Part shown: in pieces, positions 1 to 48,492 of the stretch | Layout of the letters: each line of letters begins with the position of its first letter | Position numbering within the stretch: position 1 is the first letter of the stretch | Assembly: GCA_018064905.1 (NCBI GenBank) | Contig: JAGHUJ010000094.1 | Location: 1-48,492, forward strand | Source of the DNA: Candidatus Treponema equifaecale | Lineage (GTDB): Bacteria > Spirochaetota > Spirochaetia > Treponematales > Treponemataceae | DNA: 48,492 bases | Direction: 5' to 3' | Notes under the pieces: model-generated | Databases searched by the model: none | The model's input: the letters and a program-made list of their open reading frames with translations, nothing else | Told to the model about the DNA's origin: nothing | Translations under genes and position numbers: made by a program

Positions 1-1166
1 TGCAGAATTTCTTAAAGATGAATCCAGGTTTAGACAGTCGCTTTGGCCACAAGATTCATATTGAAGATTACACGGCTTCAGAACTTTGTGAGATTTTTGA
101 CCTTAATGTGCGGAAAGCCAATTTTCTTTTTGGAGAAGGTGCTAGGGAAAAGACTCAGCTTGCAATTTTTGATATTTGTAAAAACAAGGGCAAGGACTTT
201 GCAAATGCCAGAGAAATCAGAAACCTCTTTGACTCCATAAAACTCAAGATGGATTCAAGAATTTCTCTTCTCTCACCTGAAGCTTTTACAAAATCTACCC
301 TTATAACAATTCAAAAAGAGGATATTCCATTTGAAGAGAAAAAACAGCTTTCTATTCAGGAAGTTTTTGCTGAGCTTAATGAACTTGTTGGCATGGAAAA
401 AGTTAAAGATGCAGTTCGTGAACTTTATGACACTGTAAAGATAAATCAGGAAATGGAACAAATCGGACAAAATCCAAAGAAACCTGAAATACATATTTCT
501 TTGACTGGAAATCCTGGTACTGGAAAAACAACTGTTGCGAGAATTTTTGGCAAATTGTTCAAGGTTATGGGGCTTTTGCCAAGCGATAAGGTTGTGGAAG
601 CTGACCGCAGTAAAATTGTTGCAAAATTTGTTGGTCACACGGCTGGAAATATGCAACGGCTCTGTGATGAAGCAACTGGAGGAATTCTTTTTATTGATGA
701 AGTTTATACACTTGCTACCGATGACTTCGGCCATGAAGCCAGTGATACACTCATGAAAAGAATGGAAGATGACCGTGGAAAATTCGTTGTTGTTGTTGCA
801 GGTTATAAGGACAAGATGCATGAATGGATGAGTACAAATGACGGTCTTCCAAGCCGTTTTACTCATCATATTCATATAGAAGATTACAATGCTCAAGAAC
901 TTTGTGATTTGTTCTCGCTTTATGTTCGAAAGGAAAAACTGGTTCTAACGGAGGAATCAAAGACTGTTGCAGGCGAAATGATTCTTTCAATATGGAAAAA
1001 CAGGGGAACGGATTTTGCAAACGGTAGAACAATGCGTAAGCTTTTTGATGCAGTTGTTCGAAGAAAGAATTCTCGTGTAATAAAATTATCTCAAGCAGAG
1101 CGAACAAAGGAAGTTTTGACAACAATTCTGCCTGAAGATTTTGATTTTGAGGAAGGCCTTGAATGA
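1..1166 (+). CDS. AAA+ ATPase of the CbxX/CfqX type, 5' end outside the window
   Basis: The frame is open to the window edge (first full codon at 3), so the first ATG at 18 is not the real start. The first ~75 residues are the lid part of one AAA+ module (NPGLDSRF, IHIEDYT, FANAREIRNLFD). A complete second module follows, with Walker A GNPGTGKT near residue 163 counted from the internal Met, Walker B GGILFIDE near 221, and its own GLPSRF and FANGRTMRKLFD lid motifs. The protein is therefore a tandem multi-AAA+ ATPase. CbxX/CfqX proteins are hexameric remodelling ATPases (Rubisco activases, EccA-like proteins); the substrate here is unknown. The stop overlaps the next start by 4 bp, so the zinc-ribbon gene is co-translated and is a likely partner. 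Confidence 0.9.
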   Translation, partial: QNFLKMNPGLDSRFGHKIHIEDYTASELCEIFDLNVRKANFLFGEGAREKTQLAIFDICKNKGKDFANAREIRNLFDSIKLKMDSRISLLSPEAFTKSTLITIQKEDIPFEEKKQLSIQEVFAELNELVGMEKVKDAVRELYDTVKINQEMEQIGQNPKKPEIHISLTGNPGTGKTTVARIFGKLFKVMGLLPSDKVVEADRSKIVAKFVGHTAGNMQRLCDEATGGILFIDEVYTLATDDFGHEASDTLMKRMEDDRGKFVVVVAGYKDKMHEWMSTNDGLPSRFTHHIHIEDYNAQELCDLFSLYVRKEKLVLTEESKTVAGEMILSIWKNRGTDFANGRTMRKLFDAVVRRKNSRVIKLSQAERTKEVLTTILPEDFDFEEGLE

Positions 1167-1963
1167 GTGATTTTCTGAAAACTGAAGAACTTAGCGAGGA
1201 TTTACAAAAATCGGACTCAAAATCATCAGTTGTTAGATTCTGTACAAATTGTGGATCTCGCTTGGAGGAAGGTGATTTGTTTTGCGTAGAATGTGGGGCA
1301 AAAGTTGAAGCTGAATATGAAGCAGAAAATGCTTCAGAAGAATTTGCTTCATTGAATGAGAAAACTGAAAATTCAGCAGAAATTGAAAAAGCAACCATAA
1401 AAATTTCACCTGACAGATTAAATGCAATAACTGAAGGTAGAAAAGAGTATAAATCAAGTTTCAGAAATGACCTAAAAAACTTTACAGGTGAAGATATAAT
1501 TTCGAAAGTTGTACCTTTGTGGAATACCACAGAAAAGAACTCAAAGAATTTGGAGATACAAAAGGAATTTGAAGAGAAAAAAGATAAGAACAAAAGACTG
1601 CTCGGTTATTATGTTCACAAAGATTCCAGAATGACTGAATACATTGTGATTAAGCACATCGAAGGAAATCAGGTTTCAGGAATTATTTCAGATAGATTTA
1701 CAAATGGTGGATATGGAACTGAATATTTTTCGGGTACATTGAACGATGAATTGTTGAACCTAAGAATTGTTTCAACAGATCTACATCCCCCCGCTATGAT
1801 TATTCGTAATTTTTGGGAAAAGAATTCTTTTGTGACAGAAAAAGAAACTTTTTCTATAACCGCAGATTACTCATTTTCTGGAATAATTTGCGATGGAAAG
1901 ATTTCTGGCACATGGAATCGTGCAAATGGAACTTCAAAATTTTTAACCTACATAAAAAAATGA
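1163..1963 (+). CDS. zinc-ribbon protein with a beta-rich C-terminal domain
   Basis: 266 residues. Residues ~27-47 form a zinc ribbon with two CxxC knuckles (FCTNCGSRLEEGDLF, then CVECGAK). An acidic low-complexity linker rich in Glu and Ala follows. The last ~110 residues alternate hydrophobic residues and glycines (GYYVHKD, SGIISDRF, FSGTLND, GTWNRANGT), like a small antiparallel beta barrel. I do not recognise that domain. The start ATG lies inside the ATGA overlap with the AAA+ gene, so the two are translationally coupled. A substrate- or nucleic-acid-recognition partner of the ATPase is an inference from context only. Confidence 0.8.
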   Translation: MSDFLKTEELSEDLQKSDSKSSVVRFCTNCGSRLEEGDLFCVECGAKVEAEYEAENASEEFASLNEKTENSAEIEKATIKISPDRLNAITEGRKEYKSSFRNDLKNFTGEDIISKVVPLWNTTEKNSKNLEIQKEFEEKKDKNKRLLGYYVHKDSRMTEYIVIKHIEGNQVSGIISDRFTNGGYGTEYFSGTLNDELLNLRIVSTDLHPPAMIIRNFWEKNSFVTEKETFSITADYSFSGIICDGKISGTWNRANGTSKFLTYIKK

Positions 1964-1983
1964 ACAGGAATGGGAGGTATATT

Positions 1984-2562
1984 ATGTTCAAAAATGTTTA
2001 TAAAAGAAAAATGGTTGTTTTTGTCTTGGGTGTAATTTTAGGAGTTTTGGGAACGATAGGTGCAATAAAATTAGTTGACCATATTATGTTTCATAAAACT
2101 TTGATTGATTTAACTCTTACTGATGACGAAATATTCATGAATAAACTTCCATTGGCAGAAAAAGGCGACATAGAAGCAATTCATTTTGTCGGAAATTATT
2201 ACAAGTCTAAAAAGGAATATGAAAAGGCAATTGAATGCTATGAGAAATCATTAGCTGCAGGCAAACTGGATTCTGCTTGTCAGTTGGGAACATTTTATTA
2301 TTTTGGGAATGGAGTTTCAGTTGATTATCAGAAAGCAATTAAATTGTTTGAACTTTGCTTGAGTGATGATAAGATGACAACTGTATTAAAAGACAAGGCG
2401 AATTTTTATCTTGGATTGTGTTATTACTATGGAAATGGAGTTGAACAGGACAGAAATAAAGGTTTGAATTTAATTCTTGATGGTGAAAAAGAATTAATGA
2501 AAGCCTGGGTTCTTTCAGAGGTTGAAAATTATCTGAGCTTAAATGCTAATTCAGAAAAATAA
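1984..2562 (+). CDS. membrane-anchored Sel1/TPR-repeat protein
   Basis: 192 residues from the ATG at 1984, chosen because GGGAGG sits at the right distance upstream; a longer open frame from 1813 overlaps the previous gene and lacks such a site. Residues ~10-28 are one hydrophobic helix (MVVFVLGVILGVLGTIGAI) with basic residues before it. The rest is helical repeats: EYEKAIECYEKSLAAG, then two Sel1-type repeats with the typical Gly-Asn-Gly-Val turn (YYFGNGVSVDYQKA and YYYGNGVEQDRNKG). Sel1 repeats are protein-interaction scaffolds. It lies 20 bp after the zinc-ribbon gene, so AAA+, zinc ribbon and Sel1 likely form one operon. Confidence 0.82.
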   Translation: MFKNVYKRKMVVFVLGVILGVLGTIGAIKLVDHIMFHKTLIDLTLTDDEIFMNKLPLAEKGDIEAIHFVGNYYKSKKEYEKAIECYEKSLAAGKLDSACQLGTFYYFGNGVSVDYQKAIKLFELCLSDDKMTTVLKDKANFYLGLCYYYGNGVEQDRNKGLNLILDGEKELMKAWVLSEVENYLSLNANSEK

Positions 2563-2666
2563 GATTCCTTATGTCCAATTTCCCCAAAATCTACAATTCA
2601 TCCTCTGATTGCAATGCGGCATGAATTTCCCTTTCTACTCTCATAGCCTATTTCAACTTATTCCTA

Positions 2667-2672
2667 TATACT
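2667..2672 (+). promoter_or_regulatory. -10-like box TATACT placed for a leaderless start
   Basis: TATACT ends 7 nt before the ATG at 2680 and no Shine-Dalgarno sequence precedes that ATG. Transcription would start at or next to the start codon. No clear -35 box is seen. The remaining spacer after the Sel1 gene shows nothing else. Confidence 0.45.
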
Positions 2673-2679
2673 AAAACTC

Positions 2680-4293
2680 ATGCCAAAGGAATTCAATGTA
2701 AATGGAACTTGTTTTCCATCAGAACATTATATGGTCGATATATCTGACCGACTTTCTCAGATTAAGGCAATGGTTGATAAGGGAAACTATTTCTGCATCA
2801 ACAAAGGCCGACAATATGGAAAAACCACGACTTTTTCGCTTTTAAAAAATTTTCTTGCTGAAGACTATTGCGTTTTTTCAATCAGTTTTGAAGGCTGTGA
2901 TGATGCATCTTTTGAAAACTTGGATTCTGTTGGAAGAATGTTTTTCTCAAGTCTGGAATCTGCAACCAAAAGAAAAACTCCTGTTAAAAATCTTTCTGGC
3001 AAAGCTAAAAAATTTCTGGAACGTCTGAATAAACCTTCTTTCTTGGATTCCATTTTTAATTCTGGCAGAAAAACTTTTGATACGCACAAAGCTATTATTG
3101 AACTGTGCAGTTTAAACGAAAAGCCTATTGTTGTGTTCATTGATGAGGTTGACCAGGCTGGAAGCTACGAATCTTTCTTAAAGTTTTTGGGACTCCTTCG
3201 TGATATGTATCTGGAAAGAAACAACATCAGCACTTTCCATTCTATAATTCTTGCTGGCGTATATGATGTAAAAAATCTTAAGCTCAAACTTCGCCCAACT
3301 GAAGAGCATCAGTACAATTCTCCGTGGAACATTGCAGCTGACTTCAACGTAAAAATGGAATTTGATGCGGCTGATATTTCCACAATGCTCCAAGATTATG
3401 AAAATGACCATAGGCTCGGAATCAACATTGGTGAAATTTCAGAGCTTCTGGAAGAATATACAGGTGGATATCCCTACCTTGTTTCTCGTATGTGCATGAT
3501 TATTGACGGTTCTGTTTCAAAGCTTCCTGATTATGATTTGAAGAAAGCCTGGACTAAACAAGGTGTGCTTGAAGCCGTTAAACTGATTCTGAAAGATGAA
3601 AATACGCTTTTTGATGATATGAGAAAAAAACTGGATGATTTTCCAGGGATGCGAAAGGCCATTTTCGATATTCTTTATGAAGGAAAAACGATCACTTTCA
3701 ATGCCTATGACAAGGATTTGAATGTTGCAAAAATGTTCTGTTTTATAAAGGATGAAAATGGAAAGGTTGCTGTTGCAAACAGAATTTTTGAGGTTTGGTT
3801 CTACAATCTTTTTGTTTCTGAAGCTTCAAAGTCTGATGAAATCTTTTCTGAAGGCTCTAAGGACAAGGTTCTTTTCATTAAAAATGGCGAACTTGACATG
3901 CCGCTGATTTTGGAGAGGTTCATTGTTCATTTTAATGACATTTATGGCGACAAGGATGAAAAATTTGTTGAAAAAGAAGGTCGTAAATATTTTTTGTTCT
4001 TCATAAAACCAATCATCAACGGCACTGGAAACTACTACATTGAAGCCCAGACTCGTGACGAGCGCAGAACGGATGTAATCATTGATTACCTTGGCCATCA
4101 GTATGTGGTTGAGTTGAAAATCTGGCATGGCGCAAAATATAACGAAAATGGTGAAAACCAGCTGATTGAATATCTGGATTCGCTTCATAAAGACACTGGT
4201 TACATGCTCACCTTCAACTTCAATAAAAATAAGTCATCCGAAGTTAAAAAAACTGAAATTCAAGGCAAAACCGTCTACGAAGCCTTTGTATAA
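2680..4293 (+). CDS. AAA-type ATPase with C-terminal PD-(D/E)XK nuclease-like domain
   Basis: 537 residues. The N-terminus has a P-loop (NKGRQYGKTTT, ~47-57) and a Walker B-like strand (PIVVFIDEVDQAG, ~148). The C-terminus (~430-537) has the spacing of a PD-(D/E)XK fold: RRTDVIIDY followed by VVELKIW, supplying the Asp and ELK active-site residues, then a QLIEYLD helix. This matches a family of ATPase-nuclease proteins that is multi-copy in clostridia, Bacteroides and treponemes and whose biological role is not settled. It stands alone: it starts after a 117 bp gap with its own -10 box and is convergent with metA, the two stop codons being adjacent. There is no Shine-Dalgarno site. Family assignment is firm; function is not. 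Confidence 0.85.
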   Translation: MPKEFNVNGTCFPSEHYMVDISDRLSQIKAMVDKGNYFCINKGRQYGKTTTFSLLKNFLAEDYCVFSISFEGCDDASFENLDSVGRMFFSSLESATKRKTPVKNLSGKAKKFLERLNKPSFLDSIFNSGRKTFDTHKAIIELCSLNEKPIVVFIDEVDQAGSYESFLKFLGLLRDMYLERNNISTFHSIILAGVYDVKNLKLKLRPTEEHQYNSPWNIAADFNVKMEFDAADISTMLQDYENDHRLGINIGEISELLEEYTGGYPYLVSRMCMIIDGSVSKLPDYDLKKAWTKQGVLEAVKLILKDENTLFDDMRKKLDDFPGMRKAIFDILYEGKTITFNAYDKDLNVAKMFCFIKDENGKVAVANRIFEVWFYNLFVSEASKSDEIFSEGSKDKVLFIKNGELDMPLILERFIVHFNDIYGDKDEKFVEKEGRKYFLFFIKPIINGTGNYYIEAQTRDERRTDVIIDYLGHQYVVELKIWHGAKYNENGENQLIEYLDSLHKDTGYMLTFNFNKNKSSEVKKTEIQGKTVYEAFV

Positions 4294-5217
4294 TTAAATA
4301 TTCTTCACATTATTCAAATCAAACGGTGTGTCCTGGTAGACGTAATAGTTCAGCCAGTTTGAGTAGAACAGATGTGCTGTGCTTCTCCAGGTGTTGGTTG
4401 GCTTTTTCTTTGCGTCGTCTTCTGGAAAATAATTTCTTGGAATCTGAATTTCAAGGCCCTTGTTTCTGTCACGCCAGTATTCGTTGGCAAGAGTTTCTGT
4501 GTCGTATTCCAAATGACCTGTCATAAAAATTGAACGGTTGTCAGCAGACTTGCAGATTGTCACATCTCCGTCTGAATTTTCTGCAAGAATTGTCAAATCT
4601 GTTTCTGTCAGAACGTCATTTCTTGAAACTGTGGTATGGCGCGAAGTTGGAACTGGGAAAACATCATCAAAGCCTCGCAAAAGCGGATCTGTTCCAACTG
4701 TCTTGTAATTTTTGAAAATGCCGAACATCTTCTGGCTCAAATCATGCTTTTTGATTCCGTAATTGTGGTAAAGTCCCGCCTGTGCTCCCCAGCAAATGTA
4801 CAAGGTTGAGTAAATGTTCTTCTTGGCGTAGTCCATTATTCTGCAAAGCTCGTCCCAATAGTCCACCTTTTCAAAAGGCATCTGCTCAACTGGTGCTCCG
4901 GTAATAATCAGGCCGTCATAGTTGTTTTCAAAAATCTGGCTTGAAGGAATGTAGAATTTTTCCAGGTGGTCTGAGCTTACATGTGTGGATTCGTGGGCTT
5001 CCATTCGAACCAGCGAAATGTCAATCTGAAGCGGTGTATTTCCCAGAAGTCTGAGCAGCTGTAGTTCTGTAGCTTCTTTTGTTGGCATAAGGTTCACTAT
5101 TGCAATTTTGAGAGGACGGATTTCCTGTTTTTCAGCCCTTTCATCAGTCATTACAAATATATTCTCATCTTCTAATGCTGTGCGTGCTGGTAAATCTGAC
5201 TGAATTCTGATTGGCAT
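4294..5217 (-). CDS. metA: homoserine O-acyltransferase (probably acetyltransferase)
   Basis: 307 residues, full family length. The enzyme O-acylates homoserine at the entry to methionine synthesis. The catalytic residues fall at the numbers of the E. coli enzyme: Cys142 in YICWGAQAG, and His235 and Glu237 in MTGHLEYD. Residue 111 is Glu (ITGAPVEQMPF); in this family Glu111 goes with acetyl-CoA and Gly111 with succinyl-CoA, so O-acetylhomoserine is the predicted product (the metAA type). The start has a GGGGGA Shine-Dalgarno region. No SAM-sensing leader fits in the 69 bp separating it from the divergent esterase-like gene. Confidence 0.95.
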   Translation of the reverse strand: MPIRIQSDLPARTALEDENIFVMTDERAEKQEIRPLKIAIVNLMPTKEATELQLLRLLGNTPLQIDISLVRMEAHESTHVSSDHLEKFYIPSSQIFENNYDGLIITGAPVEQMPFEKVDYWDELCRIMDYAKKNIYSTLYICWGAQAGLYHNYGIKKHDLSQKMFGIFKNYKTVGTDPLLRGFDDVFPVPTSRHTTVSRNDVLTETDLTILAENSDGDVTICKSADNRSIFMTGHLEYDTETLANEYWRDRNKGLEIQIPRNYFPEDDAKKKPTNTWRSTAHLFYSNWLNYYVYQDTPFDLNNVKNI

Positions 5218-5273
5218 CCTTGTCCCCCATTGGTGAATGTTCTGTTACTGTAGCAAATTTCTTCATTTTTTAC

Positions 5274-5279
5274 TATATT
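5274..5279 (+). promoter_or_regulatory. -10-like box TATATT 7 nt before the start codon
   Basis: TATATT is separated from the ATG at 5287 by 7 nt with no Shine-Dalgarno sequence, consistent with a leaderless message. The -35 region is poor. Confidence 0.4.
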
Positions 5280-5286
5280 AAAAGCT

Positions 5287-6234
5287 ATGAGTTCTTCCAA
5301 AGACAGACAGAATGCAATTAAAAAACTCAAAGCACTGCTTTTCACGCCAAAAACTGATGTGACTTCCTTCAGACAGAAAATTGACGCAACTTTTTCCAGC
5401 GTTTTTCTGCCTAACAATGTGGACTGCACTGAAAAAGAATTCGGCGGTGTAAAATGTGACGTGCTCATGCCTGAAATCTGTTCTTCCAACAGAATAATGC
5501 TCTACATTCACGGCGGTTCATTTGTGGCGGGTTCAAGAGTTTCAGCTCGTCCTTTTGCTGCATCTCTTGCAAATGCCATTGCCGGTAAAGTGATTGTTCC
5601 TGAAATTCGACTTGCACCTGCCTATCCGTTTCCGGCTGCTTTGGAAGATGTTCAGGCTGTGTTTGAAAGAGTTTACACTGAGCAGAATGTTGCACTTGTG
5701 ATGAACCAGTCAGAAAATTCGCCAAAGATTCCAGAAATCATTATTGCCTCTGATACCAGTGGTGCTTCAATTGCCCTGCCATTTGTCTACGGTCTCAAAG
5801 AAAATTACCGTGCAGCAATTAAAAAGATTCTGCTTTTCAGTCCTTGGCTCAGTCTTTCTGCTGATGATGATATGTTCATTGGTAAAAAAGTTTGTGATGA
5901 AGTGTTCACTGCTGATTCAGTTCGTCTGAGTGCTGAACACTACACATATCAGGAAAACTGGAGCAATCCTCTGGTTTCTCCAATCAAAGCCACAAGGGAA
6001 ATGCTTTTGGGACTACCACCTGTATACATTCAGATGGGTGAAAAGGAAATTTACTACGATGATGTGATTTCCTTCCATTCGATTCTGACAAATACAGGAG
6101 TTCAATGTGACCTGGACATCTGGCCAGAAATGATGCCAATGTTCCAGCTTGCCGACGAGCACCTGAAAGAATCCCACCTGGCCATAGAAAAAATAGGAAA
6201 ACTCTTCACCACCCAAAAACGTGATGACGAATAG
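5287..6234 (+). CDS. alpha/beta-hydrolase (HSL/acetyl-esterase type) with degenerate active site
   Basis: 315 residues of the hormone-sensitive-lipase-like fold: oxyanion motif LYIHGGSF (~76), RLAPAYPFPAALEDV (~115-130), FSPWLSLS, and a late GEKEIYYDD segment. The nucleophile elbow, normally G-D-S-A-G, reads S-D-T-S-G, putting Thr at the Ser position. The usual catalytic His segment (HVFQ-like) reads PMFQ, with Pro at the His position. Two of three catalytic residues therefore look lost and the protein may be non-catalytic or repurposed. It is divergent from metA and lies 12 bp upstream of the U32 gene, so those two are likely co-transcribed. Fold is certain, activity doubtful. Confidence 0.85.
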   Translation: MSSSKDRQNAIKKLKALLFTPKTDVTSFRQKIDATFSSVFLPNNVDCTEKEFGGVKCDVLMPEICSSNRIMLYIHGGSFVAGSRVSARPFAASLANAIAGKVIVPEIRLAPAYPFPAALEDVQAVFERVYTEQNVALVMNQSENSPKIPEIIIASDTSGASIALPFVYGLKENYRAAIKKILLFSPWLSLSADDDMFIGKKVCDEVFTADSVRLSAEHYTYQENWSNPLVSPIKATREMLLGLPPVYIQMGEKEIYYDDVISFHSILTNTGVQCDLDIWPEMMPMFQLADEHLKESHLAIEKIGKLFTTQKRDDE

Positions 6235-6246
6235 GAGAATATATAT

Positions 6247-7773
6247 ATGGAATTAGTATGTCCTGCTGGAAATATTGATAAACTTGCCTACGCTTACGCT
6301 TACGGTGCAGATACAGCCTACATCGGTCTTAAACGCTTTTCACTCAGAATCAAGGCCGACAACTTTTACGAAGACGAATACAAGCGCGTAATTGAACTCA
6401 AAAAGAAATATCCAAACAAGCGCCTTTTCTGTGCTTTGAACATTGCCTTTCACAACCACGACATGAAGATGTTCATGGAAAACCTGGACTACTTCAAGCT
6501 TTATCCAATCGATGCCTTCATCGTTCAGGACATTGGAATGGTTCCAATTTTGCAGAAAGAATTTCCAAACGCCCACCTTCATCTTTCAACACAGGCTTCC
6601 TGCATGAATAAAGAAGCCGTAAAAATGTACGGAAAACTGGGATTTAAGCGCGTTGTTTTGGGACGTGAAGTTTCATTGGACGAAATCCGCGAAATCAAGG
6701 ACGCAAATCCAGACATTGAACTGGAATGTTTTGGTCACGGAGCAATGTGCATAGCTTACTCTGGACGCTGTCTCATGTCTGCATATCTTACAGGCCGTTC
6801 AGCACAGAGCGGATTCTGTTCACACACTTGTCGCTGGGAATATGATCTTGGTGTAGACAATGCGCAATTCGCAAAACACAATGCACAATTGTTAAAATTG
6901 AACGAAACTGGCGGAAAACTTACCGAAGCTGATGCAAAACTTATCGCTCAGTCTGGAATTCTTCGTCTTCAGGAAAGACAGAGACCTGGTGAACTTTTCC
7001 CGGTTTTTGAAGGCGACGACTTTACTGCAATTCTTTCTTCAAAAGATTTGTGCATGATTAACCACCTTGAAGACATGAAGAAAGCCGGTGTTGATGCCCT
7101 CAAAGTTGAAGGCCGAATGAAGTCCACATATTATGTTGCAATGGTTGCCCGTGCCTACAGAAAGGCAATTGATGCAATGGAAGGAAAAATTTCTGCAGAA
7201 GAAGCTGCACCATTCATCGCTTCACTTGAAGATGTTGCTCACCGTGAATCAACCACAGGCTTCTACTACAACCGTGGAAATGCCGACAAAACGACAGTTG
7301 GTGCATCTGATTCACAGTATATTCTTGCTGCTACAATCGAAAAACAACTTTCTGAAACTGAACAGGAAGAAGTTCTGGCAAAAGGTGCAAAACTCGTTGC
7401 AGACCGTGAATCAGAACTTTCTGCAATGCATCCAAACGCAAGGGCAGCAATTGAAAGAGACCTTGAACAGCATCCAGAAAAGGCAATTCGTACTGTTCAG
7501 AAGAAAGACGGCTGGAAAATCTACATTTATTCAGCATTGAACAAGGTTGATTCTGGCAGTGAACTTGAATTCGTTTCTCTATCAATTTTGAGCCAGAAGG
7601 TTCAGGGTGCAGACTACGAATTCATCAACTACAAGACAGGTGAAAAACTTGATTGGGTAAATGCCGACCACGACTGTGCCATCTACACAAACCTGAACGT
7701 AGAAGAGGGTACTTTGGTAAGAATCAAAGATCCAGAATACGTTCCAGGAACAGTAAGGGACAGCGGCAGATAA
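6247..7773 (+). CDS. U32-family protein (peptidase U32 / tRNA-hydroxylation TrhP-like)
   Basis: 508 residues with the family start (MELVCPAGNIDKLAYAYAYG) and the U32 signature ECFGHGAMCIAYSGRCLMS near residue 160, followed by GFCSHTCRWEY, supplying four clustered cysteines. U32 members were first called collagenases; better-studied ones (TrhP, RlhA, UbiU/UbiV) carry an iron-sulfur cluster on these cysteines and act in RNA hydroxylation or ubiquinone synthesis. The C-terminal ~150 residues are the extra beta domain of longer members. TAGGAG precedes the ATG, and the gene follows the esterase-like gene by 12 bp. RNA modification is the likelier role; the exact subfamily cannot be read from sequence alone. 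Confidence 0.88.
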   Translation: MELVCPAGNIDKLAYAYAYGADTAYIGLKRFSLRIKADNFYEDEYKRVIELKKKYPNKRLFCALNIAFHNHDMKMFMENLDYFKLYPIDAFIVQDIGMVPILQKEFPNAHLHLSTQASCMNKEAVKMYGKLGFKRVVLGREVSLDEIREIKDANPDIELECFGHGAMCIAYSGRCLMSAYLTGRSAQSGFCSHTCRWEYDLGVDNAQFAKHNAQLLKLNETGGKLTEADAKLIAQSGILRLQERQRPGELFPVFEGDDFTAILSSKDLCMINHLEDMKKAGVDALKVEGRMKSTYYVAMVARAYRKAIDAMEGKISAEEAAPFIASLEDVAHRESTTGFYYNRGNADKTTVGASDSQYILAATIEKQLSETEQEEVLAKGAKLVADRESELSAMHPNARAAIERDLEQHPEKAIRTVQKKDGWKIYIYSALNKVDSGSELEFVSLSILSQKVQGADYEFINYKTGEKLDWVNADHDCAIYTNLNVEEGTLVRIKDPEYVPGTVRDSGR

Positions 7774-7789
7774 TTAAAAACTTAATAAC

Positions 7790-7864
7790 GGTGGTTGAGC
7801 CCGTCGAAACCACCACATTTAGCGTAGCAGTCATTTCGACAAGCTCAATGAGCGCTACGCTAAA
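7790..7864. repeat. dispersed palindromic repeat (GTTGAGC..GTCGAAAC family)
   Basis: Two inverted repeats lie side by side. One has GGTGGTT and AACCACC arms around GAGCCCGTCGA. The other has 11-bp arms TTTAGCGTAGC (7818-7828) and GCTACGCTAAA (7854-7864) around a core TTTCGACAAGCTCAATG. Related cores recur near 15100, 21330 and 21370. The rest of the gap to 8021 contains short CGTGTGGCAAT-type direct repeats and no gene. Confidence 0.75.
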
Positions 7865-8021
7865 TACTTATTGGACAGCCCCTTAACGCTCCCTATGTCG
7901 AAACTACCATGTATAAACTGTTGCTGCAAAGATTTCCCCAGAAATTGCGTAGCAAATGGTGATTGCTTCGCAATCCATGAATCCGCGTGGCAATCCATAA
8001 ATCCGTGTGGCAATTACGAAT

Positions 8022-8747
8022 ATGAAAACAAAATTTTTCATAACCTTTCTGACATTTTCAATTCTCCTTCCTCTGACCGCACTTGAACGCCCGCTTCAAT
8101 ATGTTCAGTCAGAAACAGGCGTTGTAAATTCCCGGGGCTATGAAAAAACTTATGTTCCATTCGACCTGCTTTACGGAATTTCAGACCCGGCACAAAAATA
8201 CGAGGCACTTTCTGCCCTTCAATTTACAAAAAATGCCTTCGACCTGACCTTAACTGGAAAATATTTTATTCCAAAATTCAACTGGAACCCAGGTTCAACA
8301 GAAATAAATCTTGGAGTTGGACTGTGGTACCATTTTCAGGCCTACTACGATTTGCACAGAGAAAACGACCTGATTTTTGACACGATTTTCAGATTGAACT
8401 GGAGCCGTTTCAAATATGAGGGACATTTTGGTTATGGCGTAAAATTTGCCACTGTGAACGGACTTTCTTCTTCCGTAAATCCACTGACAGACATGACCTT
8501 AAAAATGTCCAATGAATTTTCCTGGAATTTTCAGAACGGTCTTGAACTTCATCTTCTGGTTGCTTCACATGATCTGTACAGATTTCCGCTTTTTTACAGC
8601 CCTGTCTACAATTTGGGGGCCGCTTGGAATTTTACAAACGGTTTCCGCGTAAATGCAGATTTTGGACTTAGAATGCGTGATCAGATAATCACGGCACCTT
8701 ACATGGACACAATTTATTTCAGGACTGGAGTGAGGTACACATTTTGA
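8022..8747 (+). CDS. exported beta-rich protein, probable outer-membrane barrel
   Basis: 241 residues from the ATG at 8022, chosen because it opens a clean signal peptide (MKTKFFITFLTFSILLPLTA); an in-frame GTG lies at 8007. The mature part is dense in aromatic, alternating strands (FNWNPGSTEINLGVGLWYHF, NFTNGFRVNADFGLRMRD) and ends in YFRTGVRYTF, a C-terminal Phe preceded by alternating residues, as outer-membrane barrel proteins have for BAM recognition. I do not recognise a family. Its stop overlaps the next start by 4 bp, so it is coupled to the phosphoesterase lipoprotein. No convincing Shine-Dalgarno site; the upstream region is repeat-derived. Confidence 0.72.
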   Translation: MKTKFFITFLTFSILLPLTALERPLQYVQSETGVVNSRGYEKTYVPFDLLYGISDPAQKYEALSALQFTKNAFDLTLTGKYFIPKFNWNPGSTEINLGVGLWYHFQAYYDLHRENDLIFDTIFRLNWSRFKYEGHFGYGVKFATVNGLSSSVNPLTDMTLKMSNEFSWNFQNGLELHLLVASHDLYRFPLFYSPVYNLGAAWNFTNGFRVNADFGLRMRDQIITAPYMDTIYFRTGVRYTF

Positions 8748-9691
8748 AAAATTTCCGACTTCATTCTAAAGCCTCAAAACTTTTTCTGGCAATTCTGCTG
8801 AATTTTCTCCTTCTTTTGATTTCTTCCTGCGACAACATGGGTGCTTTTCCGTTTTTGTTCAATGAAGACAATGTGGATGAGCGGTACGGCGGATTCAAGC
8901 AGCTTTCAGAAAATGAAATTCCGTCGCTTCCATCAGATACAGACGGAATCTACACAGGACTCATTGTAACTGATGTTCACTTTGGTGGCTGGGGTTTTGA
9001 CAAAGAAGAAAAAAACAGATTCCTTGAATGGATGGAAAAACAGTTCCAGAATGAAGACAAGACCAAAATTCCAAGATTTGCAATTTGTCTGGGAGATTCA
9101 GCGGACGGTGGTCACAGAAGTGAATATGAAGAATTTAATTCCTATTTTGAAGAAATCAAGTCCATGGCAAAAAAATATCTTGGAAGCAGCTATGAATTTA
9201 AAGTCTACACTGTTTTAGGAAACCACGACCTTTACAACAACGGCTGGGAAAACTGGAAAAAACAGGTCTATCCATACACTTCATCATATTTTTTCACTGC
9301 AAAAACTGATTCTTCATCGGCAGGCATCAGCTATTATTTTCTGGATTCAGCGAACGGAACATTGGGAAAAGACCAGCTGAATGATTTTGAAAAGAAAATT
9401 AAAAATGACAAAAACCCAAAGCTGATTTTCACTCATTATCCGATTTATGCAGGAAAATCTGTTCAACTTGTGCTTCTTGGAGATACAATCGAAAGAAACC
9501 GCTGTCTTTCACTTTTTGCAAAGAACAATGTAAAAATGGTTTTCGGCGGCCACAGTCACTCAAACTTCAGCCACGATTTAAATGATTTTTCACAGGAAAA
9601 CACAACGGCCCTGTTCAGAAACGGATACTGCCGCCTCTTCACCGTAAATGAAAAAGCGGGTACCGTAAGCACCCGCCTAATCGAATACTAA
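8744..9691 (+). CDS. calcineurin-like phosphoesterase lipoprotein
   Basis: 315 residues, TTG start coupled to the preceding stop (TTGA overlap) with GGAG upstream. The N-terminus is a lipoprotein signal ending LLLISSC, so the protein is exported and lipid-anchored. The metallophosphoesterase motifs occur in order: DVHFGG (~77), GDSADGG (~118), GNHD (~163), THYP (~230) and GGHSHS (~267). These bind two metal ions and hydrolyse phosphomonoesters or diesters. Translational coupling with the barrel-like protein suggests an envelope phosphatase or nuclease pair. The substrate is unknown. Confidence 0.9.
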   Translation: MKNFRLHSKASKLFLAILLNFLLLLISSCDNMGAFPFLFNEDNVDERYGGFKQLSENEIPSLPSDTDGIYTGLIVTDVHFGGWGFDKEEKNRFLEWMEKQFQNEDKTKIPRFAICLGDSADGGHRSEYEEFNSYFEEIKSMAKKYLGSSYEFKVYTVLGNHDLYNNGWENWKKQVYPYTSSYFFTAKTDSSSAGISYYFLDSANGTLGKDQLNDFEKKIKNDKNPKLIFTHYPIYAGKSVQLVLLGDTIERNRCLSLFAKNNVKMVFGGHSHSNFSHDLNDFSQENTTALFRNGYCRLFTVNEKAGTVSTRLIEY

Positions 9692-9706
9692 AAGGTCACC
9701 GCACCC

Positions 9707-9832
9707 CCCAAGAATTGTCATCTCGACCCCAAGAATTGTCATCTCGACCCCAAGAATTGTCATCTTGACCCCAAGAATTGTCATCTCGAGCGTAAGGATT
9801 GTCACCGTGAGCGCAGGGATTGTCATCTCGAG
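9707..9832. repeat. six tandem copies of a 21-bp unit
   Basis: Exact 21-bp phasing at 9707, 9728, 9749, 9770, 9791 and 9812. The first four units are nearly identical (AAGAATTGTCATCTCGAC core); the last two are diverged (GTAAGGATTGTCACCGTGAG type). The array ends in CGAGCGCAGTCGAGAGATCT, the end of the TGTCAT..CTCGAG dispersed palindromic element, so part of a repeat element appears to have been amplified. It fills the gap between two convergent genes. Confidence 0.85.
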
Positions 9833-9853
9833 CGCAGTCGAGAGATCTCAACT

Positions 9854-11683
9854 CTAATTTCGTTTTTCCCACTCCAGCTCAACCATTCTGTTTTCAATGT
9901 TCGCAATTCTCTGGAATGTGAGACAGGTTGCCTTGTGAACCATAATTCCCTTCTTCTTGCTGGCATAGCCCACCACCAGATCACCGGGTTTAGGCGCACA
10001 GCATCCAGCCAGAGTGACCATCATGTTTTTTGTGCCCTCAACAATGATTCTGCCGGTAAACAGAGCCGAACGCTTTTCTTCCTCGTTGGCACCATTCTTT
10101 GCCCGAATGTGCTTCTTCTTTTCTTCCTGAGCCTTTCTTGACCTGTCATTGTTTGCCGCAATATCCAAAGCCCTCTGAGCTTCGGCAGCCTTGTCCACAA
10201 AATTTGGATCATTTGCCACAAGCCATGAGTGAATCTTCTGGCGGGCTTTGGAAGTTTTTACAATCTTCAGCTGATTTTCTGTCGGATGAGCGTTCGGATT
10301 GGTGATAATTTCTATAATCTGAGTGTTCTGAAGCGGCACAGTAAGCGGAATGATTTTACCGTCAGCCTTTGCACCAACGATTTTTTCACCAACAGCAGAA
10401 TGAACATGGTAGGCAAAGTCAATTGCAGTGCTTCCCTGTGGCAGCTGAACAACATCGCCTTTTGGAGTGAACACAAAAATTTCATCCCCCAGAAGCTCGC
10501 CCTTAAGTTCTGCAAAGAAAGACTCGTTGCTCAAATTTGCATCCTTCAGGTTCTGCAATTGATTAAAGATTCCCAGAGAATTCACATCAACCTTGTCGTG
10601 GTTCATGCCTTTTTTGTAGAGCCAGTGGGATGCAACACCATGTTCAGCCATATTGTGCATATCTTTTGTACGGATTTGAATTTCAAGAGGCTTTCCTTCA
10701 CAGACAACAGTTGTGTGCAATGACTGATAGCCGTTTGCCTTAGGCATTGCAATATAGTCCTTGAATCGCCCGTCCATAGGTTTCCACAATCCGTGAACAA
10801 TACCGATCAAAGTGTAACATTCAGCATTGGAATTACAGATGACACGCAAGGCCAAAAGATCATAAAGCTTGCTTGCTTCCACGTTTCGTTTCTGCATCTT
10901 CTTATATATAGAAAAAAAGTGCTTGGCACGGCTTGAAATAGAAACTTCAATACCCATTTTTGCCGCAGATTCTGTAATTGAATCCACAGCCTTTTTTAAA
11001 TAAGCCGCTCGTTCATCCTTTTTCTGTGCGACAATGGCTTTAATCTGCTGAAAAACATTTGGATTTGAATATTTCAGGCTCAGGTCTTCAAGTTCATTTT
11101 TAACGCTCTGCATACCAAGACGGTCAGCCAGCGGTGCCCAAATGTCCAGAACTTCAGCCGCAATCAGTCTCTGTTTTTTTTCTTCAATGGATTTAAGGTT
11201 TCTCATTCGGTCCAGACGGTCAGCCAGCTTAACAAGAATTACGCGAACATCATTTATCATTGCAAAAAGCATTTTTCTGATGTTGTCAGCCTGCTGAATT
11301 GTAGCCGCATTGATCTTCATTCCTGTAATTTTTGAAGTGTCCCGTACGATTTTAAAAACAGTCTCACCAAAAAGTGACTTAACCTCGTCCTCAGAAACCC
11401 CTTCAACTTCAAAAATCGAATGAAGCAGACCACAGACAACGCAGTCCATGTCCATATTACGGTCAGCAAGAATGGAAGCAACCCGCATAGGATGAAGGAT
11501 GTAAGGCCGACCGCATTTTCTGGAAATATCACCGGTTTTTTCGTTCAAAAATTTCCAGGCCGTAGAAAATTTAACTCTTTCATCCTCATCAAACTGAACA
11601 AAAGTAGCAAAAAATTCCCGTTCCAATACAACCGAATCAAATTCAGAATTGTTAGTGATAATGTCCAAAATATTTTCTCCCAT
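9854..11683 (-). CDS. rel: RelA/SpoT-family (p)ppGpp synthetase with inactivated hydrolase, no ACT domain
   Basis: 609 residues. The N-terminal HD domain keeps ILHP but its metal motif reads GLLHSIFEVE in place of HDxxED, KLADRLHNMRT reads KLADRLDRMRN and APLAHRLG reads APLADRLG, so ppGpp hydrolysis is probably lost. The synthetase domain looks intact: FSIYKKMQKR, YDLLALRVI, WKPMDGRFKDYIAMPKANGY and LEIQIRT. A TGS domain (EIFVFTPKGDVVQLPQGSTA) and the zinc-finger-like segment (GCCAPKPGDLVVGY, HKATC) follow, but the chain ends ~20 residues later without the usual C-terminal ACT domain. The start is preceded by an extended -10 and no normally spaced Shine-Dalgarno. Probable role: stringent-response synthetase needing a separate hydrolase. 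Confidence 0.93.
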   Translation of the reverse strand: MGENILDIITNNSEFDSVVLEREFFATFVQFDEDERVKFSTAWKFLNEKTGDISRKCGRPYILHPMRVASILADRNMDMDCVVCGLLHSIFEVEGVSEDEVKSLFGETVFKIVRDTSKITGMKINAATIQQADNIRKMLFAMINDVRVILVKLADRLDRMRNLKSIEEKKQRLIAAEVLDIWAPLADRLGMQSVKNELEDLSLKYSNPNVFQQIKAIVAQKKDERAAYLKKAVDSITESAAKMGIEVSISSRAKHFFSIYKKMQKRNVEASKLYDLLALRVICNSNAECYTLIGIVHGLWKPMDGRFKDYIAMPKANGYQSLHTTVVCEGKPLEIQIRTKDMHNMAEHGVASHWLYKKGMNHDKVDVNSLGIFNQLQNLKDANLSNESFFAELKGELLGDEIFVFTPKGDVVQLPQGSTAIDFAYHVHSAVGEKIVGAKADGKIIPLTVPLQNTQIIEIITNPNAHPTENQLKIVKTSKARQKIHSWLVANDPNFVDKAAEAQRALDIAANNDRSRKAQEEKKKHIRAKNGANEEEKRSALFTGRIIVEGTKNMMVTLAGCCAPKPGDLVVGYASKKKGIMVHKATCLTFQRIANIENRMVELEWEKRN

Positions 11684-11690
11684 CCCTAAA

Positions 11691-11699
11691 AATATAGCA
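11691..11699 (-). promoter_or_regulatory. extended -10 box (TGC TATATT) for rel, leaderless spacing
   Basis: On the minus strand TGC precedes TATATT, and 7 nt separate the box from the ATG at 11683. AGGG abuts the start codon, too close for a normal ribosome site. Suggests a leaderless rel message. Confidence 0.5.
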
Positions 11700-11727
11700 C
11701 ATAAAGGACATTTTTATAAAGAAGGTG

Positions 11728-11820
11728 AGGGGAGAAGTCTCTCCCCTAGTCGCAGCCAGATATCTGTCTGCATCCATACCCCACTCGCCTGGGAGCTCGC
11801 GCCCCCAAGCCCCGCAAATA
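11728..11820. repeat. GC-rich dispersed element (CCCC..AGTCTCTCCCCT family)
   Basis: It contains the inverted repeat AGGGGAGAAGTCTCTCCCCT, then ATACCCCACTCGCCTGGGAG and GCGCCCCCAAGCCCC. A related element with the same order of blocks sits at 40500-40575 after another gene, so this is a dispersed family. Base composition is far above the neighbouring sequence. Confidence 0.6.
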
Positions 11821-11828
11821 AAAAAAAG

Positions 11829-11860
11829 CCACGCGGATTCGGGATTTCTACGGAATCTCT
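11829..11860. repeat. short palindromic repeat (CACGCGGATTCGGGATT..GGAATCTC)
   Basis: GCCACGCGGATTCGGGATT followed by TCTACGGAATCTCT. A close copy lies at 15012-15045 in which GAGATTCC and GGAATCTC form a perfect 8-bp inverted repeat around TAC. Confidence 0.6.
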
Positions 11861-11861
11861 G

Positions 11862-11897
11862 AAAAAAATTGGCGGTGATTTCAACTCAACCACCGCC
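11862..11897 (-). terminator. intrinsic terminator of the oppA-like gene
   Basis: On the minus strand GGCGGTG (11897-11891 side) pairs with CACCGCC, 13-nt loop, followed by AATTTTTTT. It lies 24 bp after the stop of the binding-protein gene and separates it from rel. Confidence 0.85.
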
Positions 11898-11920
11898 ATA
11901 ATCACCTTTCTTCTATATAA

Positions 11921-13552
11921 TTACTTCTTAACCTTCATTTCCTTGTAATTTGGATATGCAATTACATCGTAGTAGTAGTTGTACAGCTGGTCAGGAATAA
12001 GGTTTGCAGAGTTGTTTGTGAACAGCGGACAGATTACTGTGTCTTCGCTAACTGCAATTTTTTCAGCAGCCAGCATCAACTCCTGTCTCTTCTTTGCATC
12101 CAGTTCAAGGTTTGACTTTGCCATAAGTTCATCGTATTTTGCATTATTGTAGTTGATGTCATTGAGAGCATTGTCAGAAACAATCATCATCAGCCATGAA
12201 GTTGGATCATTGTAGTCTGCATACCACTGCATTCGAATCATCTGGCTTGTTTTCTGTCTTCTCTGTGCAACATAAACTTCATTTTCAAGAGCCTGCAATT
12301 CAACTTCTACGCCAAGCTTTTTCCACTGCTGCTGCAAAACCTGTGCAACATCGCCTTCATAGTTCATTGTTGGATAAGTGTAAGTAATCTTTGGAAGTCC
12401 TTCTCCGTTTGGATAACCAGCTTCAGCCAGAAGTTTCTTTGCTTCTTCAAGGTTTTCATCAAGAAGTTTTCCCTGCAAAACACCCCAAGGAGTTCCGTCA
12501 ACCTTAGACTTAATAAAACGACCTACGAAAGTTGTAGAAGGAACACAGTTCAATCCAACTACAGAACAGATGTCAGCACGGTTGATTGCAAGAGAGAAAG
12601 CCTTGCGAACCTTTGGATTGTCAAATGGCTTAACATTTGGGTTGATGTAAATCAGGTTAGTCTGTGGAACTTCATTGAACTTAAGGTCAGGTGAGTTCTG
12701 GTATTTCTGGGCAAGTGTCAAAGAAGCACCGCCAAGAATTGTAAGTTCTCCAGTCTGGTAAGCTGCAGCCTTAGCCTGATCATCATCCATAAAACGCATT
12801 TTAATGGAAAGAATGTTTACTTTGTCTGCATCGTAATAGTGTGGATTCTTCTTGTAAAGAACATATTCGCCAGTTTTGCGTTCAGCCATGTACCATGGAC
12901 CGTTGGAAAGGTTCTTTCCAGGAACCAAATCCCATGTCTTGTCTTCGTTTGTCGCATATTTGCAAGATGGGTAGAAGGTTGGAACATTTGGGAACATGTC
13001 CAGGAAGTATGCGCAAGGTTCCTTCAATGTGACTTTCAAAACCTTTGGATCGCTTGCATCGATTGCAACATCATCAAGACTTGCCTTTCCGTTAAATGCT
13101 TCTTCAGCTCCCTTGATTGGGAAAAGGAAGTCAACATACCATGCTCCGTTTGCTGGAACCAGTGCACGAATCATTGTATTTTTGTAATCGGCAGAAGTTA
13201 CATCTGAACCGTCAGACCATTTTGCATCGTTTCTGATATGGAAAGTATATGTCAAAAGGTCGTCACTGATTTCCCATTTGTCAGCTGTTGCAGCTGTGAA
13301 AAGACCGTCCTTTGTGTAAGTAACGAGTGGGTCCAGTGCATAAGTCTGATGAGAGAAGTAAACAAAAGCTGCTGCACCGGCTGGATCGTATTCACCAGTT
13401 TCCGACTGGTTTACAACTGAAAGTTCAATGATTTCACCTTTTTCATTTACTGCAATTTTTTTAGTCTTGTTTCCGCATGATACCAGTCCCAGTGACAAAA
13501 CCATTGCTGTCACACCGCCAACCAAGTTCAAAACATTCTTCAACATTTTCAT
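11921..13552 (-). CDS. oppA: peptide ABC-transporter substrate-binding lipoprotein (OppA family)
   Basis: 543 residues from the ATG at 13552, chosen for its TTTGGAGGCACTT ribosome site; an open frame extends further upstream to 13618 but without support. Lipobox VLSLGLVSC near residue 27. SBP_bac_5 features: YALDPLVTYTKDGLFTAATA, TYTFHIRNDAKWSDGSDVTS, NPHYYDADKVNILSIKMRF, NPKVRKAFSLAINRADI and a C-terminal MQWYADYNDPTSW segment. It should deliver oligopeptides to an Opp-type importer. No permease or ATPase gene is adjacent, so it is an orphan component here, closed by its own terminator. Confidence 0.93.
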   Translation of the reverse strand: MKMLKNVLNLVGGVTAMVLSLGLVSCGNKTKKIAVNEKGEIIELSVVNQSETGEYDPAGAAAFVYFSHQTYALDPLVTYTKDGLFTAATADKWEISDDLLTYTFHIRNDAKWSDGSDVTSADYKNTMIRALVPANGAWYVDFLFPIKGAEEAFNGKASLDDVAIDASDPKVLKVTLKEPCAYFLDMFPNVPTFYPSCKYATNEDKTWDLVPGKNLSNGPWYMAERKTGEYVLYKKNPHYYDADKVNILSIKMRFMDDDQAKAAAYQTGELTILGGASLTLAQKYQNSPDLKFNEVPQTNLIYINPNVKPFDNPKVRKAFSLAINRADICSVVGLNCVPSTTFVGRFIKSKVDGTPWGVLQGKLLDENLEEAKKLLAEAGYPNGEGLPKITYTYPTMNYEGDVAQVLQQQWKKLGVEVELQALENEVYVAQRRQKTSQMIRMQWYADYNDPTSWLMMIVSDNALNDINYNNAKYDELMAKSNLELDAKKRQELMLAAEKIAVSEDTVICPLFTNNSANLIPDQLYNYYYDVIAYPNYKEMKVKK

Positions 13553-13904
13553 AAGTGCCTCCAAATAAAAATTTAAGGCAGCCTGAACAGTTCCTGGCGG
13601 CTTATCGGCAAACCTCAAGAACTTCTGACTGCCCCTTTGCTGATTTAATTTTTAATGTTTTTTTGAAACTGACACAATTATTGAAAATACAAAAAATTCA
13701 CAACTTCTTTATACAAAATCAAAAAAAATCCCCGTTTTTGGGAATCTTTCCATAAAAAATTTTGTTTTTTTGTGGAATTTACAGCGATTTTTTTAAATTT
13801 TTCGAATTTTTTCATTTCCTACAAACACATTTGTAAATTTTTCATAGAATTTATTTTTTTTACAACATAAATTGACTCTAAATTCTACGAACGGAGGCTT
13901 TAGA
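13553..13904. other. AT-rich divergent spacer between oppA and hisC
   Basis: 352 bp without a gene. On the oppA side, an imperfect hairpin (arms GGCAG 13577-13581/CTGCC 13629-13633 and AGTTC 13589-13593/GAACT 13619-13623) lies in the presumed leader. On the hisC side, 13680-13870 has runs of A and T at roughly helical spacing, as in bent upstream promoter DNA. hisC is preceded by ACGGAGG. I cannot place promoters with confidence. Confidence 0.5.
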
Positions 13905-14993
13905 ATGATTGATTATAAGAATTTGATGAGAGATCCACTTAAGGATTCAACCGTATATGTTGCAGGTGGATTTAAACTTGCTTTGAAAGATCCTAGAGCA
14001 ATCCGACTGAATGCAAATGAAAATCCATTTGGTCCAAGTCCAGTTGCAAAGGAAGCAATGACAAAACAGCTGGAACGGGGTTCATATTATCCAGGTGACA
14101 TTATGTATGATTTTAAGAATCATCTTGCAGAATTTTTGAACATGGAAACAGCAAATCTCAATCTTTACAACGGTTCTGGTTCAGCAATCAATGCAATGGG
14201 AGACTTGTTCCTGAATCCTGGCGATGAAGTCCTGATTTGTTCTCCAACTTACATGCAGTATTACGATTTGCCTTCCCATTATGCAGCAAAACTGGTTGAA
14301 GTTCCTGCAAAAGACGGACTTTATACAGATCTTGATGCAATGTATGCTGCAATTACTCCAAAAACAAAGCTGATTTTTGTCTGCAACCCCAACAATCCCA
14401 CTGGAACACTTCTCGAAAATGGAAAACTTGCAGAATTTGTGGCAAAGCTTCCAAAAAACATAATCTGTGTTGTTGACGAAGCCTATTTTGACTGGGTTAC
14501 GGCACCAGATTATAAAAGTGCAGTTTCCCTTGTAAGTGACGAAAATTCCCTTGTGGTTTTCAGAACCTTTTCAAAAATTTACGGAATGGCTGGTATTCGA
14601 ATGGGATATGCAGTTTCAAACAAGGCTCTGAGCTCAACAATCAGCATGTCTGCAGGTATGTTCTACTCAAATAGAATTGCTGCAGCCGGTGCCATGGCAA
14701 GCATTGATGACCTGGAATTCTACAAAAAAGTGAAGGACAACAATACCGAACAGAGAAAATACCTTTCAGAAGAAATGAATAAAATGGGAATTGATGTGGT
14801 CCCAAGTCAGACAAGCTTCATTTACTTTAATCCTCATGCCGACAACGAAAAAATCATGGCAGCCCTTGAAGAAAAATTCATCTTCATCCGCCGCTTCGAC
14901 GATCCATATCTGAGGGTAAGCGTAGGAAAGCCAGAACAGAACCAGATTTTCCTTGATGCATTAAAGGAAATTCTGGCTGACTTGAAGAAATAG
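13905..14993 (+). CDS. hisC: histidinol-phosphate aminotransferase family protein
   Basis: 362 residues from the ATG at 13905, which has ACGGAGG upstream; the frame extends back to a TTG at 13872 that would include the ribosome site itself. PLP-dependent fold type I: substrate motif LNANENPFGPSP, FVCNPNNPTGT, VVDEAYFDW, and the PLP lysine in RTFSKIYGMAGIRMGYAVS, then a C-terminal YLRVSVGKPEQN. HisC converts imidazole-acetol phosphate to histidinol phosphate, and related enzymes transaminate aromatic amino acids. No other his gene is nearby, so an aromatic or broad-range aminotransferase remains possible. Confidence 0.88.
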   Translation: MIDYKNLMRDPLKDSTVYVAGGFKLALKDPRAIRLNANENPFGPSPVAKEAMTKQLERGSYYPGDIMYDFKNHLAEFLNMETANLNLYNGSGSAINAMGDLFLNPGDEVLICSPTYMQYYDLPSHYAAKLVEVPAKDGLYTDLDAMYAAITPKTKLIFVCNPNNPTGTLLENGKLAEFVAKLPKNIICVVDEAYFDWVTAPDYKSAVSLVSDENSLVVFRTFSKIYGMAGIRMGYAVSNKALSSTISMSAGMFYSNRIAAAGAMASIDDLEFYKKVKDNNTEQRKYLSEEMNKMGIDVVPSQTSFIYFNPHADNEKIMAALEEKFIFIRRFDDPYLRVSVGKPEQNQIFLDALKEILADLKK

Positions 14994-15011
14994 CACTGAA
15001 AGAAAAAAAAT

Positions 15012-15124
15012 TGCCACACGGATTCGAGATTCCTACGGAATCTCTATGGAAAATCGGTGCTTGAACTCAGTCGAAATCATCATTTATACACGGGGTGGTT
15101 GAGCTGCGTCGAAACCTCACCGTG
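15012..15124. repeat. two dispersed palindromic elements
   Basis: First: CACACGGATTCGAGATTCC, TAC, GGAATCTC, matching the copy near 11829. Second: ACACGGGGTGGTTGAGCTGC followed by GTCGAAACCTCACCGTG (15089-15124), the same family as 21361-21397. Together they fill the space between hisC and the GNAT gene. Confidence 0.75.
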
Positions 15125-15150
15125 TTGCAGTGCAATGGAGAAATCCCTTT

Positions 15151-15600
15151 ATGAACATTTTGCAGATAAAAATTGAAGACTATCCTTCGCTGATGGAGTT
15201 ATGGAACAGTGTTGGAATGAGCAAAAGGGCACTGAATTCAATCGACGACAGTCACGAAGGAATTGAACGATATTTAAAACGAAATCCGGAAACTTGTTTT
15301 AAGTCTGTTGATGAATCTGGAAATTTGCTTGGAGTTATTCTGAGTGGCCATGACGGAAGGCGGGGACTTGTTCACCATCTGTGCGTAAATCCAATGTACC
15401 AGCACAGGGGAATTGGAACTGCCCTCGTTAAAAAAGCTGAAGAAGCCCTGCAAAAAGAAGGAATTCAGAAAATTTTCCTGCTTGTTTACAATGATAACGA
15501 AAAGGGAAACAAATTCTGGGAAAAGCAGGGGTATTCCGTAAGGACAAATATTGTTTACAGAAACAAGTCCCTTAACAAGGAAATCCCTGTAGGAGAATAA
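15151..15600 (+). CDS. GNAT-family N-acetyltransferase
   Basis: 149 residues from the ATG at 15151, with TGGAGAAA upstream; a GTG at 15130 in the same frame lies in repeat sequence. The acetyl-CoA motif A is clear: GLVHHLCVNPMYQHRGIGTA, the QxxGxG/A pyrophosphate loop near residue 85-92. The late NEKGNKFWEKQGY is motif B (the typical A..FY...GF). The substrate is unknown; it may acetylate a small molecule or a protein N-terminus. Ends without a strong terminator, into the small-RNA locus. Confidence 0.9.
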   Translation: MNILQIKIEDYPSLMELWNSVGMSKRALNSIDDSHEGIERYLKRNPETCFKSVDESGNLLGVILSGHDGRRGLVHHLCVNPMYQHRGIGTALVKKAEEALQKEGIQKIFLLVYNDNEKGNKFWEKQGYSVRTNIVYRNKSLNKEIPVGE

Positions 15601-15681
15601 ATCTACTTTTCCATTACAGACTGTCCTGTTCTTTATAGTCATATTTGAGATACTTTAACAGACGCAAGACCATTTCAAATA

Positions 15682-15710
15682 TTGACGGATAGTTTGTTTC
15701 AGTTTATAGT
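15682..15710 (+). promoter_or_regulatory. near-consensus sigma-70 promoter of the small RNA
   Basis: TTGACG (15682-15687), 17-bp spacer, TATAGT (15705-15710). Predicted start at 15717 or 15718. It points into a region with no coding frame. Confidence 0.8.
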
Positions 15711-15716
15711 TAACAA

Positions 15717-15821
15717 AGAAACGCACCCAGTAACAAGGGTCGTCTCCACGATAGTTTGAAACTTCCCTTTCGGGAAGAATGCCGCTAATCAAGTGTTTCG
15801 GACTTGGGCGGCATTTTTTTT
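15717..15821 (+). ncRNA. candidate antitoxin small RNA (~105 nt) of a type I toxin-antitoxin locus
   Basis: Bounded by a strong promoter and an intrinsic terminator with no ribosome site or frame between. Near its 5' end GCACCCAG (15723-15730) and then GTCTCC (15742-15747) repeat, in the same order, the start of the convergent toxin message (GCACCCAG and GTCTCCC, minus strand 16013 and 15992). GUCUCCA (15742-15748) can pair with the toxin ribosome site UGGAGGC (7 pairs, one G-U). A CTTCCC/GGGAAG hairpin (15762-15777) and the terminator stem would also overlap the 3' end of a toxin message. Existence and role of the RNA are inferred. Confidence 0.65.
15778..15821 (+). terminator. intrinsic terminator of the small RNA
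   Basis: AATGCCGC (15778-15785) pairs with GCGGCATT (15808-15815), with an inner CAAGT/ACTTG stem, followed by a run of T to 15821. Read the other way, the neighbouring CTTCCCGAAAGGGAAG hairpin followed by TTTC could end the convergent toxin message. Confidence 0.85.
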
Positions 15822-15847
15822 GCCCGTTGTAAAACGGACTCACTCAA

Positions 15848-15937
15848 TTACATTTTACGGTAAGTGAGAATTGCAATAACCAAGTCAAAAATACCTACAA
15901 CCAAAGCTGCAAGGGCAAAAATCTGATCTAAAGTCAT
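15848..15937 (-). CDS. 29-residue hydrophobic peptide, candidate type I toxin
   Basis: ATG at 15937 with an ideal TGGAGG site 6 nt upstream, stop TAA at 15848-15850. The peptide starts MTLDQIFALAALVVG, continues as one membrane-spanning helix with a single Asp, and ends in a short basic tail TYRKM. Length, one helix and charged C-terminal tail resemble the small holin-like or Fst/TxpA-type toxins of Firmicutes that damage the membrane. It has its own promoter (TTGATA, 17 bp, TATATT) and a ~76-nt leader whose GUCUCC can fold on its own ribosome site. It is convergent with the small RNA. Toxicity is inferred from architecture only. Confidence 0.72.
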   Translation of the reverse strand: MTLDQIFALAALVVGIFDLVIAILTYRKM

Positions 15938-16019
15938 TACAAGCCTCCAGAATTAAATTTCAGTACAAGACTGATTTTTGAGTTCGGGAGACAACCGCCA
16001 GTTATCTGGGTGCAATAAA

Positions 16020-16048
16020 AATATACTGAAAATTATAAAATGTATCAA
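16020..16048 (-). promoter_or_regulatory. promoter of the candidate toxin message
   Basis: Minus strand: TTGATA (16048-16043), 17-bp spacer, TATATT (16025-16020), predicted start at G 16013. The message would begin GCACCCAG, like the convergent small RNA. Confidence 0.75.
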
Positions 16049-16137
16049 TAACTAGCTAAAATTAAATATTGTAAATAGCTATAAGTAAATTACTCTTTGT
16101 GTGTTAAATTTTCCATCTATCTATTTCCATTTTTTTG

Positions 16138-16146
16138 TGCTAAAAT
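16138..16146 (+). promoter_or_regulatory. extended -10 (TGC TAAAAT) before aroA
   Basis: TGC then TAAAAT, ending 8 nt before the ATG at 16155; no Shine-Dalgarno sequence. Leaderless or nearly leaderless transcription is suggested. Confidence 0.5.
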
Positions 16147-16154
16147 GGACCATT

Positions 16155-17549
16155 ATGAACATCATTGCATCTAAATCTTCACTTTCAGGGGATATTGTAG
16201 TTCCTGGGTCAAAGTCTCATACAATTCGTGCCCTTATTCTGGCAACTTTGGCGGACGGAATTTCTCACATCAAAAATCCTCTGCCAAGCGCAGACTGCCT
16301 TTCCACAGCTGCAGCCGTTCCTCTCATGGGTTCTGAAGTTGACCTGAACATTAACACGGAAGGTGAACCTGGCACAGAATGGACAGTTCACGGTGCAGGT
16401 CCAAGACTTCATTTGCCTGAAGATGTAGTGAATGTTGGAAATTCAGGAACCTTGCTTTACTTCTTGCCCGCTGTTGCCGCAAATTTTGAAGGTGCCAGCG
16501 TTTTTACAGGAGACGAAAGCATCAGAAAGAGACCTGTTCTTCATGTTGTAGACGCTTTAAACCAGCTTGGTGCAAATTCATACACAACAATTCCTGGAAA
16601 GAACGGATGTCCAATGGTTGTGAATGGTCCAATCAAAGCTGGAACAGTTCGCACACCTGGAGAAATTTCCAGCCAGTATATTTCAGGGCTTATGATCGGT
16701 GCAATTCTTATGAATGACACCCTCACACTGGAACTTTCAAATCCAAAGGAAACACCATATCTTACAATGACCCAAAAGTGGCTGGAGAAGGTTGGAGTTG
16801 AATGTTCAATTTCTTCAGACTTCAAGCATATTCAGGTAAAACCAAAGCACGACCTTAAAGCTTTTGATGCTACAATTCCAAGTGACTGGGAAGCTGTTGC
16901 ATTTCCGTTGATTGCAGCACTTGTTTCAGACAGTGACATTACAATCAAAAATATTGACGGAAGCGGAACTCAGGGTGACGATGCAGTTGTTGCAATTCTT
17001 CAGTCCATTGGTGGAGACATCGAATGGGATAAAGAAAAAGAAGAAATCAGAGTTCGTGGAGGAAAAAAAGCCAGAAACGGACATGGTCGTTTAAGCACAG
17101 AAAATCTTCCAAACGGCGAGCTTCACGTTGCAATTTCAGGATTTCCAGATGCAGTGTGCGCACTTTCTGCAATCGCCTGCTTTACAGAAGGCAAGGTTGT
17201 TATTGAAGATGCCGCAGTTTGCAGAAGAAAGGAAACAGACCGCTTAAAGGTATTGAACGCTGAGCTTACAAAGCTTGGTGCCAAAATAGAAGAAAACGAA
17301 GATTCATTGGTAATCTACGGACATTCTCCAATCAAGGCAGACGGAACACCAAATCCGGATTTTGCCATTCACGGAGGAATAGTAGAAAGCTACGACGACC
17401 ACAGAATGGCTATGTCACTGGCCTGTCTTGGTCTTGGACTTCCAGAAAATGAGAAGCTCATTATTACCAACGCCGAATGTTGCAAAGTAAGCTTCCCACA
17501 CTTCTACGAAGTAATGAATCAAATAAACGCCAATTATAAGGAACAGTAG
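16155..17549 (+). CDS. aroA: 3-phosphoshikimate 1-carboxyvinyltransferase (EPSP synthase)
   Basis: 464 residues from the ATG at 16155, which begins the conserved MNIIASKSSLSGDIVVPGSK; the open frame extends back to 16101 without support. The enzyme joins PEP to shikimate-3-phosphate on the way to chorismate. Motifs: GSKSHTIRALI, NVGNSGTLLYFLPA, PGEISSQYISGL, SDWEAVAFPL, RRKETDRL and SYDDHRMAMSLACLG. It is somewhat longer than E. coli AroA (427). The formate-THF ligase gene starts 3 bp after its stop, so the two share a message. The binding loop NSGT, where the E. coli type has NAGT, resembles class II enzymes, but I cannot assign the class firmly. Confidence 0.94.
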   Translation: MNIIASKSSLSGDIVVPGSKSHTIRALILATLADGISHIKNPLPSADCLSTAAAVPLMGSEVDLNINTEGEPGTEWTVHGAGPRLHLPEDVVNVGNSGTLLYFLPAVAANFEGASVFTGDESIRKRPVLHVVDALNQLGANSYTTIPGKNGCPMVVNGPIKAGTVRTPGEISSQYISGLMIGAILMNDTLTLELSNPKETPYLTMTQKWLEKVGVECSISSDFKHIQVKPKHDLKAFDATIPSDWEAVAFPLIAALVSDSDITIKNIDGSGTQGDDAVVAILQSIGGDIEWDKEKEEIRVRGGKKARNGHGRLSTENLPNGELHVAISGFPDAVCALSAIACFTEGKVVIEDAAVCRRKETDRLKVLNAELTKLGAKIEENEDSLVIYGHSPIKADGTPNPDFAIHGGIVESYDDHRMAMSLACLGLGLPENEKLIITNAECCKVSFPHFYEVMNQINANYKEQ

Positions 17550-17552
17550 ATT

Positions 17553-19238
17553 ATGTTTAGTGACATCGAAATTGCACAGCAGAACAAAATGGCTCCAATC
17601 ACCGAAATTGCCGCAAAAATCGGTATTCCGGAAGAAAACCTGGAGCCATTCGGACATTATAAGGCAAAAATCAACATGGCACAGCTTCGTGCATTTCAGA
17701 AAAAGGCCGAAGATCCTGCAAACCGTGGAAAACTGATTCTCACTACAGCCGTAACACCAACACCAGCCGGCGAAGGAAAATCCACAGTTTCAATCGCTTT
17801 GGGTGATGGACTGAACAAAATCGGAAAGAAAGCTGTAATTGCTCTCCGTGAACCTTCACTTGGACCATGTTTCGGTGTAAAGGGCGGTGCCTGCGGTGGA
17901 GGTTATGCTCAGATTGTACCAATGGAAGACATCAATCTGCATTTTACAGGTGACATCCACGCAATTTCCATTGCAAACAATCTCATGTCTGCAATCATCG
18001 ACAACCACATTCACCAGACAAATGCACTTCGCATTGACCCACGCACAATTACATGGAAACGATGCGTAGACCTGAATGACCGTGCCCTCAGAAACATCAA
18101 CATTGGTTTTGGTGGCCGCCTTGACGGTGTTCCACGCGAGGACCACTTTACAATTGCAGTTGCATCTGAGCTTATGGCAGTTGTTTGTCTTTCAACTTCA
18201 ATTACAGACCTTAAGCGAAGAATCGACAATATTACAATCGCCCAGACCTATGACAAGCGTCCTGTAAAATTTGGTGAGCTTAAATGTACAGGTGCAATTG
18301 CCACACTTTTAAAAGACGCAATCAAGCCAAATCTTGTACAGACTTTGGAAGAAAATCCGGTATTCGTTCACGGTGGACCATTTGCAAACATTGCTCAGGG
18401 AACAAACTCTGTAAATGCAACAATCTCAGCTCTTGCAACTGGCGACTATGTTGTAACGGAAGCAGGATTTGCCGCTGACTTAGGTGCAGAAAAATTCATG
18501 GATATTAAATGTCGTGCTGCTGGAATTTCACCAAGCGTAGTTGTAATTGTTGCAACAGTCCGCGCTCTTAAAATGCATGGTGGAATGGCAAAGGCAGATC
18601 TTTCAACACCAAGCACAGTAGCCCTTGAGCGCGGCTTTGAAAACCTGGCTGTTCATATTGAAAATATCGCAAAATTCGGTGTGCCATCAGTGGTTGCCGT
18701 AAATAAATTTGTCACAGACACAGAAGAAGAACTTCAGCTTCTTCAGAAACTTTGTGAGCTTAAGGGTGCAAAGGCTGTTCTCTGTGAAGGCTGGGGAAAA
18801 GGCGGCGAAGGTGCAATGGAACTTGCAAAGGTTGTTGCAGAAGTTGCAGATTCAAACAAAGCCGAATTCCATTATTTGTATCAGTCAAATCTTTCTTTTG
18901 TTGAAAAAATTAAATTGCTTGCAAAGGAAATTTATCGCGCAAAGGATGTAGAAATTCCTGCAAATGTAGTTAAAAAGCTTCGTGAATATGAAGAACAGGG
19001 CTACAAGGATCTTCCAATCTGTGTTGCCAAGACTCAGAACTCAATCAGCCATGATCCAAAATTGATGGGAGCGCCAAAGGATTATGTTTTCCCTGTGCGT
19101 GACGTTCAGCTCTATTCCGGGGCAGGATTTGTGGTAGTTCTTGCAGGCGAAATAATGACAATGCCAGGCCTTCCAAAAATGCCAGCCGCCCTCAACATAG
19201 ACATTGACGACGACGGCCACATTTCGGGCTTGTTCTAA
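17553..19238 (+). CDS. fhs: formate-tetrahydrofolate ligase
   Basis: 561 residues, full length. It makes 10-formyl-THF from formate, THF and ATP. Clear family motifs: P-loop TPTPAGEGKSTVSIALGDGL (~65-85), REPSLGPCFGVKGGACGGGY, LHFTGDIHAI, HQTNALRIDPRTITWKR, VHGGPFANIAQGTNS and the C-terminal LYSGAGFVVVLAGEIMTMPG. It follows aroA by 3 bp with AAGGAA as ribosome site. A 10-formyl-THF deformylase (purU) lies 2.2 kb away on the other strand, so both directions of formyl-folate metabolism are encoded here. Ends at a dispersed repeat that could terminate transcription. Confidence 0.97.
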   Translation: MFSDIEIAQQNKMAPITEIAAKIGIPEENLEPFGHYKAKINMAQLRAFQKKAEDPANRGKLILTTAVTPTPAGEGKSTVSIALGDGLNKIGKKAVIALREPSLGPCFGVKGGACGGGYAQIVPMEDINLHFTGDIHAISIANNLMSAIIDNHIHQTNALRIDPRTITWKRCVDLNDRALRNINIGFGGRLDGVPREDHFTIAVASELMAVVCLSTSITDLKRRIDNITIAQTYDKRPVKFGELKCTGAIATLLKDAIKPNLVQTLEENPVFVHGGPFANIAQGTNSVNATISALATGDYVVTEAGFAADLGAEKFMDIKCRAAGISPSVVVIVATVRALKMHGGMAKADLSTPSTVALERGFENLAVHIENIAKFGVPSVVAVNKFVTDTEEELQLLQKLCELKGAKAVLCEGWGKGGEGAMELAKVVAEVADSNKAEFHYLYQSNLSFVEKIKLLAKEIYRAKDVEIPANVVKKLREYEEQGYKDLPICVAKTQNSISHDPKLMGAPKDYVFPVRDVQLYSGAGFVVVLAGEIMTMPGLPKMPAALNIDIDDDGHISGLF

Positions 19239-19434
19239 AACTTGTCATTTCGACCGAATCACAAGCAAAAAAACTTGTCATTTCGACCGAATCACAAGCG
19301 AAAAAAACTTGTCATTTCGACCGAATTACAAGCGAAAAAAACTTGTCATTTCGACCGAAGCACTAAGTGCGTAGTGGAGAAATCTATCAACAACAGAAAT
19401 GGATCTCTCGACTGCGCTCGAGATGACATTTTTT
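19239..19434. repeat. tandem and palindromic TGTCATTTCGA repeat element
   Basis: Three tandem copies of a ~34-bp unit (AACTTGTCATTTCGACCGAA, then TCACAAGC and an A run) lead into one full palindromic element. That element has TGTCATTTCGACCGAAGCAC at one end and TCGAGATGACA, followed by a T run, at the other. The T run could make it a terminator for aroA-fhs. Related half elements occur at 9833-9848, 20307-20334 and 37455. Confidence 0.8.
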
Positions 19435-19448
19435 CTGGAGAATATATT

Positions 19449-20264
19449 ATGTTCAAATTTTATCTTAAAAAAAATATCGCTGACGGATGGGATAATTTCT
19501 TCTTTTTGATTTTGTCCAACATAATTCCGCTGCTGCTGGTTATCGGTTCATACTTTGCAATCGGACTTGCTGCAACTGTAAATCCACTGGCACAGGCAGG
19601 AGCATTCATTCTTTGTGCAGGACTTGTTTCAACTTCAATCTTTGCATGGGGAGCAAATGCTGCAAAAATAGCAGATTTTGGAACACCAACATTTTCCGTG
19701 TTCTTTTCTTCTATAAAATATGTTTGGAAAATCGGATTGGCTTTTGGTGCATTCCTGGCAATTGGATTTCTAGTCCTTCGCTTTGGAATCGCATATTACC
19801 TTGCAATGTATCTTCGGGATGGAACAAAAATTGGACTTTTGCTCACAGCGGTTCTTGCATGGTTTGTGCTGGTCTGCATAATTGCGCTTCAGTGGTTCAT
19901 TCCTCTGTACTATCTTCAGGAAAGCAACGGTTTTGTGAAGTGCCTGAAAAAATCCTTCATCATTTTCTTTGACAATGCGGGATTTTCTGTAAAGGTTTTC
20001 TTCTATAATATATTGCTTGTGGCTCTTTCTGTTATGATAATCGGACTTGTGCCAGGATTCTGCGGAATTCTTCTTTCAAGCACAAATGCACTTCGTCTCA
20101 GACTTTACAAATATGACTGGTTCGAAAAAAAAGCAGCAGAAGATCCAGAATTTATGAACAACAGGGACAAGCGTGATGAAGTTCCATGGGACGAACTTCT
20201 ATCAGACGACAAGGAAAGTCTTGGCCCAAGAAAATTGAGCTCATTCCTGTTCCCATGGAAATAA
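19449..20264 (+). CDS. integral membrane protein, treponeme-type conserved hypothetical
   Basis: 271 residues from the ATG at 19449 (CTGGAG upstream); the open frame continues upstream but only translates the repeat element. About six hydrophobic segments: FFFLILSNIIPLLLVIGSYF, a second around AFILCAGLVSTSIFAW, then around residues 95-115, 130-160 and 190-215. A soluble tail ends LGPRKLSSFLFPWK. The layout loosely recalls YesL/DUF624-type proteins, but I cannot assign a family. Its function is unknown. Confidence 0.8.
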   Translation: MFKFYLKKNIADGWDNFFFLILSNIIPLLLVIGSYFAIGLAATVNPLAQAGAFILCAGLVSTSIFAWGANAAKIADFGTPTFSVFFSSIKYVWKIGLAFGAFLAIGFLVLRFGIAYYLAMYLRDGTKIGLLLTAVLAWFVLVCIIALQWFIPLYYLQESNGFVKCLKKSFIIFFDNAGFSVKVFFYNILLVALSVMIIGLVPGFCGILLSSTNALRLRLYKYDWFEKKAAEDPEFMNNRDKRDEVPWDELLSDDKESLGPRKLSSFLFPWK

Positions 20265-20306
20265 AAAAAATCGTCTGAATGTTCCCTTGAATATAAAACA
20301 ACAGAA

Positions 20307-20334
20307 TGTCACCTCGAACGAAGTTGAGAGGTCT
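20307..20334. repeat. half copy of the TGTCAT..CTCGA repeat
   Basis: TGTCACCTCGAACGAAGTTG then AGAGGTCT, with ACCTC and GAGGT forming short arms. It sits between the membrane-protein gene and the binding-protein gene. Confidence 0.55.
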
Positions 20335-20368
20335 AAAAAAGAATTTTTTTTCAAAAAAGGAGAAATAT

Positions 20369-21316
20369 ATGAAAAAAATTATGGCAGCCGTAATGGCACT
20401 TTCAGCAGTTCTTCTTGCAACTGGCTGTAAGGAAAAATCAGCAGGCAATGGAAAAATCAAAGTAGGTGTAATCCAGCTTGTTGAACATCCTGCATTGGAC
20501 GCATCTTACAACGGATTTAAAGATGCACTTGCAGAAGCAGGATATGTTGATGGTCAGAACATCACAATCGACTATCAGAATGCTCAGGGCGAACAGGCAA
20601 ACTGTGTAACAATCGCAAACAAACTTGTAAATGACAAGGATGATTTGATTCTCGCAATTGCAACACCAGCAGCTCAGGCTGTAGCAAATCTTACAAAAGA
20701 AATTCCAATTCTTGTTACAGCTGTAACAGATCCAGAAACAGCAAAATTGGTTAAGTCAAACAAAATGCCAGAAACAAACGTTTCAGGAACTTCAGACCTT
20801 ACACCAGTAGCAGCTCAGATTAAGCTTCTCAAACAGATTGTTCCAACAGCAAAGAAAGTTGGACTTATGTTCTGTTCAAGTGAAGCAAACTCAATTTTCC
20901 AGATCAATCTTGCAAAAGAAGCTTGTGCTGCAGAAGGTCTTGAGTTTATTGAAGGTTCAGTTTCAAACTCAAACGAAATTCAGCAGGTAACACAGAGCCT
21001 TGTTGGAAAAGTTGACGCAATTTACGTTCCAACAGACAACATGCTCGCTGCAGGTATGGCAAACGTAGCAATGGTTGCAAACGAAGCAAAACTTCCAGTA
21101 ATTTGTGGTGAAGACGGAATGGTACAGTCAGGTGGCTTGGCAACATTCGGAATTAACTACTACGAGCTTGGAAAACAGACTGGTAGAATGGCTGTAGAAA
21201 TCCTTAAGGATGGAAAAAAGCCAGCAGAAATGCCAATTCAGTATCTTGAAAAATGCGACCTTTCTGTAAACAAAGAAACAGCCGCAAAAATTGGTGTAAC
21301 AGTTCCAGAACTGTAA
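20369..21316 (+). CDS. ABC-transporter substrate-binding lipoprotein, TrpX/COG2984 type
   Basis: 315 residues from the ATG at 20369, with AAAAAAGGAGAAATAT upstream; the open frame back to 20306 runs through repeat. Lipobox LLATGC at residues ~14-19. Family motifs: KVGVIQLVEHPALDASYNGF, IATPAAQAVAN, VSGTSDLTPV, GLMFCSSEANSI, IYVPTDNMLAAGM and GINYYELGKQTGRMA. Such proteins (TrpX type) bind tryptophan, tyrosine or similar small ligands and feed a TrpY permease and TrpZ ATPase. Those two genes, usually directly downstream, are absent: purU follows on the opposite strand. Either the transporter is elsewhere or this copy works alone. Confidence 0.9.
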   Translation: MKKIMAAVMALSAVLLATGCKEKSAGNGKIKVGVIQLVEHPALDASYNGFKDALAEAGYVDGQNITIDYQNAQGEQANCVTIANKLVNDKDDLILAIATPAAQAVANLTKEIPILVTAVTDPETAKLVKSNKMPETNVSGTSDLTPVAAQIKLLKQIVPTAKKVGLMFCSSEANSIFQINLAKEACAAEGLEFIEGSVSNSNEIQQVTQSLVGKVDAIYVPTDNMLAAGMANVAMVANEAKLPVICGEDGMVQSGGLATFGINYYELGKQTGRMAVEILKDGKKPAEMPIQYLEKCDLSVNKETAAKIGVTVPEL

Positions 21317-21323
21317 AAAAAAA

Positions 21324-21397
21324 CTGCGTTGGTTGAGCCTGTCGAAACCAACGCAGCTTAACACGGGGTTGTTGAGCTTGTCGAAACCTCACCGTGT
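21324..21397. repeat. two adjacent palindromes of the GTTGAGC..GTCGAAAC family
   Basis: First: CTGCGTTGGTT (21324-21334) and AACCAACGCAG (21346-21356), perfect 11-bp arms. Second: ACACGGGGTTGTTGAGC with GTCGAAACCTCACCGTGT (21361-21397). They sit between the convergent binding-protein gene and purU and may fold as a bidirectional terminator. Confidence 0.8.
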
Positions 21398-21402
21398 CGC
21401 TT

Positions 21403-22278
21403 TTACTCAATAATAAACGTTCTTCCTTCGTGGATGAACACGTTGTGATTAAAGTATCTCTTCAATCCTTCAACCAGAACTCTTCTTTCAACATCCTTAC
21501 CAATTTCAACAAATTCGTGAATTGAATTTGTGTCCTTCACGCGGACCACATCCTGAAAAATAATCGGTCCTTGATCCAAATCCTGGTTGGCAAAGTGAGC
21601 AGTTGCACCAATCAACTTAACGCCTTTTTTCCAAGCCTGTTCATAAGGTCGGGCACCTTTAAAAGCTGGCAAGAAACCGTGGTGAATGTTGATGACCTTG
21701 TTGTCCCAGCGGCGGGTAAATTCAGGAGTGAGAATCTGCATGTAGCGGGCCATACAAACCACATCAATCTTGTACTGTTCAAGAAGTGATTGAATGTCAG
21801 CTTCACAGGCTTCCTTGCCCTTCTGCGTGTCAATCTGAAAATACGGAATGTGAAATTCAGTGGCAACAGAGCAAAGGTCAGGATGATTTGAAATGATTAC
21901 AGGAATTTCACAGTCCAGCTGGCCGTCAGCATGTTTTAAAAGAACTTCATAAAGACAGTGACTGGTCTTGCTCACCAGAACCGCCATTCTCTGCTTAACG
22001 GATTTGTCATAGAGTTTCCATTCCATGTTGAATTTTCCGGCAAGTTCAGAAAAATCAGCGGTAAAACTTGCAGGAGAGAAAATCTTTCCGCCTTCATCTG
22101 GTTCAGAAATTGAAGGAGCCGCAAACTGGATTCTACAGAAGAACATTCCTAAATCAACGGAAGTATGCTGAGCCAGATTCAAAATGTTGCCGCCATTAGA
22201 AGCGATGCAATTTGTGATAGAAGCAATCAATCCGCTCTGGTCAGGACAGGTTGCTGTAAGTGTATAAATCGAATTCAT
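21403..22278 (-). CDS. purU: formyltetrahydrofolate deformylase
   Basis: 291 residues. It releases formate from 10-formyl-THF. An N-terminal ACT domain (YTLTATCPDQSGLIASITNC, ~4-23) precedes the formyltransferase-fold domain with VVCMARYMQILTPEF, the catalytic NIHHGFLPAFKGARPYEQ (~197) and HFANQDLDQGPII. The paired ACT and hydrolase layout distinguishes PurU from PurN. With fhs nearby, it lets the cell balance formate and the one-carbon pool. The start has only AGAAGA upstream and a TATAAA/TAAAAT box 6-8 nt away. Confidence 0.95.
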   Translation of the reverse strand: MNSIYTLTATCPDQSGLIASITNCIASNGGNILNLAQHTSVDLGMFFCRIQFAAPSISEPDEGGKIFSPASFTADFSELAGKFNMEWKLYDKSVKQRMAVLVSKTSHCLYEVLLKHADGQLDCEIPVIISNHPDLCSVATEFHIPYFQIDTQKGKEACEADIQSLLEQYKIDVVCMARYMQILTPEFTRRWDNKVINIHHGFLPAFKGARPYEQAWKKGVKLIGATAHFANQDLDQGPIIFQDVVRVKDTNSIHEFVEIGKDVERRVLVEGLKRYFNHNVFIHEGRTFIIE

Positions 22279-22284
22279 TCTTCT

Positions 22285-22292
22285 ATTTTATA
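22285..22292 (-). promoter_or_regulatory. -10-like box close to the purU start
   Basis: Minus strand TATAAAAT; TAAAAT ends 6 nt and TATAAA 8 nt before the ATG at 22278. Compatible with a leaderless message, though AGAAGA could be a weak ribosome site. Confidence 0.4.
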
Positions 22293-22404
22293 AATTGATT
22301 GAAATACACGCAACCACAACGGAATAAGACAAAACCACACAGATATAACACAAAAGTTGAAAAATAAAGTCTAGAAATTCCAAATTTTTTCACTATCTTG
22401 TCTT

Positions 22405-22433
22405 TTTACGCTTTTCAAAATATTTGCTATATA
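22405..22433 (+). promoter_or_regulatory. promoter of the first pectin-block unit
   Basis: TTTACG (22405-22410), 17 bp, TATATA (22428-22433) with a TGC extended -10. The same TGTCTTTTTAC lead-in to a -35 recurs before the lipoprotein gene at 29649. No other feature seen in 22293-22404. Confidence 0.6.
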
Positions 22434-22473
22434 TAAACTAAGAATTTATCTGTTTTCAAAAAAGGGGGAAAAC

Positions 22474-23319
22474 ATGAATAAAAATATAACAAAATTCCTT
22501 GGAGGCATTCTTTCAGTATTGATGATGCTTGCACTGGGATTTACAGGATGTTCTACAAGCACAGGTAGTCGAGGTTCGATTGATGATGAGGAAGAAACTC
22601 CAAAATATACAGTTACATTCGATTTGAATGGTGGAACTGGAGAAAATTTTTCAGAAAAAGTCGAAGAAAATACAACTGTTTCTAAGCCATCAAAAGATCC
22701 AATTAAATCACATTTTGTTTTCACTGACTGGTACAAGGATAGAGAAGGAACTGCTATCTTCAATTTTGATGAAAAAATTACAGCAGACATAACAGTTTAT
22801 GCAATTTATAAAAAGGACATGCATACAGTTACATTCGATTTGAATGGTGGAAGCGGAACTGCTCCTGAAGAAATGGCAGAGATAGAATGTGGTTCAGAAA
22901 TCGAACTTCCTGCAACTACTGGATTTGCAAAAGAAAATGCAACTTGTCTTGGTTGGGCTACTTCTTCTGATGCGGAATCAGGACTTTCTGGAAAAGTGAC
23001 AGTTTCTGGTGATGTAACCTATTATCTTGTATGGACAGATAGAACAACTTTTGACGTAACATTCAATGTTGATGGTACTACATACAACACTGCAAAAGTT
23101 GTGGACGGAAAAACTGTAACAGCTCCAACTGATCCTGTAAAAGAAGGCTACAAATTCAAAGAATGGCAGCTTAATGGAACTGCTTACAATTTTGAAACAG
23201 CTGTTACTTCAGCAATCGAACTTACAGCAGCTTGGGAAGCAGTTGAAGAAGATGATGATGAGACGTCGAATGATGAAAAATATGGCGATGTCAGCATTGA
23301 AATTGAAATTGAAGAATAA
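22474..23319 (+). CDS. surface lipoprotein with three InlB-type beta repeats
   Basis: 281 residues, start backed by AAAGGGGGAAAAC. Lipobox GFTGC near residue 26. Three Listeria/Bacteroides-type InlB B repeats follow: YTVTFDLNGGTGENF (~45), HTVTFDLNGGSGTAP (~114) and FDVTFNVDGTTYNTA (~190), each closing with TVYAIYKKD-, YYLVWTDR- or LTAAWEA-like strands. The C-terminus is acidic. No catalytic domain is present. Repeat 2 is nearly identical in DNA to a segment of the downstream lyase gene, so it shares origin with it. Likely a cell-surface adhesin or spacer protein, first gene of an operon with the PL1 lyase 11 bp downstream. Confidence 0.85.
   Translation: MNKNITKFLGGILSVLMMLALGFTGCSTSTGSRGSIDDEEETPKYTVTFDLNGGTGENFSEKVEENTTVSKPSKDPIKSHFVFTDWYKDREGTAIFNFDEKITADITVYAIYKKDMHTVTFDLNGGSGTAPEEMAEIECGSEIELPATTGFAKENATCLGWATSSDAESGLSGKVTVSGDVTYYLVWTDRTTFDVTFNVDGTTYNTAKVVDGKTVTAPTDPVKEGYKFKEWQLNGTAYNFETAVTSAIELTAAWEAVEEDDDETSNDEKYGDVSIEIEIEE
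22891..23036 (+). repeat. 146-bp segment duplicated at 24390-24535
   Basis: Encodes part of an InlB repeat. By eye it differs from 24390-24535 at about ten positions, far closer than the surrounding sequence, so it is a recent duplication or conversion tract. Confidence 0.8.
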
Positions 23320-23330
23320 GGGGAGCAGAC

Positions 23331-26300
23331 ATGAAACTTTTTAAGAAAATCGTAACAGTTTTTGCAGCTTCGGCACTTTTGTTTGGAAGCATGATTTCTT
23401 GTTCTAATCTTTCAGACAATTCTGAATCAGAAACAACACAGACAGGATACGGTAGAGTAGTATTTACTTGTGCAAAAACACTTTCAAATATCAATTTTAC
23501 TTATGCAAAAGATGAAAACAGTGAATTCACGACACTCGGTAAATGGACTGATGCAGAATCAGCTTCAAGAGCAGGAGTAATGGTTCCATTTGGTTCATGG
23601 ACATTCAAATTGAGTGCTATCTACAACGAAAAAGAATACGCAGGAACAACAACTGGTGAAATTAAAGAGGGTGAAACTACTGCACTTAAATTCACACTTA
23701 GAAAAGTGGGTGGAGATGATGAACCAGCAGAACCTGTTGTAGTTGAATACAATTTTGTTGGTTTGTCGGCAAGTGATTGTGGAGTAAGCAGTTTAACTGA
23801 ATCAAGTCCAACAGCGCTACCTACGAGCTCAAAGACTGTTAAAATTGCAAATGCTGATGTGCTTTGTAATGGTAAAAATGCAATCAGAATTCGTGCTGAT
23901 GGAAACTTGAAATCTACAGCATTGAATTTTAATGGCGGTTCAGATTCAGATATTTCAAAATCTGTAACAATCAGTGATCTTGATAGATATGTAAGTTTCC
24001 CTGTTACAGGGACAGGAACAGTTTCTGTTTCATACAAAATAGTTAGTTCAGCATCTGCAACAAAAGACTCAGCACAACTTGGAATTTTTGATTCAAATGG
24101 AAAAGTAATTGGTAGTATTGCATCAGAATTGAAGATGAAAACAGGCGATTCTGAAGTTAAAACTTTGACTGTTTCTGTTCCATCTGCTACCGTTGCATAT
24201 TTAGTGTTCTCAAGAAATGGTGCAGGTGCTGGTGGTCTTGATGTTTACTCAATCACAGTTACAGCAACTGTTGACGAAATTCCTGGAACAGATCCAGATG
24301 ATTCATCTTCACAAGCTGAATACACAGTTTCATTCGACTTGAACGGCGGAACAGGAACTGCTCCAGTTGCAAAAGAAAATCTTAAGTCAGGTTCAGAAAT
24401 CGAACTTCCTGCAACTACTGGATTTACAAAAGAAAAAGCAACTTGTATTGGTTGGGCTACTTCTAAAGATGCAGCATCAGGACTTTCTGGAAAAGTGACA
24501 GTTTCTGGTAATGTAACCTATTATCTCGTATGGACCACAAAACCAACATACACTGTAACATTCAAAAATGGTACAGAGGTTCTTTCTACAGCAAAAGTTG
24601 TTGAAGGTGGAAAAGCAACAGCTCCAAATAATCCTTCAAAAGACTGCTACACATTCAAGGAATGGCAGCTTAATGGAACTGCTTATAATTTTGATTCTCC
24701 AGTTAATTCTGATATTGAACTTACAGCAGCTTGGAGTGAAATTGCGGTAGCATCAGTAACAATTTCAGGCGGAACCTCTGTAAAGATTGGTTCAACACTC
24801 CAGCTTACAGCAACAGTTCTTCCAGCAAATGCAACAAATAAAAATGTAACTTGGAATGTTTCAGGTACTGGAGCAACAGTTTCTGACTCAGGCCTTGTAA
24901 CAGGTTCTGCAGAAGGATCCGTAACAGTCACAGCAACTTGTGGTGGAAAGAATGGAACTGTAACTGTAAGAGTTGTAGATCCTTCAAAGATTTCTCCAAT
25001 TGAAATTATTAAGGCAGAAGGCTGGCTTGAAAGCTCATATGTAACTTGGAAACCAGCTGAATATGATAGCTACAATGTTTATGTAAAGGCAACTGATGGC
25101 GATTATAAAAAACTTGATGATCAGCTTATCCGTTCTTATGCAGAAACCGCAGGAAGCAAAACTGTATCATACTGGCGTGCAGATGCACTTGGTCTTAAAG
25201 CCGGAACATATTCAATGAAAGTTGTTGGTGTAAACGACGGAGCAGAAGTAGCAGCTAGTGCCGATGAAAGAACTGGAATTATGGTTGCTGCACATGACAG
25301 ATCTGGATTTGCGTTTAGTTCTCAGTCTCCTGTTAAATCCGCAAATGGTGCTTACAATGCAGATGGTACTTTAAGAGCTGGTGCAAAAGTTATTTACATT
25401 ACAAATGAAAATGCTAAGACTGTAAAAGCAACAATTGATGGTGCTGAATGTACTGGTTTCCAGGGTATCGTTTATGCAAAACAGAAAAGAACATCTACAG
25501 AAATTGTTGATATCCGTATCATAGGAACAATTTATGCTGCAAATATGGATTCGTTCGGAAGTTCAGCTGAAGGTCTTCAAGTAAAAGGCGCAAATGCAAG
25601 ACAGAATATGAACCTCACAATTGAAGGTGTAGGTGAGGATGCGGGTATTCACGGTTTTGGTATTCTTATCAGAAACTGTGCAAATGTTGAACTTCGTAAC
25701 TTTGCAGTAATGGATTGTATGGACGATTCGATTTCCGTTGATACTGATAACTGTAACCTTTGGATTCATAATCTTGACTTGTTCTATGGGCAGGTTGGTA
25801 GTGATGCTGACCAGAAGAAGGGTGACGGTACAATTGATATTAAGAATTCTCAATTCTGTACTGTTTCATATAATCACTACTGGGACAGCGGAAAAGCAAG
25901 CTTGCTCGATGCTTCTGCACAGACTTCCAACTGGGTTGATAACATTACTTATCATCATAACTGGTTTGATCATTCAGATAGCCGTCATCCTCGTGTAAGG
26001 AACGGATATGAATTCCATATTTACAACAACTACTATGATGGTAATGCAAAATATGGTATAGGTTCTGCTTGTGGTGCTTCGATCTTCTCTGAGGCAAATT
26101 ACTTCAGAAACTGTAAATATCCTATGATTAGTGGTAAACAAGGAACTGAAGAAGAAGAACGCATAAAAGATAAAAAAGATAAGGGAACTTTGTCTGGTGA
26201 ATCTGGAGGAATTATCAAATCTTATAATGATTATATGACAGGTCAGAGCGGATTTATTTCATATCAGTCAAATAATTCAAGTTTTGATGCTTATGTTGTT

Positions 26301-27308
26301 TCTTCAAGAGATGAGGTAATTTCAGAAACAATAAAATCTGCAAGTGGAAGAGCTTATTCAAATTTTGAAACTAAAGCCACAATGTATTCTTATACAGCAG
26401 ATACTCCTGAAGCTGGTAAGGAAAAAGTAATTGCTTACGCAGGTCGTGTTGGCGGCGGTGATTTGAGATGGACATTTGCTAGTTCAGAAGATACTAACTA
26501 TGCTGTCATTCCTGCATTTAAAACAGCTGTTGTTGAGTACAAATCAAAACTTGTTTCAATACAGGGTGATGGAACTGGTTCTGGAAACAATGATGGTGAC
26601 GGTAATAATGGTGGAGATACTACACCTCCAACACCAGGTGTTCCAGCAATCACACTTGCTGCTTCTGCAACATCTGTAGCAGTTGGTGGAAATGTTACAA
26701 TTACTGTAACTCCTACAAACTTCTCTGGTACACCAACTTATGCATTCAGTTCAAGTTCTAACGGAATAGCAACTGTTAATGAATCTGGTGTTGTAAATGG
26801 TGTAGCCGCAGGTTCTGTAACAATCACAGTAACAGCAACTTATGGAAGTGAAAGTGCTACTAAGACAATTGATTTGACTGTAAAGGAAAAATCTTCAACT
26901 GTTGTTGCTGCTGGTTCTTATGGTTTTAAAACTAGTGGAACTACAGAAGGTATTGCTAATAACAATATTTTTGGTACAAAGGGTGTATCTGCTCTTGCTG
27001 GTGCATCTGCAATGGGATTTGAAGTGACATGTCAGATAAACTCAACTGGTTTGGTTTTAAAATCTCCTGAAAGTAGTTATGGTTCTGTAGTGTTTACAAT
27101 TGCTTCCGGCATGAAGTTAACATTTATTAATACTAAAACTAATGGGGTTACTATCAGCACAGAGGATGGTTATATTGAAAATGCAGGTACTAAATCAAAA
27201 ACTCTTGTATCTGCAGAAAACCTTGTTCTTGGAGCAGGTACTTATAAGATTGTAGGTGCAACTGGAAGCAGTGCTCAAATTGAATGTATGACTTTTGTTG
27301 CTAACTAA
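23331..27308 (+). CDS. multidomain PL1 pectate lyase lipoprotein (1325 residues)
   Basis: Start backed by GGGGAG; lipobox SMISC, Cys24. Domains, approximate residues: beta-sandwich module 137-313; two InlB repeats 330-400 and 406-468; BIG2-like Ig domain 472-551; FN3-like 563-653; PL1 catalytic beta-helix 654-990; second BIG2 1104-1187; C-terminal beta-sandwich 1192-1325. PL1 signatures: LWIHNLDLFYG, DQKKGDGTIDIKN, YHHNWFDHSDSRHPRVRNG with the catalytic Arg, and HIYNNYYDG. It cleaves polygalacturonate by calcium-dependent beta-elimination. The lipid anchor and Ig modules suggest a long stalked surface enzyme. Distal gene of the operon with the InlB lipoprotein; ends at an intrinsic terminator. 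Confidence 0.93.
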   Translation: MKLFKKIVTVFAASALLFGSMISCSNLSDNSESETTQTGYGRVVFTCAKTLSNINFTYAKDENSEFTTLGKWTDAESASRAGVMVPFGSWTFKLSAIYNEKEYAGTTTGEIKEGETTALKFTLRKVGGDDEPAEPVVVEYNFVGLSASDCGVSSLTESSPTALPTSSKTVKIANADVLCNGKNAIRIRADGNLKSTALNFNGGSDSDISKSVTISDLDRYVSFPVTGTGTVSVSYKIVSSASATKDSAQLGIFDSNGKVIGSIASELKMKTGDSEVKTLTVSVPSATVAYLVFSRNGAGAGGLDVYSITVTATVDEIPGTDPDDSSSQAEYTVSFDLNGGTGTAPVAKENLKSGSEIELPATTGFTKEKATCIGWATSKDAASGLSGKVTVSGNVTYYLVWTTKPTYTVTFKNGTEVLSTAKVVEGGKATAPNNPSKDCYTFKEWQLNGTAYNFDSPVNSDIELTAAWSEIAVASVTISGGTSVKIGSTLQLTATVLPANATNKNVTWNVSGTGATVSDSGLVTGSAEGSVTVTATCGGKNGTVTVRVVDPSKISPIEIIKAEGWLESSYVTWKPAEYDSYNVYVKATDGDYKKLDDQLIRSYAETAGSKTVSYWRADALGLKAGTYSMKVVGVNDGAEVAASADERTGIMVAAHDRSGFAFSSQSPVKSANGAYNADGTLRAGAKVIYITNENAKTVKATIDGAECTGFQGIVYAKQKRTSTEIVDIRIIGTIYAANMDSFGSSAEGLQVKGANARQNMNLTIEGVGEDAGIHGFGILIRNCANVELRNFAVMDCMDDSISVDTDNCNLWIHNLDLFYGQVGSDADQKKGDGTIDIKNSQFCTVSYNHYWDSGKASLLDASAQTSNWVDNITYHHNWFDHSDSRHPRVRNGYEFHIYNNYYDGNAKYGIGSACGASIFSEANYFRNCKYPMISGKQGTEEEERIKDKKDKGTLSGESGGIIKSYNDYMTGQSGFISYQSNNSSFDAYVVSSRDEVISETIKSASGRAYSNFETKATMYSYTADTPEAGKEKVIAYAGRVGGGDLRWTFASSEDTNYAVIPAFKTAVVEYKSKLVSIQGDGTGSGNNDGDGNNGGDTTPPTPGVPAITLAASATSVAVGGNVTITVTPTNFSGTPTYAFSSSSNGIATVNESGVVNGVAAGSVTITVTATYGSESATKTIDLTVKEKSSTVVAAGSYGFKTSGTTEGIANNNIFGTKGVSALAGASAMGFEVTCQINSTGLVLKSPESSYGSVVFTIASGMKLTFINTKTNGVTISTEDGYIENAGTKSKTLVSAENLVLGAGTYKIVGATGSSAQIECMTFVAN
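24390..24535 (+). repeat. 146-bp segment duplicated at 22891-23036
   Basis: Second copy of the InlB-coding segment, inside the PL1 lyase gene. Confidence 0.8.
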
Positions 27309-27363
27309 TCTTTTTTCTTGTCACTTAAATTCACTGTAGTTGAAATGACAATCTAAATCCTTT

Positions 27364-27403
27364 CACCCCAACTTCCCTTACGGATTTTGGGGCGATTTTT
27401 TTT
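27364..27403 (+). terminator. intrinsic terminator after the PL1 lyase gene
   Basis: CACCCCAA and TTGGGGCG arms around CTTCCCTTACGGATT, then a run of eight T. Nearly the same sequence recurs at 27666-27703. Confidence 0.9.
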
Positions 27404-27411
27404 GATTTGCA

Positions 27412-27420
27412 TGATAAACT
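27412..27420 (+). promoter_or_regulatory. extended -10 (TGA TAAACT) before the zinc-finger gene
   Basis: The box ends 6 nt before the ATG at 27427 and there is no Shine-Dalgarno sequence (AACTTT precedes ATG). It suggests a leaderless message starting just after the upstream terminator. Confidence 0.4.
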
Positions 27421-27426
27421 AACTTT

Positions 27427-27660
27427 ATGGATGAATTGTGTTTTATGTGTAAGGGACAGCTTGAAGATGGCTTTACAACTTTTATGACAGATTTGGGAAC
27501 TTGCATTGTTATCATAAAGAATGTTCCTGCAAAAATCTGTTCGCAGTGTGGAGAAGTTTCTTATTCAGATGAAGTTGCAAAAAAGATTCAGAAAATCATC
27601 AATGGTTTACGTGACAGCATAACGGAAGTCGCAATAACAGATTATAAAACGGCTGCATAA
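27427..27660 (+). CDS. YgiT-type zinc-finger protein (MqsA-like antitoxin domain), orphan
   Basis: 77 residues. Two knuckles (LCFMCKGQL and KICSQCGEV) flank a central strand region (TDLGTCIVIIKNVPA), the layout of YgiT/MqsA N-terminal zinc domains. The C-terminus is a short helix with no helix-turn-helix, so it is the short form often found as antitoxin of a two-gene module. No toxin frame is adjacent: the gene stands alone between two near-identical terminators inside the pectin block. It may be a relic or an insertion. Confidence 0.82.
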   Translation: MDELCFMCKGQLEDGFTTFMTDLGTCIVIIKNVPAKICSQCGEVSYSDEVAKKIQKIINGLRDSITEVAITDYKTAA

Positions 27661-27665
27661 TATTT

Positions 27666-27703
27666 CGCCCCAACTTCCCTACGGATTTTGGGGCGATTTT
27701 TTT
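27666..27703 (+). terminator. intrinsic terminator after the zinc-finger gene
   Basis: CGCCCCAA (27666-27673) and TTGGGGCG (27688-27695) around CTTCCCTACGGATT, then T run. Near copy of the terminator at 27364-27403. Confidence 0.9.
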
Positions 27704-27771
27704 CTTTTTTTATTTCTTTTTGCATTGTATAATATTTGTTGATTGGTTTTGGGGAGTTTTGGGAGAAGTAA

Positions 27772-29454
27772 TTGAAACTGCTTAAAGCATTGAAATTTTC
27801 ACTTTTTTCACTGGTTTTTCTCACTTTTTTCAGTTGCGCTACTGATTTGACTGAAATTGATGTGTATGATGACTCAATTTCTGCTGATACTGCTGAACCT
27901 TCCGATTCTTCCACGTCTGAACCGGTTGTGAGCTTAAAAGCTGAAACTTTCTCTCTGTCAAACATCATTGATTCTCTTAAAATTAATTCTGATGTCGGTG
28001 AAGTGACTCTGAACGATATTGAAGGCAAAAAAATTCTTGTGGTGAGCCAGAACAATTCTGATAAAACCATTTCAACTGGCAAGGCCATGACTATTGCTAC
28101 GGTTGCTTCGGCTGGTCGTGCCGCAATTTCTGAAAAAAACTCCGTTCCTGTTCTTTCCGAAAAAAAACTGAATGAAATTCAGGGATTTGAATCTGTTTCC
28201 ATAAAACCTGTTGATTCTTCTTCAATAAAACTTGAGCCGGCCTCTTCCAGGGCTGCTGTTTCTGGAGATTTCAGCATTGGTTCTCAATTAAAAGTCGGTT
28301 CTGAAAAAGAAATCTTTCTGGACTCAAATGAAGGTCTCACGAAATTTGAATCAAAACGGGCTGTTCTCAGATATTCCGGACGAAACTGCAACATCTGGTC
28401 TGTGGTAAATGAACCGATTCTTGACGCTGTTTCCATGAAAAAACTTGCTGAAACCTTTGACCGCTTTTATGTTTCTGAACGTTCGGTTTTTGGAGAGGAA
28501 AGCAATAAAATTTATGTTTATAATGGTTCAAAATTTGTTCTGGATGATCTGACAAAACATTCAGACTGGGGAAACAAAATCAATATCGTTGTCTACAATA
28601 TTTCCAAGGAAAACGTGATTGGTTATTTTCACAACAAGGATTATTATCAGTCAGCCCGTGAGCTTCTTGCTTCCAGAAATTTAAAATATACTTCAGGTGA
28701 TGCTGCCAACTATTCAAATGCCGGAAAATTTATTTACCTGAATTACAGATATGCTTCCGGTGAAAAAAACAATCCGAATTATGAATTTGCCATTTCTGAA
28801 CAAAACAAGCGTCTGGCGGAAAGCACATTGATTCACGAATTTCAGCATATGATAAATTTCAGTGTGAAGGGCATGAAGGGACTCAATTCTGCTGACTGGT
28901 ACAATGAAATGTTGAGTATGCTTGCAGAGGATATGTTTGCGTCTCAGATTGGAACCGGCGAAAAAGCTCCGGCTGTTATGAGAATGAGCACTTTCCAGAA
29001 CCATTATTTTAAAAGCGGCCTTACGGAATTCAAGACAAGTTATGCTTATGGAACGGCCTATGCTTTTGGTGCATGGCTTGTAAGAAATTTTGGTGGTGTT
29101 GATTTTATTAAAATTGTGATGAATGACGGTCTTGTAAATGAAGCATCGGTTCTTGATGCGGTCAATGCCCTTTCTCCAAAAAAATATACTTTTGATGATT
29201 TGTTTGATGTTTATGTGAAGGACTGCATAAATTCAACCGGCTTTGATGCCATTACAAGTCCATCTGAAAATTACGTCTTTGACTTTTCAAAAATCAAAAC
29301 TTATCCAATCGTAAAACCTGTGGGAAAATCTGAAGGAATGGATATTGGTCCTTATGGTTTTGTGGTCAGAGAAATTGAAACTAATGAAAATTCACTTACT
29401 TTGAGTCTCTCGCAGCGAACAAAAGCTGAAACTGTGCACATCATCGTAAAATAA
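27772..29454 (+). CDS. M30-like (hyicolysin-type) metalloprotease lipoprotein
   Basis: 560 residues, TTG start with GGGAGAAG ahead. Lipobox LTFFSC near residue 22, then a Ser/Thr/Glu-rich stretch. The zinc site is STLIHEFQHMINFS (~350; HExxH) followed ~25 residues later by DWYNEMLSMLAED, whose Glu is the likely third ligand; this spacing and the YAYGTAYAFGAWLVRNFGG segment match the M30/hyicolysin-like clan. It should be a surface-anchored protease. Sitting among lyases, it could clear glycoprotein from plant walls or process the neighbouring surface proteins; that is inference. No terminator hairpin is evident directly after it. Confidence 0.85.
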   Translation: MKLLKALKFSLFSLVFLTFFSCATDLTEIDVYDDSISADTAEPSDSSTSEPVVSLKAETFSLSNIIDSLKINSDVGEVTLNDIEGKKILVVSQNNSDKTISTGKAMTIATVASAGRAAISEKNSVPVLSEKKLNEIQGFESVSIKPVDSSSIKLEPASSRAAVSGDFSIGSQLKVGSEKEIFLDSNEGLTKFESKRAVLRYSGRNCNIWSVVNEPILDAVSMKKLAETFDRFYVSERSVFGEESNKIYVYNGSKFVLDDLTKHSDWGNKINIVVYNISKENVIGYFHNKDYYQSARELLASRNLKYTSGDAANYSNAGKFIYLNYRYASGEKNNPNYEFAISEQNKRLAESTLIHEFQHMINFSVKGMKGLNSADWYNEMLSMLAEDMFASQIGTGEKAPAVMRMSTFQNHYFKSGLTEFKTSYAYGTAYAFGAWLVRNFGGVDFIKIVMNDGLVNEASVLDAVNALSPKKYTFDDLFDVYVKDCINSTGFDAITSPSENYVFDFSKIKTYPIVKPVGKSEGMDIGPYGFVVREIETNENSLTLSLSQRTKAETVHIIVK

Positions 29455-29461
29455 ATCTGAA

Positions 29462-29480
29462 TGTCGGAATTGTCCAAAAT
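29462..29480 (+). promoter_or_regulatory. possible shared operator, copy 1
   Basis: TGTCGGAATTGTCCAAAAT resembles ATATCGGAATTGTGCAAAT at 35175-35193; both lie upstream of pectin-block promoters. Confidence 0.3.
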
Positions 29481-29547
29481 ATCTTTGCTTTGTTCAGAAT
29501 TGAACAGCAAATGTCAGTAATTTACAAAAAATCTTCAAGTGTGTCTT

Positions 29548-29597
29548 TTTACTCCAACCGAAAATTATTGTATAAAATATATGTACTCGAAAGGGTA
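29548..29597 (+). promoter_or_regulatory. promoter and 5' hairpin of the small lipoprotein gene
   Basis: TTTACT (29548-29553), 17 bp, TATAAA (29571-29576). The message would begin near 29583 with a GAAA-tetraloop hairpin, arms TACTC and GGGTA (29584-29597), which could protect its 5' end. Confidence 0.6.
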
Positions 29598-29648
29598 TGT
29601 ATATCTAACAAAAAAAACTTGATTGATGTTTTAAAAAAGGGGTAAAAC

Positions 29649-30335
29649 ATGAAAAAAGTAGTAAAAATTATCGCAATGGCCGCAATGGCTTCATTCTTGT
29701 CAATTGGTGCAATGTCTTGTGCTGACTCAGTTACAGACGACAAACCAGAAGCTTCAATTTCAACACAGACTGGTGCTAATAAAGCTGAAGATGTGGAAGA
29801 TGAAACAACAAATGATGATACAACAAATCAGGATCCAGCTGATAAAACTCCAGAGAATACTGATAAGACACCTGAGAATACAACACCTGCTGCAAAAATC
29901 AATGTAACACAGGATATTACAAAACTTGATTTCACAGCAACTACAAAAGGTCTTAAAGACACAGCTGCTGCTGATAAAAACGGAACTTATATGATTCCAA
30001 CTTCTGTAAAGATTTTGGATGTTCTTACACCTTCTGCAGATGACAAGGCTTTCTGGTATTCAGATAAAGCTCGCTCAAAGATTTCTGCACTTCAGTTGAA
30101 CGCTGACAGTGAATTGTCATTCAAAGTTTCTGGTGCAGCAACAGTAAAAGTAACTTTCTTGAGTACAGATACTGCAAATACTTCTAAAATTACTGTAAAT
30201 GAAGATGAAAAGTCTGTAACTGGAAAAACTGCTAAAGAATTTACTTGGGAACTTTCAAAGGCCGGTGATTACTCAATTAAATCATCAGGCACATCAAATG
30301 CTCGTATTACAGCACTTTCTATTGTAGAAAAATAA
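29649..30335 (+). CDS. small lipoprotein carrying one recurrent beta-sandwich module
   Basis: 228 residues, start backed by AAAAAAGGGGTAAAAC. Lipobox IGAMSC near residue 24. A Thr/Asp/Pro-rich linker with repeated DKTPENT follows. From ~86 to the end is one copy of the module seen in the neighbouring lyases (ITKLDFTATT, LQLNADSELSFKVSGAATV, SIKSSGTSNARITALSIV). No catalytic domain. It may be a stand-alone carbohydrate- or surface-binding protein. It has its own promoter and terminator. Confidence 0.8.
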   Translation: MKKVVKIIAMAAMASFLSIGAMSCADSVTDDKPEASISTQTGANKAEDVEDETTNDDTTNQDPADKTPENTDKTPENTTPAAKINVTQDITKLDFTATTKGLKDTAAADKNGTYMIPTSVKILDVLTPSADDKAFWYSDKARSKISALQLNADSELSFKVSGAATVKVTFLSTDTANTSKITVNEDEKSVTGKTAKEFTWELSKAGDYSIKSSGTSNARITALSIVEK

Positions 30336-30357
30336 TCTAACTAAATTCTAAAAAGCT

Positions 30358-30394
30358 CGAGTTGCGAGATACTTTCTTGCAACTCGTTTTTTTT
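30358..30394 (+). terminator. intrinsic terminator after the small lipoprotein gene
   Basis: CGAGTTGC (30358-30365) and GCAACTCG (30379-30386), then eight T. Confidence 0.92.
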
Positions 30395-30457
30395 ACAAGT
30401 TTCGTAAATCAAAAACTTAAAATTATCATAAAAAATGTTTTTCAAAAGGGGGGAAAC

Positions 30458-32599
30458 ATGAAAAAAGTATTGGGATTGCTGGCAGGTCTTGCAATCGCGT
30501 TAGGTTTGTCGTCTTGTGGCGATGATGTAACAAAGTGGAATGTTACTGAAGAACAGTATCAACTTCCAGTAATTGAAATCAAATACAACAATGAGCTTTG
30601 GACTCCAGGCAATGCAGATATGGAGAAGCCTTCTAAGTATTTGTATCTTGACCATAAGGTTTTGCAGACTGATGTTCTTACTTTTACAGTAAAGGCTTCT
30701 AAAAAAGTTAATAATGGTGAGGCTAAAGACTGTACTGATGAAGTAAAAGATACTCTTGAATGGTATATTGGCGATAAAAAAGTTGAAGAAAAGGTTTCTT
30801 CAATGAATTTCTTCGCAAAAGATTATAATAAAGGTGATTATACAATTTATTGTAAATATTCAGTAACAGATGCTGATGGAAAAAATTGGACTTATATTTC
30901 ACGCCCTTCTGAATTTTCTATGGCAAAAGCTGGCGTAAATGTTTTTGCAACTAAAGAAGAGTTGGAATTTGGTGCAAAAAATGGAACAACATCAGCAACA
31001 TCGGTTTTAACAGTCGAAGATTTTGACTTCAAGGCTGATTCTTATAATTTATATTGCAAAAAAAATGAAGAAGAAGAGAAAATGATTCTTCTTGGTGAAG
31101 ATGATGATCTTGAAGCTGGATACACTGTAAACTTTGAAACAGGTGACAGCGGAAAATATGTTTATAGAGTTGTTGGTATTGTAAACGGCGTTGAAACTGG
31201 AGATTCTGATACTGTTGAAATCAATGTAAATGAAATTACAATAAATGAAGATGAATATGTTGTTACTCTTGAAACTGATGTCGTAGATTCAAAAATTTAT
31301 GCCGCTGATGGGCTTAAGGTTTCGGTAACTCCAAAAGTTGTTCATCATATTGCATATTCAGATTTGACAGATTCTGATGTATCGATGACAGTTCAATCTT
31401 ATGATGTTTTGATTGGTGAAGGAACAACTTCCGTAGGTTCTCCATTCACTGCTGAAGGTAATCTTTCAACTGAAAATGAAGGAAACAACAAAATCACAGT
31501 AAAGAATATCGTTGTTATTACTAAACCTGCTGAAGGCGAAACTCCTGCTGAAACAGAAACATTGACAGATGAAAAATCAATTGATGTAAAATATATCGCT
31601 CCACAGGGTGAGGTAACTTATAAGGCAGTTCTTACTTTGGATTCTTCTATTGTAAAAGAAACTGTTGAAGGAAATGATGTAATTGCTGTTACTCCTGCTC
31701 TCAAAGCAACTCAAAAATACACAGATAGTGAAGATAAAACTGTTGATATTGGTTCATCGGCTTATACATATAAAATCTTCAAAGCTGATACAGAACTTGC
31801 TGTTACAGATGGCAAGATTAAAGCTTCTGATTTGGGTGATGCTGGTGATTATAAACTTAAGGCTAAGATTTCTTACAATTCAAATGATTACGGCACTGAA
31901 GAAGTTGATGTAAAATACATCAGAATCGCAAAAACTGATTACAAAGCCACTGTTACTCAGACTTCAACATCTCTTAAAGCTTCAGTTGATTTGTCAAAAA
32001 TCTTCAAGCTTACTGCACAGCACACTTGGACAGATGAAACAAACGATGCTGAAACTGATGTTACAGCTTCTGTTCAAGCTGATAGTGTAAAATGGTATCA
32101 GGCTACATCTGAAACTGGTGAATATACAGAAATTGCAGCACTTAATACAGATTATGAAACAACAACGACTGTTTACCTCAAAGTAAAAGTAGGCGAAACA
32201 GAATCTGCACCTGTTGCCTTTGAAATCAGTGCAGCAAAGACTGTTATTGTAACCTTCACAAAAGATGCAACGACAGTTTCTGATGACAGAGTTGTAGCTG
32301 GACAGAAGAATTCTAATAAGACTGCAACTTACAATGGCGTAAAATATGTTGGTGGACAGAAACTTGATTCAAAAGGTTCTGTAATGGTAACTCCAAAAAC
32401 TGCTTCTGCTAAGGTTGTTCTCGTTTGTGTTGGTTCTGAGAAAATTAAATATGGTGAAAATAAAACTTTAACACCTGTAAAGTCTTCTGTTTCTGGTGAT
32501 ACAGCTTATTTAACACCAGAACTTACTATTACAGAAAAAACTACTTTCTCGAAAGGTAGTGGAGAAAACAGTGTCGTTGCTGTAATTATTACAGAATAG
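30458..32599 (+). CDS. large lipoprotein of repeated Ig-like domains
   Basis: 713 residues from the ATG at 30458 with AAAGGGGGGAAAC ahead; the longer open frame would read through the upstream terminator. Lipobox ALGLSSC near residue 20. The rest is beta-rich and acidic: about six Ig-like stretches of ~90 residues (DTLEWYIGDKKVEEK, TLEWYIG-like strands again near VKWYQATSETGEY) and a C-terminal stretch like the recurrent module. No active site is seen. Ig repeats of this kind usually bind glycans or extend a surface fibre. The PL1 gene starts 23 bp later, so the two form an operon, paralleling the InlB lipoprotein plus PL1 pair upstream. Confidence 0.82.
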   Translation: MKKVLGLLAGLAIALGLSSCGDDVTKWNVTEEQYQLPVIEIKYNNELWTPGNADMEKPSKYLYLDHKVLQTDVLTFTVKASKKVNNGEAKDCTDEVKDTLEWYIGDKKVEEKVSSMNFFAKDYNKGDYTIYCKYSVTDADGKNWTYISRPSEFSMAKAGVNVFATKEELEFGAKNGTTSATSVLTVEDFDFKADSYNLYCKKNEEEEKMILLGEDDDLEAGYTVNFETGDSGKYVYRVVGIVNGVETGDSDTVEINVNEITINEDEYVVTLETDVVDSKIYAADGLKVSVTPKVVHHIAYSDLTDSDVSMTVQSYDVLIGEGTTSVGSPFTAEGNLSTENEGNNKITVKNIVVITKPAEGETPAETETLTDEKSIDVKYIAPQGEVTYKAVLTLDSSIVKETVEGNDVIAVTPALKATQKYTDSEDKTVDIGSSAYTYKIFKADTELAVTDGKIKASDLGDAGDYKLKAKISYNSNDYGTEEVDVKYIRIAKTDYKATVTQTSTSLKASVDLSKIFKLTAQHTWTDETNDAETDVTASVQADSVKWYQATSETGEYTEIAALNTDYETTTTVYLKVKVGETESAPVAFEISAAKTVIVTFTKDATTVSDDRVVAGQKNSNKTATYNGVKYVGGQKLDSKGSVMVTPKTASAKVVLVCVGSEKIKYGENKTLTPVKSSVSGDTAYLTPELTITEKTTFSKGSGENSVVAVIITE

Positions 32600-32622
32600 T
32601 TTTGAGACTTTGGAGAAAAATT

Positions 32623-34941
32623 ATGAAAAAAATAATTGGAACTTTTACAATTGCGGCGCTTCTTGCGGCAGGATTTATGTCTTGTTCTGACAATATAACA
32701 TATAAGGACATTACACAGCTTAACACTGATTTTTCAGAGGAAACAGGTGGTTCTACAATTGCAGGACTTCCTTTGCATGCTGGCGAAGGTAATACAACAA
32801 ACGGTACAGGTTTTACGCCATCTAACCCTTCTAATCCCGGAAATATCACAGATGGCCCTTCAACAGACCCTGTAGATGTGCCAAAGGGTGATGCAACTCT
32901 TACTCCTGCAACTGGAGAACAGGCTGTAACAATTACTTCTGGTGAAGGTTGGCTTAACAGTGCGTATATTTACTTCAACAAAGTTTCGGGAGCAACTGCT
33001 TATGATGTACTTGTTGATGATGTAAAGATTGATGATGAACTCATCCGTGAATATTCAAACACAATGCGCGCAGATGCTTTAGGACTTAAAGCTGGTGAAC
33101 ATACAATGAAAGTTGCAGTTCGTGGAAAGACAAATTATGCTTCTGCAACAATGAATGTTGTTGACCATGACCGTTCTGGTTTCGCATTTACTTCTGACAA
33201 AGTTCCAGGTGCATACAAAATGGATGGTACTTTGAAAGACAAGGCAGAAGTAATCTATGTTACTGGTGCAACTGCAAAGACTGTTAAGTTTAAGCATGTA
33301 AAAGGCGTAAATGCTGCTGATGATAATGAATATGTTGGTTTGCAGAATATTCTTTCTGAAGCTGGTCTCAAGAATATGAGGGTTCCTCTTTGTGTTCGTA
33401 TCATCGGAACTATCACAAAGGCTCAGATGGATTCTCTTGGTTCGAGTGCAGAAGGATTGCAGATTAAAACAACAACAAAGGATCAGGGTGTAACAGTCGA
33501 AGGTGTTGGTAATGATGCAACAATCTGGGGCTTCGGTTTCTTGATTCGTTCAGCTTATTACACAGAGCTTTCAAATCTTGGAATTATGCTTTGTCTTGAT
33601 GACGGTGTTTCAATTGATACTGGAAACTATTATCTTTGGGTTCACAACAACGATATCTTCTATGGTGGTGTAGGTTCAGATGCTGACCAGGCTAAGGGTG
33701 ACGGTGCTTTGGACTTCAAGAAATCATATTCAAGTACACTTTCTTATAATCACTTCTGGGACACTGGTAAATCAAATCTTTTGGATGCTTCAGCAGGCAC
33801 TGGCGGTTCAAACTATGTAACATATCATCATAACTGGTATGACCATTCAGATTCACGTCATCCACGTATTCGTAATGCTTCTGCTGTTCATGTTTACAAC
33901 AACTATTATGATGGAAATGCAAAATATGGTATTGGTATAACTTCAGGTGCATCTTGTTTTGCTGAAGGAAACTACTTCCGCAATGCACATGACCCAATGA
34001 TGATGGCTGGTCAGGGAACAGATGGTGATGGTGCTGGAACATTCTCTGGAGAACAGGGGGGTGTTATCAAGTCATTCAATAACAGTTTTGAAAATGAACG
34101 AGATACAAACGGTGTGAAATTCCAGTTCAGAACTAATTTGTATAACTACACAACAAAACAGCCACTTGGAGAATACAAAGAAGAAGAAAAGACTGTTGGA
34201 ACACAGAATCCTGACGGTTCTTGGACAATTTATTCAGGTGAAATCACAAAAGAAAACGATACGATTGCTGGTAATTCCTTTATAACAAAAGTGGGAGCTG
34301 GTGTAAAAGAATCTAGTTCTGGTTCAAAATATTATCAGACATCAAAAGAAAAAGAAGCATTTAAACTTGCCGTTTCTGCTAAAACAACAAAAATTAGAAT
34401 TACAGGTAAATCTGCTTCAAGTGGTGTAAGTTCTGTTGATGTAAAAATTGGATCTACAACTGTTCAGTTTGGTGCAGATTATGAAACAAAAGAAATTGCT
34501 GTTTCAGGTGCAAAAGATGGAGATCAGATTTCTGTAACTGTTGGAAAACAAGGTTCATTCAATGTTACAAAGATTGAAGTAATTGCAAGTGAAGGCTGGA
34601 AAACAATCGTTACAAGCGGTGCTGATATGTCTGATATCGATGCTTACGAAGTAACTAGTCGCGGTGATAAAGTTCCTGAAACAATTAAGACAAAACTCGG
34701 TGGTCATACATATTCAAACTTTGATACAGCTCTTGGTGACAACGGATTGGGCTTGAATGTTCTTCCAACTTCTCCAGAAAATGCAAAGACAATGGTTATG
34801 ACATATGCTGGTCGCCACAACCCAGATTTCAAGTGGGAATTTGATAACAAAGTTGATGATGCAAGCTATGCTGTAAATGCACCATTAAAGGCTGCTCTCA
34901 ATGCTTATAAGTCAGGTCTTGTAAAAGTTCAAGGACTGTAA
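32623..34941 (+). CDS. PL1 pectate lyase lipoprotein with a module inserted in the catalytic domain
   Basis: 772 residues from the ATG at 32623 (TTGGAGAAAAATT ahead). Lipobox AAGFMSC. Pro/Asn/Gly linker, FN3-like domain (~100-180), then PL1 (~185-770): LWVHNNDIFYGG, DQAKGDGALDFKK, YHHNWYDHSDSRHPRIRN with the catalytic Arg, and HVYNNYYDG. Unlike its two paralogues it carries ~150 extra residues between GGVIKSFNNSF and DIDAYEVTSRGDKVPE, including a beta-sandwich of the recurrent type (IRITGKSASSGVSSVDVKIG). The protein has no C-terminal modules. It follows the Ig lipoprotein by 23 bp and ends at a terminator. Confidence 0.93.
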   Translation: MKKIIGTFTIAALLAAGFMSCSDNITYKDITQLNTDFSEETGGSTIAGLPLHAGEGNTTNGTGFTPSNPSNPGNITDGPSTDPVDVPKGDATLTPATGEQAVTITSGEGWLNSAYIYFNKVSGATAYDVLVDDVKIDDELIREYSNTMRADALGLKAGEHTMKVAVRGKTNYASATMNVVDHDRSGFAFTSDKVPGAYKMDGTLKDKAEVIYVTGATAKTVKFKHVKGVNAADDNEYVGLQNILSEAGLKNMRVPLCVRIIGTITKAQMDSLGSSAEGLQIKTTTKDQGVTVEGVGNDATIWGFGFLIRSAYYTELSNLGIMLCLDDGVSIDTGNYYLWVHNNDIFYGGVGSDADQAKGDGALDFKKSYSSTLSYNHFWDTGKSNLLDASAGTGGSNYVTYHHNWYDHSDSRHPRIRNASAVHVYNNYYDGNAKYGIGITSGASCFAEGNYFRNAHDPMMMAGQGTDGDGAGTFSGEQGGVIKSFNNSFENERDTNGVKFQFRTNLYNYTTKQPLGEYKEEEKTVGTQNPDGSWTIYSGEITKENDTIAGNSFITKVGAGVKESSSGSKYYQTSKEKEAFKLAVSAKTTKIRITGKSASSGVSSVDVKIGSTTVQFGADYETKEIAVSGAKDGDQISVTVGKQGSFNVTKIEVIASEGWKTIVTSGADMSDIDAYEVTSRGDKVPETIKTKLGGHTYSNFDTALGDNGLGLNVLPTSPENAKTMVMTYAGRHNPDFKWEFDNKVDDASYAVNAPLKAALNAYKSGLVKVQGL

Positions 34942-34995
34942 GCTCTAATTTAGTTTTTCATTTAAAAAACGTCGTTCCCCCTTTCTACGATGTTT

Positions 34996-35033
34996 ACGCC
35001 TCTTTGGAGAAATCCAGCGAGGCGTTTTTTTTT
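34996..35033 (+). terminator. intrinsic terminator after the second PL1 gene
   Basis: ACGCCTC (34996-35002) and GAGGCGT (35019-35025), then a run of T to 35033. Confidence 0.92.
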
Positions 35034-35082
35034 CGATAATGACAGTCTGTCACCTTCGGGGGTGATCCGGAGGGCTCTTTAC

Positions 35083-35193
35083 ATTTGCACAAAAATATCG
35101 GAATAATTCAAAAGTGTTGTTTTTATGCCAATTTATGACGGAATTGTTATAGAAATCAGTGTTTTTGTATTTTGATATCGGAATTGTGCAAAT
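35083..35193 (+). promoter_or_regulatory. inverted-repeat pair upstream of a PL9 gene
   Basis: ATTTGCACAA (35083-35092) and its complement TTGTGCAAAT (35184-35193) lie ~90 bp apart; each is next to ATATCGGAAT (35095-35104 and 35175-35184). The second copy resembles 29462-29480. It could be a two-site operator. A TATAAT box (35236-35241) lies between it and the gene. The rest of the 341-bp gap shows nothing else. Confidence 0.4.
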
Positions 35194-35282
35194 AGTCAGA
35201 TGTCACAAAAATCCATAGAATCATTAAACTTTCCATATAATTAAAATTCTAAAAAAGTGTTCTTTTCTAAAGGGGGAAAGTT

Positions 35283-37391
35283 TTGAAAAGATCGGCATTT
35301 TACAAAGTTTTCATGGCAATGGCTTTGTTCGGAGCAATTGTCTTTACAGGCTGTTCAGTTGATGATTCTGAAAACTCAGCTTCTGTGAATGGTCCAAATT
35401 CTTCTAAAGGAGAGTGGTCCGAGGACACTTCTGATGATTCTGAAGATATTCCATCTGCTTCAACTGATGGTGAAGTTGAAGAAATCCCGGATTCTGCTGA
35501 GGGATTAAAGCCTTTTGTTTCTTTAAACGTGAACGATATGGCAAAAGAAACTCTTTCAGCTGAAAAAATAACAAACAACATTATTGTAATTCCTGGTCCT
35601 GCTGGTGAAGATGGAAAGCAGCCAGAAATCGTAATTGAAAGTAAAGGAGCAACTGTTGGTCAGACCAAATATACAAACAGATTGAAGCTGGGTGGATTTG
35701 GTTCAGTAAAATCAAGAGCGGTTAGGATTTATGTTGGAGCTAATCAGAAAGGAAGATTGAGTGTTGACTGTGCTTCTTCTTCTTCAAAAGATAGTACTCG
35801 TAAGCTCATGGCCAATTCAACTGAAATCGGAAATGCTCCTACAAGTGCCGGTTCAATTTCTGCCTCGGTTACTGCTGATGAAAATGGTTACATCTCTCTT
35901 TTTTCAGCAAACGGTGGTGGAATCAACATTTACGGTATTTATTGGTCTCAGGGAAATGCTGCTGCAGGTGGCGTTGATAAAATTGTTGATTCAAAACCTC
36001 AGATGCCTGTGCTGGATAATTCTGCTGTTGCTCCTGCCTTCAAATATGGAAGAAAGGTTGGAACTCGCACAAACATTTCTGAAATCGACACAGATTCTAT
36101 CACTAATGTAATTTTTGTTGCTCCAAATGGTAAGCCTGAAGGAAATGGTACAAAACCTTCTCCATTGGATTTGCAGACTGCCATTACAAAAGTTGTTGCC
36201 GGTGGTGCAATTGTTTTGAAGGGCGGAGTTTACAAATTCTCTGATACTGTGAAAATTGATTATACAAATTGTGGTTCAGAGGGCGCAATGAAATACATTC
36301 TTCCAGAATCTGGAAAGGCTGCTTTGTTTGATTTTTCTGCACAGCCTGTTGCTGATTCTGCTCGTGGTTTTCAGCTGGATGGCTCATTCTGGCATATTTA
36401 CGGAATCACCTGCTACAATGCCGGTGACAACGGAATGTATGTGACTGGAAAAAATAACATTGTTGAACGCTGTATTTTCCAGGCTAATCAGGATACTGGA
36501 CTTCAGATTGCTCGCCGTGCTTCAACTCTGTCTGACAAAAAAGACTGGCCTGAAAATAATCTCATCTTGAACTGTACAGCTTTTGACAACAAGGATGATA
36601 AAACTGGTGAAAATGCCGATGGTTTTGCTTCAAAACTTACTTGTGGCGAAGGAAATGTTTTTGACGGCTGTATTTCCTATGCAAACTGTGATGATGGTTG
36701 GGATTTGTACGCTAAACCTGCAACGGGTCCAATTGGAATTGTAACAATCAGAAACTGTGTTGCTTATCAGAACGGAAAAACTACCAGCGGCCAGAATTAT
36801 GCCAACGGTGATATGAACGGCTTTAAGCTTGGCGGTTCAAATAATGCCTGTCCAACTCCTCACATTGTTTATAACTGTGCTGCCTTCCTGAATGGAAAAG
36901 ACGGTTTTACAGACAACGGGAATGGTGGTGCTCTGGATGTTTCAGACTGTACTTCCTATGGAAATGTAAATTCAAATTTCAACTTCTACAGAACCTTGGC
37001 TGGTGGAGTTTTCAAAAAACTTATTTCAATGAATGGCAGTGTTTCTCCTGCACAGGTTGATAAATTTGGTGATAAGTCAAAGGCTGCCACAATTTCAAAG
37101 AGCATTTACTATGGTGATAAAAAGGCTGAAGGCTTTATGTTTGTTGATGGAGAATCTGCAATTCATAACGGTGATAAAATCGGTACAAGAGGTGCTGATC
37201 CATTTAAGTCAGAAGTGAAGGGTACAACGGCTCCTGAAGTTTCACTTGATGTGGATTCAAAATGCAGAAACAAAGATGGAACGATAAATTTGAACGGCTT
37301 CCTGGAAACAAAAGATTCATCAAATTATGCTTCAATGGGTGCACATTTTGGCGATGAAGCTGAAACAATTATTTCAATCAATTTAAAATAA
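35283..37391 (+). CDS. PL9 pectate lyase lipoprotein
   Basis: 702 residues, TTG start backed by AAAGGGGGAAAGTT. Lipobox VFTGC near residue 24, acidic linker, one recurrent beta-sandwich (~85-225), then a PL9 right-handed beta-helix (~260-702). PL9 marks, by comparison with Pel9A: AGDNGMYV, DWPENNLILNCTAFDN, ENADGFASKL and DDGWDLYAK (calcium aspartates), and DMNGFKLGG with the likely catalytic Lys. It cuts polygalacturonate internally, on the cell surface. Monocistronic: own promoter region upstream, terminator downstream. Confidence 0.92.
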   Translation: MKRSAFYKVFMAMALFGAIVFTGCSVDDSENSASVNGPNSSKGEWSEDTSDDSEDIPSASTDGEVEEIPDSAEGLKPFVSLNVNDMAKETLSAEKITNNIIVIPGPAGEDGKQPEIVIESKGATVGQTKYTNRLKLGGFGSVKSRAVRIYVGANQKGRLSVDCASSSSKDSTRKLMANSTEIGNAPTSAGSISASVTADENGYISLFSANGGGINIYGIYWSQGNAAAGGVDKIVDSKPQMPVLDNSAVAPAFKYGRKVGTRTNISEIDTDSITNVIFVAPNGKPEGNGTKPSPLDLQTAITKVVAGGAIVLKGGVYKFSDTVKIDYTNCGSEGAMKYILPESGKAALFDFSAQPVADSARGFQLDGSFWHIYGITCYNAGDNGMYVTGKNNIVERCIFQANQDTGLQIARRASTLSDKKDWPENNLILNCTAFDNKDDKTGENADGFASKLTCGEGNVFDGCISYANCDDGWDLYAKPATGPIGIVTIRNCVAYQNGKTTSGQNYANGDMNGFKLGGSNNACPTPHIVYNCAAFLNGKDGFTDNGNGGALDVSDCTSYGNVNSNFNFYRTLAGGVFKKLISMNGSVSPAQVDKFGDKSKAATISKSIYYGDKKAEGFMFVDGESAIHNGDKIGTRGADPFKSEVKGTTAPEVSLDVDSKCRNKDGTINLNGFLETKDSSNYASMGAHFGDEAETIISINLK

Positions 37392-37419
37392 ACGAACTGC
37401 ACTTTAATATGATGAACAC

Positions 37420-37454
37420 GGTGGTTGCGCTTAGGCGAGGCCACCATTTTTTTT
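37420..37454 (+). terminator. intrinsic terminator after the first PL9 gene
   Basis: GGTGG (37420-37424) and CCACC (37441-37445) arms, then ATTTTTTTT. It is derived from a dispersed repeat; TGTCATTTCGAG follows at once. Confidence 0.8.
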
Positions 37455-37704
37455 GTCATTTCGAGTGTAGCCAATAGTTATAAAAAATATCGTTATTCTC
37501 CAATATCGCTATAATCCAAATATATCTTAAAATTGTCTTATTCATTACTTAAAAACACCTTAAATTCCTTTAAAATTAAGGAGGGAACTCCTATATAAAT
37601 ATCTGAAAAGTGCAAATTCTCGTAAAAACATACTATACCGACATTGGTATTATAATTTCTGCAAACAGTTAGTTTGCTAATTAAAAAAGGGGGCAAGATC
37701 TAAA
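37455..37704 (+). promoter_or_regulatory. upstream region of the third PL1 gene
   Basis: AT-rich, without a gene. Visible: AGGAG-GGA-ACTCCT hairpin near 37581; TACC/GGTA inverted repeat overlapping TATAAT (37651-37656), a likely -10; GCAAAC (37661-37666)/GTTTGC (37672-37677) hairpin just before the ribosome site AAAAAGGGGGC. The hairpin could control access to that site. Confidence 0.5.
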
Positions 37705-40470
37705 ATGAAAAAAAGTCTTGTTTTAAAAAGTTTTACTGGTGCCATCGCTGCTGCTGCACTGGTTATGTCGGGATGTAGCAACCTTGTAGAAATCGAGGAA
37801 TCAGCATCTTCTTCAGAAAAAACTTCTGAAATTTCAAATGTATCTGGTCGTGCTGCTTATTCTGCAACAAGTGGAATTCAGGGATCAATTTCAAGCGTAA
37901 ATGTTACTGGCGGAAAAGCTCAGGGCTGGCTCAACAGTGCTTACATCACATGGAGTGGCTCAAATGCTACTGTTTACTGTGATGGCGTTGCTGTTAACTC
38001 AATGCTTACCCGCAAAATCGGAAACACTTACCGCTGTGACATTCCTGGCCTCAAAGCTGGATCACACACAATCAAAGTTGGTTCAATTTCTGCAACTGTA
38101 AATGTTGCTTCTCACGACCGTTCAGGATTTGCTTTCTACGGTTCTGCAGTTCCTGGTGCTTACAAGGCTGACGGTACTCTCAAAGACGGTGCCGTAGTTC
38201 TCTACATCAACAACACTACAAAAGACACAGTTAAGCTTGATGTAACAACTGATTCAAAGGGAAACAAAACATCTTGCACTGGTCTTCAGCCAATTCTCGA
38301 TGCATTCAAGAAAGGCTATGACAACCGCCCGCTTTGTATTCGTCTTATTGGAAAAGTAACTGATCCTGCTGTTACAACAGCTGGTGACATTATGATTTCT
38401 GGTTCAGGTTCTTCAAAACACCTCAAGAACGGTATCACTTTTGAAGGTATCGGACATGATGCTACTGCTTACGGATGGGGACTTCGCATTAAAAATGCTG
38501 ATCTCATTGAAGTTTCAAACATTGGCTGGATGCTGGTTGATTCAGACGAAGGCGACAATGTTTCACTTCAGCAGGACTGTCAGAACGTATGGGTTCACAA
38601 CAACGATATGTTCTACGGTGAAGCAGGCGGTGACAAAGACCAGGCTAAAGGTGACGGCGCTCTCGACTGTAAAAAATCTACTTATGTAACATTCTCTTAC
38701 AACCGTTTCTGGGATTCTGGAAAATGTAACCTCCTCGGTTTGAGCGAAGGTACAACTTCTGGTCTCTACATCACATATCACCACAACTGGTATGACCACT
38801 CAGACTCACGCCATCCACGCGTACGCTACTACTCAGCACACGTTTACAACAACTACTACGACGGAAATGCTAAATACGGTGTTGGTGCATGTCTCGGTTC
38901 ATCAGTATTCGTAGAAAGCAACTACTTCCGCAACGTTAAATACCCAATGATGACTTCTATGCAGGGTACAGACGTTTACGGAACAGGTTCTACTCGTGAT
39001 CCTTCTAACAATGCTACTTTCTCTAAAGAAAACGGTGGTTCAATCAAGTCTTACAACAACACAATGACAGGAACTTACTACTATGTTCCATACGGTTCAT
39101 CTAGCTCAAAAATGAGCACAACTTCTGACTTTGATGCTTACCAGGTTTCTTCTAGAACAGCAACAGTTCCTTCATCAGCAAAAGCTTATGCAGGTGGAGC
39201 AACATACAACAACTTCGACACAAGCTCAATCATGTACTCTTACGTAGCTGACGATCCAACAACAGCTATGAACAAAGTTAAGAAGTATGCTGGTCGTGTA
39301 GAAAACGGTGACTTCACATACACATGGCCTGCTGGTGCTGATTCAAGCTACAGTGTAGATTCAGCGCTTATGAGCAAACTCCGCTCATACTCAGGTGCTT
39401 CAGTTGCAACAGGTTCTTCAAGCTCTTCTGTAGAAACTGGTTCAGGTTCTTCTTCTGGATCTACATCAGGTTCAACAAGCGGATCTACTTCTGGAAGCAC
39501 ATCTGGCTCAACAAGTGGTTCTTCATCATCTGGAACTTCTTCTGGCTCAACAAGCGGTTCAACTTCAGGTTCAACATCTGGAACAGTTTCTGGTTCAGGT
39601 TCTTCTACATCTGGTTCTGCAGTAGCACTCAAAGCTGAAAGCCTTTCAACAGGTTCTCTCACAGCTAACACAACTTACGGAACATTCACAGTTCTCGCTT
39701 CTTCTGCAAAACCTGTAAAAGTTACAGCTAACTCACTTTCTTACAACTCGAACAACTACACAAAATGCTTCGACCTTGGTGGTGGTGCTGACGGCGTAAA
39801 ACCAACATACCGCGCAATCAAGTTCACAGCTAATGCAGGTGCTTCAATCACAGTTGTAGCAAATGCTGGTTCAGACAGAACCCTCAACCTTACAGACGGT
39901 TCAAAAGTTCTCAAATCAGTAACAGTAGGAACAGGTGCAACAGCCCTCAACTACACAACAACTGCAAGTGGTACTTTCTACCTCTACAGCTCATCAAGCT
40001 CAATCAGAATCTACGAAGTATATGTTTCAGGCGGTTCAACAACACCAAGCTTTACAACAATCGAACTCAATTCAAACAGCTTGTCACACGGAACATTCTC
40101 TTCTAACGTAACAAGCGGTGCATTCACAATCTACGCTACAAGTACAAAGACTGTAACAACACCTTATGCAAACACAAGCCTCAACGGAAAGACATTCACA
40201 CAGAACCTTTCCCTCAACGGTGGTGGTGTAGCAGGAACTTCACGCTGTATCGGATTCAAGGCAATTTCTGGTTGCAAAGTTGAAGCTTATGCTTACGGTG
40301 CTGCTGGTCGTTACCTGGCTCTCGTAAAGGCTGACGGTTCAATCGTAGACAAAAAGGAAGTTTCTGGAAGCCTCGCTTCTTACTCATACACAGTTCCAGC
40401 AGACGGCACATACTACTTGATGTCAACTGCATCTGGAATCAATGTTAACTACGTAAAGGTTTCTAAGTAA
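37705..40470 (+). CDS. PL1 pectate lyase lipoprotein with Ser-Gly-Thr linker and two C-terminal modules
   Basis: 921 residues. Lipobox LVMSGC near residue 24. FN3-like domain (~64-135), PL1 domain (~136-560) with VWVHNNDMFYGE, DQAKGDGALDCKK, YHHNWYDHSDSRHPRVR (catalytic Arg) and HVYNNYYDG; then a low-complexity SGSTSGST linker (~565-643) and two tandem recurrent beta-sandwich modules (~644-778 and ~781-921). The last one shares NLSHGTFxSNVTSG with the PL9 gene downstream. Codons are strongly biased to AAC, TTC, CTC, CGC and TAC, unlike the neighbours at 23-37 kb, suggesting very high expression. Own promoter region; ends before a repeat and a terminator. Confidence 0.93.
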   Translation: MKKSLVLKSFTGAIAAAALVMSGCSNLVEIEESASSSEKTSEISNVSGRAAYSATSGIQGSISSVNVTGGKAQGWLNSAYITWSGSNATVYCDGVAVNSMLTRKIGNTYRCDIPGLKAGSHTIKVGSISATVNVASHDRSGFAFYGSAVPGAYKADGTLKDGAVVLYINNTTKDTVKLDVTTDSKGNKTSCTGLQPILDAFKKGYDNRPLCIRLIGKVTDPAVTTAGDIMISGSGSSKHLKNGITFEGIGHDATAYGWGLRIKNADLIEVSNIGWMLVDSDEGDNVSLQQDCQNVWVHNNDMFYGEAGGDKDQAKGDGALDCKKSTYVTFSYNRFWDSGKCNLLGLSEGTTSGLYITYHHNWYDHSDSRHPRVRYYSAHVYNNYYDGNAKYGVGACLGSSVFVESNYFRNVKYPMMTSMQGTDVYGTGSTRDPSNNATFSKENGGSIKSYNNTMTGTYYYVPYGSSSSKMSTTSDFDAYQVSSRTATVPSSAKAYAGGATYNNFDTSSIMYSYVADDPTTAMNKVKKYAGRVENGDFTYTWPAGADSSYSVDSALMSKLRSYSGASVATGSSSSSVETGSGSSSGSTSGSTSGSTSGSTSGSTSGSSSSGTSSGSTSGSTSGSTSGTVSGSGSSTSGSAVALKAESLSTGSLTANTTYGTFTVLASSAKPVKVTANSLSYNSNNYTKCFDLGGGADGVKPTYRAIKFTANAGASITVVANAGSDRTLNLTDGSKVLKSVTVGTGATALNYTTTASGTFYLYSSSSSIRIYEVYVSGGSTTPSFTTIELNSNSLSHGTFSSNVTSGAFTIYATSTKTVTTPYANTSLNGKTFTQNLSLNGGGVAGTSRCIGFKAISGCKVEAYAYGAAGRYLALVKADGSIVDKKEVSGSLASYSYTVPADGTYYLMSTASGINVNYVKVSK
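39415..39625 (+). repeat. SGST-coding low-complexity tract in the third PL1 gene
   Basis: Repeated GGTTCAACAAGC/GGATCTACATC-type 12-bp units coding Ser-Gly-Ser-Thr, an expected site of length variation. A matching tract is in the PL9 gene at 41660-41790. Confidence 0.85.
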
Positions 40471-40472
40471 TT

Positions 40473-40580
40473 AAGAATTAAGAATGCAGAATTAAGAATG
40501 TGTAGGGGAAAGGTCTTTCCCCTGCGCTGCACTTCGTTGCATCGCACCCCATTCTCCTAAGGGTTGCACCCTTAAAATCC
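40473..40580. repeat. dispersed GC-rich element, second copy
   Basis: Direct repeat AGAATTAAGAATG twice, then AGGGGAAAGGTCTTTCCCCT, GCACCCCATTCTCCTAAGGG and GCACCCTTAAAATCC. Block order matches 11728-11820. Confidence 0.65.
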
Positions 40581-40596
40581 TGCAGTCAAAAATTTC

Positions 40597-40649
40597 ATCC
40601 CGGTAACATAGAGAACTCCTTTTTTTCAGTTTACCGGGATTTTTTTTTG
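40597..40649 (+). terminator. intrinsic terminator after the third PL1 gene
   Basis: ATCCCGGTAA (40597-40606) and TTACCGGGAT (40631-40640), then a run of T. Confidence 0.92.
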
Positions 40650-40718
40650 CGCAATTGTCTGGAGCTTAATGACTCTGGATAAAATAAAAAAAGTTTATAC
40701 ATCCAAAAGGGGAATTGT

Positions 40719-43091
40719 ATGAAAAAAAGTATTAAGACTTGGGTTGGAGCTGCCGCTGCAGCTGCTCTGATGCTGTCGGGTTGTTCAGATTTAAGTGTCT
40801 CTGAATCTGATTCTGACCTTTCTGTTGTTTCAGCTGCTGCTGAATCTCGTGCCGCTGTAAACTTTACAGGAAGCAAAGTTGTATCTGATTCTTCAGATTT
40901 GAGTGTTGCTGTTACTGGTAATTACTCAACATCAAAAGGTTCAGTTACAGTTGACGGAAAATCTTACACAACTTGTGTAAAGATGGAATCTTCTACTTCT
41001 GTAAAAGTTACTGCAAAAGCTTCCGGCACACTCAAACTTTATTTTGCTGAAGCAGGCAAAAAAGTTACAGTTGCAGGAAAAACCTACACAACAGATTCTA
41101 ACGGTGTAGTTTCACTTTCAGCTTCAAGCGGAAGCACCTACGAAGTTAAAAAAGTTGATTCAATCAATCTCTTTGTAATCAAACTTGAAACTTCTGGTTC
41201 TTCATCTTCTTCAAGCGGATCAACTTCAGGTTCAACTTCAACAACAACTTCAACAGTTGTATTCAATGCTGATAATCTTTCACACGGCACATTCACTTCA
41301 AATGTAACAAGCGGTTCATTCACTGTTTATGCAACTTCTGCTAAAAATGTAACAACTCCATATGCAGCTGCAACTGTTGACGGAAAAACCTTCAAACAGC
41401 AGCTTGCTCTTGGTGGCGGCGGTGCTTATAACTCATACCGTGCAGTTGGATTCAAAGCAAATAAAGGCGATTCAATTAAAGTAATCGCTTCTGGTGCTGC
41501 AGGTCGTTATCTTGCTCTTGCTAACTCAAGCGGAATCGAAAGCAAATATGAAATGACTTCTTCTGCAAAAGCTTACTACTACACAGCAGGACAGAGCACA
41601 ACTTACAACCTGTATTCAACAGCTTCAGGTATTAACATCTGGTACATTGAAATCACAACAACTTCTTCAAGCGGATCATCTTCTTCAGGAAGCACAAGTG
41701 GTTCTACAAGCGGCTCAACATCAGGAAGTACATCAGGTTCAACAAGCGGATCAACATCTGGTTCAACTTCAGGCTCAACAGGTTCTGGTCTTACAAACAC
41801 TTCAAGTGCTACACAGAGCGGAATCGGTACACGTTCACGCCTTACAGAAATCACAAACAAATCACAGATCAAGAGTTACATCTACTGTCAGTCAGCTTCA
41901 GACATCACTGCAGCTGTATCAAAAGTAGCAGGTGGTCAGGCAATCGTAATCAAGGCTGGTACATACAAGTTCTCAAGCCCTCTTACAATTTCTTCATCAA
42001 ACAACGGTTCTTCTTCTGCGATGAAATACATGATGGCAGAACCAGGTTCAGCAAACAAAGTAATCCTGGACTTCTCTGGAGAATCACTTTCTGACACAAA
42101 CCGTGGTATTCAGCTTAACGGAGATTACTGGCATTTCTACGGTCTTAACGTAACTGGTGCCGGTGACAACGGTATGTACGTAGCAGGAAACAACAACATT
42201 GTTGAAAATTGTGTATTCTACGCAAACCGCGACACAGGTCTTCAGATTGCCCGTGAAAAGTCTTCTATGTCTTCAATGAGCGACTGGCCATCAAACAACC
42301 TTATCCTTAACTGTACAGCATACGACAACGCAGACCCTGCAACTGGTGAAAACGCAGACGGATTTGCATGTAAACTTACAGCAGGAAACGGCAACGTATT
42401 CGACGGATGTATCGCATACTGTAACTGTGACGACGGATGGGATCTTTACGCAAAAGAAGCAACAGGTTCAATCGGTGTAGTAACAATCCGCAACTGTGTT
42501 GCATTCAACAACGGACGCCTTACATCAAACTCAAGCTATGCAAACGGTGATATGAACGGATTCAAGCTTGGTGGTTCAAACGGAAAGGTTCCGACAGCTC
42601 ACGTTGTAACAAACTGTCTCTCATTCGGAAACGGACACGATGGATTTACAGACAACGGAAACGGCGGCGCCCTCAATGTTTCTAACTGTACATCTTACTC
42701 AAATGCAAAAGTTAACTTTAACTTCTACCGCACAAACAAAGGTGTATTCTCAGGACTGGTAACAGGTGCTCCAAAGTCTTCAGACAAATACGGAACAACA
42801 GATGTTGCTTCTACAATTTCTAAGTCACTTTACTACACAAATTCTAAGTACTACTGGATCTCTGGTACAGCTTCAATCAAGAACGGCCAGAAAGATCTTG
42901 GAACAGTTGTAGGCGCAGCATCATTCAAGTCAACATCGACACCTGCACTTAACGCTTCTGTACACGCAAACCTCCGTAACTCAGACGGTACAGTAAAGAT
43001 GAACGGTCTCTACGAATGTACAACATCTGGCTACACAGGTGCAAAGTTCGGCTCACAGGCTGCAACAATCAGAGGTATTTCTCTTAAATAA
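40719..43091 (+). CDS. PL9 pectate lyase lipoprotein with N-terminal modules and SGST linker
   Basis: 790 residues, AAAAGGGGAATTGT ahead of the ATG. Lipobox LMLSGC near residue 22. Beta-sandwich module 1 (~48-160), short Ser/Gly linker, module 2 (~176-314; NLSHGTFTSNVTSGSFT), long SGST linker (~315-360), then PL9 (~372-790): AGDNGMYVAG, DWPSNNLILNCTAYDN, ENADGFACKL, DDGWDLYAK and DMNGFKLGG. The order is reversed relative to the PL1 gene before it, where the same modules are C-terminal. Strong codon bias like that gene, so the two are probably the most expressed lyases. Own promoter and terminator. Confidence 0.93.
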   Translation: MKKSIKTWVGAAAAAALMLSGCSDLSVSESDSDLSVVSAAAESRAAVNFTGSKVVSDSSDLSVAVTGNYSTSKGSVTVDGKSYTTCVKMESSTSVKVTAKASGTLKLYFAEAGKKVTVAGKTYTTDSNGVVSLSASSGSTYEVKKVDSINLFVIKLETSGSSSSSSGSTSGSTSTTTSTVVFNADNLSHGTFTSNVTSGSFTVYATSAKNVTTPYAAATVDGKTFKQQLALGGGGAYNSYRAVGFKANKGDSIKVIASGAAGRYLALANSSGIESKYEMTSSAKAYYYTAGQSTTYNLYSTASGINIWYIEITTTSSSGSSSSGSTSGSTSGSTSGSTSGSTSGSTSGSTSGSTGSGLTNTSSATQSGIGTRSRLTEITNKSQIKSYIYCQSASDITAAVSKVAGGQAIVIKAGTYKFSSPLTISSSNNGSSSAMKYMMAEPGSANKVILDFSGESLSDTNRGIQLNGDYWHFYGLNVTGAGDNGMYVAGNNNIVENCVFYANRDTGLQIAREKSSMSSMSDWPSNNLILNCTAYDNADPATGENADGFACKLTAGNGNVFDGCIAYCNCDDGWDLYAKEATGSIGVVTIRNCVAFNNGRLTSNSSYANGDMNGFKLGGSNGKVPTAHVVTNCLSFGNGHDGFTDNGNGGALNVSNCTSYSNAKVNFNFYRTNKGVFSGLVTGAPKSSDKYGTTDVASTISKSLYYTNSKYYWISGTASIKNGQKDLGTVVGAASFKSTSTPALNASVHANLRNSDGTVKMNGLYECTTSGYTGAKFGSQAATIRGISLK
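41660..41790 (+). repeat. SGST-coding low-complexity tract in the second PL9 gene
   Basis: Repeated GGTTCAACATCA-type units coding Ser-Gly-Ser-Thr between the modules and the catalytic domain. Confidence 0.85.
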
Positions 43092-43097
43092 AAGAAT

Positions 43098-43190
43098 GGG
43101 CGCCACCCCTGAAGGGGTCGGGTGTTCCGCTGCTCGGTACCCTCGGTGCTAACGCACTGGCGGTGCCACAGCTCCATACCCTGGCGCAAA
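43098..43190. repeat. GC-rich palindromic element
   Basis: GGCGCCACCCCTGAAGGGGT opens it; GGTACCCTCGGTGC and GGCGGTGCC continue. It ends in CCCTGGCGCA, whose TGGCGC pairs with GGCGCC at the start. GC content is well above the flanks. It sits between the lyase gene and its terminator. Confidence 0.6.
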
Positions 43191-43206
43191 AAAAGCACAC
43201 AATTTG

Positions 43207-43256
43207 AAGCACACCATAGAAATGGAACAAAATTAATTTCAGTGGTGTGCTTTTTT
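43207..43256 (+). terminator. intrinsic terminator after the second PL9 gene
   Basis: AAGCACACCA (43207-43216) and TGGTGTGCTT (43243-43252) followed by T. It closes the pectin block. Confidence 0.9.
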
Positions 43257-43315
43257 ACTGCCTTCTGCTGTTTTTGTCTATATTTTTGTTAGGAATGCTG
43301 GCCCAGGCTTAATTT

Positions 43316-43804
43316 TTATCCTTCAAGAACCAGATCTACGGTTTCAGCTCCGCTGGCTTTAACCAGGTCTGCCGGCGCAATGACAATCTGTTCTCCGCGG
43401 ACGCCGGCACTGATGTACACTTTTTCGTGGTTCAGTACGGACTGATCAATGAAGGTTGGGAATTTCTTTTTCATTCCCAGCGGAGAACAACCGCCGCGAA
43501 TGTAACCGGTCAGTGCCAGTAATTCTTCCGGTTTAACCGGGTTGATTTCCTTTGCGCCACAGGCATTTCTGGCTTTTTTAAGGTTTATTTCGTGAAGGGC
43601 ACTCTGGCAAAAAACAAAAATCTGCTTGTCGGAACTGCGCATTACAATGGTTTTAAAGCAGGCGGCAGGATTTATTCCAAGTTTTTCTGCAATGTTTCCT
43701 GCAGCTCCGCGACTCAGTTCATGCTCGCCGTCGTCATCATAGGAAAGTGTTTCGTATTTTATCTTAAGTCCGTCAAGAATTCTCATGGCATTTGTTTTTT
43801 TCAT
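43316..43804 (-). CDS. ybaK: Cys-tRNA(Pro)/Cys-tRNA(Cys) deacylase
   Basis: 162 residues, GGGAGA ahead of the ATG. YbaK/EbsC family of trans-editing deacylases that hydrolyse mischarged tRNA, chiefly Cys-tRNA(Pro). Family features: N-terminal MKKTNAMRILD, the catalytic Lys in AACFKTIVMR (~51), LALTGYIRGGCSPLGMKKKF (~95-114) and HEKVYISAGVRG. It is divergent from the next gene with only 33 bp between start codons, so their promoters overlap. Confidence 0.95.
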   Translation of the reverse strand: MKKTNAMRILDGLKIKYETLSYDDDGEHELSRGAAGNIAEKLGINPAACFKTIVMRSSDKQIFVFCQSALHEINLKKARNACGAKEINPVKPEELLALTGYIRGGCSPLGMKKKFPTFIDQSVLNHEKVYISAGVRGEQIVIAPADLVKASGAETVDLVLEG

Positions 43805-43822
43805 TTATGAATCTCCCATTTG

Positions 43823-43831
43823 TGATATAAT
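43823..43831 (+). promoter_or_regulatory. extended -10 (TGA TATAAT) with leaderless spacing
   Basis: TATAAT (43826-43831) ends 6 nt before the ATG at 43838 and no Shine-Dalgarno is present. This is the clearest leaderless candidate of the window. Confidence 0.6.
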
Positions 43832-43837
43832 AACACA

Positions 43838-44398
43838 ATGGCACAAAATATTTCAGAAGTTTTCAGTAATTTTTCTCAGAAGTTGAACCGTTTCAACAAA
43901 TCATCCAGCACAGAACGCACAGTTCAGCCCACAAAGGATGAGTACTATCAGGAAAAAATCCGGGAAAAGAGCGAACGGTTCAAGCTTGGCGTAGTTTCAA
44001 CTTACAGACTGTACCGGGCGCCTTTTGAGGCCTTGGGACAAAATTCAGACAGAGCCGCATCTTTAGACCGTGACGAGCAGATGCTTTTAAAGGCCTACAA
44101 TTTATTCAAATCTGTAATGGACATAGACAAAGAAAATCAGGACGAGGTTGGATCAACTTTTATTTCAGCAGTGGAAATTGCAAGTCCTCTGACACAAAAA
44201 GCCAGCTACACCGACGGCGGACAGTTCATCTACCTGATGGCCTGGCTGTATTTTGAACAGGGCTGCAGCGAATATATGCCTTTATTTAAAAATGAAGATG
44301 GAAAAAACAGCCTGTGCTTTGTAAAATCCGGAAATTTTCATTTTGAAGTTCACGACAAGGAAATTTTCGACATAATAGAAGCCGAATTCTATTCCTAG
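43838..44398 (+). CDS. uncharacterised soluble protein
   Basis: 186 residues, no recognised domain. The N-terminal ~60 residues are polar and helical (SEVFSNFSQKLNRFNK; DEYYQEKIREKSERFK), the middle is helical (DRDEQMLLKAYNLFKSVMDI), and the C-terminus has strands (SLCFVKSGNFHFEV). No signal peptide or membrane segment. Its last 4 bp overlap the convergent HD-GYP gene's end. A leaderless start after an extended -10 box is likely. Function unknown. Confidence 0.78.
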   Translation: MAQNISEVFSNFSQKLNRFNKSSSTERTVQPTKDEYYQEKIREKSERFKLGVVSTYRLYRAPFEALGQNSDRAASLDRDEQMLLKAYNLFKSVMDIDKENQDEVGSTFISAVEIASPLTQKASYTDGGQFIYLMAWLYFEQGCSEYMPLFKNEDGKNSLCFVKSGNFHFEVHDKEIFDIIEAEFYS

Positions 44399-45747
44399 TT
44401 TTTCTGAATATTGTGGTAACGGTACCACCACTGAAGCTCTTCGTTGTTTTCGGCAGTTTCTTCTTTTTTGAATTCCTTGTCGATTTTTTCGATTTCTTCA
44501 CGGCAGGCAATTACTGCATCTGCAATGCATGGTTCAAAATGAGTTCCCTTTGATTCTTCAAAAACCTTCATGGCTGCATCCAGAGACATTGGTTCCTTGT
44601 AGAGACGCTGACTGATAAGAGCGTCCAGAACGTCTGCAGCTGCCATGATTCTTGCGCAAAGTGGAATTGTGTCTCCTGAGATTCTTCTTGGATAGCCTGT
44701 GCCGTTCCATTTTTCGTGGTGACAATATGCCATCTGAATTGCAATCTGGTTGAACTCACCGTCACCAATCTGTGGAAGGAATTCCAGCAGCTTTCGGCCT
44801 TCTTCCGGGTGAGATTTCATTCGTTCAAATTCTTCATCAGTGAATTTCCCAGGCTTGTTCAGAATTCCTTCAGGAATGTGAATTTTACCAATGTCGTGGA
44901 GGAATGCAGCTGAAGTGTAAAGACTGATTGTTTCATCGTTGAGAATGCCCACATACCAGCCCGCTTCTCTGAGTTTTTTACAGATTATTGATACATATTC
45001 CTTTGTGTGGATTACATGTCTTCCGGTAAAAAGATCGTGGCTTCCCAAACATTCAGCAACAAACTGGATAATCTTGAACTGGGTTTCTTCAAGTTCCTTG
45101 TTTTTTGTTTCAAGTTTTGTTTTGGTGTCCCTGAGATTTGAAAGGAATGCGTTTCTGTCATCAATGCTGGACATGAGTCTTGTAAGGATGAAGAAGTTTC
45201 GGCGTGTGAGCATTCGGGCAATCAGAAATACGAAGAAATATTCAATCGTAAAGCCTGCGACAATTGGAACATAAGATGCCAATAAACTGAGATTGTGGGC
45301 CATGTTGTCAAAGATTGCGGCATCGTTCTTGTATTTTAAATAAAGTGAAATCAAAGTGAATGCATAACTGAGCAATGTAACTCTGGTTGTGAGCTTTTTG
45401 TTGTAGTAGAGACTGGCGAGAATTGGCACGATTCCGTATGCAATATAAATACCAATGTGATTATGGCTGCCAATTGCCGCAATGAAGAATTCCAGCGCGA
45501 AAAGTCCAAAGTATACGGCAGGTTTCTTGTTCTTAAGTTTATTTACAAGAATATATTCAATTCCTGCAAAAACAAGAGTTGCGGAGAGAACAGCCAGACT
45601 TTCATAAATTTTAACAGAGAAAATGCCAGCAACCGAAAGCACGATCAATGCAACCGGAACCAAGTTTGCCAGCAGCAGAAGCTGAAGAATCAACTTGTTA
45701 ATTTTGAGGACATTCTCTGCAAAAAATTCTTCGTCAGTTATAGACAT
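44395..45747 (-). CDS. membrane-bound HD-GYP phosphodiesterase
   Basis: 450 residues. About six hydrophobic helices fill the first ~200 residues (LLLANLVPVALIVLSVAGIF, LAVLSATLVFAGIEYILV, others). A coiled coil (LRDTKTKLETKNKELEET, ~207-230) leads to the HD-GYP domain: HDIGKIHIPEGILNKPG (~284), HPEEG, and HHEKWNGTGYP (~340), with GTHFEP later. The active-site HD and GYP motifs are intact, so cleavage of c-di-GMP is expected, under control of the membrane sensor part. This is the only second-messenger gene of that kind here. No Shine-Dalgarno; TAAAAT lies 8 nt before the ATG. Confidence 0.92.
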   Translation of the reverse strand: MSITDEEFFAENVLKINKLILQLLLLANLVPVALIVLSVAGIFSVKIYESLAVLSATLVFAGIEYILVNKLKNKKPAVYFGLFALEFFIAAIGSHNHIGIYIAYGIVPILASLYYNKKLTTRVTLLSYAFTLISLYLKYKNDAAIFDNMAHNLSLLASYVPIVAGFTIEYFFVFLIARMLTRRNFFILTRLMSSIDDRNAFLSNLRDTKTKLETKNKELEETQFKIIQFVAECLGSHDLFTGRHVIHTKEYVSIICKKLREAGWYVGILNDETISLYTSAAFLHDIGKIHIPEGILNKPGKFTDEEFERMKSHPEEGRKLLEFLPQIGDGEFNQIAIQMAYCHHEKWNGTGYPRRISGDTIPLCARIMAAADVLDALISQRLYKEPMSLDAAMKVFEESKGTHFEPCIADAVIACREEIEKIDKEFKKEETAENNEELQWWYRYHNIQKN

Positions 45748-45755
45748 ACAGAATT

Positions 45756-45761
45756 ATTTTA
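45756..45761 (-). promoter_or_regulatory. -10-like box TAAAAT 8 nt before the HD-GYP start
   Basis: Minus strand TAAAAT, then AATTCTGT and ATG; no ribosome site. Leaderless spacing. Confidence 0.4.
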
Positions 45762-45899
45762 ATACAGAAAAGTACGAAATTCAAATAAATTTGGGCTATT
45801 GGAAATTTTTTTGTAATAAGTGAAAAGGAAACGAAAATAAATTTGCTTTTTGACACTTTGTTCCGTATTTTTATTATAGAAAAAAATTTGGAGTGTAGT

Positions 45900-46718
45900 T
45901 TGAAAAAATTGAAGCTAAATCTTATATTTCAAAAACTGGAGAAAATCAGGACCGAATTGAGCAAAAGTCTTAAAACTCTGGAAAATCGTCTGAAAACAGC
46001 TCCGGCTGGCAGTGTAAGAATCAGCGTCTCCCATGGTGTTCCGCAGTATTATATTATTGAAGAAAAATCACAAAAAAATGGAAGATATGTGCCAAAGTCG
46101 GAAATTGAACTGGTGAAAAAACTGGTGCAAAAATCATACGATTTAAAAGTTGCAACGGCTATGAAAAAAGATTTGCGGCAAGTGGAATCATTTCTAAAGA
46201 AAGTGAACTTGGATTACGGACAATTTTACGAGAAACTTCCTGCCGTGGCGAAAGAATTGGTAAAGCCAGAGTTTGTATCGGTTGAACGCTTTGCTCAGGA
46301 CTGGTGCAAGGTTCACTATGATGGCAAAAAATTTGAGGAAGGCGCACCGGAATTTTATACGGCGGCAGGTGTGCGTGTTCGTTCTAAGTCTGAAATAATA
46401 ATTGCTGATGCGTTGAGCAGATTCGGTGTGCCTTATCGCTATGAATTTCCAGTTGAGCTGAAGAATGCGGTCGGCAATTTTGTAAAACTTTATCCAGATT
46501 TTTGTTGTCTGAATGTTTCCACTGGTGAAGAGTTTTTATGGGAGCATTTTGGACGCATGGATGACGGTGACTACGCTGCAAAAACTGCAAGGAAGCTGGA
46601 TTTGTATCAGCGGAATGACATTTTTCCTGGAGAAAAGCTGCTGATGACAATGGAAACTTCTGAATTTCCGCTGAACAGTAAAAATGTGGAAAGAATTATC
46701 AGGAAATATCTGATGTAA
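45900..46718 (+). CDS. conserved protein with a PD-(D/E)XK-like C-terminal region
   Basis: 272 residues from the TTG at 45900, chosen for TTGGAG 6 nt upstream; the open frame extends to a TTG at 45843 without a site. The first half is charged and helical (FQKLEKIRTELSKSLKTLEN). From ~170: RVRSKSEIIIADALSRFGVP, YEFPVEL, KLYPDFCCLN, EEFLWEHFGRMDD, then LLMTMETSEFPLN. E..PDF..E-x-WEH follows the order of a restriction-endonuclease-like fold with His in place of the usual Lys. Similar proteins are common in clostridia without a known role. Nuclease activity is a guess. Confidence 0.75.
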   Translation: MKKLKLNLIFQKLEKIRTELSKSLKTLENRLKTAPAGSVRISVSHGVPQYYIIEEKSQKNGRYVPKSEIELVKKLVQKSYDLKVATAMKKDLRQVESFLKKVNLDYGQFYEKLPAVAKELVKPEFVSVERFAQDWCKVHYDGKKFEEGAPEFYTAAGVRVRSKSEIIIADALSRFGVPYRYEFPVELKNAVGNFVKLYPDFCCLNVSTGEEFLWEHFGRMDDGDYAAKTARKLDLYQRNDIFPGEKLLMTMETSEFPLNSKNVERIIRKYLM

Positions 46719-46747
46719 CAAAGTGAAGCGCCTGCAGATTGAAGAAA

Positions 46748-47040
46748 TTTACGGAGAAATATAAGGAAATGCCAGAATGCTCCGTAAAATTTGTTCACTT
46801 TTGGGAAAGAGGCAGGCGCTTTTGGACAGATTTTACGGAGAAAAATGGCATTTTGTGAAAAATATCCGTAAAATCGCCGCAGTTTTGGACGGGGAGCAGG
46901 GAATTTTACAGAAAAATTACGGAGAAATTTTAGAAAGTGTAAGAAATCTCCGTAAAATTGCGGTTGAGACCAGAACAAATCCCCTGCGACCAATGGAATT
47001 TTACGGAGAAAATTAAGAAAAACTGAAAATGCTCCGTAAA
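46748..47040. repeat. four-unit tandem array of ~84-bp palindromic repeats
   Basis: Units start at 46748, 46831, 46917 and 47000 (spacing 83, 86, 83). Each begins TTTACGGAG (or TTACGGAGA) and has CTCCGTAAA, or TCCGTAAAA, 22-25 nt further on, so each can fold as a hairpin. Arms are conserved; loops and the ~43-bp spacers are not. The last unit is followed by a T run. Frames on both strands are translations of the repeat (FYGE..LRKI) and broken by stops. No gene found from 46719 to 47269. Confidence 0.85.
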
Positions 47041-47136
47041 TTGGGCTTTTTTTAAGTTTGCCTGCTCAATTGTAACTCCTTTGAAATTTCATTATATTTA
47101 TTGAAGAAAATGTATATTTTTGAAAAGCACTAGCGA

Positions 47137-47236
47137 TGTGAACGGCGCGGATGCGGCCACTGGACTGAGCGTAAGCGAGGGAAGCGGCTGGAGCGGATGC
47201 GGAACCTGTAACGTAGCGGCCCGAAGCGAAGCGTAG
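47137..47236. repeat. GC-rich REP-like element before gpmI
   Basis: It contains GGATGCGG twice, GCGGCCACTGG and GCGGCTGGAG, AGCGTAAGCGAGGGAAGCGG and CCGAAGCGAAGCGTAGGGAA. Composition is far from the AT-rich flanks. The gpmI ribosome site AAAGGTGG follows it. Confidence 0.6.
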
Positions 47237-47269
47237 GGAAGTGCCCAGATTATAAAGGTGGTGCAAATT

Positions 47270-48492
47270 ATGGCAGACACAATGCATGCTTTGGAGAAAA
47301 ATCCAAACTGGAAAGGCCGTCGTGGTCCTGTTGTCCTTGTTATTATGGACGGCGTTGGATATGGAAAATATGAACAGGGGGATGCTGTAAAGGCTTCTAA
47401 AATGAAGTACTTGGACTGGTTCACTGCTAACTGTCCTCACACTCAGCTTAAGGCTCACGGTACTGCTGTTGGTCTTCCTTCTGATGATGATATGGGTAAC
47501 TCTGAAGTTGGTCACAATGCTATTGGTTGTGGTCGTGTTTTTGCTCAGGGTGCTAAGCTTGTTGGTGAATCAATTTCTTCTGGAACAATGTTTGAAGGCG
47601 CAACTTGGAAGAAACTTGTAAAAAATGTTCAGGACAAGAATTCTGCTTTCCACTTGATTGGTCTTGTTTCTGATGGTAACGTTCACTCACATATTGATCA
47701 CCTTAAGGCTATGGTTGCACAGGCTCACAAGGAAGGTGTTAAGACTTTGCGCGTTCATGCTTTGCTTGATGGCCGTGATGTTCCTCCAACTTCTGCTCTT
47801 GAATATTTTGAGCCACTTGAAAAATATCTTGCTGAATTTACTGATGCAGACTATCAGATTGCTTCTGGTGGTGGTCGTATGTACATCACTATGGACCGTT
47901 ACGGTGCTGATTGGAGCATGGTTGAACGCGGATGGCATGCACATGTTCTGGCTGATGGCCGCCAGTTTGCGTCTAGCACTGAAGCTATCAACACTTACCG
48001 TGCAGAAAACGGTGGTCTTTTGGATCAGGATATGCACGAATTCGTAGTTGCTAAAGACGGAAAACCAGTTGGTCCAATCGTTGACGGTGACTCTGTAATC
48101 TTCTTCAATTTCCGTGGTGACCGTTCTTTGGAAATCACTGCTGCTTTTGAAGAAGACAACTTCCCACACTTTGACCGCGTACGCCGCCCTGCTGTTGAAT
48201 ATGCTGGTATGATGGAATACGATGGCGACAACCACAAGCCAGCTCAGTTCCTTGTAAACCCACCAAGCATTGACCGCACAATGGGTGAATATCTTACAAA
48301 AACAGGCGTTCATCTTATGGCAATTTCTGAAACTCAGAAATATGGTCACGTAACATACTTCTTCAACGGTAACCGCCCAGGCGAATTCGACAAGAATCTT
48401 GAAACTTATGTTGAAATTCCTTCTGATGTTGTTCCATTTGAGCAGCGCCCATGGATGAAATGTGCTGAAATCACAGACAAAGTAATCGAAGC
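47270..48492 (+). CDS. gpmI: 2,3-bisphosphoglycerate-independent phosphoglycerate mutase, 3' end outside the window
   Basis: Open from the ATG at 47270 (AAAGGTGG ahead) to the window edge, ~407 codons of the usual ~510-550. It interconverts 3- and 2-phosphoglycerate in glycolysis using two metal ions. Motifs: VLVIMDGVGYG with the metal Asp (~29), MGNSEVGHNAIGCGR with the phosphorylated Ser (~77), LIGLVSDGNVHSHIDHL, HALLDGRDVPPTSA, ASGGGRMYITMDRY and FFNFRGDRSLEI. The metal-binding C-terminal motifs lie beyond the window. The codon use is typical of a highly expressed gene (GGT, GTT, ACT, AAC). Confidence 0.96.
   Translation, partial: MADTMHALEKNPNWKGRRGPVVLVIMDGVGYGKYEQGDAVKASKMKYLDWFTANCPHTQLKAHGTAVGLPSDDDMGNSEVGHNAIGCGRVFAQGAKLVGESISSGTMFEGATWKKLVKNVQDKNSAFHLIGLVSDGNVHSHIDHLKAMVAQAHKEGVKTLRVHALLDGRDVPPTSALEYFEPLEKYLAEFTDADYQIASGGGRMYITMDRYGADWSMVERGWHAHVLADGRQFASSTEAINTYRAENGGLLDQDMHEFVVAKDGKPVGPIVDGDSVIFFNFRGDRSLEITAAFEEDNFPHFDRVRRPAVEYAGMMEYDGDNHKPAQFLVNPPSIDRTMGEYLTKTGVHLMAISETQKYGHVTYFFNGNRPGEFDKNLETYVEIPSDVVPFEQRPWMKCAEITDKVIE

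Follow-up and report, generated by a model that had tools for sequence, protein, structure and literature searches.

What does a regular array of inverted repeats do between two genes of a Treponema genome, and does it act as DNA, as RNA or as a stretch of coding sequence? The question is raised by one end of the window, i.e. the whole stretch of 48,492 nucleotides (48.5 kb) of Candidatus Treponema equifaecale analysed here, in which a sequence-only reading had described a four-unit, 84-bp array of eight alternating arms and had offered a structured RNA or a protein-binding array as explanations.

Geometry of the array

The array is real, its four units starting exactly 84, 84 and 84 bp apart and the two arms of each unit lying 32 bp apart, start to start, in all four units. 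The arms alternate in direction (46748>, 46780<, 46832>, 46864<, 46916>, 46948<, 47000> and 47032<), so that the unit starts first given as 46748 and 47000 stand, while 46831 and 46917 are corrected to 46832 and 46916. Six of the eight arms are exact, those at 46864 and 46916 having one mismatch each (Table 1), and the 9-mer has no further exact copy in the window. With up to one mismatch allowed, the window holds 24 arm matches against 6.8 +- 2.5 expected, a number reached in 0 of 100 shuffles.

Table 1. Features of the window, and further arrays with the same arm in the source genome (contigs C7 and C105)
Feature	Position	Strand	Remark
Gene of the unnamed family	45900..46718	+	272 aa; probable cognate array-binding protein
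Beta-sheet segment, codons 30-65 (GSVRISVSHGVPQYYIIEEKSQKNGRYV)	45987..46094	+	proposed DNA-reading part; strongest arm-sequence correlation
Array unit 1	46748..46788	none	TTTACGGAG - 23 bp - CTCCGTAAA
Array unit 2	46832..46872	none	right arm ATCCGTAAA (1 mismatch)
Array unit 3	46916..46956	none	left arm ATTACGGAG (1 mismatch)
Array unit 4	47000..47040	none	
Phosphoglycerate mutase-like ORF, downstream neighbour	47258..48490	+	ATG at 47270; runs off contig
Same-arm array, 5 units	C7:8320-8696		nearly reaches contig end
Same-arm array, 3 units	C105:45921-46129		

A nuclease-like gene family next to the array

The sequence-only reading did not relate the array to the upstream gene, whose end lies 30 bp away. 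The open frame of this gene begins at 45843, and a TTG start at 45900 was inferred because of an upstream GGAG and the homologues. The product belongs to a multicopy family, found in 57 of the 196 genomes of the genus with up to 13 copies per genome and four in the source genome, which has no match in Pfam, NCBIfam or PHROG. A confident AlphaFold2 model (mean pLDDT 93) gives a helix at residues 6-32, beta strands at 38-44, 47-53 and 62-64, a long helix at 66-101 and a PD-(D/E)XK fold at about 134-272. The C-terminal part aligns with TnsA (Z 8.1), Bax1 (8.0), Vsr (6.8) and VRR_NUC (6.7), all modest Z values, and residues E165, D200, E215 and H216 are near-invariant in the family. By its modelled alpha-beta core and conserved acidic residues, the family belongs to the PD-(D/E)XK nuclease superfamily.

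The fold search with the N-terminal domain returned only weak chromodomain-like and coiled-coil matches, none of them confident. Its helical hairpin matches the coiled coil of TasH (Z 8.9 over approx. 65-70 residues), a score that unrelated coiled coils equal, and Pfam Nop had no match among 47 family members. The nuclease domain matches the C-terminal domain of the PADLOC candidate PDC-S68 (E ~4e-24), the match covering only profile positions 1101-1218 of 1221; PDC-S68 proteins are about 1,200 aa long, and their remainder is missing from the 272-aa family, which has an N-terminal domain of its own. The nuclease domain also forms the end of helicase-like plasmid proteins and occurs in nine relatives from viral contigs, every one of which matches the nuclease domain only. 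Two short homologues, L189 (G258) and L201 (G118), with ORFs of 165 and 190 aa, have the N-terminal domain without the nuclease. No conserved partner gene was found in the neighbourhood of the family genes.

Arrays accompany the family, each with its own arm

Arrays of this design go with around 80 % of the Treponema homologues, in nearly all cases immediately upstream. Of about 51 distinct Treponema loci whose upstream flank was long enough, 40 have at least five alternating arms there, and a targeted rescan added one to three upstream pairs at five more (L136, L141, L165, L171 and L181), a single pair lying approx. 20-60 bp before the start codon in L141 and L171. Among the control tiles 1 of 109 scored, and it was itself a phased array. 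Homologues from Clostridia scoring above 190 bits had upstream arrays in 11 of 17 cases, as did one Clostridia locus outside these 17 (L188, G419). At most of the Treponema loci the upstream arrays end no more than about 140 bp from the start codon (at one, about 240 bp). The window copy is atypical, since its array lies downstream of the gene and none upstream; L170 has the same arrangement, and L166 has arrays on both sides. A further Clostridia homologue, L205 (G375), has long 53-54 bp arrays both downstream and upstream, the latter beyond -800.

Each locus or clade of the Treponema genes has its own arm sequence within the same architecture, i.e. TACGGATAA, TTACGGCTAA, TTACGGACG, CTACGGACT, TTCCGACTTAAC, CCCACTTAAC, TTCCAACAA, TACCTACAG, AGTCATATA, TTTACATAT, TTTACCACT and others. 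The more similar two proteins are, the more similar are their arms (Mantel rho 0.43, p=5e-4), which holds also among pairs with less than 50 % identity (rho 0.29). The highest partial correlation falls on residues 21-60, the beta-sheet segment, although part of this correlation could come from shared descent of the neighbouring DNA. On the tree of the C-terminal part the arm class (TAC or TCC) changes twice, compared with 8.0 times for shuffled labels. At residue 49, E or D accompanies eight of nine TCC arms and not one of the 22 TAC arms, which is suggestive of a recognition code pairing Q49 with TAC and E49 with TCC that would rest on only about two independent changes. At L117, L118, L119 and L123-L125, the TACGGATAA units have in common an inner directional CACTnTTTACTC-like motif, perhaps a second contact.

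Spacing in helical turns and an in-phase A/T bias

The distances between units are quantised. They cluster at 53, 63, 74, 84, 95, 105, 115 and 126 bp, i.e. at multiples of 10.5 bp (Rayleigh R=0.84, p ~2e-29, for 94 distinct values from 44 arrays). Taking one value per arm type (n=41) gave R=0.88 (p ~2e-14), compared with a 99.9th percentile of 0.49 for a null maximised over periods; Clostridia arrays alone gave R=0.85 (p=4e-6) and TACGGAG arrays alone R=0.86. The p-values are approximate, because the loci are related by descent. Array detection permitted any gap from 12 to 110 bp and is therefore not the source of the 10.5-bp phasing. In helical terms, the half-sites of a pair lie about three turns apart and successive pairs 5 to 12 whole turns apart.

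The DNA outside the arms follows the same period. Its A/T content oscillates at 10.5 bp, in phase with the arms, with an amplitude of 0.060 against a maximum of 0.010 in 300 shuffles, with peaks in the centre of the unit and some 21, 31 and 42 bp to either side. Peaks adjoining the arms might belong to a longer recognition motif, which cannot hold for those at 0, +-31 and +-42. The window array shows the oscillation on its own (1 of 300 shuffles as high), and the arrays with its arm in two other genomes, described below, have it in the same phase. Such an oscillation is the expected look of DNA bent around a protein. Across arm types no universal inner motif was seen beyond the central A/T and G/C near +-5 bp.

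Constraint acts on DNA and on single arms

Do the paired arms hold a structure together? Compensated changes within units numbered 17, against 16.4 when partners were shuffled, and 139 positions had changed in one arm; the compensatory changes that selection for pairing should leave are thus missing, and the constraint acts on each arm singly. In the gene-linked array of three related species, whose genes are 82-95 % identical, the arms are 88-93 % and the rest of the array 47-66 % identical. Of the earlier proposal that arms are conserved and loops vary because structure is selected, the conservation is borne out and the constraint on pairing is not.

The absence of arm covariation and the spacing in DNA helical turns, which RNA hairpins would not need, led us to reject a structured RNA. 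We nevertheless considered an RNA system of the kind known from TIGR-Tas or type III toxin-antitoxin RNAs, with processing or binding of stem-loops in a transcript of the array, since the N-terminal helices align with TasH and stem-loop TIGR arrays, with variable palindromes and constant box C/D motifs, have been reported from a gut microbiome (PMC12045711). A small nuclease-like gene does adjoin the array, whose predicted fold is strong (z = -7), a low folding energy explained by the inverted repeats. As in TIGR-Tas stem-loop arrays, palindromic units with locus-specific arms stand beside a gene for a small protein in gut microbiomes. However, distances quantised at 10.5 bp would be unpaired linkers in an RNA, unrelated coiled coils score as well as TasH, Rfam had no match to the window array, and constant arms with variable loops are the inverse of stem-loop TIGR arrays (PMC12045711). 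TIGR-Tas arrays give rise to guides of approx. 36 nt, their variable spacers being flanked by constant box C/D motifs, and a universal inner motif was not found here. The family further differs in its PD-(D/E)XK domain, where TIGR-Tas has HNH or RuvC, in having no Pfam Nop match and in a constraint that is seen in the DNA. We regard an RNA system as very improbable.

A coding repeat of 28 residues, for which an intact frame might have been expected in relatives, is excluded because the periods there (82, 83, 93, 73, 53 and 62 bp) are not multiples of three and a 3-bp periodicity is absent (R(3)=0.04). The earlier idea of a protein-binding array, by contrast, is supported.

Arrays with the same arm elsewhere

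The source genome holds two more arrays with the arms and the 84-bp period of the window array, on other contigs (Table 1), and all three, with 12 units in total, are intergenic. Outside it, only one of the 195 genomes of the family has arrays with this arm, namely a Treponema MAG from horse faeces (G118) with five of them, and several more occur in the Lachnospiraceae MAG RUI574 (G195). Units are 82-84 and 93 bp apart in G118 and 53, 62-63 and 74-75 bp apart in RUI574, distances that are not multiples of three, yet lie in steps of about 10 bp. The RUI574 copies on contigs C38, C94 and C98 are mutually related. In this MAG phased TACGGAG arrays are present and a homologue of the nuclease-like family was not detectable. 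Many of the genomes compared are MAGs. A BLAST search of plasmids with the window array gave no match.

When the first arrays were compared for a common neighbouring gene, none emerged except a PF09820 pair in RUI574. At L092 (RUI574 C38), TTTACGGAG arrays at 744-845 and 3045-3274 flank an AAA-ATPase_like/PDDEXK_9 gene in direct orientation, with two inner units missing from one copy. AAA-ATPase_like PF09820 was rejected as array partner, an array being present at one of ten PF09820 loci, i.e. the original one. Single hairpins of around 39 nt with TTTACGGAG ends and longer stems were seen in other Treponema-type genomes (L056, L061, L062 and L039), and single TTTACGGAG-type arm pairs in two viral contigs (L064 and L065).

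Solo arrays, mobility and regulation

The arms of a resident gene copy also recur in arrays elsewhere in the genome, as for TTTACCACT in the source genome and TACGGATAA in G086, G099, G558 and G129. One such solo array is stable, since it occupies the same locus in three species approx. 91-93 % identical. On contig C179 of the source genome, two solo TTTACCACT arrays (L272 and L273) lie no more than a few kb from the cognate gene, one of them between pstS-like and pstC-like genes (named by eye from the sequence). Solo arrays are best read as probable extra binding sites, i.e. regulated neighbours, decoys or relics.

In the main rival explanation, the arrays owe their mobility or amplification to the nuclease-like protein and would be its non-autonomous intergenic offspring, similar to REP/BIME elements and RAYT (TnpA_REP). 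In both systems inverted repeats form arrays in intergenic DNA, a nuclease-type gene goes with a repeat type of its own, additional copies stand alone and the repeat types of relatives differ. The interrelated copies in RUI574 (C38, C94 and C98), a nuclease fold resembling TnsA among others (Z 8.1) and the lack of a partner gene beside the family also fit. Nevertheless, there are few arrays per genome (about 2-6, not hundreds), the locus shared by three species argues for slow spread, target-site duplications or element ends were not seen, and transposition does not explain the helical quantisation. The linked protein combines PD-(D/E)XK and beta-sheet domains instead of Y1/HUH; PF01797 (Y1) has one partial match at a contig edge in the source genome and none in G118. 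Furthermore, the arms are 9-bp split half-sites 32 bp apart, unlike the imperfect hairpins of REP/BIME, and the arrays differ from these in quantised spacing, in-phase A/T bias, low copy number (three dispersed arrays with 12 units in the source genome) and a position mainly upstream of the gene. A REP/RAYT-like origin therefore appears unlikely.

Alternatively, the protein might be an ordinary regulator with a small regulon, the arrays being its operators and the PD-(D/E)XK domain merely serving dimerisation or being a relic. Arrays or single units directly upstream of the gene and solo arrays in other intergenic regions, e.g. near the pst-like genes, agree with this, but the catalytic-type residues are almost invariant and solo arrays also lie near unrelated genes, sometimes right after a stop codon as in the window, which makes this explanation rather improbable as well.

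Proposed function and relation to known systems

We consider it probable that the window array serves, as double-stranded DNA, to dock the PD-(D/E)XK nuclease-like protein encoded next to it. A protein dimer would read both arms of the 41-bp unit through its N-terminal beta-sheet domains, and successive dimers would bind cooperatively on one face of bent or wrapped DNA. Such a cooperative, perhaps wrapped complex would repress the gene and may hold the nuclease. Because an array or a single unit usually lies no more than about 140 bp from the start codon, the likeliest consequence would be autorepression at the promoter and retention of the protein on the DNA beside its own gene. Self-regulation or sequestration would be the most likely role of the array. 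A defence or selfish role of the family is plausible, given a distribution that is multicopy, patchy and diverse in specificity. Points against the docking reading are the downstream position of the window array, the RUI574 arrays with no detectable homologue, a possible share of common descent in the arm-protein correlation and the lack of a confident fold match for the N-terminal domain.

A bolder reading, which we find doubtful, sees here a kind of single-gene system not described before, found in gut Spirochaetes and Clostridia, in which each family member co-evolves with a private, helically phased, bend-encoded array. The protein would form a wrapped complex on this array, which would serve as a DNA 'antitoxin' or switch and restrain the nuclease until it goes missing or is disrupted, e.g. 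by phage attack. If true, restraint of a nuclease by its array would represent a novel form of self-control or defence.

Multi-site cooperative operators and partition sites, such as phased Lrp-type sites and ParR-parC, likewise have repeated sites on one DNA face beside the gene for the protein that binds them, an arrangement conducive to wrapping or to cooperative assembly. Here, in contrast, dozens of private specificities occur in one nuclease-fold family with up to 13 copies per genome, and family members differ in unit spacing, with values between 5 and 12 turns. CRISPR arrays are marked by near-identical repeats, by spacers that are each unique and by cas genes; the repeat seen here is a split pair of 9-bp arms, and the spacers are often related copies within the array. 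Each part of the arrangement has precedents; what appears new is their combination, in which gene copies have private arms, the spacing is helically quantised, the A/T bias is in phase and the protein family is PD-(D/E)XK. In agreement with the earlier statement that no described family fits, we found no description of such arrays or of the family in a literature search confined mostly to freely available papers, which is no proof of novelty.

The locus ties an overlooked intergenic repeat to a widespread nuclease-like family that is nameless in Pfam, NCBIfam and PHROGs, and offers a natural panel in which one small, presumed beta-sheet reader comes with approx. 40 private specificities of 9 bp. 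With its in-phase A/T bias, the 10.5-bp quantisation is a bacterial counterpart to the sequence signature of nucleosomes, so that DNA wrapping can be tested directly.

Other repeats in the window

The phosphoglycerate mutase-like ORF downstream of the array is apparently unrelated to it. Between the two, at approx. 47130-47250, lies a GC-rich repeat-like stretch with GCGGATGCGG motifs. Two further tandem repeats, at 19154-19363 (34 bp x 3.8) and 9706-9831 (21 bp x 6), have a GTCATYTCGA core in common, and short inverted pieces alternate in the former.
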